NCBI GenBank assembly: GCA_007693785.1
Contig: RECY01000026.1
Coordinates: 186,001-250,000, forward strand
Source: Phycisphaerales bacterium
GTDB lineage: Bacteria; Planctomycetota; Phycisphaerae; Phycisphaerales; UBA1924
Direction of reading: 5' to 3'
DNA length: 64,000 bases
Shown: in pieces, positions 1 to 64,000 of the stretch
Position numbering within the stretch: the first letter of the stretch is position 1
Layout: each line of letters begins with the position of its first letter
The notes under the pieces: generated by a model
Seen by the model: the letters and a program-made list of their open reading frames with translations, nothing else
What the model was told of the DNA's origin: nothing
The model's database searches: none
Position numbers and translations under genes: made by a program

Positions 1-14
1 GCGGAGGGAGTGGG

Positions 15-48
15 GGAGCACTGACCTCTCGGAAGAGGTCAGTGGCAC
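15..48 (-). repeat. GTGC-hairpin-CTCC repeat, copy 1
   Basis: Perfect 11-bp stem (19-29 with 34-44) around loop CGGA. Read on the minus strand, it is bounded by GTGC before and CTCC after the stem. The same stem sequence recurs at 40490-40515. It lies just upstream of the ABC permease gene. Confidence 0.8.
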
Positions 49-103
49 ATGGGCGGGATTCTGATCCGAGTTCCGAGTTCTTCGCTCCGAGTTCTCCCGC
101 CCT

Positions 104-109
104 TACACT
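104..109 (+). promoter_or_regulatory. -10 hexamer TACACT, leaderless start
   Basis: TACACT ends six bases before the ATG at 116. The spacer is all C and there is no Shine-Dalgarno, so transcription probably starts at or next to the ATG. Confidence 0.6.
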
Positions 110-115
110 CCCCCC

Positions 116-1990
116 ATGCCGATCTTTCTTCGATGGCTGCTCGCCCTCGGCCCCACGAACCCGATCGCGGTTCGTCTGGTGCAGAACGGCTCGCGCCGTC
201 GCAAGCACCTGCTCGTCCGCAGCCTCTACCTCGCGGCCCTCATCATCGTCCTCCTCTGGGCCCTCCTGCTCAACACCCAGGGCGACGCGCTCGACTACCG
301 CCAGCTCGCCCGCGCCGGCGCACAAAGCTTTACGTACGTCGCCTACCTCCAGGTCGGGCTGATCTGCGTCCTCGCGCCGGTCTTCATGGCCGGGGCCATC
401 AGCCAAGAGGCCGACCCGCGCACGTGGGACATCCTGCTCACCACGCCGCTCTCCGGCCCGCAGATCGTCCTCGGCAATCTCTTCGGGCGGCTGTTCTTCA
501 TCCTCGCGCTCCTGCTCGCCAGCCTGCCGCTGTTCGCGATCACGCAGTACTTCGGCGGCGTGCCGGGGCGCTCGATCATGGCGAGCTATCTCATCGCGGC
601 CTGCGCGGCGCTCTTTGTCGGCACGGTCGCGATCGCCCTCTCGGTCAGCCGCCTCGCGGGCAAGCGGGCGGTGTTCACGTTTTATGTCGCGGTGGTGAGC
701 TACCTGGCGCTCACGGCCGGGCTCGACGCGGTCTTCCGCAACGCCGGCATGGGGGCCGCCGGCGGCGCGGGGGTGACGTGGATGACCGCGATCAACCCGT
801 TCCTGACGCTGCACGCCCTGCTGGAGCCGGCCGGCTACCCCCGCGCCCCGGAGGGCACGCCCGGGCTCGAGGGCTGGTTCCTCGCCCGCCCGGTGCGAAC
901 CTATGCGCTCATCACGCTGCTCAGCAGCCTGCTGCTGATGCTCGCGAGCACGCTGACCGTGCGCACGGGGGGCCTGCAGCAGTTCACCTCCGCCAGCGGC
1001 GGCGCCCGGGCGCCGTGGTATCGGCGACTTTTCGGGCTCGGGGCCGCGGGGAGCGAGCACCGCGCCCCGCGGAGCGTGTGGAGCAACCCGGTCGCCTGGC
1101 GCGAGGCGGCCGCCCGTCAGGCGACGCTCCCGCGGATCCTTGCCCGCTGGTCGTTCATCGCGGCCGGGGCGTTGCTCGGGCTCGCGCTGGTCGTCGTCTA
1201 TCACCTGGGCGGGATGGACACGGGCACGTTCCGCCTGGCGCTCGCGGCGACGGTCCTGGGCGAGGTCGGCGTGATCGCGCTGGTCGCGGTGAACAACGCG
1301 GCGACCGCCGTGAGCCGCGAGCGGGAGGACGGCACGCTCGACCTCCTGCTCACGACGCCGATCACGCCGCAGGCCTACCTCGGCGGCAAGCTGCGCGGGC
1401 TCGTGACCTACCTGCTCCCGATGCTGGCGATCCCGCTGGGGACGCTGCTGCTGGCGGGGGCGTACGTGCTGGTCGCCGAGGCGATCGGGAAGGACGCGAC
1501 GACGCCGTTCGCGCTCCCGACGGTGGGCGGGCCGGGGCGCACGCTCGCGGTGCCGGTGATTCTGCCCGAGGCCGGGCTGCTGGCGGCGGCGAGCCTGATC
1601 CCCTTCATCGCGGCCTGCGTGATGGTCGGGCTGCAGACCTCGGTGCGGAGCAAGGGGACGATCGGCGCGGTGATGGCGACGGTGGGGGTGGTGGGGGTGC
1701 TGGCGGGGCTGGTCGGGCTGTGCGCCGTGCGGGCCGGGGCGGATATGAACACGCTCGGGCCGGTGCTGGCGGGGCTGAGCCCGGCCGGCGTGCTCTTCGC
1801 GGTGCTCGACCCGGCGGACGCGATGTTCAGCACGGTGAGCAACGCCGGCGAGCTGACCCCGGCCCGCGTGGGCCTGGCGATCGGCGTCGCCCTGGGCGCG
1901 GCCGCCCACCTGGCGATCGTCTACGCGATCAAGGCGAGCATGACGCGGAATTTTGACTTCACGGTGCGGAAGCTGGCGGGGACGAAATAG
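116..1990 (+). CDS. ABC-2 type transporter permease, duplicated
   Basis: A 624-residue polytopic membrane protein. Two halves carry the same signature: SQEADPRTWDILLTTP near residue 92 and SREREDGTLDLLLTTP near residue 399. In ABC-2 permeases this E-D-G-T-x-D/W-x-L-L-x-T-P element lies on a cytoplasmic coupling helix, so the protein looks like a tandem fusion of two permease modules. Its ATPase partner is not in the window and may lie upstream of base 1. The start at 116 fits the TACACT hexamer six bases before it. The substrate cannot be told from sequence. The hairpin at 2010-2042 follows the stop codon. Confidence 0.8.
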   Translation: MPIFLRWLLALGPTNPIAVRLVQNGSRRRKHLLVRSLYLAALIIVLLWALLLNTQGDALDYRQLARAGAQSFTYVAYLQVGLICVLAPVFMAGAISQEADPRTWDILLTTPLSGPQIVLGNLFGRLFFILALLLASLPLFAITQYFGGVPGRSIMASYLIAACAALFVGTVAIALSVSRLAGKRAVFTFYVAVVSYLALTAGLDAVFRNAGMGAAGGAGVTWMTAINPFLTLHALLEPAGYPRAPEGTPGLEGWFLARPVRTYALITLLSSLLLMLASTLTVRTGGLQQFTSASGGARAPWYRRLFGLGAAGSEHRAPRSVWSNPVAWREAAARQATLPRILARWSFIAAGALLGLALVVVYHLGGMDTGTFRLALAATVLGEVGVIALVAVNNAATAVSREREDGTLDLLLTTPITPQAYLGGKLRGLVTYLLPMLAIPLGTLLLAGAYVLVAEAIGKDATTPFALPTVGGPGRTLAVPVILPEAGLLAAASLIPFIAACVMVGLQTSVRSKGTIGAVMATVGVVGVLAGLVGLCAVRAGADMNTLGPVLAGLSPAGVLFAVLDPADAMFSTVSNAGELTPARVGLAIGVALGAAAHLAIVYAIKASMTRNFDFTVRKLAGTK

Positions 1991-2002
1991 GAATCAGCAT
2001 GT

Positions 2003-2042
2003 CCGGTGCCCCGGAAACGGCCCGCCGCGGGCCTTTTCCGGG
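2003..2042. terminator. Hairpin between convergent genes; half copy of the 145-bp element
   Basis: CCCGGAAA (2010-2017) pairs with TTTCCGGG (2035-2042), then GGCCCG (2019-2024) with CGGGCC (2028-2033), around loop CCG. The first 17 bases match the left end of the 145-bp elements at 19286 and 40171. It starts 13 bases after the permease stop and probably terminates transcription, although there is no T-tract. Confidence 0.6.
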
Positions 2043-2095
2043 TTTGGACGTCAGCGATCCTCGATGGCTCGCGGCATCGCCGGCCCGACCGCAGC

Positions 2096-2118
2096 CTCAC
2101 GGTCGCGGCTCGTCCGGA
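2096..2118 (-). repeat. PDEPRP/stop repeat, copy 1
   Basis: A 23-base sequence containing CACGGTCGCGGCTCGT. It occurs again at 21179-21201 with one change, inverted at 21106, and in variant form at 63632. Read on the minus strand it encodes PDEPRP and a TGA stop, forming the end of the 158-residue protein. Confidence 0.75.
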
Positions 2119-2573
2119 TCGGTGCCCGGCGGGCGATAGTCCGGCACTTCAAACTGGTGTCCTTTTTCGCGAAGTTCATGGATTTTCGCTTCAAGCTGCG
2201 AGATGGCCCGCACCAGTTCTTCCGGCGAGGCGGGATGACGCTCCTTGTCGGACTCGCCCTCGGCGAGCCGCTTGGCTTCGTGAATGCGATGGTTCTCTGC
2301 GAGGACCTCTCTCACCCGGTCTTTGGTGAGCTGCTCGCGTTGCTCCGACGGAATGGAGCGTGAGAATGATTCACGGTCAACTTGTTCAATCTCATGCAGA
2401 TGCCCGCGGTCGAGTTCAATGCTTTTAACACCTGGAACAATGCGTCTAAGAATCCACGCCGCGATTGCCCACCATAAGCTGGCAGGCTCCTCCTCGCCCA
2501 AGCGAATCTTGAGTGCAGTCGTTTTTTGCAGGGTCTCGCGCCGTGTGTTGTCGCGGGAGTAGTGCTCGCTCAT
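2097..2573 (-). CDS. Hypothetical protein, second gene of a two-gene cassette
   Basis: A 158-residue protein of no family I recognise. A hydrophobic stretch at residues ~34-48 (WWAIAAWILRRIVPG) could be a membrane anchor. The following ~90 residues are charged and likely helical or coiled-coil (ELVRAISQLEAKIHELREK). The start ATG overlaps the stop of the upstream 282-residue gene in an ATGA, so the two are translationally coupled. Its last residues, PDEPRP, come from a dispersed repeat that also ends the unrelated glycosyltransferase at 21127, so that tail is probably not functional. The gene is convergent with the permease. Confidence 0.65.
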   Translation of the reverse strand: MSEHYSRDNTRRETLQKTTALKIRLGEEEPASLWWAIAAWILRRIVPGVKSIELDRGHLHEIEQVDRESFSRSIPSEQREQLTKDRVREVLAENHRIHEAKRLAEGESDKERHPASPEELVRAISQLEAKIHELREKGHQFEVPDYRPPGTDPDEPRP

Positions 2574-3418
2574 GCGTCACCCCCGACCGGCTGGAGCACA
2601 AGGCATTCGTCAAATGCCTCGGCGTCGTCGTCGATGACGAGCCCGCTCCCGCCCATCGCGCGTTGTAGGTTATCCATGAGCCGCACGAGTTCGGCCATCG
2701 CATCCGCGGCCTCTTCATCTGAGACACCCGGCGGCGCGGTGAGCTTGATTCGGAATCGCTGATCGCCGGCGCGTGGCTCTTTGGCTTCCTCGGGCCACCC
2801 CTCGGGCTCACCGAACGGCCAGAGCGGACCGAGCAGATCGGGGTTTACCGGTGTTTCGTCCGTCCACGGCGCCAACCGCTCATCATCCCGTCCGAGGAGG
2901 CCCTGCGAAAGCGTCCGCAACAAGTCGAAGTCATTACGCATCGCCGCGCGGGCGGCGTCATCATTGGCGCGGGCTGCGGGGTTGGGCACGCGTGCATCGG
3001 CATGACTGATGCGGGCGCTCGCGGCAGCGTTCGCGGCATTGGTAGCGGCGCGGCTGTCGACGGGGCTGACAGCGTTTGCGGCGGCGCTCGCAGCGTTTGC
3101 AGCGGCAGCAAGAGCATACGTGCGGGCAGCGTCATCGCGGGCGTCGTCAGCATTCTCGGCGGCCTTGGCCGCGTTGGCCGCGTCGGCGTGGGCGTTTCTC
3201 GCGATGGCGGGATTTGTTGCCGCTGCTTTCGCAAGCATGCAGGCTCTGTCAACCGCCTGAACATGCTCCTCCGATGCCTCCGGCCAGAAGTGTTTGAACA
3301 GCGGACGCACCCGCTCAGCACATCGCGCGGCGAATGCCACACGCGCCCAGCGAGGCAACGTCCGCAGTTCTTCTTCTGTTGGAAGATTCACTACCCGATC
3401 CGCTCGCCCGTCGTTCAT
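2570..3418 (-). CDS. Hypothetical alanine-rich helical protein
   Basis: A 282-residue protein with three visible parts. Residues ~15-70 are a helical block (RWARVAFAARCAERVRPLF). Residues ~75-170 are a long run of AA-x-AA type repeats. Residues ~215-282 form a compact acidic domain with DEEAADAMAELVRLMDNL. The N-terminal block resembles alpha-helical immunity proteins of the Imm5 type, but only by eye. The start is supported by GGGAGG six bases upstream of ATG 3418. The next gene overlaps it by four bases. Such modular small operons often belong to conflict systems, but no toxin or nuclease domain is visible here. Confidence 0.65.
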   Translation of the reverse strand: MNDGRADRVVNLPTEEELRTLPRWARVAFAARCAERVRPLFKHFWPEASEEHVQAVDRACMLAKAAATNPAIARNAHADAANAAKAAENADDARDDAARTYALAAAANAASAAANAVSPVDSRAATNAANAAASARISHADARVPNPAARANDDAARAAMRNDFDLLRTLSQGLLGRDDERLAPWTDETPVNPDLLGPLWPFGEPEGWPEEAKEPRAGDQRFRIKLTAPPGVSDEEAADAMAELVRLMDNLQRAMGGSGLVIDDDAEAFDECLVLQPVGGDA

Positions 3419-3896
3419 ATCTCACCTCCCGCTGCTTCGCCGCGTCCCCAATCTACCCGCTCGGCCCCCGCCCACCAACGGATCCCAATCAACAATTTGT
3501 GTGACGCCCGTGCAGCCCAGCCGGACACAGCCCCCAAAACAGGTGTTTCCAGGCCGCGATCCCACCCTGCCGAGTTGGCAGGCCGTGGATTCTGGATCGC
3601 GCAACTGTCGGTCGTCGGCGGCTCTGGCGGCCCTCACGCGGGGAAACGCGGCTTTCAGGCAACTGGCCCGCGGTTCGCAGCCGATAGCGGAGAGGCGGTC
3701 TCGCCTTTCGCCACGCGGTGGGGCGTTGCTTGTGTGAATACACCCGGAACGGGTGGTTCGTGTTGGCGGCGTGCCCCGTCGGGCGGCTGGTGAGGATCGT
3801 CGGTCGTTGGCGATGTCTTTGGCATCCCAGCGGGTGCGGTTGGCGAAACATCCAGCGTCGGGCGCGTGTTGGCCCGTCGCCACGGAGGATCCGGCA
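3419..3896. other. Intergenic region upstream of clpC
   Basis: A 478-base divergent region between the alanine-rich cassette and clpC. I see no gene, strong hairpin or clear CtsR- or CIRCE-type operator. ORFs across it have the composition of noise. It must hold the promoters of both units. Confidence 0.5.
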
Positions 3897-6458
3897 ATGT
3901 TTGAACGATTTACAGACCGGGCCCGGAAGGTCATGGCGCTGGCCAATCAAGAGGCCCAGCGGTTCAACCACGAGTACATCGGGACCGAGCACATCCTGCT
4001 CGGGCTCGTGAAGGAAGGCTCGGGGGTCGGGGCCAATGTGCTCAAGAACCTCGATGTCGATCTCCGCAAGGTGCGCCTGGAGGTCGAGAAGCTCGTCAAG
4101 GCCGGGCCCGAGATGGTCACGATGGGCAAGCTGCCCCAGACCCCGCGGGCCAAGAAGGTCATCGAGTACGCGATCGAAGAGGCCCGGAACCTGAACCACA
4201 ACTACGTCGGGACCGAGCACCTGCTGCTCGGCCTGCTCCGCGAGCACGACGGCGTCGCGGCGCAGGTGCTGATGAACCTGAACCTGAAGCTCGAAGAGGT
4301 GCGCGAGGAGGTCCTGAACCTGCTCGGGGCCGGGGCGGACGGCGAGGGCGGCGAGGCGGCCGGCATCGGCGGGCCCGCGACGCCGGGCGCCGGGCCCGAG
4401 GGTCGCGGCGGGCGCAAGCGCAGCAGCACGCCGGCGCTCGACAGCTTCGGTCGCGACCTGACCGAGCTGGCGAAGGAAGAGGGCTTGGACCCGGTGATCG
4501 GTCGGGCGCGGGAGATCGAGCGCGTGGTGCAGGTGCTGTGCCGGCGGACGAAGAACAACCCGGTGCTGCTGGGCGAGGCGGGCGTGGGCAAGTCGGCGAT
4601 CGTCGAGGGGCTCGCGCAGCGGATCATCTCGCAGGAGGTGCCGGACATCCTGCACGACAAGCGCCTGGTGGTGCTGGACCTGGCGATGATGGTCGCGGGG
4701 ACCAAGTACCGCGGCCAGTTCGAGGAGCGCATCAAGGCGGTGATGAACGAGGTGCGCAAGGCGAAGAACGTGATTTTGTTCATCGACGAGCTGCACACGC
4801 TGGTCGGTGCGGGCGGGGCCGAGGGGGCGATCGACGCGAGCAACGTGCTCAAGCCGGCGCTGGCCCGCGGCGAGATCCAGTGCATCGGCGCGACGACGTT
4901 CGACGAGTACCGCAAGTACATCGAGAAGGACGCGGCGCTGGCGCGCCGGTTCCAGTCGATCGTGGTCGACCCGCCGAACGACGAGCAGGCGATCGAGATC
5001 CTCAAGGGTCTGCGCGACCGGTACGAGAGCCACCACCGGGTGCAGATCACCGACGAGGCGATCCGCTCGGCGGTGGAGTTGAGCGGTCGGTACATCACCG
5101 GTCGTGTGCAGCCGGACAAGTCGATCGACGTGATCGACGAGGCGGGCGCTCGCGTACGGATCAAGAGCATGACCAAGCCGCCGGATCTTGCGGAGATCGA
5201 GGCCGAGATCGAGCGTCTGACGATCGCGAAGGACGAGGCGGTCAAGGGCGCGGACTACGAGAAGGCGGCGGAGCTGCGCGATACGGCCGAGCAGCTCAAG
5301 AAGAAGAAGGAAGAGACCCAGCAGGCGTGGCGCGCCAAGAGCATGGAAGTCGACGGCGTCGTCGATGAGGACGTGATCGCGGAGGTGGTCAGCAGCATGA
5401 CCGGCGTGCCGCTGCAGCGGCTCGAGAAGGAAGAGGCGCAGCGCCTGCTCCAGCTCGAGGCGGAGCTGCACAAGAAGGTCATCAGCCAGGAAGAGGCGAT
5501 CAAGGCGATCAGCAAGGCGATCCGGCGCGCCCGGGCGGGGCTCAAGGACCCGAAGCGCCCGATGGGCTCGTTCATCTTCATCGGGCCCAGCGGCGTCGGC
5601 AAGACGCTGCTGAGCAAGGCGCTCGCGGAGTTCATGTTCGGCGACGAGGAAGCCCTCGTCCACCTGGACATGAGCGAGTACATGGAGAAGCACAACGTCT
5701 CCCGCCTCGTCGGCGCCCCTCCCGGGTACGTCGGCTACGAGGAGGGCGGGCAGCTGACCGAGGCGATCCGGCGCCGCCCCTACTCGGTCGTCCTGCTCGA
5801 CGAGGTCGAGAAGGCCCACCCCGACGTCTTCAACCTGCTCCTGCAGATCATGGAAGAGGGACGCCTCACCGACAGCTTCGGGCGCAACGTCGATTTCCGC
5901 AACGTCGTGCTGATCATGACCAGCAACATCGGCGCGGACCTGATCAAGGGCGGCGGCGGCTTCGGCTTCGCGAAGCGCTCCATCGAGATCGACTACGACA
6001 ACATCAAGGGCGTCCTGATGAAGGAGATCGAGCGGTTCTTCCGCCCGGAATTCATCAACCGTCTGGACGACACCATCGTGTTCAAGCCGCTGACGCGGGA
6101 GGACCTGGTCGAGATCGTCGAGTACGAGACGGCGAAGGTCGCGAAGCGCGTCAAGCAGCAGGGCTTCGTCGTGGCGCTCGACCGGGTGGCGAAGGACTTC
6201 CTGATCGAGAAGGGCTACAACCCGGACTTCGGCGCCCGCCCGCTGCGCCGGGCGATCGGGACCTATATCGAGGATCCGCTCAGCGAGATGCTCCTCTCGG
6301 GCGAGCTGCACGGGAAGAACACGATCGCGGTGACCCGGATCGATGAGGAAGAGAAGCTGACGTTCCGCCCGAGCTACGAGGCCGAGAACGACCCGGCGAC
6401 GCACAAGCCGAAGAAGGACGAGGACCAGCCGGCCGAAGCGACCGCTGAAAGCACCTGA
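3897..6458 (+). CDS. clpC: ATP-dependent Clp protease ATP-binding subunit ClpC
   Basis: A Hsp100 AAA+ unfoldase of 853 residues. It unfolds substrates and feeds them to ClpP in the cytoplasm. The N-terminal repeat domain (residues 1-~150) carries [19 protein letters not shown] and two EHLLLGLL-type repeats. The first AAA module has Walker [11 protein letters not shown] and Walker [14 protein letters not shown]-like middle segment follows (YEKAAELRD). The second AAA module has GPSGVGKT and [14 protein letters not shown]. The ATG at 3897 is chosen over the upstream in-frame one because GGAGG (3884-3888) lies eight bases before it and the family begins MFERF. No clpP is nearby. A strong terminator follows at 6503. 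Confidence 0.97.
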
Positions 6459-6502
6459 CGTCCGCCATCCCCTTCTCGCGCGGGGTTATCCCTGTCTTTC
6501 CA

Positions 6503-6531
6503 AGCCCTGGGCCGACGCCCGGGGCTTTTTT
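6503..6531 (+). terminator. Rho-independent terminator of clpC
   Basis: A ten-base-pair stem (6503-6512 with 6517-6526, one G-U pair), loop CGAC, followed by TTTTTT. Confidence 0.9.
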
Positions 6532-7180
6532 GCTGTCCTATAGAATGCGGACATAGAGGTAAATAATGAGTCGGCCATAGCGGTGTGAACTTAGGCAATT
6601 GAAAAGATCGCAAAATCCCACGCTTTTTCCCTTGCGGAAAAAACCCCCTGCGCGTAATCTCTATGCAGAGACAAGATCTGGTCTGCTGCGGGGGTGAGAG
6701 CCCGCGGATGCACTGGCCAGCGAAGAGGAGGAGGATCCCCGCCGAGGGTGTTTTGGCCGACCGCACCCATTCAGGGTCGGGCGGCTTCAGGCTGCACGCC
6801 ACGACAAAGCTCGCGCCTTCGGTCGTTTCCACGCCCGGGCGGCGGTTGCCGGATCGTTGGTGACGCTCGATCGACACTCGGCGGATCCCGTTTCACTTCG
6901 GTCTCGTGATGGCTCGCTAGACGCGGTTCTGCGTCGGCGTGTCCGCGTTCGCCTCGGCTTTTGGGCCGGGTCGGACGTGCGAGGGTGGATGGTCTCGGCG
7001 TCGCCGTTCGGCGCGTCGGGATGTGCGACGCGTCGTCGGCTTGTGTGCCGGTGGCGTTGAGGTTGGGCTCGGCCTCCCGTCCGAGCCCGGGCCTGGGAAT
7101 CCGTGGTACGGGAAAGGGCGAGCGGGCAAGGAGAGTGCCCGGCGTCCGCAAGCATCTGTTCAAAGCAGAGGAGACACGAC
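6532..7180. other. Long noncoding region before a secreted-protein gene
   Basis: About 650 bases with no convincing ORF. There is a 7-bp hairpin of TTTTTCC/GGAAAAA (6624-6642) in a locally A+T-rich patch and a TAGAAT hexamer at 6541-6546. The rest is GC-rich. It probably holds the promoter and a long 5' leader of the gene at 7181. I could not match it to any known structured RNA. Confidence 0.4.
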
Positions 7181-8143
7181 ATGAAGAAGATGAGCATCAT
7201 CGCGGCTGCGGCCGGCATCGCGGCCCTCGCCGGCTCGGCGTCGGCGTTCACGTTCAGCCCGTTCAACGGCCCCACCATCAGCGATAACTTCTGGCAGGCG
7301 TTCCAGCTCGACGACTCGATCGTCCCCGCCGGCGTCTACACCGGCTTCAGCGTCACCGTTGACTGGGAAAGCGACATCCAGGGCGCCAGCTTCGCGAGCA
7401 CTTGGTCCAACGAGGCCCGCGTCGCGTTCGCCGACCAGGCCGGCAGCGGCAACGCCATCCAGCCGGCCTACGCCGGCGGCGAAACCGTCTACCGGATCGC
7501 CACCAACCCGAGCTCCGGGCAGGCATCAAACTCGAACAACACCACCCTGACTTTCGGCGGGGCGTTCGGCACCAACTACACCGGCGGCGACCTCTGGTTC
7601 AACTTCCGCCAGACCTTCAGCGGCGACAACAACATCAACTGGAACAATGTCAGCATCTCGCTGATCCTTGGGCAGAACTACCAGGCCGGCGCCCCGGCCG
7701 CGGTGCAGCCGTCGGCGATCGACGTCGGCGTGCAGGGCGGGCCCGGCAACTACGTGATGGACACCCTGGGCAGCAACTTCGACACGATGCTCGGCCTCTA
7801 CGACCAGGCCGGCAACCTCATCACCTTCAACGATGACTTCGGCGGGCTCCAGTCCCTCATCGATGTCGATGCCGACACCGCGTTCCTCGGGCTCGACGTG
7901 GGCGAGTACTTCCTCGCGATCACCCGCTTCAACACTGATTTCGGTGCAACCGACTTCGACGTGAACCCGCTCTCGACCGCCGCGGCCGGCGACTGGGAGC
8001 TGAGCATCAACGGCGACCTGGTCGCCAGCGGATTCCTTGACGTGGGCGAGGTCGCCTGGGTCTCCTTCACCGTCGTCCCGGCGCCGGGCGCGATGGCGCT
8101 GCTCGCACTCGGTGGCCTCGTCGCCACCCGTCGCCGCCGCTGA
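7181..8143 (+). CDS. Secreted protein with PEP-CTERM-like sorting signal
   Basis: A 320-residue exported protein. The signal peptide runs to about ALAGSASA. The mature part is rich in Gly, Asn, Asp and Thr, with DxDxD-type stretches that look like a beta-sandwich. The C-terminus is PAPG, a hydrophobic helix and RRRR, the layout of exosortase/PEP-CTERM sorting signals in this lineage. The protein is probably cleaved and processed in the envelope. The ATG at 7181 is chosen because AGGAG (7169-7173) sits seven bases upstream and it starts the signal peptide. The same tail occurs in the next gene and in a variant form at 43.6 kb. Function unknown. Confidence 0.85.
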   Translation: MKKMSIIAAAAGIAALAGSASAFTFSPFNGPTISDNFWQAFQLDDSIVPAGVYTGFSVTVDWESDIQGASFASTWSNEARVAFADQAGSGNAIQPAYAGGETVYRIATNPSSGQASNSNNTTLTFGGAFGTNYTGGDLWFNFRQTFSGDNNINWNNVSISLILGQNYQAGAPAAVQPSAIDVGVQGGPGNYVMDTLGSNFDTMLGLYDQAGNLITFNDDFGGLQSLIDVDADTAFLGLDVGEYFLAITRFNTDFGATDFDVNPLSTAAAGDWELSINGDLVASGFLDVGEVAWVSFTVVPAPGAMALLALGGLVATRRRR

Positions 8144-8174
8144 TCGCAGCTCGCGCGATATCCATTCCGATTCA

Positions 8175-8206
8175 CGGGCCCCGCGCAGGACACTGCGCGG
8201 GGCCCG
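8175..8206 (+). terminator. Perfect 14-bp hairpin after secreted-protein gene
   Basis: 8175-8188 pairs perfectly with 8193-8206 around loop GACA. There is no T-tract, only ATTCGTT. It lies 31 bases after the stop codon and could be a terminator or an mRNA-stabilising structure. Confidence 0.7.
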
Positions 8207-8280
8207 ATTCGTTCCGCGGCACCCGTTCCAAGGGGAACGGCCCGCGGGAGACCTCTGGGGGCTGAGCACGTTTCACTCAC

Positions 8281-8300
8281 CCCGCAGCGTGTGCTGCGGG
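8281..8300 (+). other. Perfect 8-bp hairpin in the leader of the next gene
   Basis: CCCGCAGC pairs with GCTGCGGG around GTGT, 65 bases upstream of ATG 8366. It may structure the 5' leader or belong to the preceding terminator region. Confidence 0.4.
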
Positions 8301-8365
8301 GGAACGTTTCCGTGCGTTGAGCCAGAAAAGAGCGACAACGCCAGAGCATTGATGGGAGAGGACAC

Positions 8366-9022
8366 ATGATGGGTATCCGCACAGCAGCCACCGTTTTTGG
8401 GATCGCAGCGATCACTGGCGTCGCCAGCGCGCAGCAGGGGAGCGTCGGCGGGGTGGCGAACTTTGATTGGACGACCGGGGCGGCCGCCGACGGCGTGATC
8501 GTTGCGCTCGACGTTCAGCTCAGCGTCCCGGACATCATCTCGATCGATTCGATCGATTTTGATCTCCGCCACGTCTATCTGAGCGACCTGCACATCGCGC
8601 TGGTGTCGCCGGGCGGTGATGTTTTCACGCTCGCCCTCGGGCAGGGCACGGTGAGCTTGCCGGCCGCTGATCCCTACCTCGTGGAGTTCGGGCCGTTCAA
8701 CGGCGGGTTCAACGGCGTGGACGTCGGCAATGTCGGCGGGACCGAGCTGGCCGCGTACAGCTTCGTCGAGACCGGCGGGGGGATCTGGAACCAGGGCGGC
8801 GCGACCGAAGGCGGCGTCCGCACGCCGGGCGCGTACGACGCGATCAGCTTCCCGACGGGCGCGTTCGCCGCGGGCGACTGGCGACTGGTCGTCCTCGACG
8901 TCTTCCCGCAGTTCGACGGCGGCGGGCTGGGCGCGTACACGATCAACTACACCATCCCGGCCCCCGGCGCGATGGCGCTGCTCGGGCTCGGCGGGCTCGT
9001 CGCGACACGCCGTCGTCGCTGA
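8366..9022 (+). CDS. Secreted P-domain-like protein with PEP-CTERM-like tail
   Basis: A 218-residue exported protein. A signal peptide ends near GVASA. The core carries a pattern typical of proprotein-convertase P domains: isoleucine-rich strands followed by HVYLSDLHIALVSPGGD. The C-terminus is PAPG, a hydrophobic helix and RRRR, almost identical to the protein encoded just upstream, so both should be handled by the same sorting machinery. A purine-rich GGGAGAGGA lies just before the start. ATG 8366 and ATG 8369 are adjacent and either could be used. No protease domain is attached. Confidence 0.8.
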   Translation: MMGIRTAATVFGIAAITGVASAQQGSVGGVANFDWTTGAAADGVIVALDVQLSVPDIISIDSIDFDLRHVYLSDLHIALVSPGGDVFTLALGQGTVSLPAADPYLVEFGPFNGGFNGVDVGNVGGTELAAYSFVETGGGIWNQGGATEGGVRTPGAYDAISFPTGAFAAGDWRLVVLDVFPQFDGGGLGAYTINYTIPAPGAMALLGLGGLVATRRRR

Positions 9023-9050
9023 TCCGCGCTCGGCATCTATCACACCTCAA

Positions 9051-9085
9051 CAACGGCCCGCGCACCGCGTGGGCCGTTGCTTTTT
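9051..9085 (+). terminator. Rho-independent terminator
   Basis: A thirteen-base-pair stem (9051-9063 with 9067-9079, one G-U), loop ACC, followed by C and TTTTT. Confidence 0.9.
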
Positions 9086-9168
9086 GAAAACGCGGGATCT
9101 TCCGGGCAATTCACCCGGATCGTGGGTCGGATTGGTGCGCCCGGCTGGGTGTTCGGGCGGGGATCGAA

Positions 9169-9174
9169 TAGGAT
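9169..9174 (+). promoter_or_regulatory. -10 hexamer TAGGAT, leaderless start
   Basis: Ends six bases before GTG 9181. No Shine-Dalgarno is present. Confidence 0.6.
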
Positions 9175-9180
9175 GGTGGC

Positions 9181-10431
9181 GTGATCAATCTGGACAACAA
9201 CGCGACGACCCAGCCGAGCCCCGGCGTGGTCGAGGCCGTCACGCGCGGGCTGACCGAGTGCTGGCACAACCCGAGCTCGATCCACCGCCCCGGGCAGGCC
9301 GCCAAGCGGGAGATGGAGCTGGCGCGGAAGCGCGTCGCGGAGCTCATCGGCGCACGCGCCAAGGAGATCGTCTTCACTGGGAGCGGGACCGAGGCGATCG
9401 ACTTCGCCGTCCGGGGCCTGATGCACGCGAGCGGGAAGCGGACGGTCATCACCACCTCCGTCGAGCACTCGGCCGTGCGCGAGCTGGTTAAGGACGGGTG
9501 CGAGCGCGAGCTGTTCGAGGTCCGGCGACTGCCGATGAACAGCGCGGGCGTCGTCGACGCCGACGCCCTCCCGGGGCTGCTCGACGACACCGTCGGCGTC
9601 GTCAGCGTCCAGTGGGCGAACAACGAGACGGGCGCGGTGCAGCCGATCGGGCGCATCTCGCGACTCTGCCGCGAGCGCGGCGTCCCCTTCCACTGCGACG
9701 GCACCCAGTGGGTCGGCAAGCTCCCGGCCGACGTCGGGAGCGCGAGCCGCAAGCCGAGCGAGCAGGTGAGCCTCGCGGACGTGACCGACGAGCGGGCGGA
9801 CCTTGGCGCGCTCGTCGACGTGCTGACCTTCGCGCCGCACAAGTTCTACGGGCCGAAGGGCGTCGGGTGCGTCTGGATCCGTCGCGGTGTCCGCGTCCGC
9901 CCGGTCATTCACGGCGCTCAGGAGCTCGGGCGTCGCGGCGGGACGGAGAACGTCCCCGGCATCATGGGCGCGGGCGTCGCGTGCGAAGAGATGCACGCCT
10001 GGCTCGCCAGCCCCGCGGAGCGACAGCGTTTGGGCGCCCTGCGCGACCTCTTCGAGCGGCTCGTGCTGGAGGCCTGCCCGGGCGCGAAGGTCAACGGGCC
10101 GACGGGCCCCGGGGCGCGCGTCTGGAACACGACCAACATCGGCTTCCCGCGTCTGGAGGCCGACGCGATCCTGCTGCTCCTTTCGGAGCGCGGCGTGTGC
10201 GCCTCGGCAGGCTCGGCCTGCGCCAGCGGGAGCCTCGACCCCTCCCCGGTCCTGCTCGCGATGGGTATCGACCCGATTTACGCCCACGGGTCGGTCCGCT
10301 TCAGCCTCGGCATCCGCTCCACCGAGGCGGACATCCGCGAGGCGGTCGAGATCGTCCGGACCTGCATCGAAAAGCTCGGCGGGAGCGCGGCCCCGCCCGC
10401 CCCCGCCCCGGCCCACGCCGCCCGGGGATAA
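9181..10431 (+). CDS. Cysteine desulfurase, NifS/IscS family
   Basis: A 416-residue PLP enzyme that removes sulfur from cysteine to form an enzyme persulfide for Fe-S clusters or tRNA thiolation. Visible motifs: N-terminal LDNNATTQPSPGVVEA, substrate-binding NNETGAVQPI, the PLP lysine in PHKFYGPKGVG, RRGGTENVPG, and the catalytic cysteine loop ASAGSACASGSLDPS. The GTG start begins the conserved N-terminus exactly and has a -10 hexamer six bases upstream. A ~20-residue insertion follows the CDGTQW(V)GK segment. rsmD begins 41 bases downstream. No iscU or iscA lies next to it, so the exact role (IscS-, NifS- or thiolation-type) is open. Confidence 0.93.
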   Translation: MINLDNNATTQPSPGVVEAVTRGLTECWHNPSSIHRPGQAAKREMELARKRVAELIGARAKEIVFTGSGTEAIDFAVRGLMHASGKRTVITTSVEHSAVRELVKDGCERELFEVRRLPMNSAGVVDADALPGLLDDTVGVVSVQWANNETGAVQPIGRISRLCRERGVPFHCDGTQWVGKLPADVGSASRKPSEQVSLADVTDERADLGALVDVLTFAPHKFYGPKGVGCVWIRRGVRVRPVIHGAQELGRRGGTENVPGIMGAGVACEEMHAWLASPAERQRLGALRDLFERLVLEACPGAKVNGPTGPGARVWNTTNIGFPRLEADAILLLLSERGVCASAGSACASGSLDPSPVLLAMGIDPIYAHGSVRFSLGIRSTEADIREAVEIVRTCIEKLGGSAAPPAPAPAHAARG

Positions 10432-10472
10432 GGCGGACTTGATCCCGGGCGGCGGTCGGCGTTGGCTTGCCC

Positions 10473-11330
10473 ATGCGCATCATCGGCGGAGAGCTCAAGC
10501 GTCGGAAGCTGCACTCGCCCCCCGCGGGGGCCCCGACACGCCCGATCCCGGACATGGTCCGCCAGGCGCTGTTCAACCTGCTCCGCGGGCACACCGAGGG
10601 CCAGCCGGTCTTCGACGCGTTCGCGGGCACCGGGGCGATCGGGATCGAGGCGTTGAGCCGCGGCGCGTCGCGGTGCGTGTTTGTGGAGCGGGACAAGCGA
10701 ATGGCCGCGGTCCTGCAGCGGAACCTGGACGAGCTGGGGTTGTCGGACCGCGCGTCGGTGGTGATCGGCGACGCGCTGGGCCCGTCGGCGTTGAGCCGGT
10801 GCCCGTCGCCGGTGCACCTGGCGTTTTTCGATCCGCCGTACCCTCTGGTGCGGGAGCCCTCGCAGTGGCCGCGCGTGGTGACGCAGCTCTCGCGGATCGG
10901 GGAGAAGCTGACGCCGGACGGGTTCCTGGTGCTGCGGACGCCATGGGCGTTCTACCACGAGATCGGCGGCGGGGCGGAAGAGGGGGACGAGGACGCGCCC
11001 CCGTCGGATGGCAAGCCCCGTCGCGGCGAGCGCCCGGCGCGGGGCGGCTCGGCGCGGTCGCGGCCCCCGGAGCGTGCTCGGACGCCGCGGACGGTGTCGG
11101 TCTCGCTGGAGGACGCCGGGGCGGAGGACCTGCTGGACGCGTTCGAGGCCGAGCTGGTGGCGGCCGGCGGCGGGGGTGTCGGGGGTTCTGGGGAGGGCGG
11201 CAAGCGGGTGACGCGCACGCCGGTGGATCTCTCCATTCCCGGGCTGGTCGGCCCGGAAACGCACCCCTATCGGCATACGGCGGTTCATCTCTACATGCGG
11301 GCCCCGGCGGGCGCCAAAGGCGCGTTGTAG
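10473..11330 (+). CDS. rsmD: 16S rRNA (guanine(966)-N2)-methyltransferase RsmD, extended
   Basis: A Rossmann-fold SAM-dependent methyltransferase acting on 16S rRNA in the 30S subunit. It shows MRIIGGELKRRKL at the N-terminus, motif I DAFAGTGAIGIEALSRGA with the acidic VERD strand end, and the catalytic DPPY. At 285 residues it is about 90 longer than the usual ~190. The extra length is a Pro/Arg/Ser/Gly-rich, probably disordered segment (residues ~172-255) near the C-terminus, followed by a short tail with HPYRHTAVHLYMR. ATG 10473 is preferred to TTG 10467 on family alignment. It probably forms a unit with the cysteine desulfurase gene. Confidence 0.9.
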   Translation: MRIIGGELKRRKLHSPPAGAPTRPIPDMVRQALFNLLRGHTEGQPVFDAFAGTGAIGIEALSRGASRCVFVERDKRMAAVLQRNLDELGLSDRASVVIGDALGPSALSRCPSPVHLAFFDPPYPLVREPSQWPRVVTQLSRIGEKLTPDGFLVLRTPWAFYHEIGGGAEEGDEDAPPSDGKPRRGERPARGGSARSRPPERARTPRTVSVSLEDAGAEDLLDAFEAELVAAGGGGVGGSGEGGKRVTRTPVDLSIPGLVGPETHPYRHTAVHLYMRAPAGAKGAL

Positions 11331-11369
11331 AGCGCTCGGCGGCTGGGGCGTTCTCACGACGGGGCACCG

Positions 11370-12884
11370 GTGTTGCGTGATCGTGGGCACAATCCGGGTC
11401 GGGCGTGGTCGCTTTGGTCGTGGCGTCGGGCGGTCGCGTCGGGCGTGGTCGTGGCTTCCTCGATCGCGTTCGGGCTGGTCGGCGGGCAGGAAGCCCGGGC
11501 GGGCGTGTGCGCGAGCCCGGGGGTCGTGGAGCTGGCGCGGGACGAGGCGTCGGGCGTGGTGAGCGCGTGGCTCGCGAGCGGGGTCCGCGTCCATGCGAAG
11601 GCGATGCCCGAGGCCGAGCAGGTCCGGATCTCGGCCGTCTTCGCGGGTGGGGAGATGCTCGAGACGCCCGAAGCGCGGGGCGTCGCGTCGTTGATCGCGT
11701 CGGCCGGGCTCGGGCGCGCCTCGCACGGGGGCGCGCCGACGGTCGAGACCGACGCGGAGCTTTCGCGGCGCGGCGTGACGGTGACGGCCTACGTGATGCG
11801 CGACGCGATCCGCCTGGACCTGGGCGGGCCGGCGGGCGAGCTGGGCTGGATGCTGGAGCTGCTCGGCGCGGTGGCGCGGGAGCCGCGGATCGAGGCGGGC
11901 CCGGCGCGGGCGTGGCGTCAGGCGTACGGGTCGCTCGCCGAGCGTGCGACGGCGGACCCGATGCTGCGTCTGCGTCAGTCGCTGCTGGGGGCGTTGACGA
12001 GCGGCGCGGGGCAGGACCTGGCGTCGAGCGGGTCGGTGCATCTGGATCATCTGACGGCGGAGCTGGCGTCGTCGTGGATCACGCGTCTGGTGGTCGAGGC
12101 GCCGATGGAAGTGGCGATCGTCGGCGCGCTGAGCTGGGCGGACGCGATAGCGCAGGCCGAGGGGGCGCTCGCGGGGTTGCCCGTGCGGGCGCGAATCGCG
12201 CCGGGTGTGCGCGGGGGCGGGCGCGAGGGCGGTGCGGTGCGAGCGCCGGCGCGGGATGGCGCGGGGGCTCGGCTCGGCGTGCTGGGCCCGACGTACGTGG
12301 AGCGGATGGAAGGCGGCGGCCGATCGGCGGTGCTGGTGGGCTTCGAGGGGCCGGGGATGGACCAGCTCCGGGAGCTGCGCGCGGTGACGCTGGCGCGGGA
12401 GGTGCTGAGCGACCGGGTCTCGGACCGTCTGTCGGATCGGGAGTCGTCGCAGCACGCGTGGGCGGCGTTGATGCCGGGGGATTCGGGGGCGAGCCTCGGG
12501 CTGTTCGCGTTGATCGTGTCGGCCCCGAGCCACCGGGCGGACCAGCTCGTGGGGCTGGCGCAGGTGGAGCTCTCGCGGTTCGCGAGCGAGGGCCCGACGG
12601 ACGCGGAACTGGCGACGGCCAAGGCCGACGTGGACCGTCGCCTTGCGGCCCAGCTCGCGAGCCCTGTCCATTGGGCCGCCCGCCTCAGCACGCTGACCTA
12701 CCGCGGGCAGCGTCTGGAAGACCTGACCGGGGCCCGCGCGGCGTACGAGTCGATCTCGCCCGCTGAAGTGCGGGAGACCTTCCGCGCCTGGATGGCCCGC
12801 GGCGCGGGCGCCCTCGCGAGCGAACTCCCGGGCGATCGGGAAGGGCTGCTGGTGGTGCAGGTGATCGGGGTCGAGGCGGACTGA
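11370..12884 (+). CDS. M16 peptidase-like protein lacking the zinc motif
   Basis: A 504-residue exported protein with an N-terminal hydrophobic signal segment (VASGVVVASSIAFGLVGG). The body has the M16 (pitrilysin/processing-peptidase) layout: two alpha/beta halves, with TPEARGVASLIASAGLGRAS where active members have a GxxHFLEH-like zinc site, and a second half with the typical ELxxAKxxxxRxLA-type helix (ELATAKADVDRRLAAQL). HxxEH is absent, so it is probably a non-catalytic M16 partner. Active M16 subunits are often paired with an inactive one, but no active partner is adjacent. The GTG start lies 39 bases after rsmD and is not well fixed. Confidence 0.65.
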   Translation: MLRDRGHNPGRAWSLWSWRRAVASGVVVASSIAFGLVGGQEARAGVCASPGVVELARDEASGVVSAWLASGVRVHAKAMPEAEQVRISAVFAGGEMLETPEARGVASLIASAGLGRASHGGAPTVETDAELSRRGVTVTAYVMRDAIRLDLGGPAGELGWMLELLGAVAREPRIEAGPARAWRQAYGSLAERATADPMLRLRQSLLGALTSGAGQDLASSGSVHLDHLTAELASSWITRLVVEAPMEVAIVGALSWADAIAQAEGALAGLPVRARIAPGVRGGGREGGAVRAPARDGAGARLGVLGPTYVERMEGGGRSAVLVGFEGPGMDQLRELRAVTLAREVLSDRVSDRLSDRESSQHAWAALMPGDSGASLGLFALIVSAPSHRADQLVGLAQVELSRFASEGPTDAELATAKADVDRRLAAQLASPVHWAARLSTLTYRGQRLEDLTGARAAYESISPAEVRETFRAWMARGAGALASELPGDREGLLVVQVIGVEAD

Positions 12885-12892
12885 GGCTTCAC

Positions 12893-12921
12893 AAAAAACC
12901 GGGCCGCTCGAAGGGGCCCGG
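12893..12921 (-). terminator. Terminator of atpG (minus strand)
   Basis: CCGGGCC (12899-12905) pairs with GGCCCGG (12915-12921). On the minus strand it is followed by TTTTTT. It separates the convergent M16-like gene and atpG. Confidence 0.85.
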
Positions 12922-12954
12922 CGATCGATCGCCCGGTTCTATTCAGACCAGAAT

Positions 12955-13833
12955 CTACTCGAGCGCGGCCGCACCGGAGATGATCTCGGTCAGTTCCGTC
13001 GTGATCTGGGCCTGGCGCGCGCGGTTGTACTCGCGGCTCAGGGCCTTGCCCATCTTGCCGGCGTTGTCGGTCGCCGCCTTCATCGCGATCATCCGCGCGA
13101 CGTGCTCGCTCACCACCGCGTCGTTGAACGCCTGGAACAAGAGGCTCTTGATCGCGGCCGGGAGCAGCTCGGCCAGCAGTTCCGGGCCCTTCGGGCTCAG
13201 CTCGTACTCGACACCCGCGCCCGACGACTGCTCCGCGTCGCCCTTGTCCTTCGCGGGCGGCGGGGTCAGCGGGAGGAGCTGGAGGATCTCAGGGCGCTGC
13301 TGCCCGGCGGAGATGAACTTCATGTAGATCACGCGGACGCGACGGACCTCGCCGCTGGTGAACCGCTCGATGTAGCGTTGCGCGAGGCGCTCGACGTCCT
13401 CGTACCGCGGTGTGTCGCCGATGACGTGGTGGGCGCTGACGGGGATCGCGTTGAACTTGAAGGTGTTCAAGCCCTTCTTGCCCACGACCTCGACGTCGCC
13501 GGCGCGGGCGGTCTGCTCTTCGCGGAAGACGCGGAGGGCGGTCTTCACGATGTTGCCGTTGTAGGGCCCGCAGAGGCCGCGGTCGCTGCTGATGACCAGC
13601 GTGAGCTCGCGCGCCCCGTCGGCGCCTTCTTCAAGGAGCGGGTGGCTCAGCCCGCCGCCGGCGGCGAGTTCGTTGACCAGGCCGAACAGGGCCTCGTTGT
13701 AGGGGCGTGCGTTGACCGCTCGCCCCTGGGCGGCGCTGAACTTGGCGGTCGCGATCATCTGCATCGTGCGCGTGATGCGCTTGATGTTCCCGACCGCCTT
13801 CATCCGCAGCTTGATCTCTCGGCTCTTGCCCAT
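12955..13833 (-). CDS. atpG: ATP synthase F1 subunit gamma
   Basis: Central rotor-shaft subunit of F1Fo ATP synthase, 292 residues. The N-terminal helix GKSREIKLRMKAVGNIKRITRTMQMI and the C-terminal helix SREYNRARQAQITTELTEIISGA are diagnostic, as is LTLVISSDRGLCGPYN. A ~25-residue acidic insertion (around KDKGDAEQSSG) is not typical. TACCAT lies eight bases upstream of the ATG. The normal neighbours atpA and atpD are not adjacent: atpD lies 24 kb away in this window and no other subunit gene is seen. A terminator follows directly, so the gene is probably monocistronic. Confidence 0.96.
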   Translation of the reverse strand: MGKSREIKLRMKAVGNIKRITRTMQMIATAKFSAAQGRAVNARPYNEALFGLVNELAAGGGLSHPLLEEGADGARELTLVISSDRGLCGPYNGNIVKTALRVFREEQTARAGDVEVVGKKGLNTFKFNAIPVSAHHVIGDTPRYEDVERLAQRYIERFTSGEVRRVRVIYMKFISAGQQRPEILQLLPLTPPPAKDKGDAEQSSGAGVEYELSPKGPELLAELLPAAIKSLLFQAFNDAVVSEHVARMIAMKAATDNAGKMGKALSREYNRARQAQITTELTEIISGAAALE

Positions 13834-13841
13834 AGGACGCG

Positions 13842-13847
13842 ATGGTA
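13842..13847 (-). promoter_or_regulatory. -10 hexamer TACCAT before atpG
   Basis: Eight bases before the atpG start codon, slightly wider than the six-base spacing seen elsewhere. Confidence 0.45.
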
Positions 13848-13886
13848 GGCCCGCCCCGGGGCGGTCGGGAAGCGCCGGGGGCCGCC

Positions 13887-14174
13887 TCAGCGCTCGGGCG
13901 AGGCGGGGTTGGCGAGGGTGGGCGTGGGCGGGGCGACGGCTGCGGGTCGGTCGGCCCGCGGGTCGCTGGAGTGGTCGCTCCCGGCGGCTTCCTGCGCTCG
14001 GCGGGGGGTGAGCCCGGCGCGGGGGTCGTCGTCGAGCCCGCCCATGCGTGCGCCGGGGAAGGCCATCGGGAAGGCGTAGCTCAGGCTGGTCACGTCGTCG
14101 CGCCCGGGGGCGGGGGGCGTCGGGGCGGGGCGGGGGGAAGCCGCGTGGGCGGCACGGTGGTTGGAGCTGGTCAT
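13887..14174 (-). CDS. Small low-complexity hypothetical protein
   Basis: A 95-residue protein rich in Pro, Ala and Asp, with no recognisable domain. The start MTSSNHRAAHAAS is supported by GGGAGGG six to seven bases upstream on the minus strand. A possible conserved core is SLSYAFPMAFPGARMGG. It ends 53 bases before the atpG start. It could be a spurious ORF in GC-rich DNA; the ribosome binding site is the main support. Confidence 0.45.
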   Translation of the reverse strand: MTSSNHRAAHAASPRPAPTPPAPGRDDVTSLSYAFPMAFPGARMGGLDDDPRAGLTPRRAQEAAGSDHSSDPRADRPAAVAPPTPTLANPASPER

Positions 14175-14450
14175 GGAACATCCCTCCCTTTCCGCGTGAG
14201 CCGCGACGTCGATCCGCCGGTATCGGCCGGATCCACGCCCGCGATCGTTCCGAGTGCGAGCGACGGTGCAACTCACCCCCTCGGCCTGGTTCCTACGCCC
14301 GCACGACCGATCGGTTCGGCACGTCCCGAACGGGGCGCACAGATTGGGTGAACGCCCCGCGGGCTTCGCCCCCGGGTGGGGCGAGGCCGGACGAGGCGCC
14401 CGCACCCGTCGCTGTCGCGCCGGGCTCGGTTGTCCTTCGTTGTGTGCCGC
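14175..14450. other. Intergenic region
   Basis: 276 bases between two minus-strand genes. It contains GC-rich partial hairpins (for example GGTTCGGCACGTCCCGAACGG near 14312-14334) and no ORF that I can support. Confidence 0.4.
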
Positions 14451-15107
14451 TCAGATCGTCGCGAAGACCGGTAACTGGTCGCCCGGGAGGCCGAGCCCCG
14501 CGATCGGCGGGGCGAGGGGGCTGCTCAGCTCATCGAAGCGGGACGCGGGGAGGTGGACGGTGCCCCAGCGCGGGCTGCGGGTTTTCATGTGGGCCCGGTA
14601 GTCGCGGATGCGCACCGCGCGGACGGCGTACCAGCGGTCGCGGTGCTCGAAGACCTCTTCAAAGAGTGCGGCCGGGGGCATCTCGGCGCACCAGTACAGG
14701 AACACAAAGACGGCCTCGAACCCCTCGCCAAAGAGCGCCTCCCAGGTCGAGAGGCTCTGCACGTCCTCGAGCGTCGCCCAGCTTTCGAGGCGTGTCTTGC
14801 GCTCGCGCGGCGGCTCGCCGGCGCGGGTCAGGCGGAGTTGGCCGGGCTCCTCGGCGCGGGCGGCTCGGGCGCCCCGCGGGCGGGCGATCTTGCGTCCTTT
14901 GATCTCGACGAGTAGGTTGGGGTCGCCGTAGAGGACGAAGTCGAAGCTCTTGAGCGTGTGCTCGTTCCCGTCGCCGTCCGGCGCGAGGCGGAGGCGGGCC
15001 GACTCGGGCAGCAGGGCCTTGCGGGCCTCGTCGACCGCGACGTACGGGATCCGACGGGCGCGGAGAAAGGCCTCGAACGCGTGCTCGTAGTGGTGGCGGC
15101 GTTGCAT
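14451..15107 (-). CDS. HYEHAFE-motif protein, PD-(D/E)XK nuclease-like
   Basis: A 218-residue protein that starts with RRHHYEHAFEAFLRARRIPY, the motif from which the HYExAFE family takes its name in public annotation. A later segment SFDFVLYGDPNLLVEIKGRK has the D...ExK arrangement of the PD-(D/E)XK nuclease fold, and the preceding Glu in the HYE helix fits the first helix of that fold. It may therefore bind or cut nucleic acid, but no activity is shown by the sequence. TAGGCT lies nine bases before the ATG with no Shine-Dalgarno. Neighbours give no pathway clue. Confidence 0.75.
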   Translation of the reverse strand: MQRRHHYEHAFEAFLRARRIPYVAVDEARKALLPESARLRLAPDGDGNEHTLKSFDFVLYGDPNLLVEIKGRKIARPRGARAARAEEPGQLRLTRAGEPPRERKTRLESWATLEDVQSLSTWEALFGEGFEAVFVFLYWCAEMPPAALFEEVFEHRDRWYAVRAVRIRDYRAHMKTRSPRWGTVHLPASRFDELSSPLAPPIAGLGLPGDQLPVFATI

Positions 15108-15116
15108 CCGGCCAGA

Positions 15117-15122
15117 AGCCTA
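15117..15122 (-). promoter_or_regulatory. -10 hexamer TAGGCT before HYEHAFE gene
   Basis: Nine bases before the ATG at 15107 on the minus strand. Confidence 0.4.
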
Positions 15123-15277
15123 CCCGGAGGTGGGCGAGGGGGCAATGGAAGATGACCAGATGGACAAAAAGGCAGAGGGCCAGATTCGGAGCGTGGTGAC
15201 GTGCGCGTGCGGCGCTCCGGTTGCCCACTGCTCGGGCTTTGGCGATTTGGCCCTTTGCCCCTCTGGTCCTCTCCGCG

Positions 15278-16573
15278 TCAGCGGCGATCGATCATCAACT
15301 GCAGGAACCGCTGCTCGGCTTCCTGGAAGCGGGCGAGGGTCTCGCTCAGCCCGTGTTCGGCGGCCTCGGCCTGCTCGGCGCGGGGCGTGTCGGTCGTCGC
15401 CACGATGCGGAGGCGCTCGGTTGCGTCCCGCAAGTCGCTCGCGGCGAGGGCATAGCTGCGGGCGGCGTCGTAGAGGAGCTGGGTTTCCAGTTCCTTGGTG
15501 TCCGGGCGCGTCAGGAGGCGCCACGGGGCGGCCCGGATCTCGATCGCCGCCAGCTTGAGCTGGTCGCTCGCGAGACGACCGTTCGCGAGGATGCGGACCA
15601 ACGCGTCCTGCTCGTTGTTGAGCAGGGACTGCGCGTCGCGAGCGATCGCTTCGAACGACTCGGCCCCGCCCCGGGCGGCCGCGAGCGTCGGGCTCCCGTG
15701 CTCGTCCCAGCTCGCGCGGACGCTGTCGGCCAGCGCCGCTAGGTCGTTCGTGGCACGCTCGATGGACGGACGCGTGGTTTGGAGCGTCCCCCGCACGTCG
15801 GTGACGAGCCCCTCGCCCTGGCTCACGAGACGCCCGGCGTCGTCGAGCAGGCCCGGGGCGCGACGGGTGGCCTCGCGGGCGTCGGTCAGCACGCCGGTGA
15901 TGTCCGTGCTCCAGGCGGGGAGGCGGTCGTCCATGAGCGAGCGCACCCGGGCGGCGGCGGCGCGCAGGTCGGCGAGGGCGGCCCGCGCGTCGTGCAGCGC
16001 GGGGTCGGTCTCCAGGTCGATCGCGGCCACGATCCGGTTGCTCTCGGCGAGAAAGTGCTCGAGGTGATCGACGATGCGTCCGACGGCCATCGCCTGCGAC
16101 TCGCCGAAGCCCGCCCCGGCGAGGAAGGCGGGCGGGGCGATCGTGCCGGTGACGGTCCCCCCGGCGTCGAGGCGGGCCGCGGTCGCGGTGCGCCCGCCCG
16201 CGCCGGCGATGTTGACCGAAGAAAGTGTGCCGACGAGGGGTCGCTCGAGGTAGACCAGCGCGTCGTCGTAGAGGGTCAGCTCGGTGCGGACGCGGGCGTC
16301 GACGAGGACGGCGGTGGGTCGCCCCTGGTCGTCGCGCTCGAAGCGGACGCCGGAGACCTGCCCCGCGGGGAGCCCGCCGACGGTGACCGGCGAGCCCGAA
16401 TCGAGCCCGGGGGCGCCGACGGTCATGGGGAAGCGGAAGACGTAGGCGGTGCGCCGCTCGAGGCGGACCTCGGCGAGGATGAAGCTGACGCCGACCGCGA
16501 GCAGCAGGGCGCTGATCAGGAAGGCGCCGGTGAGCACGTTGTTCCGCGCTTGGGGATCCCAGGCCACTCGCAC
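15278..16573 (-). CDS. mlaD: MlaD/MCE-family lipid transport protein
   Basis: A 431-residue inner-membrane protein. One N-terminal transmembrane helix (LTGAFLISALLLAVGVSFIL) is followed by an MCE domain (residues ~35-120; FRFPMTVGAPGLDSGSPVTVGGLPAGQVSGV). A long helical coiled-coil region follows to the C-terminus, as in PqiB/YebT- or Mce-like forms rather than the short E. coli MlaD. It should sit in the periplasm and carry phospholipid between membranes. It lies 64 bases downstream of mlaF on the same strand. The GTG start is a choice by family layout. No mlaE permease is visible beside it. Confidence 0.88.
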   Translation of the reverse strand: MRVAWDPQARNNVLTGAFLISALLLAVGVSFILAEVRLERRTAYVFRFPMTVGAPGLDSGSPVTVGGLPAGQVSGVRFERDDQGRPTAVLVDARVRTELTLYDDALVYLERPLVGTLSSVNIAGAGGRTATAARLDAGGTVTGTIAPPAFLAGAGFGESQAMAVGRIVDHLEHFLAESNRIVAAIDLETDPALHDARAALADLRAAAARVRSLMDDRLPAWSTDITGVLTDAREATRRAPGLLDDAGRLVSQGEGLVTDVRGTLQTTRPSIERATNDLAALADSVRASWDEHGSPTLAAARGGAESFEAIARDAQSLLNNEQDALVRILANGRLASDQLKLAAIEIRAAPWRLLTRPDTKELETQLLYDAARSYALAASDLRDATERLRIVATTDTPRAEQAEAAEHGLSETLARFQEAEQRFLQLMIDRR

Positions 16574-16637
16574 ACCCTCCTGCCGCGTCGTTGCGTGGTT
16601 CGCCGTGGTTGGCGCAGGGGAGGGTAGCCGACGGGGT

Positions 16638-17585
16638 TCAGCCCCGGCGCGTCGCTTCGACGCTGGGCGTGCGCTCGATGGGGCGTGCGTCGCCGAAGAG
16701 GGCGCGCTCGAAGCCCTCGCTGGAGCGCCGGGCCGTCAGCGGGCCTTCCGGGTCGCCCCGGAGGAACTGGCGGATGAGGCGTTCGCTCTCGGGCCGCCCG
16801 GCGGCCTGCTCGGCGGGCTCGTCGCGGAGCGCCTCGTACCACTGTCGGGTTTCGACGCGGAGCATGCGCCCCTTGTCGAGCATCGCCATGCGGTCGGCGA
16901 TGGTGAAGGCCGAGTCCATCTCGTGGGTGACGACGACGCTGGTGACGCCGATTTTTTTGCTCAGCGCGACGATGAGCTGATCGATCTCGGCGCTGGTGAC
17001 CGGGTCGAGGCCGGCGCTGGGCTCGTCATAGAAGAGGATCTGGGGGTCGAGGGCGAGGGCGCGGGCGAGCCCGGCGCGTTTTTTCATCCCGCCGGAGATC
17101 TGGGAGGGGTACTTGTCGGCGTGCTCGCGGAGCCCGACGAGTTCGAGCTTGATCTGGACCTGGATCTCGATGATCTCGCGGTCGAGCTCGGTGTGCTCGA
17201 TGAGGGGGAGGGCGACGTTCTCGCGCAGGGTCATGCTGTTGAAGAGCGCGCCGGACTGGAAGAGGATGCCGAAGCGTTTGCGGACGCTGTTGAGCCCGTC
17301 CTCGTCGAGGGTGCAGATGTTCTGCCCGAAGAGCTCGACCGAGCCGGCGTCGGGGCGGAGCGAGCCGATCATGAGCCGGAGGGTGGTGCTCTTGCCGGAG
17401 CCGGAGCCGCCCATGACGACCATGGTCTCGCCGCGCCGGACGTCGAGGGAGAGCGCTTCGAGGACGGTCTGCCCGCCGAAGCGTTTGGTGACGTCGCGGA
17501 GACGGATAACCACGTCGCCCGCGCCCGCTTCCGGCTCCGAAGCGGGGGGGCGCTGGGCGTCGGGGTTCGTCGGGGCGGTCGTCAC
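16638..17585 (-). CDS. mlaF: Mla-type ABC transporter ATP-binding protein
   Basis: A 315-residue ATPase that would energise phospholipid transport at the inner membrane. Walker A is MGGSGSGKSTTLR, the signature is ISGGMKKRAGLARAL, Walker B is ILFYDEPSAGLDP and the switch is VVVTHEMDSAF. ISGGMKKR and the STTLR Walker A are characteristic of the MlaF/MKL branch. A ~25-residue Pro/Ala-rich N-terminal leader and a ~60-residue C-terminal extension flank the domain. mlaD follows downstream. The upstream gene is a DUF4190-like protein, not mlaE. Confidence 0.9.
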   Translation of the reverse strand: MTTAPTNPDAQRPPASEPEAGAGDVVIRLRDVTKRFGGQTVLEALSLDVRRGETMVVMGGSGSGKSTTLRLMIGSLRPDAGSVELFGQNICTLDEDGLNSVRKRFGILFQSGALFNSMTLRENVALPLIEHTELDREIIEIQVQIKLELVGLREHADKYPSQISGGMKKRAGLARALALDPQILFYDEPSAGLDPVTSAEIDQLIVALSKKIGVTSVVVTHEMDSAFTIADRMAMLDKGRMLRVETRQWYEALRDEPAEQAAGRPESERLIRQFLRGDPEGPLTARRSSEGFERALFGDARPIERTPSVEATRRG

Positions 17586-17622
17586 GGTGGGTTGCGAGGG
17601 CGGGGCGGTTTCGGGATGGACG

Positions 17623-18429
17623 TCAGTTGCCGCCTTGGCCGGGCTCGGTCGGGTCGGTCGGGCCGGGGTCGGTTGGAGCCGGGTCCGCGGGGGGGTCGGG
17701 GTCGGCCGGGGGCGGGGGTGCGGGCGTCGCGGCGGCGAAGCGTTGCTCGCCGGCTCGGAGCCAGACGAGCCCGCTGTCGTCCTGGAAGACGTAGGCGGCG
17801 TCGCTGACGTTGCCGCTGCTTTGATCGAGGCGGATCACGAAGATCGATTCCCCGTTCTCGAAGTTCATCGGCATGGGGACGAGGTCATTGTTGGGGTTGT
17901 TGGCCTGCATCCACTCCAGGAAGTTGGGATAGTTCGCGACGCGGACGAAGCCGGTCGCGGTCGCGATGACGCCGGCCGGGATGCCGCGGCTCTCGCCCCA
18001 CTCGCGCTGGGCCCCTTGCCCCCAGTCGGTGATCTGCGTGTCGGCGAGCTCGTTATTGGCGGTGGTTGAGAGATTGGCGCGGACGCTGGCGACGTCCCCA
18101 CGTTGCGCGTCGCCGATGACGGCGCCGTACTTGGTGACCTGGCTGGCGGCGGTGGTGAGCCCGAAGGCGACCGAGGCGGCGATGATGATCGAGATCAGGC
18201 CGGTGATGATCCCGGCGATCGCCATCCCGCCGCCGCTCTTGGCGCCCTTGGTGAGCAGGGCGATGGCGCCGAGCAGGAGCGCGAGCGGGCCGAAGACCGC
18301 GCCGCCGACGATCGCGCACGAGAGCAGCAGCCCGAGCAGGCCGCTGATGAGCGAGAGGATCGCGAGGACGCTGGTGCCCGCGGGAGCATCGCCGACGCCG
18401 TAGCCCGGTTCGTATGTCGCCTGTGTCAT
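17623..18429 (-). CDS. DUF4190-like membrane protein
   Basis: A 268-residue protein. A short cytoplasmic N-terminus is followed by two or three transmembrane segments (SVLAILSLISGLLGLLLS and MAIAGIITGLISIIIAA) typical of DUF4190. A soluble domain of ~120 residues follows, then a Pro/Asp-rich tail (repeated DPxP/TDPGPTDP). The function of the family is not known. TACGCT sits exactly six bases before the ATG. It is first in line with mlaF and mlaD (37-base gap), so it may be cotranscribed with the lipid transporter genes. Confidence 0.75.
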   Translation of the reverse strand: MTQATYEPGYGVGDAPAGTSVLAILSLISGLLGLLLSCAIVGGAVFGPLALLLGAIALLTKGAKSGGGMAIAGIITGLISIIIAASVAFGLTTAASQVTKYGAVIGDAQRGDVASVRANLSTTANNELADTQITDWGQGAQREWGESRGIPAGVIATATGFVRVANYPNFLEWMQANNPNNDLVPMPMNFENGESIFVIRLDQSSGNVSDAAYVFQDDSGLVWLRAGEQRFAAATPAPPPPADPDPPADPAPTDPGPTDPTEPGQGGN

Positions 18430-18435
18430 GGGTCA

Positions 18436-18441
18436 AGCGTA
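18436..18441 (-). promoter_or_regulatory. -10 hexamer TACGCT, leaderless start
   Basis: Six bases before the ATG at 18429 on the minus strand; possibly drives the DUF4190-mlaF-mlaD group. Confidence 0.6.
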
Positions 18442-18496
18442 TCCGCGGCGCGGGCCCGGCGTGGGGTGATCGCCCGTGGCGTGTCGCGGGCTCGGG

Positions 18497-18775
18497 CTAC
18501 CGCCTGGTTCGGGGGCGGCTTGTTTGGGCGTTGGGCTCGCGCGGCGGGACGGGGTCGTACCCGCCCTTGGCGAGGGGGTGACAGCGGAGCAGGCGTCGGC
18601 AGGTCAGCCACCCGCCGCGGATCGCCCCGTGCTCGCGGAGCGCGTCCAGCCCGTATTGGCTGCACGTCGGGTGGTAGCGGCACTGCGCCCCCATGAAGGG
18701 GCGGAGCGTCACCTGGTACGCCCGGATCGCGAGCACCAGCGGCCAGGTGGCGATCGGCGTCCGGCGCGCGCTCAT
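18497..18775 (-). CDS. yidD: Membrane protein insertion efficiency factor YidD
   Basis: A 92-residue member of the small YidD family that assists YidC-dependent membrane insertion. The conserved core is present: LAIRAYQVTLRPFMGAQCRYHPTCSQYGLDALREHG, then GGWLTCRRLLRCHPLAKGGYDPVP. Its ATG overlaps the rnpA stop by four bases (ATGA), the usual rnpA-yidD coupling. yidC does not follow within the window; a DUF4190-like gene does. Confidence 0.95.
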   Translation of the reverse strand: MSARRTPIATWPLVLAIRAYQVTLRPFMGAQCRYHPTCSQYGLDALREHGAIRGGWLTCRRLLRCHPLAKGGYDPVPPREPNAQTSRPRTRR

Positions 18776-19203
18776 GGGGTGCCCGGGGTGTCCGACATCG
18801 GCGGAACGTCGGCGCGGGCCTTGGCGGCCCGCTTGTCGAGCTCGCGACCGATCTTGCCCGCCAGATCCAGCAATGTGCGCTCGTAATAAGCGGCACGCCG
18901 CACGGCGTGCGGGCGGACCGCGACGACCAGGTCGTGCCCGGGCGGCAGCTCGCCCTTGTGACGCCGGAACGCCTCGCGGATGTAGCGCTTCAGGCGCTGA
19001 CGCGTCACGGCGTTGCCCACCCGACGACCCACGCTCAGCCCCAGACGGGGACGCCCCGCCCCGTTCGGCGCGGCGAACACCACCAGCGGGCCCTGCGACT
19101 TCTTGAGCGTCCCGCGGAAGGCGGCCTGGAACTCCCGCGCGTGCGTCAAGCGGTCCGCACGCCGATAGGTGTGCTCGCGAGGTTCGCCGGCGGCGCGGGG
19201 CAT
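18772..19203 (-). CDS. rnpA: Ribonuclease P protein component
   Basis: The basic protein subunit of RNase P, 143 residues, which helps the RNA subunit mature tRNA 5' ends. It shows the N-terminal RLTHAREFQAAFRG and the RNR-type motif LGLSVGRRVGNAVTRQRLKRYIREAFR. yidD overlaps its end. The ATG at 19203 is chosen because TACCCT lies five bases upstream. The gene rpmH, normally just upstream of rnpA, is absent: the space is filled by two repeat elements. Confidence 0.95.
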   Translation of the reverse strand: MPRAAGEPREHTYRRADRLTHAREFQAAFRGTLKKSQGPLVVFAAPNGAGRPRLGLSVGRRVGNAVTRQRLKRYIREAFRRHKGELPPGHDLVVAVRPHAVRRAAYYERTLLDLAGKIGRELDKRAAKARADVPPMSDTPGTP

Positions 19204-19208
19204 GGGTA

Positions 19209-19214
19209 AGGGTA
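19209..19214 (-). promoter_or_regulatory. -10 hexamer TACCCT before rnpA
   Basis: Five bases before the rnpA ATG on the minus strand, without a Shine-Dalgarno. Confidence 0.5.
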
Positions 19215-19224
19215 GGGGAAGGGG

Positions 19225-19265
19225 GGAGGCAATAGGCATTGGGCACGAGGGACTAGGGGGAGAGG
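19225..19265. repeat. 41-base purine-rich repeat, copy 1
   Basis: Begins GGAGGCA and ends GACTAGGGGGAGAGG. A second copy of the same length lies at 22311-22351 with the inner GGCA-type words rearranged. Confidence 0.7.
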
Positions 19266-19285
19266 GACAGGGAAAAACGCGAGTG

Positions 19286-19430
19286 TCCGGTGCCCCGGAA
19301 ACGCGGAGCCGTCTGCGGCGGAGTTTTTCCGGGCTTCTGGGTCTTCCGTGCTCGCCCCGCCGTCCGCGTTCGATCATGGAAAAGCTTCGCCAACCGCGGA
19401 CGGTCGGCTGCGCGTTTCCATGGCACCGGA
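19286..19430. repeat. 145-bp element with inverted ends, copy A
   Basis: 26-base ends (19286-19311 and 19405-19430) are imperfect inverted repeats sharing GGTGCC...GGAAACGCG. An inner pair (GGCGGAGTTTTTCC versus GGAAAAGCTTCGCC) forms a second inverted repeat. A homologous 144-bp copy lies at 40171-40314, and a half copy at 2003-2042. It has the size and shape of a MITE and encodes no protein. Confidence 0.8.
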
Positions 19431-19475
19431 CTGGTGGTACCGGACAAGTGGGTGTGCCGGCGGTGGGGCCGGGCG

Positions 19476-19481
19476 TACCGT
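19476..19481 (+). promoter_or_regulatory. -10 hexamer TACCGT before GT-C gene
   Basis: Five bases before GTG 19487. This was used to choose that start over in-frame GTG codons at 19454 and 19463. Confidence 0.45.
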
Positions 19482-19486
19482 CGCTG

Positions 19487-21127
19487 GTGCAGGATTCGAC
19501 GCGGGCTCAGGTTGTGCTCCGGGTGTGCGCGCTGGTGGCGCTCGGGCTGGTGCTGTATCTGCCCTGGCTCGGGGTCGGCGGGCTGGCGTACACCGAGGGG
19601 CACCGCGCGATCCCGGCCCACGAGATGCTCGCGGGCGAGACGGCCGGCCACGCGTCCGGCGGGGCGGGCGAGCGGGCGATGGTGACGACGATGTTCGATC
19701 GCCCCTACCTGCGGAAGACGCCGGGCACGCCCTGGGCGATCGCGGGGAGCACGTGGGCGCTCGGGCAGCTGCCCGAGGCGGCCCGCCCGAGCGTCGAGTT
19801 CGCCGCCCGCCTCCCGAGCGCTCTCGCGACGATCGCTGCGGGCGTCGCGGTCTTCCTGTGCGCACGTCGGTGGTTTCCGACTACGGGCGACCGGGCAGCT
19901 GTGTACGCCGGGGCGATGCATTTGCTGCTCCCGGTCTATTGGGAGGGCGCGCGGACGGCCGAGATCGAGGGGCTCAACACCGGCATGACCGCGATCGGCG
20001 CGGTGCTGCTGGTCCACACGCTCGTCTTCGCGCGCACCACACGCGCGGCGATCTTCAGCGGCACGCTCGCGGGCACGTTTGTGACGCTCGCGATGATGGC
20101 GAAGGGGCCGGCGAGTCTGCCGGTCTTCGTAGCACCGTTCCTCGCGGCGGGGGTGACCAGGTGGTGGGCCTCGAAGCACGGGCTCGCGTGGGCGGGGCTC
20201 GCGATGCGGCGCAACCCCGGCGCATGGATCGCGGCGGGGCTCCCGCTGGGCGTCGCGGGGGTGTATTTGCTTGTCATGTCGCGTCTGGTCGCGGGGCTGG
20301 GCGAGGCGCCGGTGCTGCAGTCGCCCTCGGAGTTCATGTGGACGCTGGGCCGCCTGCCCGCGATCGCGGCCCTCGCGCCCACGGGGCTCGGATACGCGAT
20401 GCCCGCGGCACTCGCCCTGCTGTTCCCGTGGGGGCGCGAGGCCCGCGAGGAGGCGGCTTCCGCGGAAGGCTCCCGCGCGTCGGTGCTGCTGGTGGCGCGC
20501 ACGCTGGCGCTGACGATGCTGCTGGCGCTCGGGATCTACGCCGCCTTCGGCGTGCACAACCCGCGGTACGCGATCCCGGCGCTGGTCACGATCGCCCCCC
20601 TCGCGGCGTACGTCGGGCACGGCTACGCCACGGGCGCGTTCGGCGCGACACGCCGACGCATCGCGTGGCACGTGGGCGCGCGGTCGTGGTGGACGTGGCC
20701 GACGCTGCTCGCGGTCGGCATGGTCGGCTACATCGCGGTCTACGAGCAGCCGCGGCGAGGGACGAGCGGTCGCGAGCCGGCGTCGGCGCTCGCCTCGGCG
20801 ATCGCGGGCGCGAGCGAGGGCCGCCCGGTGCGGGTGTACGCCGACGAGATGGTCGAGGCCCGCCCGGAGCTGCTCTGGTACGCGACGCGCCGCGTGCAGG
20901 AACGCGGCGGGCAGGCGCGCGGGCGTTGGGCGAGCGCGCCGGGCGTTGCGCAAGCTCTGCGAGACGGATCGCTGGCCCTCGTGCGCACGGACGCGGACAG
21001 CGACGAACGCGGACGCCTGGCGCGCGACTTCGGCGTGGAGACGGTCGTGCTGCACGAGGGGCGCGTGCACCGGTACGACTTCGCGCTGGTGCGGGCGGGG
21101 GAGGTTCCGGACGAGCCGCGACCGTGA
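19487..21127 (+). CDS. GT-C fold glycosyltransferase (ArnT/PMT-like)
   Basis: A 546-residue polytopic membrane protein with ~10 hydrophobic helices and the topology of polyprenyl-phosphate-sugar-dependent glycosyltransferases (PMT_2/ArnT). An early loop after helix 1 (YTEGHRAIPAHEMLAGE) and a second loop with RPYLRKTPGTPWAIAG correspond to the DE...RxxYxxxxxKPP-like catalytic region. The sugar donor and acceptor are unknown; lipid A or a secreted protein are family-based guesses. The start is uncertain: in-frame reading continues upstream through a repeat element, so it must be after ~19430. The last residues, PDEPRP and stop, are encoded by a dispersed repeat. Confidence 0.75.
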   Translation: MQDSTRAQVVLRVCALVALGLVLYLPWLGVGGLAYTEGHRAIPAHEMLAGETAGHASGGAGERAMVTTMFDRPYLRKTPGTPWAIAGSTWALGQLPEAARPSVEFAARLPSALATIAAGVAVFLCARRWFPTTGDRAAVYAGAMHLLLPVYWEGARTAEIEGLNTGMTAIGAVLLVHTLVFARTTRAAIFSGTLAGTFVTLAMMAKGPASLPVFVAPFLAAGVTRWWASKHGLAWAGLAMRRNPGAWIAAGLPLGVAGVYLLVMSRLVAGLGEAPVLQSPSEFMWTLGRLPAIAALAPTGLGYAMPAALALLFPWGREAREEAASAEGSRASVLLVARTLALTMLLALGIYAAFGVHNPRYAIPALVTIAPLAAYVGHGYATGAFGATRRRIAWHVGARSWWTWPTLLAVGMVGYIAVYEQPRRGTSGREPASALASAIAGASEGRPVRVYADEMVEARPELLWYATRRVQERGGQARGRWASAPGVAQALRDGSLALVRTDADSDERGRLARDFGVETVVLHEGRVHRYDFALVRAGEVPDEPRP

Positions 21128-21201
21128 GGGAGCGGTTAGAGCGGCGTTGATGTCTGCAATCTTGCGGAGGACCGCTCCCTCACGGTCGCGGCTCGTTCGG
21201 A
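21106..21201. repeat. 31-bp inverted repeat containing the PDEPRP/stop repeat
   Basis: Arms 21106-21136 and 21171-21201 are complementary with one mismatch, around a 34-base loop. The left arm encodes the last residues and stop of the glycosyltransferase. It lies between convergent genes and could terminate both. Each arm contains a copy of the sequence seen at 2096-2118. Confidence 0.85.
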
Positions 21202-21215
21202 GGGGCTCGCTCTGC

Positions 21216-22286
21216 TCACCCGATCCGCTCGGCCTTCAACTCGCGTCCCATCAGCCGCCCGATCGCTTCCAGCGGGTCGACCTTTTTGAACAGCACCTCG
21301 TAGACGGCGGCCGTGATCGGCATCTCGACCTTGTAGCGTTTCGCGAGGTCGCTGACGGCCCGTGTCGTGTCGACGCCTTCGACGACGCTGGTCGCGGTCG
21401 CGAGGTATTGGTCGAGCGTGACGCCACGCCCCAGGGCCTCGCCGCAGGTGCGGTTGCGCCCTTCGGGGCTGAAGCAGGTGGTCGCGAGGTCGCCCGCGCC
21501 GGCGATGCCGAAGAAGGTTTCGGGGCTCGAGCCCATCGCGGCGCCGAGCCGGGCGATCTCGGCGAGCCCACGCGCGAGCAGGGCGCTCTTGGCGTTGCAC
21601 CCGGCGTTGAGCCCGTCGAGGACGCCCGAGGCAAGGGCGATGACGTTCTTGGTCGCGCCCGCGAGTTCTACGCCGAGCGTGTCCGGGCTGGTGTAGATGC
21701 GGAGCCAGCTGGTGCCGAAGAGGTGCTGGACGCGCTCGGCGAAGGATGCGTCGTCGCTCGCGGCGATCATGGTCGCGGGCAGGCAGCGGGCGAGCTCGGC
21801 CGCGATCGTGGGCCCGCTCAGCACCGCGTAGGGGCGCGCCGGCGCGTCCGGGTCGTCGGCCAGCACGTCCGCGATCGTCTGCGTCGGGCGCAGCAGCGTC
21901 TCGGTCTCGATCCCCTTCGCGACGCTCACGATCCCGACCCGGGGCGGGACGTGCGCCTTCAGGCGCACGAACGCCTCACGGATGAACTGGCACGGCACGG
22001 CGCACACCACCACGTCGGCCCCCGCCAACGCGTCGGCGTCGGTGAGCGCAATGCGGACCCGCGGGTCGAGCTGGAAGCCGGGCAGGCGCGGGCTCTGGCG
22101 GGTCTGGGCCAAGCGCCCGGCCTCGTCGGCGTCGTGGGTCCAGAGGCGGACCTGGGGAGACGCGCCCGAGCCGCCCGACGCGCCGTTGGACGAACCCCGC
22201 GCCCCGAGGAGCATCGAGGTGACCACGAGCCCCATCTGGCCCGCGCCCAGCACGGCCACGCGGATCGGTTGAGCGGGATCGGGCAT
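21216..22286 (-). CDS. gpsA: Glycerol-3-phosphate dehydrogenase (NAD(P)+)
   Basis: A cytoplasmic enzyme that makes sn-glycerol-3-phosphate from dihydroxyacetone phosphate for phospholipid synthesis, 356 residues. The N-terminal Rossmann motif is VLGAGQMGLVVTSMLL. The catalytic and substrate motifs are VAKGIE, LSGPTIAAELA, ELAGATKNVIALASG and GAGDLATTCFSPEGRNR. A ~15-residue Gly/Ser insertion (SSNGASGGSGAS) follows the first helix. TATGCT lies five bases upstream of the ATG. It is divergent from the P-type ATPase gene across a 404-base gap holding a palindromic repeat. Confidence 0.96.
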   Translation of the reverse strand: MPDPAQPIRVAVLGAGQMGLVVTSMLLGARGSSNGASGGSGASPQVRLWTHDADEAGRLAQTRQSPRLPGFQLDPRVRIALTDADALAGADVVVCAVPCQFIREAFVRLKAHVPPRVGIVSVAKGIETETLLRPTQTIADVLADDPDAPARPYAVLSGPTIAAELARCLPATMIAASDDASFAERVQHLFGTSWLRIYTSPDTLGVELAGATKNVIALASGVLDGLNAGCNAKSALLARGLAEIARLGAAMGSSPETFFGIAGAGDLATTCFSPEGRNRTCGEALGRGVTLDQYLATATSVVEGVDTTRAVSDLAKRYKVEMPITAAVYEVLFKKVDPLEAIGRLMGRELKAERIG

Positions 22287-22291
22287 TAAGG

Positions 22292-22297
22292 AGCATA
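22292..22297 (-). promoter_or_regulatory. -10 hexamer TATGCT before gpsA
   Basis: Five bases before the gpsA ATG on the minus strand. Confidence 0.5.
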
Positions 22298-22310
22298 GGG
22301 GCGGGGGAGG

Positions 22311-22460
22311 GGAGGCACTAGGCACGAGGCATTGGGCACTAGGGGGAGAGGCAGGAAGGAAGAGAAGGAAGCGCGGCGGTCCGGGGCGAGCCCGCTGCCT
22401 TCCCTCCGTCTCTTCTCCCACCTCCGCCCGAGTCCCTCATGCCCAATGCCTCGTGCCTCC
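22311..22460. repeat. 150-bp palindromic element; 41-base repeat copy 2
   Basis: 22311-22351 repeats the 41-base purine-rich unit of 19225-19265. An 18-base segment (22321-22338) is perfectly complementary to 22440-22457. It fills most of the gpsA/P-type ATPase divergent region. Confidence 0.75.
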
Positions 22461-22514
22461 CGCTCCCTGCCGAACCGTGGTCGGGTTGGGGTCGTACCGG
22501 GGTGGGCGGTGGTC

Positions 22515-22520
22515 TAGAGT
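22515..22520 (+). promoter_or_regulatory. Possible -10 hexamer for the P-type ATPase leader
   Basis: TAGAGT lies ~170 bases upstream of ATG 22691. Six bases after it is a GTG (22527) opening an ORF that runs out of frame into the ATPase gene; that ORF has no credible product. The hexamer may start a long leader that contains a hairpin (GTGCCCG/CGGGCAC, 22653-22671). Confidence 0.35.
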
Positions 22521-22652
22521 TGCCGCGTGGGTGGCGGAGCCGCCCGGTCTGGTCGCGGGGATGGCTGGGAGTTGTGGGGGATGGTGACGCCTTGTCGGCC
22601 TGCCTGCGGAGGGCGGGACGATGCGGGGCTCTTGCCGTTTCGGAACGATCCT

Positions 22653-22671
22653 GTGCCCGTCTTTCGGGCAC
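22653..22671 (+). other. Hairpin in P-type ATPase leader
   Basis: A perfect 7-bp stem around loop TCTTT, 20 bases before the start codon, close enough to affect ribosome access. Confidence 0.45.
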
Positions 22672-22690
22672 GCACGGAGAACATCGGGCT

Positions 22691-24730
22691 ATGCACGAAG
22701 GCTGCGACCCCCGTCAGGCTGAGAAGGCCGACTTCCAGCAGATGCAGTTCCAGGAATCGCACGGGACGACCGCCCAGCGGATCGAGCGCCGCATCGTGCT
22801 GTACTTCCTGGGCGGCGTGCTGGTGCTCTCCACGCCGATCGGGCGTTGGCTGGGCGCGAGCGAGCAGATCGCGCTGATCCCGGCGGTGATCGGCGCGTTG
22901 ATCCTGGCGATCCCCCTGTTCGCCGAGGCGTGGAGCGAGATCCGCAAGGGTCGGTTCAGCTCGGCCTCGCTGGCGGCGCTGGGCATCCTGGCGGCGTTCG
23001 CCGACGGGAAGTACGAGCTCGCGGGCCTGCTGGCGTTCATCCTGCTGGTGGCGGGTCAGATCGTGAACCGGACGGCGTTCGGCGCGCAGCGGGCGATCCA
23101 GGCGCTGGTGAAGCTGACGCCGAACGTGGCGCGCCTGGTTGACGCCTCGGGCGAGCGGGAGGTGAAGCTCCCGGAGATCAAGGTCGGCGACGTGGTGCGT
23201 GTCCGCCCGGGTGAGAACCTGCCGGTGGACGGGCGCGTGGTGAGCGGTCGGACGACGATCAACCAGGCGAGCCTGACCGGTGAGGCGGCGCCGGTGGAGA
23301 TCGAGGCGGGCGAGCAGGTGTACGCCGGCACGACCAACCTGACCGGCGGGATCGACATCGAGGTGACGCAGGTCGGCGCGGACACGACGATCGGGAAGGT
23401 GAGCCAGCTCATCGCCGAGGCCGAGCAGAGCCGCAGCCCGCGTCAGTTGTTGATCGAGCAGGTCGCGAAGTTCTTCGTGCCGGTGGCGCTGGGTCTGGCG
23501 TTCACGGTCTGGTTCCTCGCCGGGCAGAGCGACGACCCGAACGTCCAGGCGACGGCGGCCGAGCGTGCGATCACGGTGCTGATCGTCGCGTGCCCGGCGG
23601 CGCTCTTGCTGTCGAGCCCGACGGCGATGGTGGCGGCGTTCGCCGCGGCCGCGCGCCTGGGCGTGATGGTCAAAGAGACCAGCTATCTCGAGGCCGCCGC
23701 GACGGTCGACACGGTGGTCATGGACAAGACCGGCACGATCACGACCGGCAAGTTCGAGGTTTCCAAGCTGGCCCCGGCCGAGGGCGTGGAGGGGGTGGAC
23801 CTGCTCCGTGCGGCCGTGCTCGGTGAGCAGCACTCCAACCACCCGCTGGCGCTCTCCATCCTCGCGACCGGCAAGCAGGCGAAGATCCTGCCCGACGGGA
23901 GCGAGCACTACGAGGAGGTCCACGGTCGCGGCGTGCGGGCGGAGACGAGTCTCGGGCGGGTCTCGGTCGGGCGCAGCAGCTGGCTGATGGAGCTCAACCC
24001 CGCGATCAAGGGCGAGGTGGAGAAGGTCGAGAGCCGCATCGAGGGCATGAGCGGCGTCCACGTGATGCTGGGGGATCGCTACTTGGGAGCCGTGGGGCTG
24101 GAGGACAAGGTCAAGCCCGGGACCAAGCAGGTGATCGGTCAGCTGCGCGAGCTGGGCGTGCGGACGATCGCGATCTTCACGGGCGACCGGCTGAGCGTGG
24201 CGAAGCGTGTGGGCGTGTCGGTGGGTGTGGACGCGATCGAGGCCGAGTGCCTGCCGGAAGAGAAGCACCAGCAGATCGAGCGGTACGTGAAGTCCGGTCG
24301 TCGGACGATGATGATCGGCGACGGGATCAACGACGGCCCGTCGCTGGCGGCGGCCGACGTGGGCGTCGCGATGGGTCTCTCGGGCAGCGATATCGCGACC
24401 AACTCGGCCGGCGTGGCGCTCATGACCGACGAGCTCAACCGCCTGCCGTTCCTGATCGAGCTGGCGCGGAAGACGCGCCTGATCATCGCGCAGAACATCG
24501 CGGCTTCGATCCTGATCGTCGGCGTCGGGCTGATCCTGGCGGCGGCGGGCCTGCTCGAGGTGCAGTGGGCGGCGTTCTACCACTTCGCGGGCGAGGTCTT
24601 CGTGCTGCTCAACAGCTTCCGCCTGTTCCGCTTCGGCGAGGCCGTGGCGCAGGCCGAGGGGCTCGACGAGCCGACCGTCGCGCCCAAGCGTGCCGCGAGC
24701 GTGCGCCTGACCTCGCCGCAGACGGCGTAA
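22691..24730 (+). CDS. P1B-type heavy-metal-transporting ATPase with CPA motif
   Basis: A 679-residue inner-membrane ATPase. It has the TGEAAPV actuator motif, phosphorylation site DKTGTITTG (near residue 345), nucleotide-domain HSNHPLA (the HP signature) and GDGINDGPSLAAADVGVAMG. These place it among metal (P1B) pumps. No N-terminal HMA metal-binding domain is present, only ~35 charged residues including HEGCD. The membrane metal motif is CPAALLLSSP (near residue 300) where Cu/Zn/Cd pumps have CPC, so the second cysteine is alanine and the metal cannot be assigned. Start ATG 22691 is by family layout; the upstream in-frame ORF crosses a repeat. A terminator follows at 24777. Confidence 0.9.
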   Translation: MHEGCDPRQAEKADFQQMQFQESHGTTAQRIERRIVLYFLGGVLVLSTPIGRWLGASEQIALIPAVIGALILAIPLFAEAWSEIRKGRFSSASLAALGILAAFADGKYELAGLLAFILLVAGQIVNRTAFGAQRAIQALVKLTPNVARLVDASGEREVKLPEIKVGDVVRVRPGENLPVDGRVVSGRTTINQASLTGEAAPVEIEAGEQVYAGTTNLTGGIDIEVTQVGADTTIGKVSQLIAEAEQSRSPRQLLIEQVAKFFVPVALGLAFTVWFLAGQSDDPNVQATAAERAITVLIVACPAALLLSSPTAMVAAFAAAARLGVMVKETSYLEAAATVDTVVMDKTGTITTGKFEVSKLAPAEGVEGVDLLRAAVLGEQHSNHPLALSILATGKQAKILPDGSEHYEEVHGRGVRAETSLGRVSVGRSSWLMELNPAIKGEVEKVESRIEGMSGVHVMLGDRYLGAVGLEDKVKPGTKQVIGQLRELGVRTIAIFTGDRLSVAKRVGVSVGVDAIEAECLPEEKHQQIERYVKSGRRTMMIGDGINDGPSLAAADVGVAMGLSGSDIATNSAGVALMTDELNRLPFLIELARKTRLIIAQNIAASILIVGVGLILAAAGLLEVQWAAFYHFAGEVFVLLNSFRLFRFGEAVAQAEGLDEPTVAPKRAASVRLTSPQTA

Positions 24731-24776
24731 GCTCGGAGCACAACGCTCAGAATCTGAAGCTTCGGTAAGATCGTTG

Positions 24777-24810
24777 AACGCCGACCCGCATTTGTGGGTC
24801 GGCGTTTTTT
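24777..24810 (+). terminator. Rho-independent terminator of P-type ATPase gene
   Basis: An ACGCCGACCC/GGGTCGGCGT stem (24778-24787 with 24796-24805), loop GCATTTGT, followed by a run of Ts. Confidence 0.93.
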
Positions 24811-24852
24811 GATGCCGGGTGCGAGCGGTGTTGCGGAGCGATGGAGAAGGGG

Positions 24853-24888
24853 GGAGCACGGTTTGGATTCCGATCCAAACCGTGGCAC
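24853..24888 (-). repeat. GTGC-hairpin-CTCC repeat, copy 2
   Basis: A perfect 12-bp stem CACGGTTTGGAT/ATCCAAACCGTG around TCCG. The same stem recurs at 40333-40360 in opposite orientation. It lies between the convergent P-type ATPase and mgtE genes. Confidence 0.8.
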
Positions 24889-24909
24889 CGGCGCAAAGGT
24901 GAGCGGTGG

Positions 24910-26298
24910 TTACAGCAACACCCCGGTCAGCATCAGGAGGGCGACGGAGAAGTAGATCAAGAGGCCGGTGACGTCCATGAGGGTCGCGACCATCGGGGCG
25001 CTCATCGCGGCCGGGTCGAGCTTCAGGCGTTGCAGGGCGAGGGGGAGCAGGCTGCCGAGGACGGCGGCCCAGAGCACGTTCGCGATCACCGCCACGCTGA
25101 TCGCGAAGCCGACGCGGACGGGCGCGTCGTTCTGCCCGACGCCCATGAGCTGGACAACGGTTGCGGCGAGCCCGGCCATCAGGCCCATCAGCAGGCCGAG
25201 GACGACGCCGGTCAGGACTTCTTTGTGCAGCACGCGGTGCCACTGCTTCGGGTGGAGTTCCTGGAGCGCGAGGGCGCGGATGACGAGGCTGGAGGCCTGC
25301 GTGCCGGTGTTGCCGCCGGTGCTGATGATGAGCGGGACGAACAGGGCGAGGATGACGACCGCGTCGAGCTGTTCTTCAAAGAAGCTCAGCGTGACAAGAC
25401 TGAGGTTCTGACAGATGAACAGCGCAACGAGCCACGGGGCGCGCTTGCGGACCATCTCCAGGAGCCCGGTCTGCATGTAGGGGCGTTCGAGGGCGACGAC
25501 GCCGCCCTGCTTCTGGAAGTCTTCGGTCGCTTCTTCCTCGGCGACGTCGATCACGTCGTCGTGGGTCACGATGCCGACCAGCATCCCGCGGCTGTCCACC
25601 ACCGGCAGCGCGGTGCGGTCGTACCGCGCCATCAGGCGCACCGCCACCTCCTGGTCGTCGGTCGCCTGCAGCACCAGGATCTGCCCGTCGAAGACCGATT
25701 CGATCGTCGCGGCCGGGTCGGCCAGCAACAGCTTGCGGATGTGCAGGTCGTCGACCAGACGCCCCTCGTCGTCGACGACGTAGACCCAGTTCACCGTCTC
25801 GGCGTCGCGCCCGTAGCGACGGATGTGATCGAGCGCCCGCTGCACGGTCCACGAGCGCTTGATGCGCACGTAGTCCGGCGTCATGAGGCGCCCGACGCTC
25901 TCGGACGGGTAGCCCAGGATGAGCTGCGTCTGGCGACGGTTCTCCGGGCTCAGGCTGCTGACCAGGCGCGTCGCGACCTCGGCCGGGAGCTCGTCGAGCA
26001 GGGCGGCCCGGTCGTCGAGGTCCATGCTCTCGACGATCCGCAGCGCGCCCTCGGCCCCCAGGTCGTCGATCAGGCCTTCCTGCACCTCGGGCTCGAGGTG
26101 GGCGAAGACCTCGGCCGCCCGGTCGCGCGGGAGCAGGCGGAAGACGACGGCGGCCTCGTCATGCGCCAGGTCTTCGAGCAGGTCGGCGACGTCGGCCTCG
26201 TGGAGTTCGAGCAGGGCGCGCCGCAGGTCGGCGTACTGCCCCTGCTGGAGCAGGTCCTCGATCTCGGGGAGCAGGAGTTGGACGGTGGGTGCCCGCAC
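24910..26298 (-). CDS. mgtE: Magnesium transporter MgtE
   Basis: A 462-residue Mg2+ channel of the SLC41/MgtE family. The N-terminal domain has helical repeats ending in LLPRDRAAEVFAHL, followed by two CBS domains (MTPDYVRIKRSWTVQ... and VFDGQILVLQATDD...LPVVDSRGMLVGIVTHDDVIDV) that sense Mg2+. A five-helix pore domain follows with ISTGGNTGTQASSLVIRALA, the usual selectivity segment, and a terminal SAPMVATLMDVTGLLIYF. The GTG start at 26298 is chosen because TACCAT lies exactly six bases upstream and the family N-terminus begins here; the much longer upstream reading frame is noise antisense to truA. No M-box RNA fits in the 69-base divergent gap. Confidence 0.95.
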   Translation of the reverse strand: MRAPTVQLLLPEIEDLLQQGQYADLRRALLELHEADVADLLEDLAHDEAAVVFRLLPRDRAAEVFAHLEPEVQEGLIDDLGAEGALRIVESMDLDDRAALLDELPAEVATRLVSSLSPENRRQTQLILGYPSESVGRLMTPDYVRIKRSWTVQRALDHIRRYGRDAETVNWVYVVDDEGRLVDDLHIRKLLLADPAATIESVFDGQILVLQATDDQEVAVRLMARYDRTALPVVDSRGMLVGIVTHDDVIDVAEEEATEDFQKQGGVVALERPYMQTGLLEMVRKRAPWLVALFICQNLSLVTLSFFEEQLDAVVILALFVPLIISTGGNTGTQASSLVIRALALQELHPKQWHRVLHKEVLTGVVLGLLMGLMAGLAATVVQLMGVGQNDAPVRVGFAISVAVIANVLWAAVLGSLLPLALQRLKLDPAAMSAPMVATLMDVTGLLIYFSVALLMLTGVLL

Positions 26299-26304
26299 GC
26301 CCTG

Positions 26305-26310
26305 ATGGTA
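26305..26310 (-). promoter_or_regulatory. -10 hexamer TACCAT, leaderless start
   Basis: Six bases before GTG 26298 of mgtE on the minus strand. Confidence 0.6.
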
Positions 26311-26355
26311 TCGCCGAGGTGTTCGTGCCGGGCCCCGAGGCGGGGGCGGGGGCCG

Positions 26356-26361
26356 TAGACT
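26356..26361 (+). promoter_or_regulatory. -10 hexamer TAGACT, leaderless start
   Basis: Six bases before ATG 26368. It is back to back with the mgtE hexamer 45 bases away. Confidence 0.6.
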
Positions 26362-26367
26362 GAACCG

Positions 26368-26937
26368 ATGACGCGCGCGAGGCGGGCAGGCTGGGCGAGG
26401 CGGGGGCTGGTGGCGCTCGGGCTGGCGTCCGGGCTGGTGTGCGCGGGCGCGTGCGTGGGGCCGCGACGCCCGATCATCAATCCCGCGATCAGCGAGTCGT
26501 CGGTGCTGGCGTGGGTGTTCGCGGGGGATTCGATCCGGGTCCACCCGCTGACGCAGCTCGAACTGGAGCCGGGGCGCGGCGTCTCGCTCGCCTGTCATGT
26601 CGAGGTGCGCGACCGGTGGGGCGACACGGTCAAGGCGATCGGCGTGTTGCAGGTCCAGCTCTATCGCCCGGTGCCCGGGCTGGACGCGGCCCGCGAGGTG
26701 CAGGAACTGGTCTGGGACGTCGACCTGAACAACCTCGAGCGGAACGCGGCCTGGTTCGACCCGGTGACGCGGACCTACCGCGTGCGTCTGACCGGCCTGC
26801 CCGCGTGGGCCGAGCGGATGGCGACGGGGGACGCCGACGGCGAGACGCAGCGCCTGCGCGTGCGTGCGGTGCTGCGGACGGTGGGCGCGGACGGACGCGA
26901 ACGCGTGCTCCGGGATGACCTGGTGATCCAGCGGTAG
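26368..26937 (+). CDS. Probable envelope lipoprotein, unknown function
   Basis: A 189-residue exported protein. Arg-rich N-terminus, hydrophobic segment and cysteines (GLASGLVCAGACVGPR) suggest a lipoprotein signal, though neither cysteine gives a perfect lipobox. The rest is a compact beta-rich domain (VSLACHVEVRDRWGDTVKAIGVLQVQLY...WDVDLNNLERNAAWFDPVTRTYRVRL) of a kind often seen in planctomycete lipoproteins. It lies 39 bases before truA but each gene has its own hexamer, so they may be transcribed separately. Confidence 0.65.
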   Translation: MTRARRAGWARRGLVALGLASGLVCAGACVGPRRPIINPAISESSVLAWVFAGDSIRVHPLTQLELEPGRGVSLACHVEVRDRWGDTVKAIGVLQVQLYRPVPGLDAAREVQELVWDVDLNNLERNAAWFDPVTRTYRVRLTGLPAWAERMATGDADGETQRLRVRAVLRTVGADGRERVLRDDLVIQR

Positions 26938-26964
26938 GGGCGTCGCCGCCCACGCCCTTTCCCC

Positions 26965-26970
26965 TACCCT
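26965..26970 (+). promoter_or_regulatory. -10 hexamer TACCCT, leaderless start
   Basis: Six bases (all C) before GTG 26977 of truA. Confidence 0.6.
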
Positions 26971-26976
26971 CCCCCC

Positions 26977-27936
26977 GTGCCCCGCTACAAGCTCACCCTC
27001 CGCTACGACGGCACCGACTTCTGCGGCTGGCAGAAGCAGGAGCAGCACGCCACACCCGAGGCCCTCGCCCGCATCGCACGCCCCGGGCACCCGCTCGGCG
27101 AGCTCCGCGACGAAGGCAAGATCCACCTCCGCACCGTGCAGGACGTGCTCGAACGCGCCGTGCGACAGGTCGTCCGCGAGCCGATCGTCCTCATGGGCGC
27201 GAGCCGCACCGACGCGGGCGTCCACGCCGAGGGCCAGGTCGCGGCCTTCACCTGCACCGCCCACGAAGAACGCGGGCGCGGCTGGCCGCTCGACCGCGGG
27301 CTCGACAGCCTCCGACTCGCCATCAACAGCCGCCTGCCCGACGACGTCCGCGTACGCACCGTCGAGCCCGCGGCGCACGACTTCGACCCCATCCGCGGCG
27401 CGACTAGCAAGGCCTACCGCTACACCATCCACGCGGGACGCGACCACCCGCTCTGGGACCGGCGCTACGTCTACGCGGCTCCCTACGCGCTCGATGCGCG
27501 CGCGATGCACGAAGCCGCTCAGAAGCTCGTCGGCGAGCACGACTTCCTCGGCTTCACGGCCGCCGACCACGGACGCCTCACCACCGTCCGAACGATTTTT
27601 TATTGCAACGTCGCCGAGCAACCCCAAGCCGATCAATCTGGCCCCGACCACACCGAGCACGAAGCCCCCGCGCAGCGCATCACCATCGACGTCGCCGGGA
27701 GCGGCTTCCTCTACAACATGGTCCGCATCATCGCCGGCACCCTGCTCGAAGTCGGGCGCGGGCGGCTCGACCCCGCCCGCATCGACGAGGCCCTCGCCAC
27801 ACAGGACCGCACCAAGGCCGGCCCGACCCTCCCCCCAGAAGGCCTCCGCCTCGAATGGATCCGCTACGGGGGGTCAGCCATCAGAGATCAGCCATCAGCC
27901 ATCAGGGATGCGTCAACCCCAACCCCTGATGGCTGA
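26977..27936 (+). CDS. truA: tRNA pseudouridine(38-40) synthase TruA
   Basis: Converts uridines 38-40 of the anticodon arm to pseudouridine. 319 residues against ~260 in most species. The N-terminus YKLTLRYDGTDFCGWQKQ and the catalytic aspartate motif GASRTDAGVHAEGQVAAF are clear, as are DHPLWDRRYVY and GSGFLYNMVRIIAGTLLEVG. Two additions explain the length: an insertion at residues ~26-45 and a C-terminal tail (AIRDQPSAIRDASTPTPDG) that is encoded inside a palindromic repeat and is probably non-functional. GTG is used as start and TACCCT lies six bases upstream. Confidence 0.95.
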   Translation: MPRYKLTLRYDGTDFCGWQKQEQHATPEALARIARPGHPLGELRDEGKIHLRTVQDVLERAVRQVVREPIVLMGASRTDAGVHAEGQVAAFTCTAHEERGRGWPLDRGLDSLRLAINSRLPDDVRVRTVEPAAHDFDPIRGATSKAYRYTIHAGRDHPLWDRRYVYAAPYALDARAMHEAAQKLVGEHDFLGFTAADHGRLTTVRTIFYCNVAEQPQADQSGPDHTEHEAPAQRITIDVAGSGFLYNMVRIIAGTLLEVGRGRLDPARIDEALATQDRTKAGPTLPPEGLRLEWIRYGGSAIRDQPSAIRDASTPTPDG

Positions 27937-27950
27937 TCCCTGATCCCTAC
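27872..27950. repeat. Palindromic word repeat overlapping the truA 3' end
   Basis: GATCAGCCATCAG (27886-27898) is perfectly complementary to 27926-27938, and related CAGCCATCAG/TGATCCCTGAT words surround both arms. The truA stop (27934-27936) lies in the right arm. The TACCCT hexamer of the next gene lies at its edge. Confidence 0.75.
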
Positions 27951-27953
27951 CCT
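27948..27953 (+). promoter_or_regulatory. -10 hexamer TACCCT, leaderless start
   Basis: Six bases before ATG 27960. Confidence 0.6.
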
Positions 27954-27959
27954 CTCCCC

Positions 27960-29237
27960 ATGCCGCTCCGCATCCTCCACATCTCCACCCGCCTCATCCT
28001 CGGCGGCAGCCAGGAGAACACCGTTCTCTCCTGCGAGGGCCAGGCCCGACTCGGGCACGACGTCCACCTCGCCTTCGGCCCCATCTTCGGCCCCGAAGGC
28101 TCCCACCTCTCCCGCGTCCACGCCTTCAACACCCGCTGCGCCCAAGGCAACGAGCCCGCCAAGCCCATCACCACCCACGAGATCCCCACCCTCGTCCGCG
28201 AGGTGAACCCGCTCAAGGACCGCAAGGCACGCCGCGCGCTGCTCGAGCTCATCGAGCGCACGCGCCCGGACATCGTCCACACGCACTCGTCCAAAGCGGG
28301 CGTGCTCGGACGGCTCGCGGCGTTCGACGCCTACGAGCGGGCCGTCCGCGGCGTCGGCGGCTCCCGCGCCCACCGACCCGCGGTCGTCCACACCATCCAC
28401 GGCCCGCCCTTCATGCCCGCCCCTCGCAACCCCGTCGCCAAACTCAAAACGAGCCTGAAAAACAAGGTCTATGAGCTCGCCGAGCGCCACGCCGCGTCGC
28501 GCTGCCACGCGATCGTCAGCGTCGCCGACGCGATGACCGAGCAGTTCCTCGCGCGAAACATCGGCACGCCTTCGCTCTACACCACCGTCCGCAGCGGCAT
28601 GGAGACCGAGGCGTTCCTCACGCCGCGCCCGGGCGAGACGGGCAAGGACGCGCGCCGCGAGCTCGGGCTCGCGCCCACCGATTTCGTCATCGGCACCGTC
28701 GCGCGCCTCGCCGAGCACAAGGGGCACGACGACCTGCTCGACGCGCTCGCCGGGACGCTCCGCGAGCGCCGGCACTGGAAGCTGCTCTGGGTCGGCGACG
28801 GCTGGTGGAAGGACCGCCTGCTGCGCCGCGTTGCGCAGCTCGGGCTCGAGCACCAGGTCGTGCTCACGGGGCTGGTGTCGCCGGAGCGCGTGCCGACGAT
28901 GATCCGCGCGATGGACGTGCTCGCCCATCCGAGTGCGCGCGAGGGCCTGCCGCGGACGGTCCCGCAGGCGCTGCTCTGCGCCGTCGTGCCCGTCGCCTAT
29001 GACGTCGACGGCACGCGCGAGGTCTGCATCGACCAGCGGACCGGGCGACTCGTCCCCGCGGGCAACGTACAAGCCCTCGCGGACGCGATCCGCTGGCTCC
29101 ACGATCACCCCGGCGAGCGGCGCGACATGGGCGAGCGCGGGCGCGAGATGTGCCAGACCATGTTCAGCACGCAAGGCATGGTTCGGGGTCTGGAAGAGGT
29201 GTACGCCGAGGCGCTGCGGAAAGCCGAGCGGCGATGA
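27960..29237 (+). CDS. Glycosyltransferase family 4-type (GT-B fold)
   Basis: A 425-residue cytoplasmic or membrane-associated glycosyltransferase. The N-terminal domain has ILHISTRLILGGSQENTVL and DIVHTHSSKAGVLGRLAA. The C-terminal domain starts at GTVARLAEHKGHDDLLDAL and carries the nucleotide-sugar site AHPSAREGLPRTVPQALLCAVVPVAYDVDGTREV, equivalent to the E-x7-E region. Likely in polysaccharide or LPS assembly. Donor and acceptor are unknown. It lies directly downstream of truA, but its own hexamer suggests separate initiation. Confidence 0.88.
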   Translation: MPLRILHISTRLILGGSQENTVLSCEGQARLGHDVHLAFGPIFGPEGSHLSRVHAFNTRCAQGNEPAKPITTHEIPTLVREVNPLKDRKARRALLELIERTRPDIVHTHSSKAGVLGRLAAFDAYERAVRGVGGSRAHRPAVVHTIHGPPFMPAPRNPVAKLKTSLKNKVYELAERHAASRCHAIVSVADAMTEQFLARNIGTPSLYTTVRSGMETEAFLTPRPGETGKDARRELGLAPTDFVIGTVARLAEHKGHDDLLDALAGTLRERRHWKLLWVGDGWWKDRLLRRVAQLGLEHQVVLTGLVSPERVPTMIRAMDVLAHPSAREGLPRTVPQALLCAVVPVAYDVDGTREVCIDQRTGRLVPAGNVQALADAIRWLHDHPGERRDMGERGREMCQTMFSTQGMVRGLEEVYAEALRKAERR

Positions 29238-29333
29238 AGCAGCCCCGGCGCGTGCGGGTCGCTCACGCTTCCGCGGGCTTTCGCCGCACACGGCGCGGCC
29301 GGGTTCGGCACGGCGGGTTCGGCCCGGGCGGCT

Positions 29334-30455
29334 TTACAGGCCGAGCACCCGTTCGCAGATGCGCAGGGCTTCGGGGATGCGATCGGCGACGCGTTCGAAG
29401 AAGCCCGCGCCCGGGCGGAGCCCGCCGTCGGGGGCCGAGCCGGGCGTCACGGCGTGCGCACTCGGGCGCACCGGGCGGTTGCGGCTGGCGGTCTCGGCGA
29501 GCAACTGCTCCACCTCGGCGCTGAGCAGGAAGTCCATCAGCACGCGGGCGGCTTCGGGGTTCGGCCCGCCGACGATCAGCCCGCCCGTGTTCGGAAACAC
29601 CATCGGCAGACCCGCGCCCATCGACTCGCCGAAGAAGCCCGCCTCGCGCGCGGCGCTCAGCGCCGCCTCGTCGGGCTCGGGGGCCATCTCGACGGGCCAC
29701 CCGTTGCGCTGCCCGGCGAACACGTCGTCGGTGTCGGTCAGCGCCAGGTCGATCTCGCCGTCGGCGATGGCGCGGACGACGGTGGCGTTGCCCTGGTAGA
29801 CGCGGACGCCGTTGGCCTGCATCGCGGTCAGCCAGCGTTCGAAGGCTTCCTCGCCCCAGCTCTCGAGCAGCGCGCCCACGTGCCCGCGCGTGGTGCCGAA
29901 CTGGGGGCGGGCGATGCCGACGCGCCCGCGCCAGCGCGGGTCGGTGAGCGCGTGCAGCGTGGTGGGGACGTCGGCTTCGTTGACGCGGGTGGTGCTGTAG
30001 ACGATGACGCGCGAGCGGAGCGATGAGCCGTACCAGATCGGCTCGCCCGCATCGTTGCGCCCAACCAGGTGCGCCGGCCAGCCCTCGCCCGCGAAGTCCT
30101 CACCCAGTGTCGGCTCGAAGGGCGCGAGCAGGCCCTCTTCCGCGAGGCGGATCGTGGCGAAGGGCTCGCTCGACCACCAGACGTCGGCCCGCGGGCTGGT
30201 GCGCTCGGCGAGCACGCGTTCCATCAGGCCGGTGGTCTTGGTCGCCTCGGTGTCGCCGACGACGATCAGCTCGACGCCGTGGCGCTCGCGGAAGGCGTCG
30301 GCGACCTCGCGGAGATACTCGGTATCGACGCTGGAGTAGAGCACGACCTCGTCGCGGTCGCCCGCGTCGCACCCGGAGAGGGCGGCCGCGGCGAAGACGA
30401 GCACGCTCGCGAGGACGAGACAAAACAAGCCACGTGTGGGCGCGGTGGTCGGCAT
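29334..30455 (-). CDS. Iron-type ABC transporter substrate-binding lipoprotein
   Basis: A 373-residue extracytoplasmic binding protein. A lipoprotein signal is seen (AAAALSGCDAG) and the fold is that of the ferric-iron binding (FbpA/AfuA, type 2 periplasmic) family: VVLYSSVDTEYLREVADAFRERHG, ADVWWSSEPFATIRLAEEGLL, TDPRWRGRVGIARPQFGTTRGH, and FPNTGGLIVGGPNPEAARVLMDFLLS. Ferric iron is the usual ligand but related proteins bind phosphonates or thiamine. GAGGGAG lies seven bases upstream of ATG 30455, so that start is preferred to the longer in-frame one. No permease or ATPase genes are adjacent. Confidence 0.87.
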   Translation of the reverse strand: MPTTAPTRGLFCLVLASVLVFAAAALSGCDAGDRDEVVLYSSVDTEYLREVADAFRERHGVELIVVGDTEATKTTGLMERVLAERTSPRADVWWSSEPFATIRLAEEGLLAPFEPTLGEDFAGEGWPAHLVGRNDAGEPIWYGSSLRSRVIVYSTTRVNEADVPTTLHALTDPRWRGRVGIARPQFGTTRGHVGALLESWGEEAFERWLTAMQANGVRVYQGNATVVRAIADGEIDLALTDTDDVFAGQRNGWPVEMAPEPDEAALSAAREAGFFGESMGAGLPMVFPNTGGLIVGGPNPEAARVLMDFLLSAEVEQLLAETASRNRPVRPSAHAVTPGSAPDGGLRPGAGFFERVADRIPEALRICERVLGL

Positions 30456-30502
30456 GATGCAACTCCCTCTGAAACCATCCACGAGTTCGGACGGCCGCGA
30501 GC

Positions 30503-32308
30503 CTACTCGGGATCGCTCGGCGGCGCGGGCGTCGTTTCCCCGTCACGGGCGGTGCGTTCGAGGCGCCCGAAGTAGCGTTTGACGGCGTCGTGGTATTCGC
30601 GCGGGACGCGCCGGGTTTCGAGCGCCTCGGCCGCGGCCTTGCCGCTCTGCTCGACCGCCTCGCTGAAGCCCGCGCGCGCCTCGCCCACGACCTGCTCGCC
30701 GTAGACGAAGCGGCTGCCGATCACCGGCCCGCCGCGGGTGTGCACGGGGCTGCGCCGGGCTTCGAGCGTGAAGGGGGCTTCCTGGGCTTCGGGTGAGCGG
30801 CTGCCGCCCTGCTGCCCGGGACCCCCGCTGCCCTGCCCGCCGCCTTGCGGGTCGCCGGGCTGCCACTGCCCGGTCTGCCCTTCGCCTTGCATGCCGCCGG
30901 CGAGCTGCGCCCAACTCTCCTGACCCATCGACTCGCCCAGCGAGGCCATCTCGGCCATCGCTTGCTCGAACGTCTCATCGAGCCCGGCCATGTCTTGGGC
31001 GAGCTGCTCCATCTCGCTCAGCGACTGCCCGAGCTGGTCCATGCCCTGGCTGGCGCGCTGGCTCATGCCCTGTTGTCCCTGCTGCCCTTGTTGCTGCCCC
31101 TGCTCGCCCATCGCCTGAGCGATCTGGCGCATCGCCTGGGCCATCTGTCCCGCGCCGTCGCACGCCTTGCACTGCCCGGCGAGCTTGTTCGCGAGCCCCT
31201 GGCACTGCGACTCGCTCATGTTCGGGTTGGCCTGCTGGAGCGCCTGTTGGATCTGCTCCGCGTTGCCCTGCTGCGCGAGTCGCTCGGCCTCTTCGCGCGG
31301 GATGCCCGCGCGCTCCATCGCCCGGATCGCCGACTCGCGGTTCTCGGCCATCTGCTCGAGCTGCGAGGCCATGTTCTCGAACTGCGCCTGCAGCGCCGCC
31401 GCCTCCTCGGCGGACATGTTGCCCGATTCGGCCTGCTGGCGGAGTTGCTCGAGCGCCTCCTGCGCCTTGCCGAACTCCCCGCGAGCCATCGCCCGCGCCA
31501 TCTCGTCCATCGGGCCCGGGCCCGGGCGACGGAGCTGCTCCATCAGGTCGCGGGCGGCCTCCAGACGCTGCCCGTCCTCGCCCTGGCGAAGCTCCTCCAG
31601 GCGGTCGCGCAGCGACGTCAGCTTGCGGAGCTGCGCACGCTCGATCTGCTCGCGCGAACGCGGCAGGTCCAGGTCCCCGCCGGGGGCTTCTTCTTCCTGC
31701 AGGTCGGTCGGGTCGATCCCGCGGCTCGCGAGCATCGACTCGATCCGCTGCTCGCGCTCGTTCGCCTCGGTCTGCACTTCGAGAAGCTCCCGCTCGGCAG
31801 CGGCGCGGTCGTCGGCGGCCGCCAGCATCCCCAGCACGTCAATCCGCGGCACCAGGAACCACCCCGCCGCCAGCGCCGCGCCGAGCCCGATCGGCCAAGC
31901 CCAGTGACGCGGCGCGCGCACGGGCGCGATCATCGCAGGGCGCAGCTTGCCCGCCCGCTCCTCCGCGCTCAGCGTGATCGCTCGGCTCCAGGCGCCCTCT
32001 TCGTGCTCCACCGCGAGCGCCGTGCTGAGCGTCTCGCGCAGCTCGGCCCGCTCGTCGATCAGGCGCGCCACGCGCGACGCGTTCGGGCGGCGCCAGAGCG
32101 CGTACGCCAAGCCGCCGACGACCGCCCCCGCGGGCAGGACCCATGCCAGCACGTCCCACGCCATCGGCACGCCGACCACCCGCTCGACCACACGCAGCCC
32201 GATCGCCAGCCCGACCGCCCCGGCGAGCGCAACCACCGACGCATCGACGAAGCCGCCGACCGTCACCCGGAGTTTCACGCCCCGGATCAGTTTTCGAACG
32301 CTGCGCAT
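30503..32308 (-). CDS. Membrane-anchored coiled-coil protein (DUF4175-like)
   Basis: A 601-residue protein. Two N-terminal transmembrane helices (residues ~19-37 and ~49-70) and a third near residue 140 are followed by ~300 residues of Glu/Gln/Met-rich coiled coil, with a CKAC pair at ~395 and a Gln-Gly repeat (GEQGQQQGQQGQQGM). The C-terminal ~100 residues end with EYHDAVKRYFGRLER. The layout, including RLIDERAELRETLSTALAVEHE after the first helices, resembles DUF4175-type proteins; function unknown. The ATG at 32308 has GGAGGTGG a few bases upstream; longer reading upstream is not supported. It lies 47 bases upstream of the binding-protein gene on the same strand. Confidence 0.7.
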   Translation of the reverse strand: MRSVRKLIRGVKLRVTVGGFVDASVVALAGAVGLAIGLRVVERVVGVPMAWDVLAWVLPAGAVVGGLAYALWRRPNASRVARLIDERAELRETLSTALAVEHEEGAWSRAITLSAEERAGKLRPAMIAPVRAPRHWAWPIGLGAALAAGWFLVPRIDVLGMLAAADDRAAAERELLEVQTEANEREQRIESMLASRGIDPTDLQEEEAPGGDLDLPRSREQIERAQLRKLTSLRDRLEELRQGEDGQRLEAARDLMEQLRRPGPGPMDEMARAMARGEFGKAQEALEQLRQQAESGNMSAEEAAALQAQFENMASQLEQMAENRESAIRAMERAGIPREEAERLAQQGNAEQIQQALQQANPNMSESQCQGLANKLAGQCKACDGAGQMAQAMRQIAQAMGEQGQQQGQQGQQGMSQRASQGMDQLGQSLSEMEQLAQDMAGLDETFEQAMAEMASLGESMGQESWAQLAGGMQGEGQTGQWQPGDPQGGGQGSGGPGQQGGSRSPEAQEAPFTLEARRSPVHTRGGPVIGSRFVYGEQVVGEARAGFSEAVEQSGKAAAEALETRRVPREYHDAVKRYFGRLERTARDGETTPAPPSDPE

Positions 32309-32572
32309 CGGTCCACCTCCACCCGCTCCGCCCGGTCGCCCGCCCCGCGAGCAACCCCGCGTTGTATCGGTCTGTTCGCCCCTCGCCCGAGCGGGATGCC
32401 CGGACAAGACACACCACAGAGATACCGGTGAGACCCCCGAACGGGCGCGGCGTTCCCGCGCCCGCCTGGGAGACCCGTCCGCCTGACAGCGTACACCAGA
32501 TCTGGACGCACACAAAGCCCGAATCTCAATACTCAAACCCGCCGCGGCTGCCACCCCAGGTTTGAGGGCCCG
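32309..32572. other. Intergenic region
   Basis: 264 bases between two minus-strand genes; ORFs crossing it are noise. A locally less GC-rich stretch (~32505-32540) probably holds the promoter of the coiled-coil gene. No repeat copies seen. Confidence 0.35.
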
Positions 32573-33400
32573 CTAGCGGCTCGGGCGGCCCTGGTCCGTG
32601 AGCGGGGGAAGGTCTCGGGGGGTGGGGTCGCCGTGGTGCAGGATGATCTGGGCGGCCTCGCGCTGGAGCCGGCGCCAGGGGACCGGCGGGCGGAGGGCTT
32701 GAGCGCACGCGCGGAGGACGCGGGCCCGGGTGTGGGGCGAGGGCTCGTGCCCGCACCCGGTTGGCTCGAGGTAGAGGCTCGCGAGCATGGCGGCGGGGTT
32801 CGGGCGTCGGCGTCGGAGGCCGACCGGGTCGATGAGCACGAGCGCGGGGGCGTCGCCTTCGGCTTCGGGCACGATCAGGTTGCTGGGTTTGTGGTCGCGG
32901 TCGTGGAGCCCGAGGTTGGCGAGGGCCGCGACCTGACGCCCGGCGGCCTGGGCGAGCGGTTTGGTCACACGCCCGGCCCGGAGCAGGTCGAGCCCGGTGG
33001 GGCCGAGGACGCGGCGCGCGAGCAGCGTGCGCACGCGACGTTTGTTCGCGTCGCGCCCGGTCAGGATCGCGAGGCACTCGGCGGCGGGGATCCCGTGACG
33101 CGCCAAGAGCGCGGCGGCGCCCGCCTGGCGGTCGAGCTGGGTCCGATGAAGCCACGCCTGAATGCGGCGCTTCGGCGTGTCCAGGGCGATCGTCTTGGCG
33201 ATGATCGGGCCGAGCGGCGTCTCGAGGGCGAGCACGCTGCTTCGCCCGTCGGCGGGGGCCTTGAGCGTCCGGGTCGCCGCGAGGGCGTCGGGGAGCGCGC
33301 GGAGGATCTCGGCCAGCTCGCCCGGGTCGCGGAGCGGGCGCGAGCGGCGGGGCGCGAGCGGCGGCGTGGGGATCGGGCGCGAGGGGCGGCTTGGGGGCAT
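32573..33400 (-). CDS. Lipopolysaccharide (Kdo/heptose) kinase-like protein
   Basis: A 275-residue kinase-fold protein of the WaaP/KdkA (lipopolysaccharide kinase) type. The catalytic loop is GLHDRDHKPSNLIV and the metal-binding motif is LVLIDPVGLRRR, where the aspartate replaces the DFG of ordinary kinases. The upstream lysine region is PLGPIIAKTIALD. It probably phosphorylates the LPS core at the inner membrane. It is divergent from a GT2 glycosyltransferase of LPS-core type, with only 53 bases between start codons. TAGGCT lies nine bases upstream of the ATG. Confidence 0.82.
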   Translation of the reverse strand: MPPSRPSRPIPTPPLAPRRSRPLRDPGELAEILRALPDALAATRTLKAPADGRSSVLALETPLGPIIAKTIALDTPKRRIQAWLHRTQLDRQAGAAALLARHGIPAAECLAILTGRDANKRRVRTLLARRVLGPTGLDLLRAGRVTKPLAQAAGRQVAALANLGLHDRDHKPSNLIVPEAEGDAPALVLIDPVGLRRRRPNPAAMLASLYLEPTGCGHEPSPHTRARVLRACAQALRPPVPWRRLQREAAQIILHHGDPTPRDLPPLTDQGRPSR

Positions 33401-33409
33401 CGCTTGCAG

Positions 33410-33415
33410 AGCCTA
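33410..33415 (-). promoter_or_regulatory. -10 hexamer TAGGCT before kinase gene
   Basis: Nine bases before the ATG at 33400 on the minus strand. Confidence 0.4.
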
Positions 33416-33439
33416 TCGCGCGGGCGCGGGGGGATGGGG

Positions 33440-33445
33440 TAGGAT
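33440..33445 (+). promoter_or_regulatory. -10 hexamer TAGGAT before GT2 gene
   Basis: Eight bases before ATG 33454; back to back with the kinase hexamer. Confidence 0.45.
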
Positions 33446-33453
33446 CGGGGCTC

Positions 33454-34263
33454 ATGAGCGAGGCTGCTGCGAGCGTGGACGATGCCCCGGTGCCGCTGTC
33501 GGTGGCGATTGTGTGCAAAAACAACGAGACGACCATCGGTCGGACGCTGGACTCGGTGCGCGGGCTGGCGACGGAGATCGTCGCGGTCGATTCGGGCTCG
33601 ACCGACGGGACGATCGCGCTGCTGGAGGCGGCGGGCGCGGTCGTGGTGCGGAGCGACTGGCTCGGGTATGTGCGGACGAAGCAGAAGGCGGTGAACCACT
33701 GCACGCAGGCGTGGGTGCTGGTGGTGGACAGCGACGAGAGCGCGGACGAGGCGCTGCGGGCCTCGATCCGTGCGGCCGTCTCACGGGACGACGCGGGCGT
33801 CGCGGGGTACCGGGTGAACCGGAAGGTGTGGTACTTCGGCGGGTATCTGGAGCACGCGTGGCAGCCGGAGTGGCGCCTACGCCTGGTGCGCCGGGATCGT
33901 CTGAAGTGCGCCGGGGTCGATCCGCACGACAAGCTGGAGATCGTGGGCCCGGGCACGGCGCGGGTGGGGTCGCTTTCGGGGACACTGCGTCACGATTCGT
34001 TCACGACGATCGGCGAGCACCTGAGCAAGCAGGTTGGGCACGCGCGGGTGGGGGCGATGAGCCGCCACGCCGCCGGGGCGCGGGGGTCGTGCGTGCGCCT
34101 GCTCTTCAGCCCTTGTCTGGCGATGTTCCGTCAGCTGGTGCTCAAGAGCGCGTGGCGGGACGGGTGGCGGGGCTGGCTGGCGGCGGCCTCCACCGGCGTG
34201 GGGACGCTCATGAAGCACATGATCCTCATCGAGCTCTCCAGAGGTGAGACCAGGCCGCGGTGA
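33454..34263 (+). CDS. Glycosyltransferase family 2, LPS-core type
   Basis: A 269-residue GT-A enzyme. N-terminal SVAIVCKNNETTIGRTLDSV and VDSGSTDGTIALL form the nucleotide-sugar site, LVVDSDESADEAL is the DxD-equivalent, and WYFGGYLEHAWQPEWRLRLVRR matches the region typical of WaaE/KdtX-like glucosyltransferases that add to inner-core heptose. A hydrophobic C-terminal helix pair may associate with the membrane. It is divergent from the LPS kinase-like gene, which supports a core-oligosaccharide role. The start at 33454 is chosen from family alignment and the hexamer upstream. Confidence 0.87.
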   Translation: MSEAAASVDDAPVPLSVAIVCKNNETTIGRTLDSVRGLATEIVAVDSGSTDGTIALLEAAGAVVVRSDWLGYVRTKQKAVNHCTQAWVLVVDSDESADEALRASIRAAVSRDDAGVAGYRVNRKVWYFGGYLEHAWQPEWRLRLVRRDRLKCAGVDPHDKLEIVGPGTARVGSLSGTLRHDSFTTIGEHLSKQVGHARVGAMSRHAAGARGSCVRLLFSPCLAMFRQLVLKSAWRDGWRGWLAAASTGVGTLMKHMILIELSRGETRPR

Positions 34264-34313
34264 GGCGTCACCCGCGCGCCGGGCCCGGGGAGGCCGCTCG
34301 GGGCCGGATGCGA

Positions 34314-34823
34314 TCAGCGCGAGCCCCGCGCCCGGGCGTGGAGGATGTAGTCCGCGCCTGCGGGCGTGCCGCCCATCGCGTTCACCAGCAGGCCCACCTG
34401 CCCCCGGTGATAGAACCCGTGGCTCCACACGTGCGTGCAGATCTCCAGCACGCTGTTCGACCACGATGCGCCGTCCAGACTCTGATACCGCACTTCGCGC
34501 GAAAGCCCGCCCACATCAAGGCCTTCCACAAACCCGCGCCACGTTTCCATCGAGCGCACGTCGAGCCGCTCGCCCTCGTCCAGCGTCATGCCGTCCGGGA
34601 AGATGTTCGTCGGCCGCTCCGCCCGCGCCCCCACCCGCCACAGCCACACCGCCCGCGCCTCCGCGATGTGCACCACCTTGTCGACCGCCCGCTGAAACCT
34701 TGCATCCCCGCGCGACAGCTCCGGCAGCGCCCGCAACGCCCCCCAGCACTTCGCGTGCGCCCACGACTCCTGCTCGCACCAGTCGCGCACCATCGCGAGC
34801 GCATCGGGCGGGCGCTCGCTCAC
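34314..34823 (-). CDS. DinB-like four-helix protein
   Basis: A 169-residue protein of the DinB/YfiT-like putative metalloenzyme fold. The metal ligands are seen as DKVVHIAEAR near the middle and THVWSHGFYHRGQVGLLVNAMG near the C-terminus, the classic H-x3-H pattern. Members include damage-inducible proteins and thiol-transfer enzymes; which applies here cannot be told. The GTG start overlaps the pdxJ stop (GTGA), so it is cotranscribed and coupled with pdxJ. Confidence 0.8.
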   Translation of the reverse strand: MSERPPDALAMVRDWCEQESWAHAKCWGALRALPELSRGDARFQRAVDKVVHIAEARAVWLWRVGARAERPTNIFPDGMTLDEGERLDVRSMETWRGFVEGLDVGGLSREVRYQSLDGASWSNSVLEICTHVWSHGFYHRGQVGLLVNAMGGTPAGADYILHARARGSR

Positions 34824-35632
34824 GACACACCCCCCGCGCCACGCACGCTCGGCTCGTCCCGCTCCGGCCCCGGCACGCCCCGGTGCCCGGCCGCCGCCTC
34901 CACCATCAGCCGCTTCATCTCCCGCACCGCCCCGCGCATCCCCTCGAACACCGCACGGCTCACGATCGCGTGCCCGATGTGCAATTCCTCCACGCCCGCC
35001 AGCGCCGCGATCGGCGTCACGTTGAAGTAGTTCAGCGCGTGCCCCGCGTTGAAACGCATCCCCGCCGAGCGAGCCGCCGCACCCGTCCGCGCCACCGCGT
35101 CGAGCGCCGCCAGAAGCTCCGCGCGACGAAAATCCCCGCCCGCTTTCGCGAACGCGTGCGCGTACGGCCCCGTGTGCACCTCGCACACGTCAAACCCCAG
35201 CTCACCCGCCGCCTCCGCCTGCCGCGGATCTGGATCGATGAACACCGACACAAAACACTCGGCCGCACGCAGCCGCGCCACCACGTCCTTCAACCGGTCC
35301 CGCTGCGCGATCACGTCCAGCCCGCCCTCGGTCGTCACCTCGTGGCGCCCCTCCGGCACCAGCATCGCCGCGTGCGGGCGCACACGCTCGGCGATCCCCA
35401 CCATTTCCTCCGTCGCCGCCATCTCGAGGTTGAACTTCACCTGCACCTGCTCGGCCAATCGCTCCACGTCCCGATCCTGAATATGACGACGATCCTCGCG
35501 CAGGTGCACCGTGATCCCGTCGGCCCCGCCCAGCTCGGCCTCGTGGGCCGCCCGGATCGGGTCCGGCTCCTGCCCGCGTCGGGCCTGGCGGACGGTCGCG
35601 ACATGGTCGATGTTCACCCCGAGTTGGATCAT
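34820..35632 (-). CDS. pdxJ: Pyridoxine 5'-phosphate synthase
   Basis: A TIM-barrel enzyme joining 1-deoxy-xylulose 5-phosphate and 3-amino-acetone phosphate in vitamin B6 synthesis, 270 residues. The motifs are LGVNIDHVATVRQARRG, GADGITVHLREDRRHI, VKFNLEMAATEEM, and the terminal ELHIGHAIVSRAVFEGMRGAVREMKRLM. TACACT lies exactly six bases before the ATG, which fixes the start. The DinB-like gene follows in overlap. Confidence 0.96.
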   Translation of the reverse strand: MIQLGVNIDHVATVRQARRGQEPDPIRAAHEAELGGADGITVHLREDRRHIQDRDVERLAEQVQVKFNLEMAATEEMVGIAERVRPHAAMLVPEGRHEVTTEGGLDVIAQRDRLKDVVARLRAAECFVSVFIDPDPRQAEAAGELGFDVCEVHTGPYAHAFAKAGGDFRRAELLAALDAVARTGAAARSAGMRFNAGHALNYFNVTPIAALAGVEELHIGHAIVSRAVFEGMRGAVREMKRLMVEAAAGHRGVPGPERDEPSVRGAGGVS

Positions 35633-35638
35633 GACGCA

Positions 35639-35644
35639 AGTGTA
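35639..35644 (-). promoter_or_regulatory. -10 hexamer TACACT, leaderless start
   Basis: Six bases before the pdxJ ATG on the minus strand. Confidence 0.6.
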
Positions 35645-35903
35645 GAGCCGAGGGGGGTCGCCCCTGCCCGCCCGGGCGTCGGCGACCGCAAGATCGCGGC
35701 GAGCGGGTGGGGGGCTCGGGGTGTTCACGTGGCGCTCAGAAGCTCATCCCCTGTCGAGTCTTATGCTTTGCGGGGCTAAGATTCCCCGCAGCGCGCGACG
35801 CCGAAGACTCCGACGCGGCGGCACGCCCGGCCGGGGGCGGAACGATCCACCCCGACCAACGACCAGATCGATCCGATCGTTTCCCAGACAGGCATCCACG
35901 CAT

Positions 35904-37793
35904 ATGGGCACTCTCGAAGCCGCACGGCTCCGCAATGTCGCGATCATCGCGCACGTCGACCACGGCAAGACCAGTCTCGTCGACCAGCTCCTCAAGCAAT
36001 CGGGCATGTTCCGCGCGGGGGAGCTCGAGAAGCTCGCGGGCGGGCAGCACGACCTGATCATGGACTCCAACCCGTTGGAGCGGGAGCGCGGGATCACGAT
36101 CCTGAGCAAGAACTGTGCGGTGACCTACCGCGCGCTGGACGGGCACGACTACCGGATCAACGTGCTCGACACGCCGGGGCACGCGGACTTCGGCGGCGAG
36201 GTCGAGCGCGTGCTCCGCATGGCCGACGGTTGCCTGATCCTGGTCGACGCGTTCGAGGGCCCGATGCCGCAGACCAAGTTTGTGCTGAGCAAGGCGTTGG
36301 CGGCGGGGCTGAAGCCGGTCCTGGTGGTGAACAAGTGCGACCGCCCGGACCAGCGGGCCGACGAGGTGCTGGGCGAGGTGTTCGACCTGCTGGTGGAGCT
36401 GGGGGCCGACGACCACGCGTTGGATTTCAAGGCGGTGTACTCCAGTGCGAAGAACGGCTGGGCGACCGACAGCATCGACGACGGGATCCCGACCTCGGGC
36501 GACATGCGGGCGATCTTCGAGGCGATCATCCACGAGGTGCCCGCGCCGACGGATGACGCCGCCAAGCCGCTGCAGATGCTCGTGACGACGCTGGACTATT
36601 CCGACTATGTCGGGCGGATCGGGATCGGGCGCGTCTTCGCGGGGGAGATCACCGCGGGGCAGCGCGTCGCGCTGGTCAAGCGTGACGGCAAGGTCGTGAA
36701 CGCCAAGATCGGCAAGCTCGAAGCCTTCGACGGGCTCGGTCGGCGCGAGGCGGCGCGGGTCGGCGCGGGCGACCTCTGCGCCATCAGCGGCGTCGAGGGC
36801 ATCGACATCGGCGACACCATCGCCGACCCCGCCTCCCCGGTCGGCCTCACGCCGGTCACCATCGACGAGCCCACGCTGAGCATGACCTTCCGCATCAACG
36901 ACTCCCCCTTCGCCGGGCAGGACGGGGAGTACGTCACGAGCCGCCAGGTCCGCGACCGCCTCGCGAAGGAGCTGGAGCGCAACGTGGCGCTCCGCGTGGA
37001 GCCGGGCGCGAGCGCGGAGGAGTTCAACGTCTCCGGTCGCGGCATCCTGCACCTGGGCATCCTTCTGGAGACGATGCGCCGCGAGGGCTTTGAGCTCAGC
37101 GTCGGACGCCCGCGCGTGATCACCCGCTTCATCGACGGCGTCGAGTACGAGCCCATCGAGACCCTCGTGGTGGACGCGCCCAACGGGGGCGTGGGCTCGG
37201 TGATGGAACTCGTCGGCGGGCGACGCGGGGAGCTCAAGCGGATGGAGCCGCGGGGCAAGGACGTGACGCACCTGGTCTTCGAGATCACGAGCCGTGCGCT
37301 GATCGGGCTGCGCAGCCGCCTGCTGACGGCGACCCAGGGCGAGGCGATCATTCACCACCGGTTCGACCGCTTCGAGCCGATCAGCGGCGAGCGTCCGCGT
37401 CGGGCGAGCGGCGTCATGATCGCGACCGAGGGCGGGCAGGTGACCTCGCACGCGCTCGAGGGCCTCGCCGATCGCGGCGTGATGTTCATCGAGCCGGGCG
37501 AGAAGGTCTACGCCGGGCAGGTCGTCGGCGAGCACAACCGCGACAACGACCTGACCGTCAACGCGGTCCGGATGAAGCAACTCAACAACATCCGCAGCGC
37601 GAACAAGGAAGCATTCGTGACGCTCAAGGCCGGTCGGAAGATGAGCCTCGAGCAGTGCCTGGAGTACATCGAGGAAGACGAGTACGTGGAGCTGACGCCG
37701 GTGAACATCCGGATCCGCAAGAAGATCCTGGACGAGGGCGCCCGCCGACGGGCCGAGCGTCAGGGCAAGGACCGGGCCAAGGTCGGCGTTTGA
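35904..37793 (+). CDS. typA: Ribosome-binding GTPase TypA/BipA
   Basis: A translational GTPase of 629 residues that binds the ribosome and helps assembly and stress adaptation. G1 is AHVDHGKTSLVDQLL, G2 falls in NPLERERGITILSKN, G3 DTPGHADFGGEVERVL and G4 VVNKCDRPDQR. Domains II, III and V follow, with FRINDSPFAGQDGEYVTSRQVRDRL and the typical C-terminal VRMKQLNNIRSANKEAFVTLKAGRKMSLEQCLEYIEEDE. The ATG at 35904 fits the family start; an upstream in-frame ATG would add 61 unrelated residues. A TATGCT hexamer (35761-35766) may start a ~130-base leader. A strong hairpin follows. Confidence 0.96.
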   Translation: MGTLEAARLRNVAIIAHVDHGKTSLVDQLLKQSGMFRAGELEKLAGGQHDLIMDSNPLERERGITILSKNCAVTYRALDGHDYRINVLDTPGHADFGGEVERVLRMADGCLILVDAFEGPMPQTKFVLSKALAAGLKPVLVVNKCDRPDQRADEVLGEVFDLLVELGADDHALDFKAVYSSAKNGWATDSIDDGIPTSGDMRAIFEAIIHEVPAPTDDAAKPLQMLVTTLDYSDYVGRIGIGRVFAGEITAGQRVALVKRDGKVVNAKIGKLEAFDGLGRREAARVGAGDLCAISGVEGIDIGDTIADPASPVGLTPVTIDEPTLSMTFRINDSPFAGQDGEYVTSRQVRDRLAKELERNVALRVEPGASAEEFNVSGRGILHLGILLETMRREGFELSVGRPRVITRFIDGVEYEPIETLVVDAPNGGVGSVMELVGGRRGELKRMEPRGKDVTHLVFEITSRALIGLRSRLLTATQGEAIIHHRFDRFEPISGERPRRASGVMIATEGGQVTSHALEGLADRGVMFIEPGEKVYAGQVVGEHNRDNDLTVNAVRMKQLNNIRSANKEAFVTLKAGRKMSLEQCLEYIEEDEYVELTPVNIRIRKKILDEGARRRAERQGKDRAKVGV

Positions 37794-37880
37794 CGCGCGG
37801 GGGCTCTTCAGGCCCCTCGTTCCGCGCGTGGTCTCGCGTGCATCGACCGGACTTCATGCCCCCATGCCCGATCCAAATGC

Positions 37881-37912
37881 AACGCGGGCCCGCCGGAGGG
37901 CGGGCCCGCGTT
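37881..37912. terminator. Bidirectional hairpin between typA and atpD
   Basis: A perfect 14-bp stem (37881-37894 with 37899-37912), loop GGAG, between convergent genes. Only TT follows on each side before GG, so termination rests on the stem. Confidence 0.8.
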
Positions 37913-37962
37913 GGTTCTTGACGTTGATGGTCGCCCGCGCGGGCGTGCTGTGCGCCGGGTGA

Positions 37963-40138
<2,176 letters not shown>

Positions 40139-40170
40139 ACCCACCAGCCTCCCGCTTCAGCCCGCTGTGC

Positions 40171-40314
40171 TCCGGTGCCCCGGAAACGCGGAGCCGCCGC
40201 GGCGCAGCTTTTCCGGGCTCACAACCTCCCTCGCTCCTCAGCGCCGTCCGCTCCCGAACATGGAAAAGCTCCGCCGGCCTCGGAAGCCCGGCTCCGCGTT
40301 TCCATGCCACCAGA
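40171..40314. repeat. 145-bp element with inverted ends, copy B
   Basis: 26-base ends 40171-40196 and 40289-40314 are near-perfect inverted repeats through GGAAACGCGGAGCCG. The inner GGAAAAGCTCCGCCGG segment pairs with GCCGCGGCGCAGCTTTTCC near the left end. It aligns with copy A at 19286-19430 over its whole length. Confidence 0.8.
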
Positions 40315-40328
40315 CCAAACTCCACTCG

Positions 40329-40364
40329 GTGCCACGGTTTGGATTCTGATCCAAACCGTGCTCC
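40329..40364 (+). repeat. GTGC-hairpin-CTCC repeat, copy 3
   Basis: A perfect 12-bp stem (40333-40344 with 40349-40360), loop TCTG; the same stem as copy 2 in opposite orientation. Confidence 0.8.
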
Positions 40365-40379
40365 CCTTCTCCCGCCCCT

Positions 40380-40404
40380 GTGCCACAGACCTTGTCTGTG
40401 CTCC
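40380..40404 (+). repeat. GTGC-hairpin-CTCC repeat, copy 4
   Basis: A shorter stem CACAGAC/GTCTGTG around CTT, with the same GTGC and CTCC ends. Confidence 0.7.
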
Positions 40405-40485
40405 CCGGCCCCTCCTCCCCGTCCTCGCCCGCTCCCAACACCCCAAGCCAAGACCACACCAGCACATGAAGAGGAGGAAGGTCCA

Positions 40486-40519
40486 GAAGCACTGACCTCT
40501 CAGAAGAGGTCGGTGGCAC
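40486..40519 (-). repeat. GTGC-hairpin-CTCC repeat, copy 5
   Basis: Stem CACTGACCTCT (40490-40500) pairs with 40505-40515, one G-U pair, loop CAGA. The same stem as copy 1 at the start of the window. The CTCC end is changed to CTTC. Confidence 0.75.
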
Positions 40520-40624
40520 ATCCGGCCCCTCCCCCGCGGGCGTATCGCCTCAAAACTGCTTTTTTCTGTCGGTTGCCGCGGACATACTGTCACCACCGGT
40601 CGCCGCTCCGTCGGATCGGCAAGG

Positions 40625-42298
40625 ATGCCTGTGATGACCGATCAGAACTTCCCACGCCGAAACGGCGCCATCGACCGTGCCCGTGAGGTCGCCGCCGAGT
40701 ATCAGAAGTTGTTCGACGCCCTTCCCCCCCACTCCCGGGAGGCGGAGATGGCGTTGCTGGGCTCGCTGCTGCTGGATCCGGGCGTGGTGAGCGACGTGGT
40801 GACGATCATCGAGCGTCCGGAGTCGTTCTATCTGGAGAGCCACGCGGCGATCTACAAGGCCGTGCGGGACGTGGACGACGCGACGAGCGGGAGCGACCTG
40901 GTCCAGATCGTGGAGCGTCTCCGGAACCGGGGCCAGCTCGAGGGCGTGGGCGGTGCCGAGTATCTGGTGGAGCTGGCCGAGAGCGTGCCGAGCGCGGCCA
41001 ACGCGGTGTACTACGCCCGGATCGTCCGCGATAAGGCCCGCCTGCGTTCGCTGATCGACGCGGCGGCGCGGATTCTCTACGAGGCTCACGCGACCAAGGA
41101 CGACGACAGCGAGACGGTCGAGCGTCTTGTGGACGACGCGGAGAAGGTGATCTTCGACGTGGCGCGGGCGGACGCACGGACGGACCCGCAGCAGCTCGTG
41201 GACCTGCTGCACGCCGAGCTGGAGCTGCTGGAGCACCTCGAGAAGCACGGCGCCGGCGGGAAGCCGACGGGCTTCGACGATCTCGACGAGATGCTCGGCG
41301 GTTTGCACGAGGGAGAGCTGATCATCCTGGCGGCTCGCCCGTCGATGGGCAAGACGGCGATCGCGCTGAACCTGGCCGAGCAGATCGCGCTCGGCGGGCG
41401 GACGCCGCTGAGCCCGCGGAGCGCCGGCGGGGAGATGGTGCCGGTCGGGTTCTTCAGCCTGGAGATGAGCAAGTCGGCGGTGGTGCAGCGTCTGATCAGC
41501 GCGTACTCGGGCCTGGACAGCCACCGCCTGCGGACGGGGCAGTTCTCGAAGTCGGAGTTTGACGACCGGATCGTCGGGGCGTGCGCGACGCTGAGCGAGG
41601 CGCCGATCTTCATCGATGACACGCCCGCGCTGACGCTCGCCGGGCTGCGGGCGCGGGCGCGCCGGATGCACCGTCAGCACGGGGTGCGTGTGATCATGAT
41701 CGACTATCTGCAGTTGCTGAGCGCGCCAGGGGCGGCGAAGGAGAGCCGCCAGGTCGAGGTTTCGACGATCAGCCGGGGGATCAAGGCGCTGGCGCGCGAG
41801 CTGGAGGTGCCGATCGTGTGCCTGGCGCAGCTCAACCGCGGCGCGGAGCAGCGGGAGGGCAACCGCCCGCGGATGAGCGACCTGCGCGAGTCGGGCTCGA
41901 TCGAGCAGGACGCGGACGTGGTGGCGTTGCTGCACCGCGAGGATTACTACCACGTGAACGATCCGGACTGGGCCGACAACCACCCGGAGAAGGTCGGGCT
42001 GGCGGAGCTGATCATCGCGAAGCAGCGGAACGGGCCGACGGGCGTGGTGCGCCTGACGTGGGACTCGGCGACCGTGCGTTTCAAGAACTACGCGGGGTAC
42101 CGCGACGATTTCGACGTGTACACCGGCGCGGACGAGCCCCCGATGCCCGACGCGAGCCGCGGCGCGGCGCCCTTCGACGCCGACGCGCCCAAGACCGGCG
42201 CCGGCGGCGCGTTCGGCAGCCGCCCGCGCACCGGGCCCGCCCACAACCACCGCGACGGCGGCGGCCCGGACGAGGACACCGACAACCTGCCGATCTGA
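40625..42298 (+). CDS. dnaB: Replicative DNA helicase DnaB
   Basis: The hexameric helicase at the replication fork, 557 residues. The N-terminal domain (residues ~35-150) has PPHSREAEMALLGSLLLDP and FYLESHAAIYKAV. The RecA-like C-terminal domain begins at GFDDLDEMLGG with Walker A ARPSMGKTAIALN (near residue 239), FSLEMSK, DYLQLLSAP, QLNRGAEQREGNRPRMSDLRESGSIEQDADVV. A ~20-residue insertion lies after Walker A (GGRTPLSPRSAGGEM). The last ~60 residues are Gly/Pro/Asp-rich and probably disordered. ATG 40625 and 40634 are both possible starts. Confidence 0.97.
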   Translation: MPVMTDQNFPRRNGAIDRAREVAAEYQKLFDALPPHSREAEMALLGSLLLDPGVVSDVVTIIERPESFYLESHAAIYKAVRDVDDATSGSDLVQIVERLRNRGQLEGVGGAEYLVELAESVPSAANAVYYARIVRDKARLRSLIDAAARILYEAHATKDDDSETVERLVDDAEKVIFDVARADARTDPQQLVDLLHAELELLEHLEKHGAGGKPTGFDDLDEMLGGLHEGELIILAARPSMGKTAIALNLAEQIALGGRTPLSPRSAGGEMVPVGFFSLEMSKSAVVQRLISAYSGLDSHRLRTGQFSKSEFDDRIVGACATLSEAPIFIDDTPALTLAGLRARARRMHRQHGVRVIMIDYLQLLSAPGAAKESRQVEVSTISRGIKALARELEVPIVCLAQLNRGAEQREGNRPRMSDLRESGSIEQDADVVALLHREDYYHVNDPDWADNHPEKVGLAELIIAKQRNGPTGVVRLTWDSATVRFKNYAGYRDDFDVYTGADEPPMPDASRGAAPFDADAPKTGAGGAFGSRPRTGPAHNHRDGGGPDEDTDNLPI

Positions 42299-42675
42299 AC
42301 GCACGCCCGGTGCGGCTCACGCCCGACGATGCGACGACGCGCGTCGTCGCTCTCCGTGCGCACAGTTCGCATACAAGTTTTCCCTTGCCATGGTCGTGCG
42401 CGTTCCCCCGTTGAGGCGGTGCCCGGGGGAGATTCGCGGCCCCGAACGGGTGTGTGCGCGCTGTATTTTAAACGCGATGTATGAAGATTGCAGATTTTTG
42501 TTGTCTTTTCTGAATGTTGTGAACGGTGGGCGCGGTAGTCTGTGCTCAAAGCGGCTGGGAGTAGAGAGGACAAGCGTGCCGGTGTGTCGCCGGGGCGATC
42601 CCACCCGCGCACATTTTGAGTTTGTCGGTGCGGGCATGCACACCCGTGTCGGCTTGTTCTATGGGAGGTCTCGCC
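42299..42675. other. Noncoding region upstream of secreted-protein gene
   Basis: 377 bases. It begins with a perfect 20-base palindrome (42331-42350) that could stop dnaB transcription. It then has the most A+T-rich patch nearby (around 42464-42520), with a TAGTCT hexamer at 42536-42541. Likely promoter region of the gene at 42676. Confidence 0.4.
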
Positions 42676-43614
42676 ATGCGTGTTCCTGTTGCTGTTCTAT
42701 TGGTTTCTGCCGCCGGTCTTGTCGCGTCCAGCGCAACGGCCCAAGTTGGCACGTTCGTGATGGGCGTCGACTCGAGCGCGAACGCCGCGCACCTGTTCGA
42801 CCCCGCCACCGGCGCGCTCGTGCAGCAAAACTGGATCGAGTGGGGCGACCTGACCGAGGGCGGCTCGGCAACCGGCTCCACCGCCAAGCACGCGATCTAG
42901 GTCGGGACGGACATCTGGGTCTCCGATCAGCTCCGCGACGTGGTGTACCGCTTCGATCAGGCCGGGAACCACCTGGGCAACATCCCCAACACCGGCATCG
43001 ACAACATCAAGGGCATGACCGTCGTCGGCAACCAGGTCTGGCTGACCAACGCCGGCACGAACCAGGGCGCGCCCGGCAACTCGATCGTCTTCATCGACAT
43101 CGCGACCGCGACGCCCGTCGGCTCGGCCCCGACCGTCGGCTCCCTCTTCGACCTCATCCCCTTCCAGGGTCAGCTCCTCGGCTCCAACATCGGCAACCAG
43201 AACATCGAGTTCTACAGCCCAACCACCGGCGAGCTCACCGGCACGTTCCACGCCCCCGCGACCGGCGGGCTCCGCTTCCCGCAGCAGATGGTCGAGCGTG
43301 AGAACGGCAACCTGCTCGTCGCCGGGTTCTCCACCATCGGCGGCAGCACCACCGGCATCTACGAGTTCACCAGCGAGGGCGTGCCGCTCGGCGTCGTCGC
43401 CGGTGCGGGCGCTGGCGCACGCGGCGTGATCGAGCTCGAAAACGGCGAGATCATGTGGAGCAGCGGCGCCGGCTTCTCGGTCGGCAGCGACCTGATCTTC
43501 GGCGGCGCCGGGGTCTCCGGGCAGTACCTCAGCTTCGTCACCGTCATCCCCACGCCCGCGGGCTTCGCGCTCTTCGCGGCCGCGGGCCTGGCGGCCGCAC
43601 GTCGCCGACGCTGA
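42676..43614 (+). pseudogene. Secreted PEP-CTERM-like protein interrupted by an amber codon
   Basis: The coding frame is intact over 312 codons apart from a TAG at 42898-42900 (codon 75). A signal peptide (RVPVAVLLVSAAGLVASSATA), a repetitive propeller-like region (VGTDIWVSDQLRDVVYRFD, NQVWLTNAGTNQGAPGNSIV) and a C-terminal PTPAG-helix-RRRR sorting signal are all in one frame. A single C-to-T change of CAG (Gln) would explain the stop. TAG is an ordinary stop in this genome (it ends the permease, rsmD, mrpD and lepB genes), so read-through is unlikely. GGGAGG lies seven bases before ATG 42676. A sequencing error is possible. It is followed by a strong terminator. Confidence 0.75.
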
Positions 43615-43655
43615 ACCGCACGACGCGATCGACTCACAAGCACGATGCACAACGC

Positions 43656-43687
43656 ACGCCGGGCCCCATGCACTGGGGGCCCGGCGT
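43656..43687 (+). terminator. Hairpin after interrupted secreted-protein gene
   Basis: A perfect 12-bp stem (43656-43667 with 43676-43687), loop ATGCACTG, followed by GTCTTTG. Confidence 0.8.
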
Positions 43688-43754
43688 GTCTTTGCAGCAG
43701 GTGATGGACCCGCCCGCACGGCCCCCGGGGGGGGCGACGGCACGGGCGAGGGCG

Positions 43755-45818
43755 TCAGCGCCGCGTGCGGACGCGTCCGCCCATGAGCCGGGGCGGGAGC
43801 TTGCTGGGCACGACGCCGCCGGGAAACTTCGAGGCCGACGATTTGGCGTCCATCGACGCCATCGCCGGCACCTTCGGCGCTTCGAGACGGTTGCGCTCGA
43901 CCACCGGCACGCCCGTCACGACGTACGGCGCGTTCGGGCGCTCGTCCTTCCAGCCTTCAGGCCGCGGCGTCGCCTTGAAGTCCGGGTACGCCAGGTTCGG
44001 CACCTCCGCGTTGATCAGGTTCTCGATCTGACGCAGCAGCTTGCCCTCGGCCGCGGTCGCGAAGCTCCACGCGATGCCGCGCTTGCCCGCACGCGCCGTC
44101 CGACCGATCCGGTGCACGTACAAGTCCGGGTCGTCCGGCAGGTCGTAATTCACGACGTGGCTGATGTTGTCCACGTCGATCCCGCGGCTCGCCAGGTCGC
44201 TCGCGACCAAACACGCCAGCTTCCCGCCCTTGAACGCCTTCATCACGCTGTTCCGACGCCCCTGACGCATATCCCCGTGGATCGCGTGCGCCTCGATCCC
44301 CTTCTTGTTCAGGTGCTCGGTCAGGCGGTCCACCGTCTTCTTCAGGCGGCAGAACACGATCGTCAGCGCCGGCTCCTCGTGCGTCAGCAGGTGCACCAGC
44401 AGGTTCCGCTTGTCCCACGGCTCCACCGTCAGGTAGAACTGGTCCACCAGGCTCACCGTCAGCGAGCCCGAGCTGGTCACGATCTTCTCCGGCTCGCGCA
44501 TGTGCCGACGGGCCAGCTCCTCGATCTCCGGGTTGATCGTCGCACTGACGAAGATCGTCTGCCGGTCCTCCGGGCACATCCGCAGGATGCGACGGATGTC
44601 CTCGCGAAACCCGATGTCGAACATCCGGTCCACCTCGTCGAGGATCGCGAAGCGCACGTCTGCCAGCGAGAGATACCCGCGCTGCACCATGTCCATCACG
44701 CGCCCCGGCGTGCCGACGATGATCTCCGGGCCCTTCGCCAGCTTCTCGGCCTGGGTCTGGATCTTCTGCCCGCCGTAAACCGGCAGCACGCGGATCCCGG
44801 TGTGACGCCCGAGCTCCTTCATCTCGTCGGCAATCTGCACCGCGAGCTCGCGCGTGGGCGCGAGGATAAGGGCCTGGAACTTGCGGCCGCGCGTGGCCAT
44901 GTTGAGCAGCGGGAGGCCGAAGGCGGCCGTCTTGCCCGTGCCGGTCTTCGCCTGCCCGAGCACGTCGCGCCCGGTGAGCGCGACGGGGATGAGCTTCGCC
45001 TGGATCGCGGTGGGGTGCTCGAAGCCCTGAGCCTTGATCCCGCGGAGCACGCTCTCGTTCAGACCCAGGTCGTCGAAGGTGCCCTCGTCGAAGACGTCTT
45101 GGCTCTTGTCATGCGCCGTCGCCGGGGCGTGCGACTTCTTGACGATGACCTCTCCCGCGACACGCGCGGGATCGCCCGCCAGGTGCCCGGCGTGCGAAGC
45201 CGCCGCCGGCTTGCGAGACTCGGCCCGCTTCGACCCGGTCGCCCTCGTGTCGGCCTGCTTTGTGTCGGGCTGCTTCGCCTCGGGCTGGCGAGCGGGCGAC
45301 TTGGATGAGCCGGGATTGCGGGGCTCGGGCTTCTTGGACGCGGGCTTCTGGGGCGCCGATTTCTTCAACTCGGGCTTTGAACGCTCGGGCTTCTTCGCGC
45401 CGGGCTTCTTCGTGTCCGGCTTGCTGCCCGCCGCCTTCTTTACGACGGCCTTCTTCGTCGCGGCCTTCTTGGTGGTCTTCTTCGCCGCCTTGGCGTCGCT
45501 CTTGGCCTTGGGCTTCGCAGCGGGCTTCTTGCTCGCCGCCTTCTTACTCGCGGCTTTCTTGGCGCCCGCCTTCTTCACCGTCGCGCTCTTGCCCGCGGCC
45601 TTTTTGGCGGTCTTCTTCGAGGCGGCGGTCTTCTTCGAGGCGGCGGGCGCCTTCTTGACCGTTTTTTTGCCGCTTGTTTTCGAGGTCTTCTTCTTCGGGG
45701 CGCGCCCGCCGGCGGCGTTGGCGCCCGCGTCAAAGCGAGGGCCGAGCGTGCTCGTCGGACCGAGAGCGTCGAAGCCAGCGTCATCGTGCGCGGGCGGGGT
45801 GATGTCGCTGAAAGTCAT
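43755..45818 (-). CDS. DEAD-box RNA helicase with histone-H1-like N-terminal tail
   Basis: A 687-residue protein. Residues ~40-215 are a Lys/Ala/Pro-rich tail of KKA/KKP repeats like histone H1 or bacterial AAKKxxKK proteins. From ~245 a full RhlE/CshA-type helicase follows: Q motif GFEHPTAIQ, AKTGTGKTAA, APTRELA, TPGRVMD, DEVD in place of DEAD, SAT, and HRIGRTARAGKRG. It should remodel RNA (cold growth, ribosome assembly or decay). Basic tails of this kind are usually C-terminal in bacterial helicases, so the N-terminal position is unusual. The start codon has no clear ribosome binding site. The tail is low-complexity DNA and may vary in length. Confidence 0.92.
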   Translation of the reverse strand: MTFSDITPPAHDDAGFDALGPTSTLGPRFDAGANAAGGRAPKKKTSKTSGKKTVKKAPAASKKTAASKKTAKKAAGKSATVKKAGAKKAASKKAASKKPAAKPKAKSDAKAAKKTTKKAATKKAVVKKAAGSKPDTKKPGAKKPERSKPELKKSAPQKPASKKPEPRNPGSSKSPARQPEAKQPDTKQADTRATGSKRAESRKPAAASHAGHLAGDPARVAGEVIVKKSHAPATAHDKSQDVFDEGTFDDLGLNESVLRGIKAQGFEHPTAIQAKLIPVALTGRDVLGQAKTGTGKTAAFGLPLLNMATRGRKFQALILAPTRELAVQIADEMKELGRHTGIRVLPVYGGQKIQTQAEKLAKGPEIIVGTPGRVMDMVQRGYLSLADVRFAILDEVDRMFDIGFREDIRRILRMCPEDRQTIFVSATINPEIEELARRHMREPEKIVTSSGSLTVSLVDQFYLTVEPWDKRNLLVHLLTHEEPALTIVFCRLKKTVDRLTEHLNKKGIEAHAIHGDMRQGRRNSVMKAFKGGKLACLVASDLASRGIDVDNISHVVNYDLPDDPDLYVHRIGRTARAGKRGIAWSFATAAEGKLLRQIENLINAEVPNLAYPDFKATPRPEGWKDERPNAPYVVTGVPVVERNRLEAPKVPAMASMDAKSSASKFPGGVVPSKLPPRLMGGRVRTRR

Positions 45819-46331
45819 GGTCTGGGGGTTCTCGAATCGGTCACTGGGCCTTGGTCACCCGGCGTCGCGCCCGCGGCCCGCGCCCAGAGCGAAGATCGCC
45901 CGGGCCCGCCCGCGTCGCTCGGCACACGTCGCCGAGCCGGCACGAAACCAGCACAAACACGCCGCGTTTCACCACACGACGCCGACCAGGCCCGGCACAC
46001 GATCCGCCGATACCGCCCGGTCTCCGACACCGGGGCCGAAACCCCGGAAGACGGTGCATTCTAGCCCCAGCCGCGAGCCCGCCCGCCCCCGGGCCCCGTC
46101 GAGCGTCGCCCGCCGTGGGCGGCTCGCGCCCCGCCAGCGATCGGGGAGCGCCCGCCCGCCCGGGTCGAGATGCCCGCCCCCCCGGCACGCGCTCGCTCCT
46201 GATGGGTATCGGGTGGCGCGCACCCGCTCATCGCAACAGCCTCGGCGGGCGCGGGCTGCGTTCCAGTCTGCTTTTCGCGCAGGGTGCGGTCTGACCTTGG
46301 GGCTCGCATCACCTTCTGATAGCCTTTGTGC
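45819..46331. other. Divergent intergenic region
   Basis: 513 bases between the helicase and the gene at 46332. Nothing coding is supported. It ends with the TAGCCT hexamer of the downstream gene. No copies of the window's repeats. Confidence 0.4.
46320..46325 (+). promoter_or_regulatory. -10 hexamer TAGCCT, leaderless start
   Basis: Six bases before ATG 46332. Confidence 0.6.
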
Positions 46332-48068
46332 ATGAACTATTTCTGCAGAGCGGGTGTGGCGGCGTGCGCGGTCGGGCTGGGCGCGGGGCTGGCATGGGGC
46401 GGTGGCGTGCCGGCGGGTGATGGGGCTCCCGAGGCTCGCGAGCGGGGTGCTGACGCGCCCGCGTTGACGCCACGCGCGGAGGCGGAGGCCCGGTACGCGG
46501 CGGCGCAGGTCGAATCGCAGGCTCGGATCGAGGCGCACCTCCAGGCGAAGATCCCCTTCCCGATCGACCCGGCCAAGGCTCGTCAGCACCAGATCGAGTC
46601 GAACAGGCTTTGGCGTGAGATCGAGGGTGTGCAGCGAGGGGTGCGTCTGGCGTGGCCCGAAGCCGCGGCATTGATCGAGTCGGACACGCGGGTGGGCACG
46701 CGTGCCGGGATGGGCTTCGGGCGATCGGCGGGCGAGGCGCTCGCGGCGATCCACACCGCCCCCGAATGGACGCCGGGGTGGGATCAACTCGCGGTCAGCG
46801 TCCAGAACGCGATGCGTGCTCAAGTGGACGAGTTGTTCCGCCTGTACATGCGGGAGGTGATGAGCGAGGGCATCCTGCCGCTGGAGGTGTCCGCGTTTGT
46901 GGATCCGCCGTCGTTGTGGTTGCCGCTGCGGGGCGCGGTCGTGCAGAGCGATTGGTACTGGTGCCGCAGGGTTTTCCAGTGCCTGGCGTTCGCGGCCAGA
47001 GACAACGCGGAGCGATCGCTGGGCATTGATCCGTCGCTTCGCCCCAGCCTTCGCTGGGTCTACGTCTCGAATCTGTTGGCGGAGGTGGCGAGCGAGTATG
47101 TGCCGAAGCACGGGATGCCGGTGCGGATTCTGGATGAGATGGTGGCGGACTATGTGGTGCTGCGTCCCGACCGGCGCGTGGGCTTTGCAACCCGGCGGCT
47201 GGTCAATGTGGAGGCGGCCAGGCTCCGGGCGTTGCACCACGAGCTCGGGCTCAGCGAGCATCCGTATTTTGAACGCTTCGGCGCCATCCCGCCCGCTCGC
47301 CTCGCGGAAATCGGCGTCGAGTTGCCGGCGCACGCGGACGCGGCGTCAACGGTGCTCGAAGCGGAGCGCCTGTGGGATTTGATCGAGCGCGCGATCTTCG
47401 GCGATGCCCCAGCGCGTGGCGCGGCTGTGGAGTCGATCGCGTCGCGACGGGAGTGGTGGTTCCGGCACCATGCGATGCTCGATGCGGAGCCCTTGGCGGC
47501 GCTCATGGGTGGCGATGAGATCCTGCTGGTCGATCTTGCGATGGAAGGGTCTCCGCATCTTCGGTACTGGGCGGCCTTGCCGGAGCGTGTCGATATGGGT
47601 ATGCCGACGATCAGCGTGGGCTTTTCAGACGTTGCGGTGACAGCCGGGCACATCGCGCAGGTGGCGGTGGAGCGGTACCGGCACGTCCACGGCGTGCTGC
47701 CGGCGACGCTGGACGTGCCGGTTGCGGAGTTGAATCAGGCGATGCTGCGGACAAATCCGCGGGCGGGAAGCGAGCATCCTCCGTTTTGGCCGCGGTGGCG
47801 AAGGGGCGCGAATGCGCAGCGCGAGGGCGGGCCGGCGGTGCCGCAGGTGACGATGGCGGATGTCGCGGACCCGTTCTCGCCCGATGGTGCGCCGATTGTT
47901 TACCGCCCGGCGGTGGATGAGCCGCGTGGGTATGTGCTGTACAGCGTGGGGATGAACGGCACCGATGATGGCTGGCGGGTGGAGGGTGCGTGGGCTTACC
48001 GGAGCCCGGATATCCCGTTGTCGCCCACGTTGCAGGAGTTGCGAGCGCGTCGGGAGGGCAAGGAGTGA
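46332..48068 (+). CDS. Hypothetical exported protein
   Basis: A 578-residue protein with an N-terminal signal segment (AGVAACAVGLGAGLAWGG). No catalytic motif is recognised. The last ~150 residues carry a pattern often seen in planctomycete proteins: VAVERYRHVHGVLPATLDV, then DPFSPDGAPIVYRPAVDEPRGYVLYSVGMNGTDDGW. It resembles the calcium-binding end of type II secretion pseudopilins (LAIERYRxxxGxYP ... DPFxxxPLxYR ... SxGxDGxDDG). The middle is helical. The start is fixed by the TAGCCT hexamer six bases upstream. It lies 44 bases before leuS but leuS has its own hexamer. Confidence 0.65.
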   Translation: MNYFCRAGVAACAVGLGAGLAWGGGVPAGDGAPEARERGADAPALTPRAEAEARYAAAQVESQARIEAHLQAKIPFPIDPAKARQHQIESNRLWREIEGVQRGVRLAWPEAAALIESDTRVGTRAGMGFGRSAGEALAAIHTAPEWTPGWDQLAVSVQNAMRAQVDELFRLYMREVMSEGILPLEVSAFVDPPSLWLPLRGAVVQSDWYWCRRVFQCLAFAARDNAERSLGIDPSLRPSLRWVYVSNLLAEVASEYVPKHGMPVRILDEMVADYVVLRPDRRVGFATRRLVNVEAARLRALHHELGLSEHPYFERFGAIPPARLAEIGVELPAHADAASTVLEAERLWDLIERAIFGDAPARGAAVESIASRREWWFRHHAMLDAEPLAALMGGDEILLVDLAMEGSPHLRYWAALPERVDMGMPTISVGFSDVAVTAGHIAQVAVERYRHVHGVLPATLDVPVAELNQAMLRTNPRAGSEHPPFWPRWRRGANAQREGGPAVPQVTMADVADPFSPDGAPIVYRPAVDEPRGYVLYSVGMNGTDDGWRVEGAWAYRSPDIPLSPTLQELRARREGKE

Positions 48069-48100
48069 GGGCGGGCCCGGTGCCGGGGGTGTCGGAAACC

Positions 48101-48106
48101 TAGACT
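48101..48106 (+). promoter_or_regulatory. -10 hexamer TAGACT, leaderless start
   Basis: Six bases before ATG 48113 of leuS. Confidence 0.6.
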
Positions 48107-48112
48107 GGGCGC

Positions 48113-51100
48113 ATGACGACGGACGCGAATGGATCGAATCCCCCGGCCCGGTATGATGCGGCGTTTGCCAACCGGATCGAGCCCGAGTGGCAGCGCCGGT
48201 GGGCGGAGGCCGGGGTTTTTCGTCAGGCGAACCCGGGGGAGGCGGGGTTCGACGGCGCCAAGCCCAAGTTTTACTGCCTGGACATGTTCCCGTATCCCTC
48301 CGGGGCGGGGCTGCACGTGGGGCACCCGGAGGGGTACACGGCGACGGACATCGTCTGCCGCTACCAGCGGATGCGGGGGAAGAACGTGCTGCACCCGATG
48401 GGGTGGGACGCGTTCGGGCTGCCGGCCGAGCAGTACGCGATCCAGACCGGGGTCCACCCGGCCGAGACGACGCGGAAGTCGATCGATAACTTTCGGCGTC
48501 AGCTCCAGCGCTTCGGGTTCAGCTACGACTGGGATCGCGAGTTCGCGACGATCGACGAGGGCTACTACAAGTGGACGCAGTGGATCTTTTTGAAGATCTA
48601 CAACAGCTGGTTCGACCCGCAGCAGCAGAAGGCCCGCCCGATCGGGGACTTGGTCGCGATGCTCGAGGGGGGCGAGTGCGGCGTCAGCGCGTGGGGCGAG
48701 CTGGTGAGCCGCGAAGGGGCACGGGGGACGCAGGCGTTCACCGGCAAGCCCAGCGACGTCCGCCTCTGGCACGAGCTGACAACGGAGGAGCGGCGCGGGT
48801 TTCTCGATAGTCAGCGCCTGGCGTATCTGGACGAGCAGACGGTGAACTGGTGCCCGAAGCTCGGGACGGCCTTGGCGAACGAGGAGGTCAAGGACGGGCG
48901 GAGCGAGCGGGGGAGCCACCCGGTCTACCGCAAGCCGCTGCGCCAGTGGATGCTCCGCATCACGGCCTACTGCGACCGCCTCCTCCAGGGCCTCGAGGGG
49001 CTCGACTGGCCGGAGTCCACGCGCGCGATGCAGCAGGAGTGGATCGGCAAGAGCGTCGGGGCCGAGATCGACTTCGAGGTCGAGGGACGTGACGAGGCGC
49101 TGCGGGTGTTCACGACGCGCCCGGACACGATCTTCGGCGCGACGTACATGGTGATCGCGCCGGAGCACTGGCTGGTCGATGAGATGCTCGACGAGCCGGC
49201 GGGCGAGACGGACGCGGCGGCGCTGCGGGCGTACGTGGAGCAGGCGCGGAACCGGAGCGACGTCGAACGCCAGGAGGCGAAGGAGAAGACGGGCGTCTTC
49301 ACGGGGCTCTACGCGGTCAACCCGGCGACCGGGGCTCGGATCCCGATCTGGACGGCCGACTACGTGCTGACGGGCTACGGCACGGGCGCGATCATGGCCG
49401 TCCCGGCGCACGACGAGCGGGATTTCGAGTTTGCGCAGAAGTTCGGGCTGGAGATCCGGGACGTGGTCTACCCGCGGGCGTTGCAGCTCGTGTCGTTCTA
49501 CGCGCACCACATGACCGAGGACGAGAAGGCCGACGACGAGAAGTGGAAGAAGACGCTCGCCGACTTCATGGGCTTGTGCACCACGGTGGATTCCGACCCG
49601 GAGCTGTTCGGCCCGGTGCTGGGCGCGGTGCGCGAGCGCCGGCGTGAGCAGCAGACGGCGGGGCTGACCGCCGAGCAGGCGGCCGAGAAGGGGCACATCG
49701 GCTCGCGCGGGTCGATCTCCGGCGAGTACATCGTCTCGATCGAATCCCTCGGGGCGAAGGACGGGCAAGCGCTGGAAGACCTGTTCGCGGGGGGTGGGTA
49801 CTGGCGGCGGCGTGGCGAGGCGTTCACGCTCGCGGGCGTGTGCGTGCACTCCAAGAACGCGGAGGTCTCGCTCGACGGGCTCGGCAAGGCGCAGGCGATC
49901 GAGCGGATCACGGGCTGGCTGGAAAAGAAGGGGATCGGGCAGGAGAAGGTGAACTACCGCCTGCGGGACTGGCTGTTCAGCCGCCAGCGGTACTGGGGCG
50001 AGCCGGTGCCGATCGTCTTCGACGAGCAGGGCGACCACTACCCGGTCTCGGAGGAGGCGCTGCCGGTGACGCTCCCGCCGATGACGGACTATCAGCCGGC
50101 CGAGAGCGACGACCCGCAGCCGCTGCTCGCGAAGGCGGGGGCGTGGGTGCGGACGACGGCCGGGGATGCGGGCGTGGACGAGGACACGCTGCGCCCGGAG
50201 ACGCCGGTGCGCCGCGAGACAAACACAATGCCCGGCTGGGCCGGGAGCTGCTGGTACCACCTGCGCTACGCGGACTCGCAGAACGCGGAGCGGTTCGTGG
50301 GGGAAGAGGCCGAGCGGTACTGGCTGAAGGACGGGGTGGACCTCTACATCGGCGGCGCGGAGCACGCGGTGCTGCACCTGCTCTACGCGCGGTTCTGGCA
50401 CAAGGTGCTGTTCGACCTGAGGCTGGTCTCGAGCGACGAGCCGTACCGGAAGCTCTTCCACCAGGGGATGATCCTGTCGCACGCGTACCAGCGGAAGAAC
50501 AAGACGCTGGTGCCGATTAACGAGGTGGACGCGCGGGAGGACGGGACGTTTGTCGAGCGGGCGACGGGCGAAGCGGTGACGCAGATCGCCGCGAAGATGA
50601 GCAAGAGCCTGAAGAACGTGGTGAACCCGGACGAGGTGATCGCGGAGTTCGGCGCGGACACGTTCCGGTTGTACGAGATGTACATGGGGCCGCTGGAGGC
50701 GACGAAGCCGTGGGACACGCGGGCGATCGCGGGGATGTACCGGTTCCTGCAGCGCGCGTGGCGACTGGCGATCGACGAATCGACCGGGAACGTGCGCGAC
50801 GGCGGCGGCTCGGACGACGCGGAACTGGAGAAGCTGCTCCAGCGCACGATCGCGAAGGTGGGGGACGACATCGAGAAGCTGAGCTTCAACACGGCGATCG
50901 CGGCGATGATCGAGTTCGTGAACGCGGCGCTCCCGGGGGACGGGCAGAGCCCGCGACTGAGCGTTTCGCAATTGGAGCGGTTCGTGCGCACGCTCGCGCC
51001 CTTCGCGCCGCACCTCGCGGAGGAGCTGTGGTCGCGCCTCGGGCAGGAGGGGTTCGTGAGCGAGGCGTCGTGGGCGAGCTACGACCCGGCGATGCTGATC

Positions 51101-51292
51101 GACGACGCGGTCGAGGTGCCGGTGCAGATGAAGGGGAAGGTGCGGGCGAAGCTGCTGGTGCCGGCGGACCTGGACGCCGAGGGCCTCAAGGCGGCGGCCC
51201 TCGCCGACCCGAAGGTCATCGAGTTCCTCGCGGGCGCGAAGCCCGAACGCGTCATCGCGATCCCGGGCAAGATGGTCAACATCGTCCTCTGA
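48113..51292 (+). CDS. leuS: Leucyl-tRNA synthetase
   Basis: A class I aminoacyl-tRNA synthetase charging tRNA-Leu, 1059 residues against ~860 in E. coli. The HIGH motif is HVGH (residues 68-71) in PYPSGAGLHVGHPEGYTATD, and KMSKS is KMSKSLKNVVNPDE (near residue 829). The editing domain has TTRPDTIFGATY and GYGTGAIMAVPAHDERDFEFA. Two insertions explain the size: ~50 residues around 170-220 and ~105 residues around 461-567, inside the editing domain after the PAHDERD helix. The C-terminal anticodon domain is complete. The start has the TAGACT hexamer and no Shine-Dalgarno. Confidence 0.96.
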   Translation: MTTDANGSNPPARYDAAFANRIEPEWQRRWAEAGVFRQANPGEAGFDGAKPKFYCLDMFPYPSGAGLHVGHPEGYTATDIVCRYQRMRGKNVLHPMGWDAFGLPAEQYAIQTGVHPAETTRKSIDNFRRQLQRFGFSYDWDREFATIDEGYYKWTQWIFLKIYNSWFDPQQQKARPIGDLVAMLEGGECGVSAWGELVSREGARGTQAFTGKPSDVRLWHELTTEERRGFLDSQRLAYLDEQTVNWCPKLGTALANEEVKDGRSERGSHPVYRKPLRQWMLRITAYCDRLLQGLEGLDWPESTRAMQQEWIGKSVGAEIDFEVEGRDEALRVFTTRPDTIFGATYMVIAPEHWLVDEMLDEPAGETDAAALRAYVEQARNRSDVERQEAKEKTGVFTGLYAVNPATGARIPIWTADYVLTGYGTGAIMAVPAHDERDFEFAQKFGLEIRDVVYPRALQLVSFYAHHMTEDEKADDEKWKKTLADFMGLCTTVDSDPELFGPVLGAVRERRREQQTAGLTAEQAAEKGHIGSRGSISGEYIVSIESLGAKDGQALEDLFAGGGYWRRRGEAFTLAGVCVHSKNAEVSLDGLGKAQAIERITGWLEKKGIGQEKVNYRLRDWLFSRQRYWGEPVPIVFDEQGDHYPVSEEALPVTLPPMTDYQPAESDDPQPLLAKAGAWVRTTAGDAGVDEDTLRPETPVRRETNTMPGWAGSCWYHLRYADSQNAERFVGEEAERYWLKDGVDLYIGGAEHAVLHLLYARFWHKVLFDLRLVSSDEPYRKLFHQGMILSHAYQRKNKTLVPINEVDAREDGTFVERATGEAVTQIAAKMSKSLKNVVNPDEVIAEFGADTFRLYEMYMGPLEATKPWDTRAIAGMYRFLQRAWRLAIDESTGNVRDGGGSDDAELEKLLQRTIAKVGDDIEKLSFNTAIAAMIEFVNAALPGDGQSPRLSVSQLERFVRTLAPFAPHLAEELWSRLGQEGFVSEASWASYDPAMLIDDAVEVPVQMKGKVRAKLLVPADLDAEGLKAAALADPKVIEFLAGAKPERVIAIPGKMVNIVL

Positions 51293-51391
51293 CGCCCCCG
51301 CCCTCGCGCCCCGGCTCGCTCCCAGTTCCCCGCACGGGCTCCCCGCGTGGTCGCCCCGTCGCACGCCCGGGCGGCGGAAGCCCCGTTCCCC

Positions 51392-51397
51392 TACCCT
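51392..51397 (+). promoter_or_regulatory. -10 hexamer TACCCT, leaderless start
   Basis: Six bases before ATG 51404 of lepB. Confidence 0.6.
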
Positions 51398-51403
51398 CTC
51401 GGC

Positions 51404-53155
51404 ATGTCCAGCACGACCGGCGCCCGCGCCGACCACGCCGCCTCCAGCATCAAAGACACGATCACCTCGATCGTGATCGCGTTCACGATGGCCTTCGTCT
51501 TCCGCGGCTTCGTCGTGGAGGCCTTTGTCATCCCCACCGGCTCCATGGCCCCCACCCTCATGGGCGCCCACATGCGCTTCCACGGCGAGGACAGCGGGTA
51601 CGCCTGGCAGGTCGGCCCCTGGCACTACGGCCCCCGCAACGTCCCGCTCCCCATCCAGGGCGCCTCGCCCCTGATCAACCGGGGCGCCCGCGACGCACGC
51701 GGCATCCAGATCACCCCCATCGAGGTCGCCGACCCGATGAGCGGGCGACGCGTCACCGGGCCCGCCTCCCGCGACGTGCCGTGCCTCGCGGGCGACCGCA
51801 TCTTCGTCGTGAAATACCTCCAACCCTTCTTCGCGCCCGACCGCTGGGACGTCGCGGTCTTCAAGAACCCGACCGCCCCGCAGGAGAACTTCATCAAGCG
51901 TCTGGTCGCGATGCCGGGCGAGCAGGTCGCGCTGGTCGACGGCGACGTCTTCGTGCGGGAAGCACCGGACGGGCAGGCCGCGGGATGGGACGCGGGCGAC
52001 TGGCGGATCGCGCGGAAGGACGAGCGGACGCAGCGGGCCGTCTGGCAGCCGGTGTTCGACTCCGGGTACGAGCCGCTCCAGGGTGCGGCGATGTTCGCGA
52101 GCCCGTGGCGCCCCAGCGGCCCGGGCTGGACGATGGACCGGCGCCGGTACACCTTCCGCGGCGAGGGCGAGGCCTCGCTCGCCTGGCACGCCGCGGGACG
52201 GCGCACCACCCCCTTCCCCGGGCGCATCCCCGCCGAGGTCGCGACGTGGGCGGTGAACGATTTCTACCCCTACAACGAGAACACCAGCAGCAGCTTCGGC
52301 GGGGTGGACGTCTTCCCGGTCAGCGACGTGCGACTGAGCTTCGCGATCGAGCCGGACGCCGGGGTCGCGGTGAGCGTGACGGCCGAGCTCGACGCGCGGG
52401 GGCACGAGTTCCGCGCCTCGATCGAGACCGGTGGCGACGGGCGCGGCGAGGCGGTGATCTTCAAACGCCGCGCCGGCGCCGGCGAGTGGACCGAGCTGGC
52501 GCGAGAGCCGCTCACCCGAGCCATCACGCCCGGGCGGACCACCAACGTCGAGTTCTGGCACGCGGATCAGTCACTCAGCCTGTGGATCGAGGGGCGACGG
52601 GTGGCGGAGGCGTTGTACGACTGGTCCCCCGCCGAGCGGATCTCGGCCGCGACGGGACGGGGCTTCGCACGCCTGCTCGCCGAGGACCGCGAGCGGATGT
52701 TCAGCCACCTGCGCGATCCGTCGATCTACGAACGCCCGGAGCTCCGGTGGCGGTTCGACGTCGCCCGTGCGAGCGGTGCCGGGGCGGAGGCGGGCTTTGC
52801 CCTCTACCGCGTCCGCCTCGACCGGGACCTGTTCTTCCAGCCCGGGGTCTACCGCCCGACCAGCGGGCACTCGCTCGCCGGCGAGCCGATGATCGCGACC
52901 CACCCGACCGAGAACCCCCTCGTCCTCACCAACGAGCAGTTCTTCACCCTCGGCGACAACAGCCCCGCCAGCAGCGACGGGCGCGCCTGGGACGAGCCCG
53001 ATCCCTGGGTCGCCACGCTCATCGACCCGACACCCGGCGTCGTCCACCAGCGCCTCATGATCGGCAAGGCGTTCTTCGTCTACTTCCCCGCGCCCCACAG
53101 CCTCGCCGGGCGGAGCATCATCCCCGACTTCGGGCGGCTCCGTTTTATCTGGTAG
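51404..53155 (+). CDS. lepB: Signal peptidase I with large internal insertion
   Basis: A membrane-anchored S26 serine protease that removes signal peptides, 583 residues (typically 180-325). One N-terminal transmembrane helix (TSIVIAFTMAFVFRGFVVEA) precedes the catalytic serine S47 in FVIPTGSMAPTL. The catalytic lysine is K165 in ENFIKRLVAMPGEQV, and box E (FFTLGDNSPASSDGRAW) is near residue 510. Between the lysine and box E lie ~300 extra residues with a beta-rich, LamG/concanavalin-like look (FAIEPDAGVAVSVTAELDARGHEFRASIETGG). The protein should be active. The start has the TACCCT hexamer six bases upstream. Confidence 0.93.
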   Translation: MSSTTGARADHAASSIKDTITSIVIAFTMAFVFRGFVVEAFVIPTGSMAPTLMGAHMRFHGEDSGYAWQVGPWHYGPRNVPLPIQGASPLINRGARDARGIQITPIEVADPMSGRRVTGPASRDVPCLAGDRIFVVKYLQPFFAPDRWDVAVFKNPTAPQENFIKRLVAMPGEQVALVDGDVFVREAPDGQAAGWDAGDWRIARKDERTQRAVWQPVFDSGYEPLQGAAMFASPWRPSGPGWTMDRRRYTFRGEGEASLAWHAAGRRTTPFPGRIPAEVATWAVNDFYPYNENTSSSFGGVDVFPVSDVRLSFAIEPDAGVAVSVTAELDARGHEFRASIETGGDGRGEAVIFKRRAGAGEWTELAREPLTRAITPGRTTNVEFWHADQSLSLWIEGRRVAEALYDWSPAERISAATGRGFARLLAEDRERMFSHLRDPSIYERPELRWRFDVARASGAGAEAGFALYRVRLDRDLFFQPGVYRPTSGHSLAGEPMIATHPTENPLVLTNEQFFTLGDNSPASSDGRAWDEPDPWVATLIDPTPGVVHQRLMIGKAFFVYFPAPHSLAGRSIIPDFGRLRFIW

Positions 53156-53207
53156 CCCCGCACCGGAGCCGAGCCCCGACGGGCGGAACAACGCCGCGAG
53201 CGGAAAC

Positions 53208-53576
53208 TCAGTTCCGCCCCTCGGCCTGCGCGCGGGCGCTGGTGAACAGCTCCGGCAAACGCTGACGCTCGAGCAGCTGCAGCTCACGCTGGTTCACCAC
53301 CGCGTACATCAGCAGCACCTCGTTGCGCGTGTCGATCACGCTCAGGATCTCTTCGCCCGAACCCTCGGTCGTCATCACCACGTACCCGCCGACGCTCGCC
53401 ACCATCTCCGCGTGGGCCGGGACCGACCAACGCCCCGCCTGCGTCAGGATCAGCCCCACCAGCACGAACGCGCTCGCCCACAACGCCACCGACGGCACGT
53501 GCCCGTCGTGGGGTGCGGCCGGGGGCGCGACGGCGTCGGTGCGGGTCGCGGGGTGATCCTGGATCGGCTCGGGCAT
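53208..53576 (-). CDS. Small membrane-anchored hypothetical protein
   Basis: A 122-residue protein with one transmembrane helix (residues ~30-47, ALWASAFVLVGLILTQ) and a short exported domain VGGYVVMTTEGSGEEILSVIDTRNEVLLMYAV. The following gene upstream (53939) encodes a similar pattern, SNAVFVVDSVNQELIAVRW, so the two look related. AAGGACG lies eight bases before the ATG. Convergent with lepB. Function unknown. Confidence 0.65.
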   Translation of the reverse strand: MPEPIQDHPATRTDAVAPPAAPHDGHVPSVALWASAFVLVGLILTQAGRWSVPAHAEMVASVGGYVVMTTEGSGEEILSVIDTRNEVLLMYAVVNQRELQLLERQRLPELFTSARAQAEGRN

Positions 53577-53600
53577 CGGGCGTCGTCCTTCGTTGAAGGT

Positions 53601-53939
53601 TCAGCGGGCTTGGCGGGGGCGGGTCGCGTCGGTGCCGAGGTTCCGGTAGCCGATGCCCTCGAGCTGGCGGCGCGAGTGGTTCCACCGCACGGCGATGAGT
53701 TCCTGGTTCACCGAATCCACGACAAAAACGGCGTTGCTGGCCCCGCCGCGGATCGACCCGCCGACCATGGTGTAGTCCCCGCGGGCGCGTTCACGCGGCT
53801 GCTCCGCGCCGACAGGCGGGCTCAGCGTGACGACGCACAGCACCAGCACGAGCACCGCGTTGAGCGCGATCAGCGGGTGCAGGGCGCGACGCCCCGCGCC
53901 GGGCCTGGCGTGATCTGTTGCGGGCGGGCGGGGCGCCAT
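53601..53939 (-). CDS. Small membrane-anchored hypothetical protein
   Basis: A 112-residue protein with one transmembrane helix (HPLIALNAVLVLVLCVVTL) and a domain with GDYTMVGGSIRGGASNAVFVVDSVNQELIAVRWNHSRRQLEGIGYR. It shares with its neighbour the V-D-S/T-x-N-x-E pattern after a glycine-rich turn. GGAGG is six bases upstream of the ATG. It lies 24 bases upstream of that neighbour; probably one operon. Confidence 0.65.
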   Translation of the reverse strand: MAPRPPATDHARPGAGRRALHPLIALNAVLVLVLCVVTLSPPVGAEQPRERARGDYTMVGGSIRGGASNAVFVVDSVNQELIAVRWNHSRRQLEGIGYRNLGTDATRPRQAR

Positions 53940-53979
53940 CTCGGGCCTCCGGGGTGCGTGGGCGAGGTGACGGGAACGG

Positions 53980-54219
53980 TCAGTCCTGGTGCCCGCGCTT
54001 GCTGGGGATGAAGCTGACGCCGATGCCAGCGGCCGCCAAGATCGCGACCACCAGCAGCGTGCGAATGGTCGGCACGCTGTCCGGCTCGCGGACGGCCGGG
54101 GGCGTGAGCAGCTCCTCGCCCTCCTGGGCCTGCGCGGGGGCGGCCAGAGCGCAGATCGGAAGCACCAGGCACGCCAGCGCGACCGACCGGCTCCGTCCGC
54201 GTGTGTTCGGCTTCTTCAT
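53980..54219 (-). CDS. Small exported membrane protein
   Basis: A 79-residue protein. The N-terminal signal peptide (residues ~13-31) ends near PAQAQ, and a C-terminal transmembrane helix (TIRTLLVVAILAAAGIGVSFI) is followed by a basic tail. No family recognised. TAGGAT lies exactly six bases before the ATG. First gene of a probable three-gene unit running to 53208. Confidence 0.6.
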   Translation of the reverse strand: MKKPNTRGRSRSVALACLVLPICALAAPAQAQEGEELLTPPAVREPDSVPTIRTLLVVAILAAAGIGVSFIPSKRGHQD

Positions 54220-54225
54220 CGCAAG

Positions 54226-54231
54226 ATCCTA
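54226..54231 (-). promoter_or_regulatory. -10 hexamer TAGGAT, leaderless start
   Basis: Six bases before the ATG at 54219 on the minus strand. Confidence 0.55.
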
Positions 54232-54392
54232 CATCCGGGGGCCGCACCGATCCAATGCCAGCGCCGACCCTCGCGCCGGTCTCGGCGGGGCGGTGGGGGT
54301 CCATCCGCGGCCCGGGGCGGGCGGATCCGCGAAAGTCGGGCCGAGGCCCGGGCCCGCGTCGCGCGGTTCGCATGGGAGGCGTCCGCCGACGG

Positions 54393-54420
54393 TTGACCCG
54401 CTCCGCGGCTTTCCTACCAT
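54393..54420 (+). promoter_or_regulatory. tRNA-Ala promoter
   Basis: TTGACC (54393-54398) and TACCAT (54415-54420) with a 16-base spacer. Transcription would start near 54427, ~39 bases before the tRNA. TACCAT is also found before mgtE and atpG, which supports reading the hexamers there as -10 elements. Confidence 0.8.
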
Positions 54421-54465
54421 TGGCACCTGTCGATTCGGGCCTCCCGCCCGGGTCGTCGCCCGCTT

Positions 54466-54540
54466 GGGGGCATAGCTCAGTTTTGGTAGAGCGCATCCAT
54501 GGCATGGATGAGGTCAGGGGTTCGAGTCCCCTTGCCTCCA
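54466..54540 (+). tRNA. tRNA-Ala(GGC)
   Basis: A 75-base cloverleaf. The acceptor stem GGGGGCA/TGCCTCC has the G3-U70 pair that identifies alanine tRNA. The D arm is GCTC/GAGC, the anticodon stem CATCC/GGATG with loop ATGGCAT (anticodon GGC at 54501-54503), and the T arm AGGGG-TTCGAGT-CCCCT. Discriminator A; CCA is not encoded. Confidence 0.97.
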
Positions 54541-54552
54541 CTCAAGCAGCAC

Positions 54553-54587
54553 CCGCCGGCTCGCAAGGGCCGGCGGTTGTCGTTTTT
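54553..54587 (+). terminator. Rho-independent terminator of tRNA-Ala
   Basis: Stem CCGCCGGC/GCCGGCGG (54553-54560 with 54569-54576), then TTGTCGTTTTT. Confidence 0.85.
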
Positions 54588-54668
54588 CGCCGGACAACTT
54601 TGGCGTGACCGCCGTGCGCGGGGGTCTACGCTCTGCCTGAGAGCCGCGGCACGCCCTCACAGGGGGGG

Positions 54669-55277
54669 ATGCGTCCGTCGCGGCACGCCCAACCCGCCAG
54701 CGAGCCCGATGTGTCGGATATGGCCTGGTTCATCCCGGTTTTGATCTTCCTTGCCCGGATCGTGGACGTCTCGATCGGGACGGTCCGCATGATCCTGGTC
54801 ATCGGCGGGCACCGCCTCCAGGCGGCCTGCCTCGGCTTTGTCGAGGTCATCATCTGGGCCCTCGCCGTCGGCGGCGTAATCAAATTCCTCGCCCACCCCC
54901 TCGCCCTGCTCGCCTACGGTGCCGGCTTCGCCACCGGGACCTACGTCGGCATGATGATCGAGGACCGCATCGCGCTCGGCTACCGCGTCGTGCGCGCGAT
55001 CAGCGCCACCGCCAACAGCGCGATCTCCAGCGAGCTCCGCCTCCGCGGGTTCCGCGTCACGCGACTCGAAGGCACGGGGCAGGCCGGGCCGGTGGAGGTC
55101 GCGTTCTGCGTCGTGCGCCGTCGCGCGCTGCCGGACCTGCTCAAAAACCTCCGCGAGGTCGCGCCGGACGCGTTCGTGACGGTGGAGCGCGCCGACCGGG
55201 CCGAGGGCGGCCCGTTCCCCGCCGACATCGCTCGCGAACGACGCCTCTGGCGCAGCACCAGTCTGATCCGGAAATAG
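54669..55277 (+). CDS. UPF0316 membrane protein (DUF5698/DUF2179)
   Basis: A 202-residue protein with three transmembrane helices (MAWFIPVLIFLARIVDVSIGTVR; GFVEVIIWALAVGGVIKFL; ALLAYGAGFATGTYVGMMIED) followed by a DUF2179-like cytoplasmic domain (ELRLRGFRVTRLEGTGQAGPVEVAFCVVRRRALPDLLKNLREVAPDAFVTVER). The family function is unknown; the DUF2179 part is a ligand-binding-like fold. The true start may be ATG 54720 or GTG 54711, nearer the first helix. A TACGCT hexamer lies at 54626-54631. Confidence 0.88.
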   Translation: MRPSRHAQPASEPDVSDMAWFIPVLIFLARIVDVSIGTVRMILVIGGHRLQAACLGFVEVIIWALAVGGVIKFLAHPLALLAYGAGFATGTYVGMMIEDRIALGYRVVRAISATANSAISSELRLRGFRVTRLEGTGQAGPVEVAFCVVRRRALPDLLKNLREVAPDAFVTVERADRAEGGPFPADIARERRLWRSTSLIRK

Positions 55278-55521
55278 CACGCCTTTGGACAGGCTTCACC
55301 CGGAATCGGGTGTTGTGATGTGGTGGCTCGATCCGCGGGTCCCGCAAAAACCCTGATCCCCGTGTTTGCCAGTCCCCCGGACTCACCCAGTTCGCCCTGA
55401 TTGCCGATAAAGGCCGGACAGACCGGGCTATGAGGCCCGGCTACCATCCGCCCAACCTGCCTTGGCCCCCGAGATTTACATCCCGGGAAACCCACGGCAC
55501 AGAGTCTGAGGGACCGCTCGG

Positions 55522-58062
55522 GTGATCATCGGTTCGATCGCCATTATTGCGCTGGCCGCCCTGCTGGCCCCTTGGCTCCACCGCTGGCTGGGGTGGCGGG
55601 CGGGGTACGTCCTCGCGTTGGCGCCGGCCGCGGGCTTTGTGTATTACGCCCGAGAGCTGATGGGCGTCGCCGAGGGGCGGGCGCTGGTGTCGACGCTGGA
55701 GTGGCTCCCTGAGTTGGGGGTGTCGCTCGGGTTCCGGGTAGACGGGCTGAGCATGCTGTTCTGCCTGTTGATCACGGGCATCGGCACGTTCGTGCTGATG
55801 TACGCGACGCCCTATATGAAGGATTACGCCCTGCGCGGGCGGTTCTTCAGCTACCTGCTCGGGTTCATGGGCTCGATGCTGGGCCTGGTGGTCGCGGACA
55901 ACGTGATCCTCCTGTTTATCTTCTGGGAGCTCACGAGCATCACGAGCTATCTGCTGATCGGGTTCGACCATGATCGGCTCGCGGCTCGGAAGGCGGCGCT
56001 CCAGGCGCTGCTCACGACAGGTCTGGGCGGGCTGGCGCTGCTGGCGGGCCTGATCCTGCTCGCGACGGCCGCGGGGACGTACGAAATCAGCCGGATGGGC
56101 CCGATCTCGGGCGATCACCCGCTCTACGTCGGGGCGTTGGTCTGCATCCTGGCGGGGTGCTTCACGAAGAGCGCGCAGTTCCCGTTCCATTACTGGCTGC
56201 CGAACGCGATGGAGGCGCCGAGCCCGGTCAGCGCGTTCCTGCACAGCTCGACGATGGTGAAGGCCGGCGTCTTCCTGCTGGCGAAGCTCAACCCGATCAT
56301 GGGCGAGACGGCGCTCTGGGACACGCTGCTGGTCGGCTTCGGCGGGTTCACGATGCTGTTCGCGGCCTACCTGGCGACGCGGAAGACCGAGCTCAAGCCC
56401 GTGCTGGCGTACTCCACGGTGAGCAGCCTGGGCATCATCACGATGCTGATCGGCGTGGGCGGGACGTACGGGACGCTCGCGGCGATGGGGTACCTGTTCG
56501 CGCACGCGCTGTTCAAGGCCGCGTTGTTTCTGATCGCCGGGATCGTGGTCCACGCGACGCACGAGAAGAACACGGAGAAACTGGGCGGGCTGGCGCGGGC
56601 GATGCCGTTCACGGCGCTCGCGGCGGTGGTCGCGGGGCTGAGCCTCGCCGGCGCGCCGCCGATGCTGGGCTTCGTGGGCAAGGAGCTGCTGCTCAAGGCC
56701 GGGCTGGGCTCGGCGAACGCGATCCCCGCGATCGCGATCGCGAGCGTGACCGGCGTGGCGGCGGCGCTGACGGTGATGGCGGCGTTCGTCGTGGTGTGGA
56801 AGCCGTTCTTCGGGCGCAAGCCCGAGCACGCGGGGCACGCGCACGACGACGCCGCGAACAACGATGACGCGAGCAACGACCACGGGCACCACGGGCACGG
56901 GGATCACGCGCCGCACGAGGCGCCGTTCACGATGTGGATCGGTCCGATCACGCTCGGGGTGCTCACGATCCTGGGCGCGTTGCTCCCGGTGTACTTCGTC
57001 GACGCGGTCGTCAAGTCGGCGGCTCACGACGTGCTGCACAACGCCGCCGCGATCGAGCCGGTCGCGCGCACCGTCTACGAGGGGACGTCGCTTGCGGCGT
57101 TCGACATGCTGTACATCTCCACGCCGCTGCTGATCAGCCTCGGGGCGCTGGCGGTGGGGCTGGTGCTCTACGTGCTGCGCAAGCCCTACCGGGCGACGAC
57201 CGAGCTGCTCGCGCCGATCGACCGCGTGGGCCCGCTCCGGATGTACCACTGGGCGCTCGACGGCGTGGTGGCGCTGGCGAAGAGGCAGACGCGGTTCCTG
57301 CAGAACGGCTCGCTGCCGATCTACCTGCGGTTCGTCGTGACGGCGATGCTGGTGCTGGTGGGCGTGGCGCTGCTCCGCACGGGGGGGCTCGGGACGCTCC
57401 GCAACGACCTGGACGACCTCGGGATCGTTGAGGGCATCCTGGTGCTGATGATGATCGCGGCGGCGTACGCGACCACGCGTCAGCGTTCGCGCTTGGCGAC
57501 GATCGCGATCCTCGGGATCGTGGGCTACGCGGTCGCGTTGATCTTCGTGCTGTTCGGGGCGCCGGACGTGTCGATGACGCAGTTCGCGGTCGAGACGCTG
57601 ACGGTGGTGCTGTTCGTGCTGGTGGTGTACCACCTGCCGCGGTTCGCGCTGTTCAGCAACCGGGCGACACGCCTGATGGACGCGTTGATCGCGAGCGTGG
57701 CCGGGCTGGCGGTGGGCGCGCTGGTGCTCGCCTCGAGCGCCGAGACGAGCATCGCGCCGATCAGTTGGTACTTCAACGAGCACGCCTACCCGGCCGAGGG
57801 CGACCCGGCGGGGCGTCACTACGCCTACGGGCGGAACCTGGTGAACGTGATCCTGGTCGATTTCCGGAGCATGGACACGCTGGGTGAGATCACGGTGCTG
57901 GGGATCGCGGCGATCGGCGTGTTCACGCTGCTGCGCCTGCGCCCGGACCGGGAGCCGTTCGCGGAGCCGACGGGCGCCGCGACGTTCGGGGCGGATGAGC
58001 CGGACCACAAGCGGGCGAGCCAGGGCGAGGGCGAGCGTCCGCACCGGGAGGGCTCGGCATGA
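55522..58062 (+). CDS. mrpA: Mrp-type Na+/H+ antiporter subunit A
   Basis: The largest subunit of the Mrp (MnhA) antiporter, 846 residues, about 20 transmembrane helices, related to NuoL of complex I. Conserved parts: FILWE-like [17 protein letters not shown], the proton-path [33 protein letters not shown] with the key Glu and Lys, and [12 protein letters not shown]. The C-terminal third (from ~650) is the fused MrpA-C/MbhE domain ending in [18 protein letters not shown] His/Asp-rich cytoplasmic loop (around residues 440-465, [13 protein letters not shown]) is unusual and could bind metal. GTG start. mrpB overlaps its end by four bases. The operon should export Na+ and control pH. Confidence 0.95.
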
Positions 58063-58475
58063 ACTCGGTGATCCTGCGCACCGCGGCCCGTGTGCTGCTC
58101 CCGCTGCTGGTGATCTTCAGCATTATTCTGCTGCTGCGCGGGCACAACGTGCCGGGCGGGGGCTTCGTGGGCGGTCTGCTGGTGGCGAGCGCGGTGGTGC
58201 TGTACGCGATGGCCGAGGGCCCGCGGAAGGCGCGGGCGATCATGCGGATCGACCTCCAGGTGCTGATCGGGATCGGGCTGCTGATCGGTCTGGCGGCGGG
58301 CTTGATCGGCGTGGCGGCGGGCGAGCCGTTCATGGCGGGGCTCTGGTTCGAGTTCCCCGCGCCGGGCCTGGGCGAGATCAAGGTCGGCACGCCGCTGCTG
58401 TTCGATATCGGGGTGTACGTCACGGTGCTGGCGGTCTGCCTGCACATGATCCTCTCGCTGGCGGAGGACGCCTGA
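58059..58475 (+). CDS. mrpB: Mrp antiporter subunit B
   Basis: A 138-residue, four-helix subunit (MnhB). The signature [23 protein letters not shown] is clear, and [22 protein letters not shown] closes the protein. The ATG overlaps the mrpA TGA. mrpC follows after two bases. Confidence 0.95.
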
Positions 58476-58477
58476 CC

Positions 58478-58831
58478 ATGCACACGCTGCTCGCCATCGC
58501 GGCCGGGGTCATGTTCGCCTCGGGGCTCTACATGATGTTCCGGCGCAGCTTCGTGAAGCTGATCATCGGGCTGGTGCTCATCGGGCACGCGGCGAACATC
58601 GTGATCTTCACCTCGGGCGGGCTGGTCCGCGGCGCACCGGCGCTGATCCCCGCCGGGGAGGCGCGCCTCCCCGACGACCCGGCGTTCACCGACCCGCTCC
58701 CCCCCGCGCTGATCCTGACCGCGATCGTGATCAGCTTCGCGATCATCAGCTACACGATCGTGCTGGTCCGCCGGGCGTACCAGGCGATCGGCACCGACGA
58801 CCTCGACCAGATGCGTTCGACCGACAAGTAA
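58478..58831 (+). CDS. mrpC: Mrp antiporter subunit C
   Basis: A 117-residue, three-helix subunit, the NuoK-like part. GLYMMFRRSFVKLIIGLVLIGHAANIVIF and DPLPPALILTAIVISFAIISYTIVL are typical of MnhC. The ATG lies two bases after the mrpB stop, with GGAGG nine to thirteen bases upstream. Confidence 0.95.
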   Translation: MHTLLAIAAGVMFASGLYMMFRRSFVKLIIGLVLIGHAANIVIFTSGGLVRGAPALIPAGEARLPDDPAFTDPLPPALILTAIVISFAIISYTIVLVRRAYQAIGTDDLDQMRSTDK

Positions 58832-58873
58832 CCCCACGGGCCCCGAGGCCCGCACCGGAACACGACCCCGACC

Positions 58874-60601
58874 ATGGACCTGCTCGTCGCCAGCCCGATC
58901 CTTCTGCACCTCACCGCGGGGCTGCTCTGCGTGGTCGCGTGGAAGAGCGTGCCCGCGCAGCGGGTGATCAGCATCGTCGCGGCCCTGCTCGGGCCCCTCG
59001 TCGCGGGGCTCCTGCTGGTCACGGTCCACAACTCGGGCCCGCAGACGGCGGCGCTCGCGGGCTGGCCCGCGCCCTACGGGATCGTGCTCGTGGGCGACGC
59101 GGTGAGTGTGATCATGGTCGCCCTGGTCGCGGTGGTGGGGCTGGCGGTGGTGGTCTACGCGATGGGCGCGCTGGACAAGCCCCGCGAGCGGGCGGGGTAT
59201 CACCCGCTGATCCACCTGCTCCTGACGGCCGTCAACGGCGCGTTCCTCTCGGGCGACGTGTTCAACATGTACGTCTGGTTCGAGGTGATGCTGCTGGCGA
59301 GCTTCGTGCTCATCACGCTGGGCGGGACGCGCGGGCAGCTCGAGGGCGCGATCAAGTATGTCACGCTGAACCTGCTCTCCTCGGTCCTGTTCCTGTCCGC
59401 GATCGGGCTGCTCTACGGCATCGTCGGGACGCTGAACCTCGCCGACATCGCGGTCAAGCTCCCCCTCGTCGACGCGCCCGGGCTCAAGGCGGTCATCGCG
59501 ATGCTCTTCCTGGTCGCCTTCGGGATCAAGGCGGCGCTCTTCCCATTCTTCTTCTGGCTCCCGGCGAGCTACCACACGCCTCCCCCGGCGATCATCGCCG
59601 TCTTCGCCGGCGTGCTGACCAAGGTCGGCATCTATTCGATCCTCCGGGTCTTCACCCTCTGCTTCCCGCAGCAGCTCGCGGAGTTCGCCGACGTCTTCGT
59701 CTGGATCGCGGGCTTCACGATGGTGGTGGGGGTGCTCGGGGCGGCGGCCCAGTTCGAGATGCGCCGCATCCTCGCCTTCCACTCGGTCAGCCAGGTCGGC
59801 TACATGTTCATGGGCATCGCGATCGCCGGGGTCTGCCTCGCGCAGCTCGCGATCGACCCGGCGGGCGACGAGCAGACGGGCGTCCTGCGCCAGGCCGCGG
59901 TCGTCGCCGTCGCCGGCACGATGATCTTCATGCTCCACCACGGCGTGGTGAAGATGAACCTGTTCTTCATCAGCGGGATCGTGATGAAGCTGCGCGGCAC
60001 CGCCGAGCTCAAGCACCTCGGCGACCTCTACCGCACGCACCCGATGCTGAGCCTGCTGTTCATGGTGACGGCGATGAGCCTCGCGGGCATCCCGGTGCTC
60101 AGCGGGTTCTGGGCGAAGCTCGTGCTCGTCCGTGCCGGGCTCGACGCCGGGGCGTGGTGGCTGGTCGGCGCGGCGCTGTTCGTCGGCTCGCTGACGCTGT
60201 TCAGCATGGTCAAGATCTGGGCCGAGGCGTTCTGGAAGACGACCCCCGCCGACGCGGACAAGGCCCTGGCGGCGCACGACGAATCCCAGGGCGGGCCGGT
60301 GCCCGGGGTCGAGCCCCGGGCCGGGCAGGGCGCGAACCTCACGCTGATGACGATCCCCGCGGCCGCCCTGACGGTGCTCGCGGTCGCGATGGGCGTGGGG
60401 ATCGCGCCGATCTACCGTGCCGCGGAGCGCGCGGGCGAAGCGGTGATGAACCCGGACCAGTACATCGAGGCGGTGCTCGACGCCGAGTATCTCGAGCGTC
60501 TCGACGAGCACCGCGCCGCGCTCGGGCTCCCCCCGCGCCGCGGCGGGGCGACCGTCGTCGCCGAGGCCGATCCCACCCCAAGCCCGGAGGACCCGTCATA
60601 G
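58874..60601 (+). CDS. mrpD: Mrp antiporter subunit D
   Basis: A 575-residue, ~14-helix subunit related to NuoM/N. It has FNMYVWFEVMLLASFVLI, the KAALFPFFFWLPASYHTPPPAIIAVFAGVLTKVGIYSI segment with the coupling lysine, and AFHSVSQVGYMFMGI. The C-terminal ~60 residues are a charged cytoplasmic tail. It ends with TAG at 60599-60601, which overlaps the proposed ATA start of mrpE. It is separated from mrpC by 42 bases. Confidence 0.95.
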   Translation: MDLLVASPILLHLTAGLLCVVAWKSVPAQRVISIVAALLGPLVAGLLLVTVHNSGPQTAALAGWPAPYGIVLVGDAVSVIMVALVAVVGLAVVVYAMGALDKPRERAGYHPLIHLLLTAVNGAFLSGDVFNMYVWFEVMLLASFVLITLGGTRGQLEGAIKYVTLNLLSSVLFLSAIGLLYGIVGTLNLADIAVKLPLVDAPGLKAVIAMLFLVAFGIKAALFPFFFWLPASYHTPPPAIIAVFAGVLTKVGIYSILRVFTLCFPQQLAEFADVFVWIAGFTMVVGVLGAAAQFEMRRILAFHSVSQVGYMFMGIAIAGVCLAQLAIDPAGDEQTGVLRQAAVVAVAGTMIFMLHHGVVKMNLFFISGIVMKLRGTAELKHLGDLYRTHPMLSLLFMVTAMSLAGIPVLSGFWAKLVLVRAGLDAGAWWLVGAALFVGSLTLFSMVKIWAEAFWKTTPADADKALAAHDESQGGPVPGVEPRAGQGANLTLMTIPAAALTVLAVAMGVGIAPIYRAAERAGEAVMNPDQYIEAVLDAEYLERLDEHRAALGLPPRRGGATVVAEADPTPSPEDPS

Positions 60602-61074
60602 GCACGCTCCTGGCCAACATCCTGCTCGCGTTCGCGTGGGCGGTCGCGATCGGCGAGTTCACCCCGGCGAACATCGCGATCGGGTTCGTGATCGCCTACG
60701 TGGTGCTCCGCCTGGCGAGCGTGCGCGCCGACCGCGGCGGGTACTTCGCACGCGTGGGGATCTGCATCGGGTTCGTGCTCTACTTCCTGCGCGAGCTGGT
60801 GATGGCGAATATCAAGATGGCCTACTTCACGCTCAGCCCGCTCCGCTCGCTGAGGCCCGCGATCCTCGCGGTCCCCCTGCGCGACGACCTGACCGACGTC
60901 GAGATCATGGTCCTCAGCAGCCTGCTCACCCTGACCCCCGGCACCCTGAGCCTCGACGTCTCGGCCGACCGCAAGATCCTGTTCGTCCACTTCATGCACG
61001 TCGAGGACGCCGACGCGGCGATCCGCGAGATCCAGGAAGGCTTCGAGCGCCGCCTGCTGGAGGTGACGCGATGA
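60598..61074 (+). CDS. mrpE: Mrp antiporter subunit E, apparent ATA start
   Basis: A 158-residue MnhE subunit: GTLLANILLAFAWAVAIGEFTPANIAIGFVIAYVVLRLA, then LTLTPGTLSLDVSADRKILFVHFMHVEDADAA. The first helix is needed by family comparison, yet no ATG, GTG or TTG lies in frame between mrpD-internal sequence far upstream and ~60690. ATA at 60598 sits seven bases after GGAGG (60586-60590) and overlaps the mrpD stop as ATAG. I therefore place the start there. Alternatives are a CTG at 60610 or a sequencing error of ATG to ATA. It overlaps mrpF by four bases. Confidence 0.88.
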   Translation: MGTLLANILLAFAWAVAIGEFTPANIAIGFVIAYVVLRLASVRADRGGYFARVGICIGFVLYFLRELVMANIKMAYFTLSPLRSLRPAILAVPLRDDLTDVEIMVLSSLLTLTPGTLSLDVSADRKILFVHFMHVEDADAAIREIQEGFERRLLEVTR

Positions 61075-61409
61075 GCACCACCCTCGCCGCCACCCTTGCA
61101 AGCTGGACGATGGTCTCGACCGAGAACTGGAGTTTCTCGGCGATCGTCAGCGCGATCTTCTGGGGCGTGATGATCGTGCTCGGGGTGAGCATCGTGTTCA
61201 GCGTGTGGCGACTGCTGCGCGGGCCGACGCTGCCCGACCGCGTCGTCGCGCTCGACCTGTTCGGGATGCTCGCGGTGGGCGTCATCTGCGTCTACAGCGT
61301 CATCACCGAGCAGCCGACCCTGCTCTCGGTCGGCGTCGTCATGGGCCTGATCCTCTTCCTGGGCACGTGCGCGTTCGCGCTCTACATGGAGCGGAGGGCC
61401 AAGCCGTGA
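61071..61409 (+). CDS. mrpF: Mrp antiporter subunit F
   Basis: A 112-residue, three-helix subunit. VFSVWRLLRGPTLPDRVVALDLFGMLAVGVICVYSV is the MnhF signature. It is longer at the N-terminus by ~20 residues than most. The ATG overlaps the mrpE TGA, and its own TGA overlaps the mrpG GTG. Confidence 0.95.
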   Translation: MSTTLAATLASWTMVSTENWSFSAIVSAIFWGVMIVLGVSIVFSVWRLLRGPTLPDRVVALDLFGMLAVGVICVYSVITEQPTLLSVGVVMGLILFLGTCAFALYMERRAKP

Positions 61410-61918
61410 GCCACCCCATGCACACACTCGCGGCCTCGCCCGCGGCCGACCTCTACGAAGCGCCCGACATCGCACGCCTGCTCCCGGGCTTCGGCGACGC
61501 GCTCGCGATCGTGCTGCTCGCGATCGGCTCGGTCTTCTGCTTCCTCGCGGTCGTCGGCATCCTCCGGATGCCGGACCTCTACACGCGGATGCAGGCCGCG
61601 ACCAAGGCGGGCACCCTCGGGGTGGCGTGCATCATCCTCGGCGTCGCGAGCCACTTCGGGGCCGCCGGCGTCGCGGTCGAGGCCCTGCTCATCGTCGCCT
61701 TCCTCTTCCTCACCACGCCCATCGCCAGCCACCTCATCGCCAGGGCGGCCTACTTCGTCCGCGTCCCCATCTGGGAGAACACCTGGCGCGATGACCTCCA
61801 CGGACGCTACGACGAGATCACCCACGACCTCCAGGGCGACGGCTCCATCGACGTCGATCCCGACGAGATCCGCAAGCAACAAGAACCCGGACGCCCCGCC
61901 AAGCCCAAGCGGAACTGA
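61406..61918 (+). CDS. mrpG: Mrp antiporter subunit G
   Basis: A 170-residue subunit. The MnhG core is AIGSVFCFLAVVGILRMPDLYTRMQAATKAGTLGVACIILG and LLIVAFLFLTTPIASHLIARAAY. It has an N-terminal extension of ~30 residues and an acidic/basic C-terminal tail of ~45. GTG start in GTGA overlap with mrpF; an in-frame ATG three codons later is an alternative. Last gene of the mrp operon; convergent with the ricT-like gene. Confidence 0.94.
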   Translation: MSHPMHTLAASPAADLYEAPDIARLLPGFGDALAIVLLAIGSVFCFLAVVGILRMPDLYTRMQAATKAGTLGVACIILGVASHFGAAGVAVEALLIVAFLFLTTPIASHLIARAAYFVRVPIWENTWRDDLHGRYDEITHDLQGDGSIDVDPDEIRKQQEPGRPAKPKRN

Positions 61919-61971
61919 ACGCGTCGCCCGCGGCACAAGACAAGACCGACTCGGACCGCCCGAAATCGAGC

Positions 61972-62023
61972 CGGATCCATCAAAACGGATCCATCAAAAC
62001 GGATCCGTCAAGACGGATCTGAC
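61972..62023. repeat. 14-bp tandem repeat between mrpG and ricT-like gene
   Basis: CGGATCCATCAAAA occurs twice exactly (61972-61985, 61986-61999), then a variant CGGATCCGTCAAGA (62000-62013) and a partial unit. The stop of the ricT-like gene (62008-62010) lies inside the third unit. Confidence 0.85.
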
Positions 62024-63546
62024 GCGCCGCCGCCGCCCTCGCCGGCCTGGCCCCCGCTCCCGCCGCCGGGCTTGCGTCGGCGACGACGCCGCTTCTTGGG
62101 TGCGCCGTCGCCCCGCTCCGCTGCGCGATCGCCGTCGGCGTGCGGGCCGGGCCCGGCGCCGCCCTGCTGCGATGAGCCCGTTGCCGGGTCTGTCGCCGGG
62201 GCGTCGGGCGAGCGCGTGCCGCCTTCCGCCCCGGGTTCGCGGCCGCCTTCGCCCTCGGGCCGACGCTTGCGACGCCGTTTTTTCTTCGTCGGCGAGCCCT
62301 CGCCCGGTGCGAGCCCCAGCTCGTTCATGATGCGATCGACCTCGCTCCCGCCGCTGGTGCGCCCGCGTTCGGCGTCCGGCGCGGGCTCGCCGTCGCGCCG
62401 CTTCTTGCGACGCTTGCGAGGCGGCGCCTCGCCGGACGCCTCGCCCGGGGCGGGACGCGGGGCCCGTTCCGGCTCCGAAGCCGCGCGTGCCGTGGGCGTG
62501 CGATCCGGACGCTCGCGGCGCGCCGGCCGCGCGGGCCGGGGCGTCGGCTCCGCCTTCGCGCGCACCGCACGCGGCTCGCCCGGCTCGGTCAGCTCCTCCA
62601 CCGGCACCGCCACGTCCCGGTTCGTCTCGTCCAGACGCACCAGCACGAGCTGGGTCAGGATCTGCGAGTCGATCACCGTGCCGTCCCCGTCCGGCGTGCC
62701 GACGCGCTTCTTCCGGTTCGGCAGGCGCTTGCGCAGCTCCTCGTACGTCTCGTCCTCGTACCGCAAGCAGCACATCAGCCGCCCGCACCGCCCGCTGATC
62801 TTCAAGGGGTCCAGCGTCGCCTTCTGCACCTTCGCGCTGCGCATGCTCACCGGCTTGAGCACCTTCAGAAAGTTCTTGCAGCAGCAGTACTGCCCGCACC
62901 GCTCATAGTCGGCCGTCAGACGCGCCTCGTCCCGCGCGCCCACCTGGCGCACCTCCACGCGGCAATCGTGGAACCGGCGCAGCTCCTGCTGCAGCGCGTG
63001 CGCCTCCACACGGTCGCGCTCGTCGCCCGAGAGCGCGGTGTAGTAGTACGTGATCCGCTCGTTGCCCAACAGCGGCTCGGCCTCCACCACCCGCACCGGC
63101 AGATGGAGCGATTCCGCGACCCGGCGCGCCCGCTTGACCAGTTCCGTCCGGCTCGCGTCGATCGCCGCCTGGCGGTCCATGTCCTCTTTGGTCGCGACGC
63201 GGAGGGCCATGCCGTCGGCGTGAAAGGGGTAGTCGCGACCGCCGGAGTTCTCGATGTACTCCAGCATCTCCTTGCGGCTCACGCTCTTGCTGCACCCGCT
63301 GTTCGGGCAGGTGCTCGTGAGCATCTCGCCCATCTCGATGCCGCGGTGCGTGCGCACGACGATCTTCGACCCGCACCCGGGCTTCGCGTCGCCCCGGTAG
63401 GGGAACTCACCGACCATCAGCATCACCCCGAAACGCACCACCAGCGTGCTCGGCGTGTTCAGACGCTCGTAGGCCTCGCGGTCGGCCTTCTCCTTGAGAT
63501 GCTCGGCCAGGTCGGCCTCGAACTGCGGCAGCGGGGTGATGGGCAT
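62008..63546 (-). CDS. ricT: PSP1/RicT-like protein with long basic tail
   Basis: A 512-residue protein. Residues ~35-285 match the PSP1 C-terminal (RicT/YaaT) family: VVRTHRGIEMGEML, ARRVAESLHLPVRVVEAE, the cysteine motif CGQYCCCKNFLKVLKPVSM and LKISGRCGRLMCCLRYEDE, which bind a [4Fe-4S] cluster in B. subtilis RicT. RicT there acts with RicA and RicF on RNase Y-dependent RNA decay and phosphorelay. The remaining ~225 residues are Arg/Lys/Pro/Gly-rich and disordered, with PPRKRRKKRRD, KKKRRRKRRP and KKRRRRRRKPG patches and one helix (SEVDRIMNELGL); they may bind RNA. AAAGGA lies six bases before the ATG. The RicT role is an inference. Confidence 0.85.
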   Translation of the reverse strand: MPITPLPQFEADLAEHLKEKADREAYERLNTPSTLVVRFGVMLMVGEFPYRGDAKPGCGSKIVVRTHRGIEMGEMLTSTCPNSGCSKSVSRKEMLEYIENSGGRDYPFHADGMALRVATKEDMDRQAAIDASRTELVKRARRVAESLHLPVRVVEAEPLLGNERITYYYTALSGDERDRVEAHALQQELRRFHDCRVEVRQVGARDEARLTADYERCGQYCCCKNFLKVLKPVSMRSAKVQKATLDPLKISGRCGRLMCCLRYEDETYEELRKRLPNRKKRVGTPDGDGTVIDSQILTQLVLVRLDETNRDVAVPVEELTEPGEPRAVRAKAEPTPRPARPARRERPDRTPTARAASEPERAPRPAPGEASGEAPPRKRRKKRRDGEPAPDAERGRTSGGSEVDRIMNELGLAPGEGSPTKKKRRRKRRPEGEGGREPGAEGGTRSPDAPATDPATGSSQQGGAGPGPHADGDRAAERGDGAPKKRRRRRRKPGGGSGGQAGEGGGGASDPS

Positions 63547-63631
63547 GAAGCGTCCTTTGGGAGGGGCAACGGGAGCCGGGCACTGGGGCCGAGCAAGGCG
63601 TGCCGGGGATTGTTGCCGCCTTCAGCCCGCT

Positions 63632-63657
63632 CCCGCACGGTCGCGGCTCGTTCGGAG
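63632..63657 (+). repeat. PDEPRP/stop repeat variant, intergenic copy
   Basis: Contains CACGGTCGCGGCTCGTTCGGA as at 21179-21201, but preceded by CCCG instead of CCCT, which removes the stop codon on the minus strand. It lies 85 bases upstream of the ricT-like start in the divergent region. Confidence 0.7.
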
Positions 63658-63762
63658 CTGGCTCCGCGGGCTCGACAGAGCGTAGACCCCCGATCTTGCC
63701 CGTACGCCCCCGCCCGCCCCCGTCCGCCGCCGCCCCGGCTCGCCCCGTTCCCCTCACTCGCG

Positions 63763-63768
63763 TAGCCT
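63763..63768 (+). promoter_or_regulatory. -10 hexamer TAGCCT, leaderless start
   Basis: Six bases before ATG 63775. Confidence 0.6.
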
Positions 63769-63774
63769 CGCCCG

Positions 63775-64000
63775 ATGCACCCCGCCGCACCGCCGCCCAG
63801 GCCGCTCCGCCTGCTTGTTGTCTGCCCGAGCTGGGTCGGCGACGTCGTGATGGCGACCCCCGCCCTCCGCCTGCTCCGCGAACGCCTGCCAGGAGCGTTC
63901 ATCGGGCTCCTGCTCCGCCCGGGGCCGGACCGCCTCCTCCGTGGGACGGACCTCGCCGACGAGATCCACGTCGATCGTGCCCAGGGCGTGCTCGGGCCTA
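63775..64000 (+). CDS. Glycosyltransferase family 9 (heptosyltransferase-like), partial
   Basis: The first 75 residues of a gene running off the window. After ~10 Pro-rich residues the GT9 N-terminus is clear: RLLVVCPSWVGDVVMATPALRLLRERLPGAFIGLLLRPG. The (N/S)W(I/V)GD(V/x)V(M/L)(A/S)xP motif is that of ADP-heptose:LPS heptosyltransferases. This fits with the LPS kinase-like and GT2 genes at 32.6-34.3 kb. The TAGCCT hexamer six bases upstream supports the ATG. Which heptosyltransferase it is cannot be judged from the fragment. Confidence 0.88.
   Translation, partial: MHPAAPPPRPLRLLVVCPSWVGDVVMATPALRLLRERLPGAFIGLLLRPGPDRLLRGTDLADEIHVDRAQGVLGP

Follow-up and report, generated by a model that had tools for sequence, protein, structure and literature searches.

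Five short hairpins with similar ends and different stems lie in a stretch of Phycisphaerales DNA, and the locus raises the question of what kind of element they are and how such a family came to be dispersed between genes. The window, the whole stretch that was analysed, comprises 64,000 nucleotides of a 3.06 Mb draft assembly. A sequence-only reading had placed five copies in it, in varying orientation, and direct reading found each where it had been claimed, with the strands -, -, +, + and - in order of position. Two further elements in the window belong to a family linked to the genome's RAYT (REP-associated tyrosine transposase), a domesticated transposase thought to copy short hairpin elements between genes. 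By position, the features are:

15-48, minus strand: copy 1, a REP with a TGACCTC stem (variant T2), read directly, partnerless within 200 bp in the census.
19290-19426, plus strand: second window copy of the RAYT-linked BIME, GTGC-CCCGGAAA... with an inverted GTGC-CATGGAAA.
24853-24888, minus strand: copy 2, a REP with a GGTTTGGAT stem (G family), read directly, between convergent called genes.
40175-40310, plus strand: RAYT-linked BIME, GTGC-CCCGGAAA...TTTCCGGG with an inverted GTGG-CATGGAAA...TTTCCATG, adjoining the copies at 40329-40519; a like pair flanks the RAYT on both sides.
40329-40364, plus strand: copy 3, a REP with a GGTTTGGAT stem (G family), read directly.
40380-40404, plus strand: copy 4, a T1 REP (TGACCTTG type) apparently lacking 9 nt and altered at one base, which forms the left end of the doublet 40380-40519.
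40486-40519, minus strand: copy 5, a REP with a TGACCTC stem (T2) and the tail CTTC, right end of the same doublet.

The ends said to be shared, GTGCCAC on one side and GTGCTCC on the other, were exact in four of the five copies. Copy 5, which reads GTGCCACCGACCTCTTCTGAGAGGTCAGTGCTTC on its own strand, ends with CTTC and not CTCC. The CAC and GTG of these ends belong to the stem, which leaves GTGC before it and CTCC after it as the fixed parts. Read on its own strand, each window copy consists of GTGC, a palindrome with outer CAC...GTG and then CTCC (CTTC in copy 5). Two of the three stem types that had been distinguished were retained, TGACCTC in copies 1 and 5 and GGTTTGGAT in copies 2 and 3. 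The AGAC stem of copy 4 was no third type. Aligned to the TGACCTTG type, this copy looks like T1 minus 9 nt with one base changed, and a perfect 7-bp stem remains. Copy 4 and copy 5 together make up a single inverted doublet, one at each end. The exact pattern GTGCCACN{8,38}GTGCTCC matched four times in the window compared with 0.02 matches expected by chance, and none of 100 shuffles reached four. At 40175-40519, three REP families stand in a row, flanked by an ORF for a V/A-type ATP synthase subunit on one side and by dnaB on the other (Pfam); a weakly scored called ORF (39866-40138) precedes the row. Rfam at gathering thresholds showed no match at the hairpin coordinates, the only match being a tRNA at 54466-54540. 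The window also contains a 31-nt inverted repeat at 21106-21201, 97% complementary with arms 34 nt apart, and overlapping ATCAG-rich inverted repeats at 27880-27948.

The genome-wide search that had been proposed for the pattern went far beyond five copies. The exact pattern had 95 matches, 51 forward and 44 reverse, at least two of them non-palindromic by eye (C19:69360 and C41:22837), and the reversed pattern, used as a control, had one forward match and none in reverse. A mismatch scan was carried out on 719,106 bases, about a quarter of the genome, comprising the window and 40 stretches picked around matches and therefore a non-random sample. It detected 124 copies, and none with reversed references. 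The TGACC-stem family (T) accounted for 102 copies and the GGCTTGG/GGTTTGG-stem family (G) for 21; the remaining one was the AGAC copy. Within T, 57 copies were nearest to TGACCTTG (T1) and 45 to TGACCTC (T2). The head was GTGC in 97 of the 102 T copies and another 4-mer in five, and the palindrome sits directly behind it. The tail, which had been taken as equally fixed, was CTCC in 74 of the 102 and CTTC in 14, and at other RAYTs it varies while the head stays GTGC. CTCC is a local feature and GTGC the general one. Among 640 perfect hairpins in the census sample, both feet counted, GTGC was the commonest 5' foot with 93 cases. Another abundant palindrome, CCTCCCCCGC...GCGGGGGAGG, showed 76 half-site matches in the 719 kb, at 40528-40537 of the window and in many other stretches; GTGC was not among the feet shown for CCTCCCCCGC hairpins. 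The sequence CCCTCACCCCGGCCCTC had 15 matches in the same 719 kb.

Copies of the T family formed 32 pairs of adjacent + and - neighbours with their heads outward, which is the arrangement of inverted-doublet BIMEs or REPINs; the doublet of copies 4 and 5 was counted apart from these. The spacing was 58-93 nt in 28 of the 32, with a range of 0 to 177. T1 was paired with T2 in 29 doublets and with another T1 in three, and T2-T2 did not occur. This pairing of unlike variants had a binomial P of 1.0e-6, and one of 200,000 permutations was equally mixed. T1 and T2 occurred in both orders, 15 and 14 times. The unit is therefore a doublet with two unlike ends, here TGACCTTG and TGACCTC, about 80 nt apart with a linker that is poorly conserved in the alignment. 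E. coli BIMEs likewise combine different REP variants in opposite orientation. Pairing of the two linker halves was considered and rejected: the match was 6.6 within units versus 8.3 across units (27 units), and the within-unit mean was equalled or exceeded in every one of 5,000 permutations. Since the halves match worse within units, a conserved long cruciform is unsupported. Folded as single-stranded DNA, the window doublet (40370-40530) gave four arms with a z of -2.1, and six of 200 shuffles were as good. A GGGCCGCCC-like linker motif, scored in 30 units with T1-T1 doublets left out, lay on the T1 side of 8 units and on the T2 side of 7, with no unit carrying it on both and 15 lacking it; these are few cases. 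Inverted neighbours with unlike stems were also present beside other RAYTs (loci L126, L116 and L219), with CACGGGCGA and CACGGGTCATCGGG in L126 and CACCGACCTTG and CACCGACCTCG in L116. Unlike doublet ends may be general among RAYT systems.

The search for a RAYT in this genome identified a single gene, C13:27098-27622 on the minus strand, intact-looking and the sole one that the profile recovered up to an E of 10. It scored 107.6 bits against NF047646 (curated cut-off 80) and is akin to TnpArep (PDB 4er8, E 6.9e-8). The HUH motif MPEHVH and the tyrosine in KIDYCHINPV were both present in the alignment. The gene lies between two direct copies of a palindrome pair, GTGC-CCCGGAGA... and an inverted GTGG-CATGGAAA..., of which CCCGGAGA is the stem of its own REP. 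In this RAYT-linked family one head is GTGC, and the head at the opposite end is either GTGG or GTGC.

For RAYTs of other bacteria, the best 80 of 454 confirmed loci in named genomes were used, from which the window genome's own records are possibly absent. Sixty-seven were titled Planctomycetota or a subgroup, mostly Phycisphaerales; the others were Zixiibacteriota, Acidobacteria, further groups or untitled. Among these best 80 of 454, a GTGC-foot hairpin lay at most 700 bp from the RAYT in 46 loci (29 of 44 titled Phycisphaer-, 17 of 36 others). The same loci held 133 GTGC-foot hairpins in 106 kb near RAYTs versus 28 in 211 kb farther off, counts that also include feet whose last C happens to pair. 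GTGC was also present at RAYTs titled Acidobacteria (L217, L238) and Electryonea (L223). With the head of the repeated flanking hairpin chosen by the data, 111 distinct RAYT genes gave GTGC at 52, GTGG at 6, GTAG at 1 and any other 4-mer at two at most, proportions that apply to a set chosen for its similarity to the RAYTs of this group and not to RAYTs in general; a repeated flanking hairpin was absent at 33. The motif GGG[FYWH]D was present in 95 of the 111 proteins, and the residues beside WQxGGG showed no visible separation of GTGG from GTGC enzymes among the few cases. Forty Y1-domain loci were fetched from the same family of bacteria, 21 of them RAYTs by the GGG motif. A GTGC-foot hairpin was detected at 17 of these 21, being absent at L104, L111, L120 and L123, compared with none of the 19 other loci, one of which (L128, G024:C105) also passes the RAYT model NF047646. 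At E. coli rayT, which served as a control, the repeated-hairpin script found none; a looser look with feet limited to GTAG, GTGG, GTGC and shifted GTA, and therefore not a free test, found one hairpin with the foot GTAG. Three control windows placed far from RAYTs were all empty. The RAYT of L102 carries Cys in place of the Tyr of YIHxNPV in its relatives (RCIHRNPV) and, judged by this residue, is possibly inactive.

The hairpins of the window are very probably REP-like elements, occurring singly or as inverted doublets (BIME/REPIN), that belong to at least three families with a common GTGC head and are moved, as proposed, by RAYTs. This reading draws on their anatomy, copy number and intergenic location, on the RAYT association and on the match of stems to RAYT clades across relatives. 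By analogy with RAYT biochemistry in other bacteria, the elements would be mobilised by cleavage with the head as a guide. The palindrome would fold into a hairpin in the single-stranded state. A RAYT, as a Y1 (HUH) transposase, would recognise its own stem together with GTGC at the 5' foot of the hairpin, nick nearby and move or copy the element to another single-stranded site. Surviving copies would be intergenic, mostly near gene 3' ends. The analysis met neither an insertion polymorphism nor an empty site. Stem diversity would arise by co-evolution of each RAYT lineage with its own stem, and GTGC would be held by a conserved part of the enzyme.

The intergenic location noticed in the window extended to the census. 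None of the 124 copies in 719 kb lay within a called gene, at 82% coding according to a simple codon-usage script, and the claim of a dispersed intergenic family spread by some mechanism is upheld. Of the clusters, 25 stood between convergent, 27 between tandem and 13 between divergent genes, with six at edges. Gaps of at least 80 bp numbered 75, 174 and 81, respectively, and clusters were denser in the convergent ones. The suspected 3'-end bias was found as well, with 47 of 78 gene 3' ends facing a cluster within 60 nt compared with 9 of 58 5' ends. Perfect intergenic hairpins, denser between convergent genes and close to gene 3' ends, would also be expected of transcription terminators or mRNA 3'-end stabilisers with separate origins at many genes and a likeness due to convergence. 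This explanation is very improbable in view of near-identical sequences of 34-36 nt, ordered two-variant doublets and an identical head at RAYTs of other bacteria. Of the 124 copies, just three had TTTT within 12 nt behind the hairpin on the REP strand, and one had it on the opposite strand. REP-like hairpins of this kind may also serve secondarily at the 3' ends of mRNAs. MITEs of a double-strand DDE transposase, with GTGCCAC/GTGGCAC as terminal inverted repeats, would account for doublets of similar length (the 58-93 nt spacings of 28 in 32) that end in GTGCCAC...GTGGCAC. They are nevertheless a very improbable source, as 29 of the 71 clusters are single, stems and linkers vary with the head kept at each hairpin, and the association observed is with Y1 RAYTs.

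The REP-like families were related to RAYT lineages with a tree of 94 RAYTs. GGGFD enzymes carry CA[CT][CT]GA stems in 20 of the 27 with a known stem, the other enzymes in 2 of 50. One 27-row clade (support 97/94) carries mostly CACCGA and CACTGA stems; as most GGGFD RAYTs fall in this clade, the association amounts to little more than a single evolutionary event rather than 20. A clade of L202, L264 and L213 (100/98) carries GTGC-CACGGCTTG hairpins, as in the G family of this genome. The host RAYT belongs to a six-row clade (100/97, inner forks weak) with the stems CGTGGAGA, CACGGAGG and CATGCAGG. Since stems sort by RAYT clade, the stem types of the window, described earlier as exchangeable, are better read as separate, coexisting REP families, each linked to a RAYT clade of its own, than as swapped modules. 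A true modular system, one element with fixed ends and stems swapped by recombination, would fit several stems with identical ends in one genome and both T1/T2 orders in doublets, but it is scarcely credible given that stem families follow RAYT clades in other genomes and therefore descend separately, that CTCC is not conserved elsewhere, and that 15 versus 14 is also expected from insertion of one two-ended unit in either direction.

Within this genome, a cognate RAYT is present for the CCCGGAGA REP family, and RAYTs of other genomes have flanking stems like those of the other families. A profile search of the draft assembly up to an E of 10 detected no RAYT with TGACC or GGYTTGG stems beside it. 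The relatives G001 and G024 hold several TGACC repeats each, and a TGACC-flanked RAYT was found in neither. G001 has one RAYT, with CACTGGCGG stems, and one GTGCCACTGAC start beside it without the TGACC palindrome. The best RAYT of G024 is split over two frames, and the loci of five of its RAYT-search matches showed no TGACC-type hairpin headed by GTG[CG]. CACTGACC stems accompany RAYTs in G066, where the foot is GTGG, and near L212. In this genome, both the TGACC and the GGYTTGG family look orphaned, which makes them a clear example of REPs that are abundant although no cognate RAYT is visible. The cognate RAYT was possibly lost or is located in an assembly gap, or another RAYT possibly acts in trans. 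Loss of the RAYT after REP amplification is a model in the available text of PMC3686654.

The elements had been called unlike ordinary REP elements. This does not hold, as a conserved 5' tetranucleotide with a palindrome of variable composition is the ordinary REP definition in the available text of Nunvar 2013 (PMC3686654). The GT(A/G)G REPs and RAYTs described there and in that of Nunvar 2010 (PMC2817692) are alike in their short intergenic palindromes, fixed 5' tetranucleotide, inverted doublets, RAYTs flanked by their own REPs, stems that co-vary with the RAYT lineage and several families per genome. They differ in the head, which is GTGC here, with C for G as the fourth base. With GTGC in 97 of 102 T copies and at 52 of 111 RAYTs (GTGG at 6, GTAG at 1), the elements are therefore filed as REP-like, working like REP, and not as GT[AG]G REPs. 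In 95 of the 111 RAYTs, GGG[FYWH]D stands within a WQxGGG[FY]DRN motif, and TnpArep (4er8) has WQPRFWEH at that place in the alignment. Tagged palindromes, reported from Planctomycetes too, also make up the GTAG- and CGTC-tagged super-families in the available text of Di Nocera 2013 (PMC3733652), but neither GTAG nor CGTC fits here, nor do GYAG, GYRG, GTRG, GTMG or GTGG; the T-family ends were GTGC (97 of 102) and mostly CTCC (74) or CTTC (14), without a CGTC tag. The Y1 'class 3' proteins of Planctomycetes and Acidobacteria (Quentin 2018, PMC6006769) share planctomycete Y1 genes and flanking hairpins of unusual foot; as given in the available text they have a Y----Q tyrosine motif and a CnGA foot, in contrast to YIHxNPV and GTGC.

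Published heads, in the text available for each source, comprise GTAG with degenerate forms, GTGG and CGTC (PMC3733652), GT[AG]G and CnGA (PMC6006769) and GT(A/G)G (PMC2817692, PMC3686654). The main texts of PMC3733652, PMC6006769 and PMC2817692 contain no word that begins with GTGC, and a literature search for REP, GTGC and transposase gave no related report. Within the freely accessible main texts covered, the GTGC head is new relative to GTAG, GTGG and near variants, CGTC and CnGA. A published screen searched for a GTAG/GTGG head by an RNAMotif rule (available text of PMC6006769); with these heads taken as the REP mark and screened for, a class headed by GTGC would escape detection. A REP/RAYT system can persist through a change of head.

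According to the available text of PMC8266576, changes of the head shifted the cut of one RAYT predictably (GTAG to CT/CA, GTGG to CC/CA, GTAC to GA/GT), and attempts to shift the cut in this way failed with two other RAYTs. Extrapolated to GTGC, the pairing rule proposed for that one RAYT has C as guide base 4 select a cleavage site starting with G (GC or GA). Behind 168 RAYT-linked GTGC hairpins, which are not independent since copies within a locus are related, CT occurred in 86 at positions 2-6 versus 56 at 9-13, GC in 31 versus 46 and GA in 28 versus 46, the near count starting at position 2 because, by construction, +1 cannot be G, which would pair with the final C of GTGC. CC, TC and TT were likewise commoner near than far. 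The CT enrichment is only a hint of a candidate cut site. If CT were the cut, the head would not choose the site by pairing, and the system would provide a natural test of the role of the REP head. With GTGC and GTGG as natural guide variants on related enzymes, RAYT cut choice becomes directly testable. A tentative and rather doubtful idea is that GTGC guides a widespread RAYT/REP class of its own in Planctomycetota, in some Acidobacteria and in other groups. A small GTGG-headed family, GTGG-CACAGCTC, was represented by 10 matches in the 719 kb, for example at C13:5082, C14:4292 and C19:9064.
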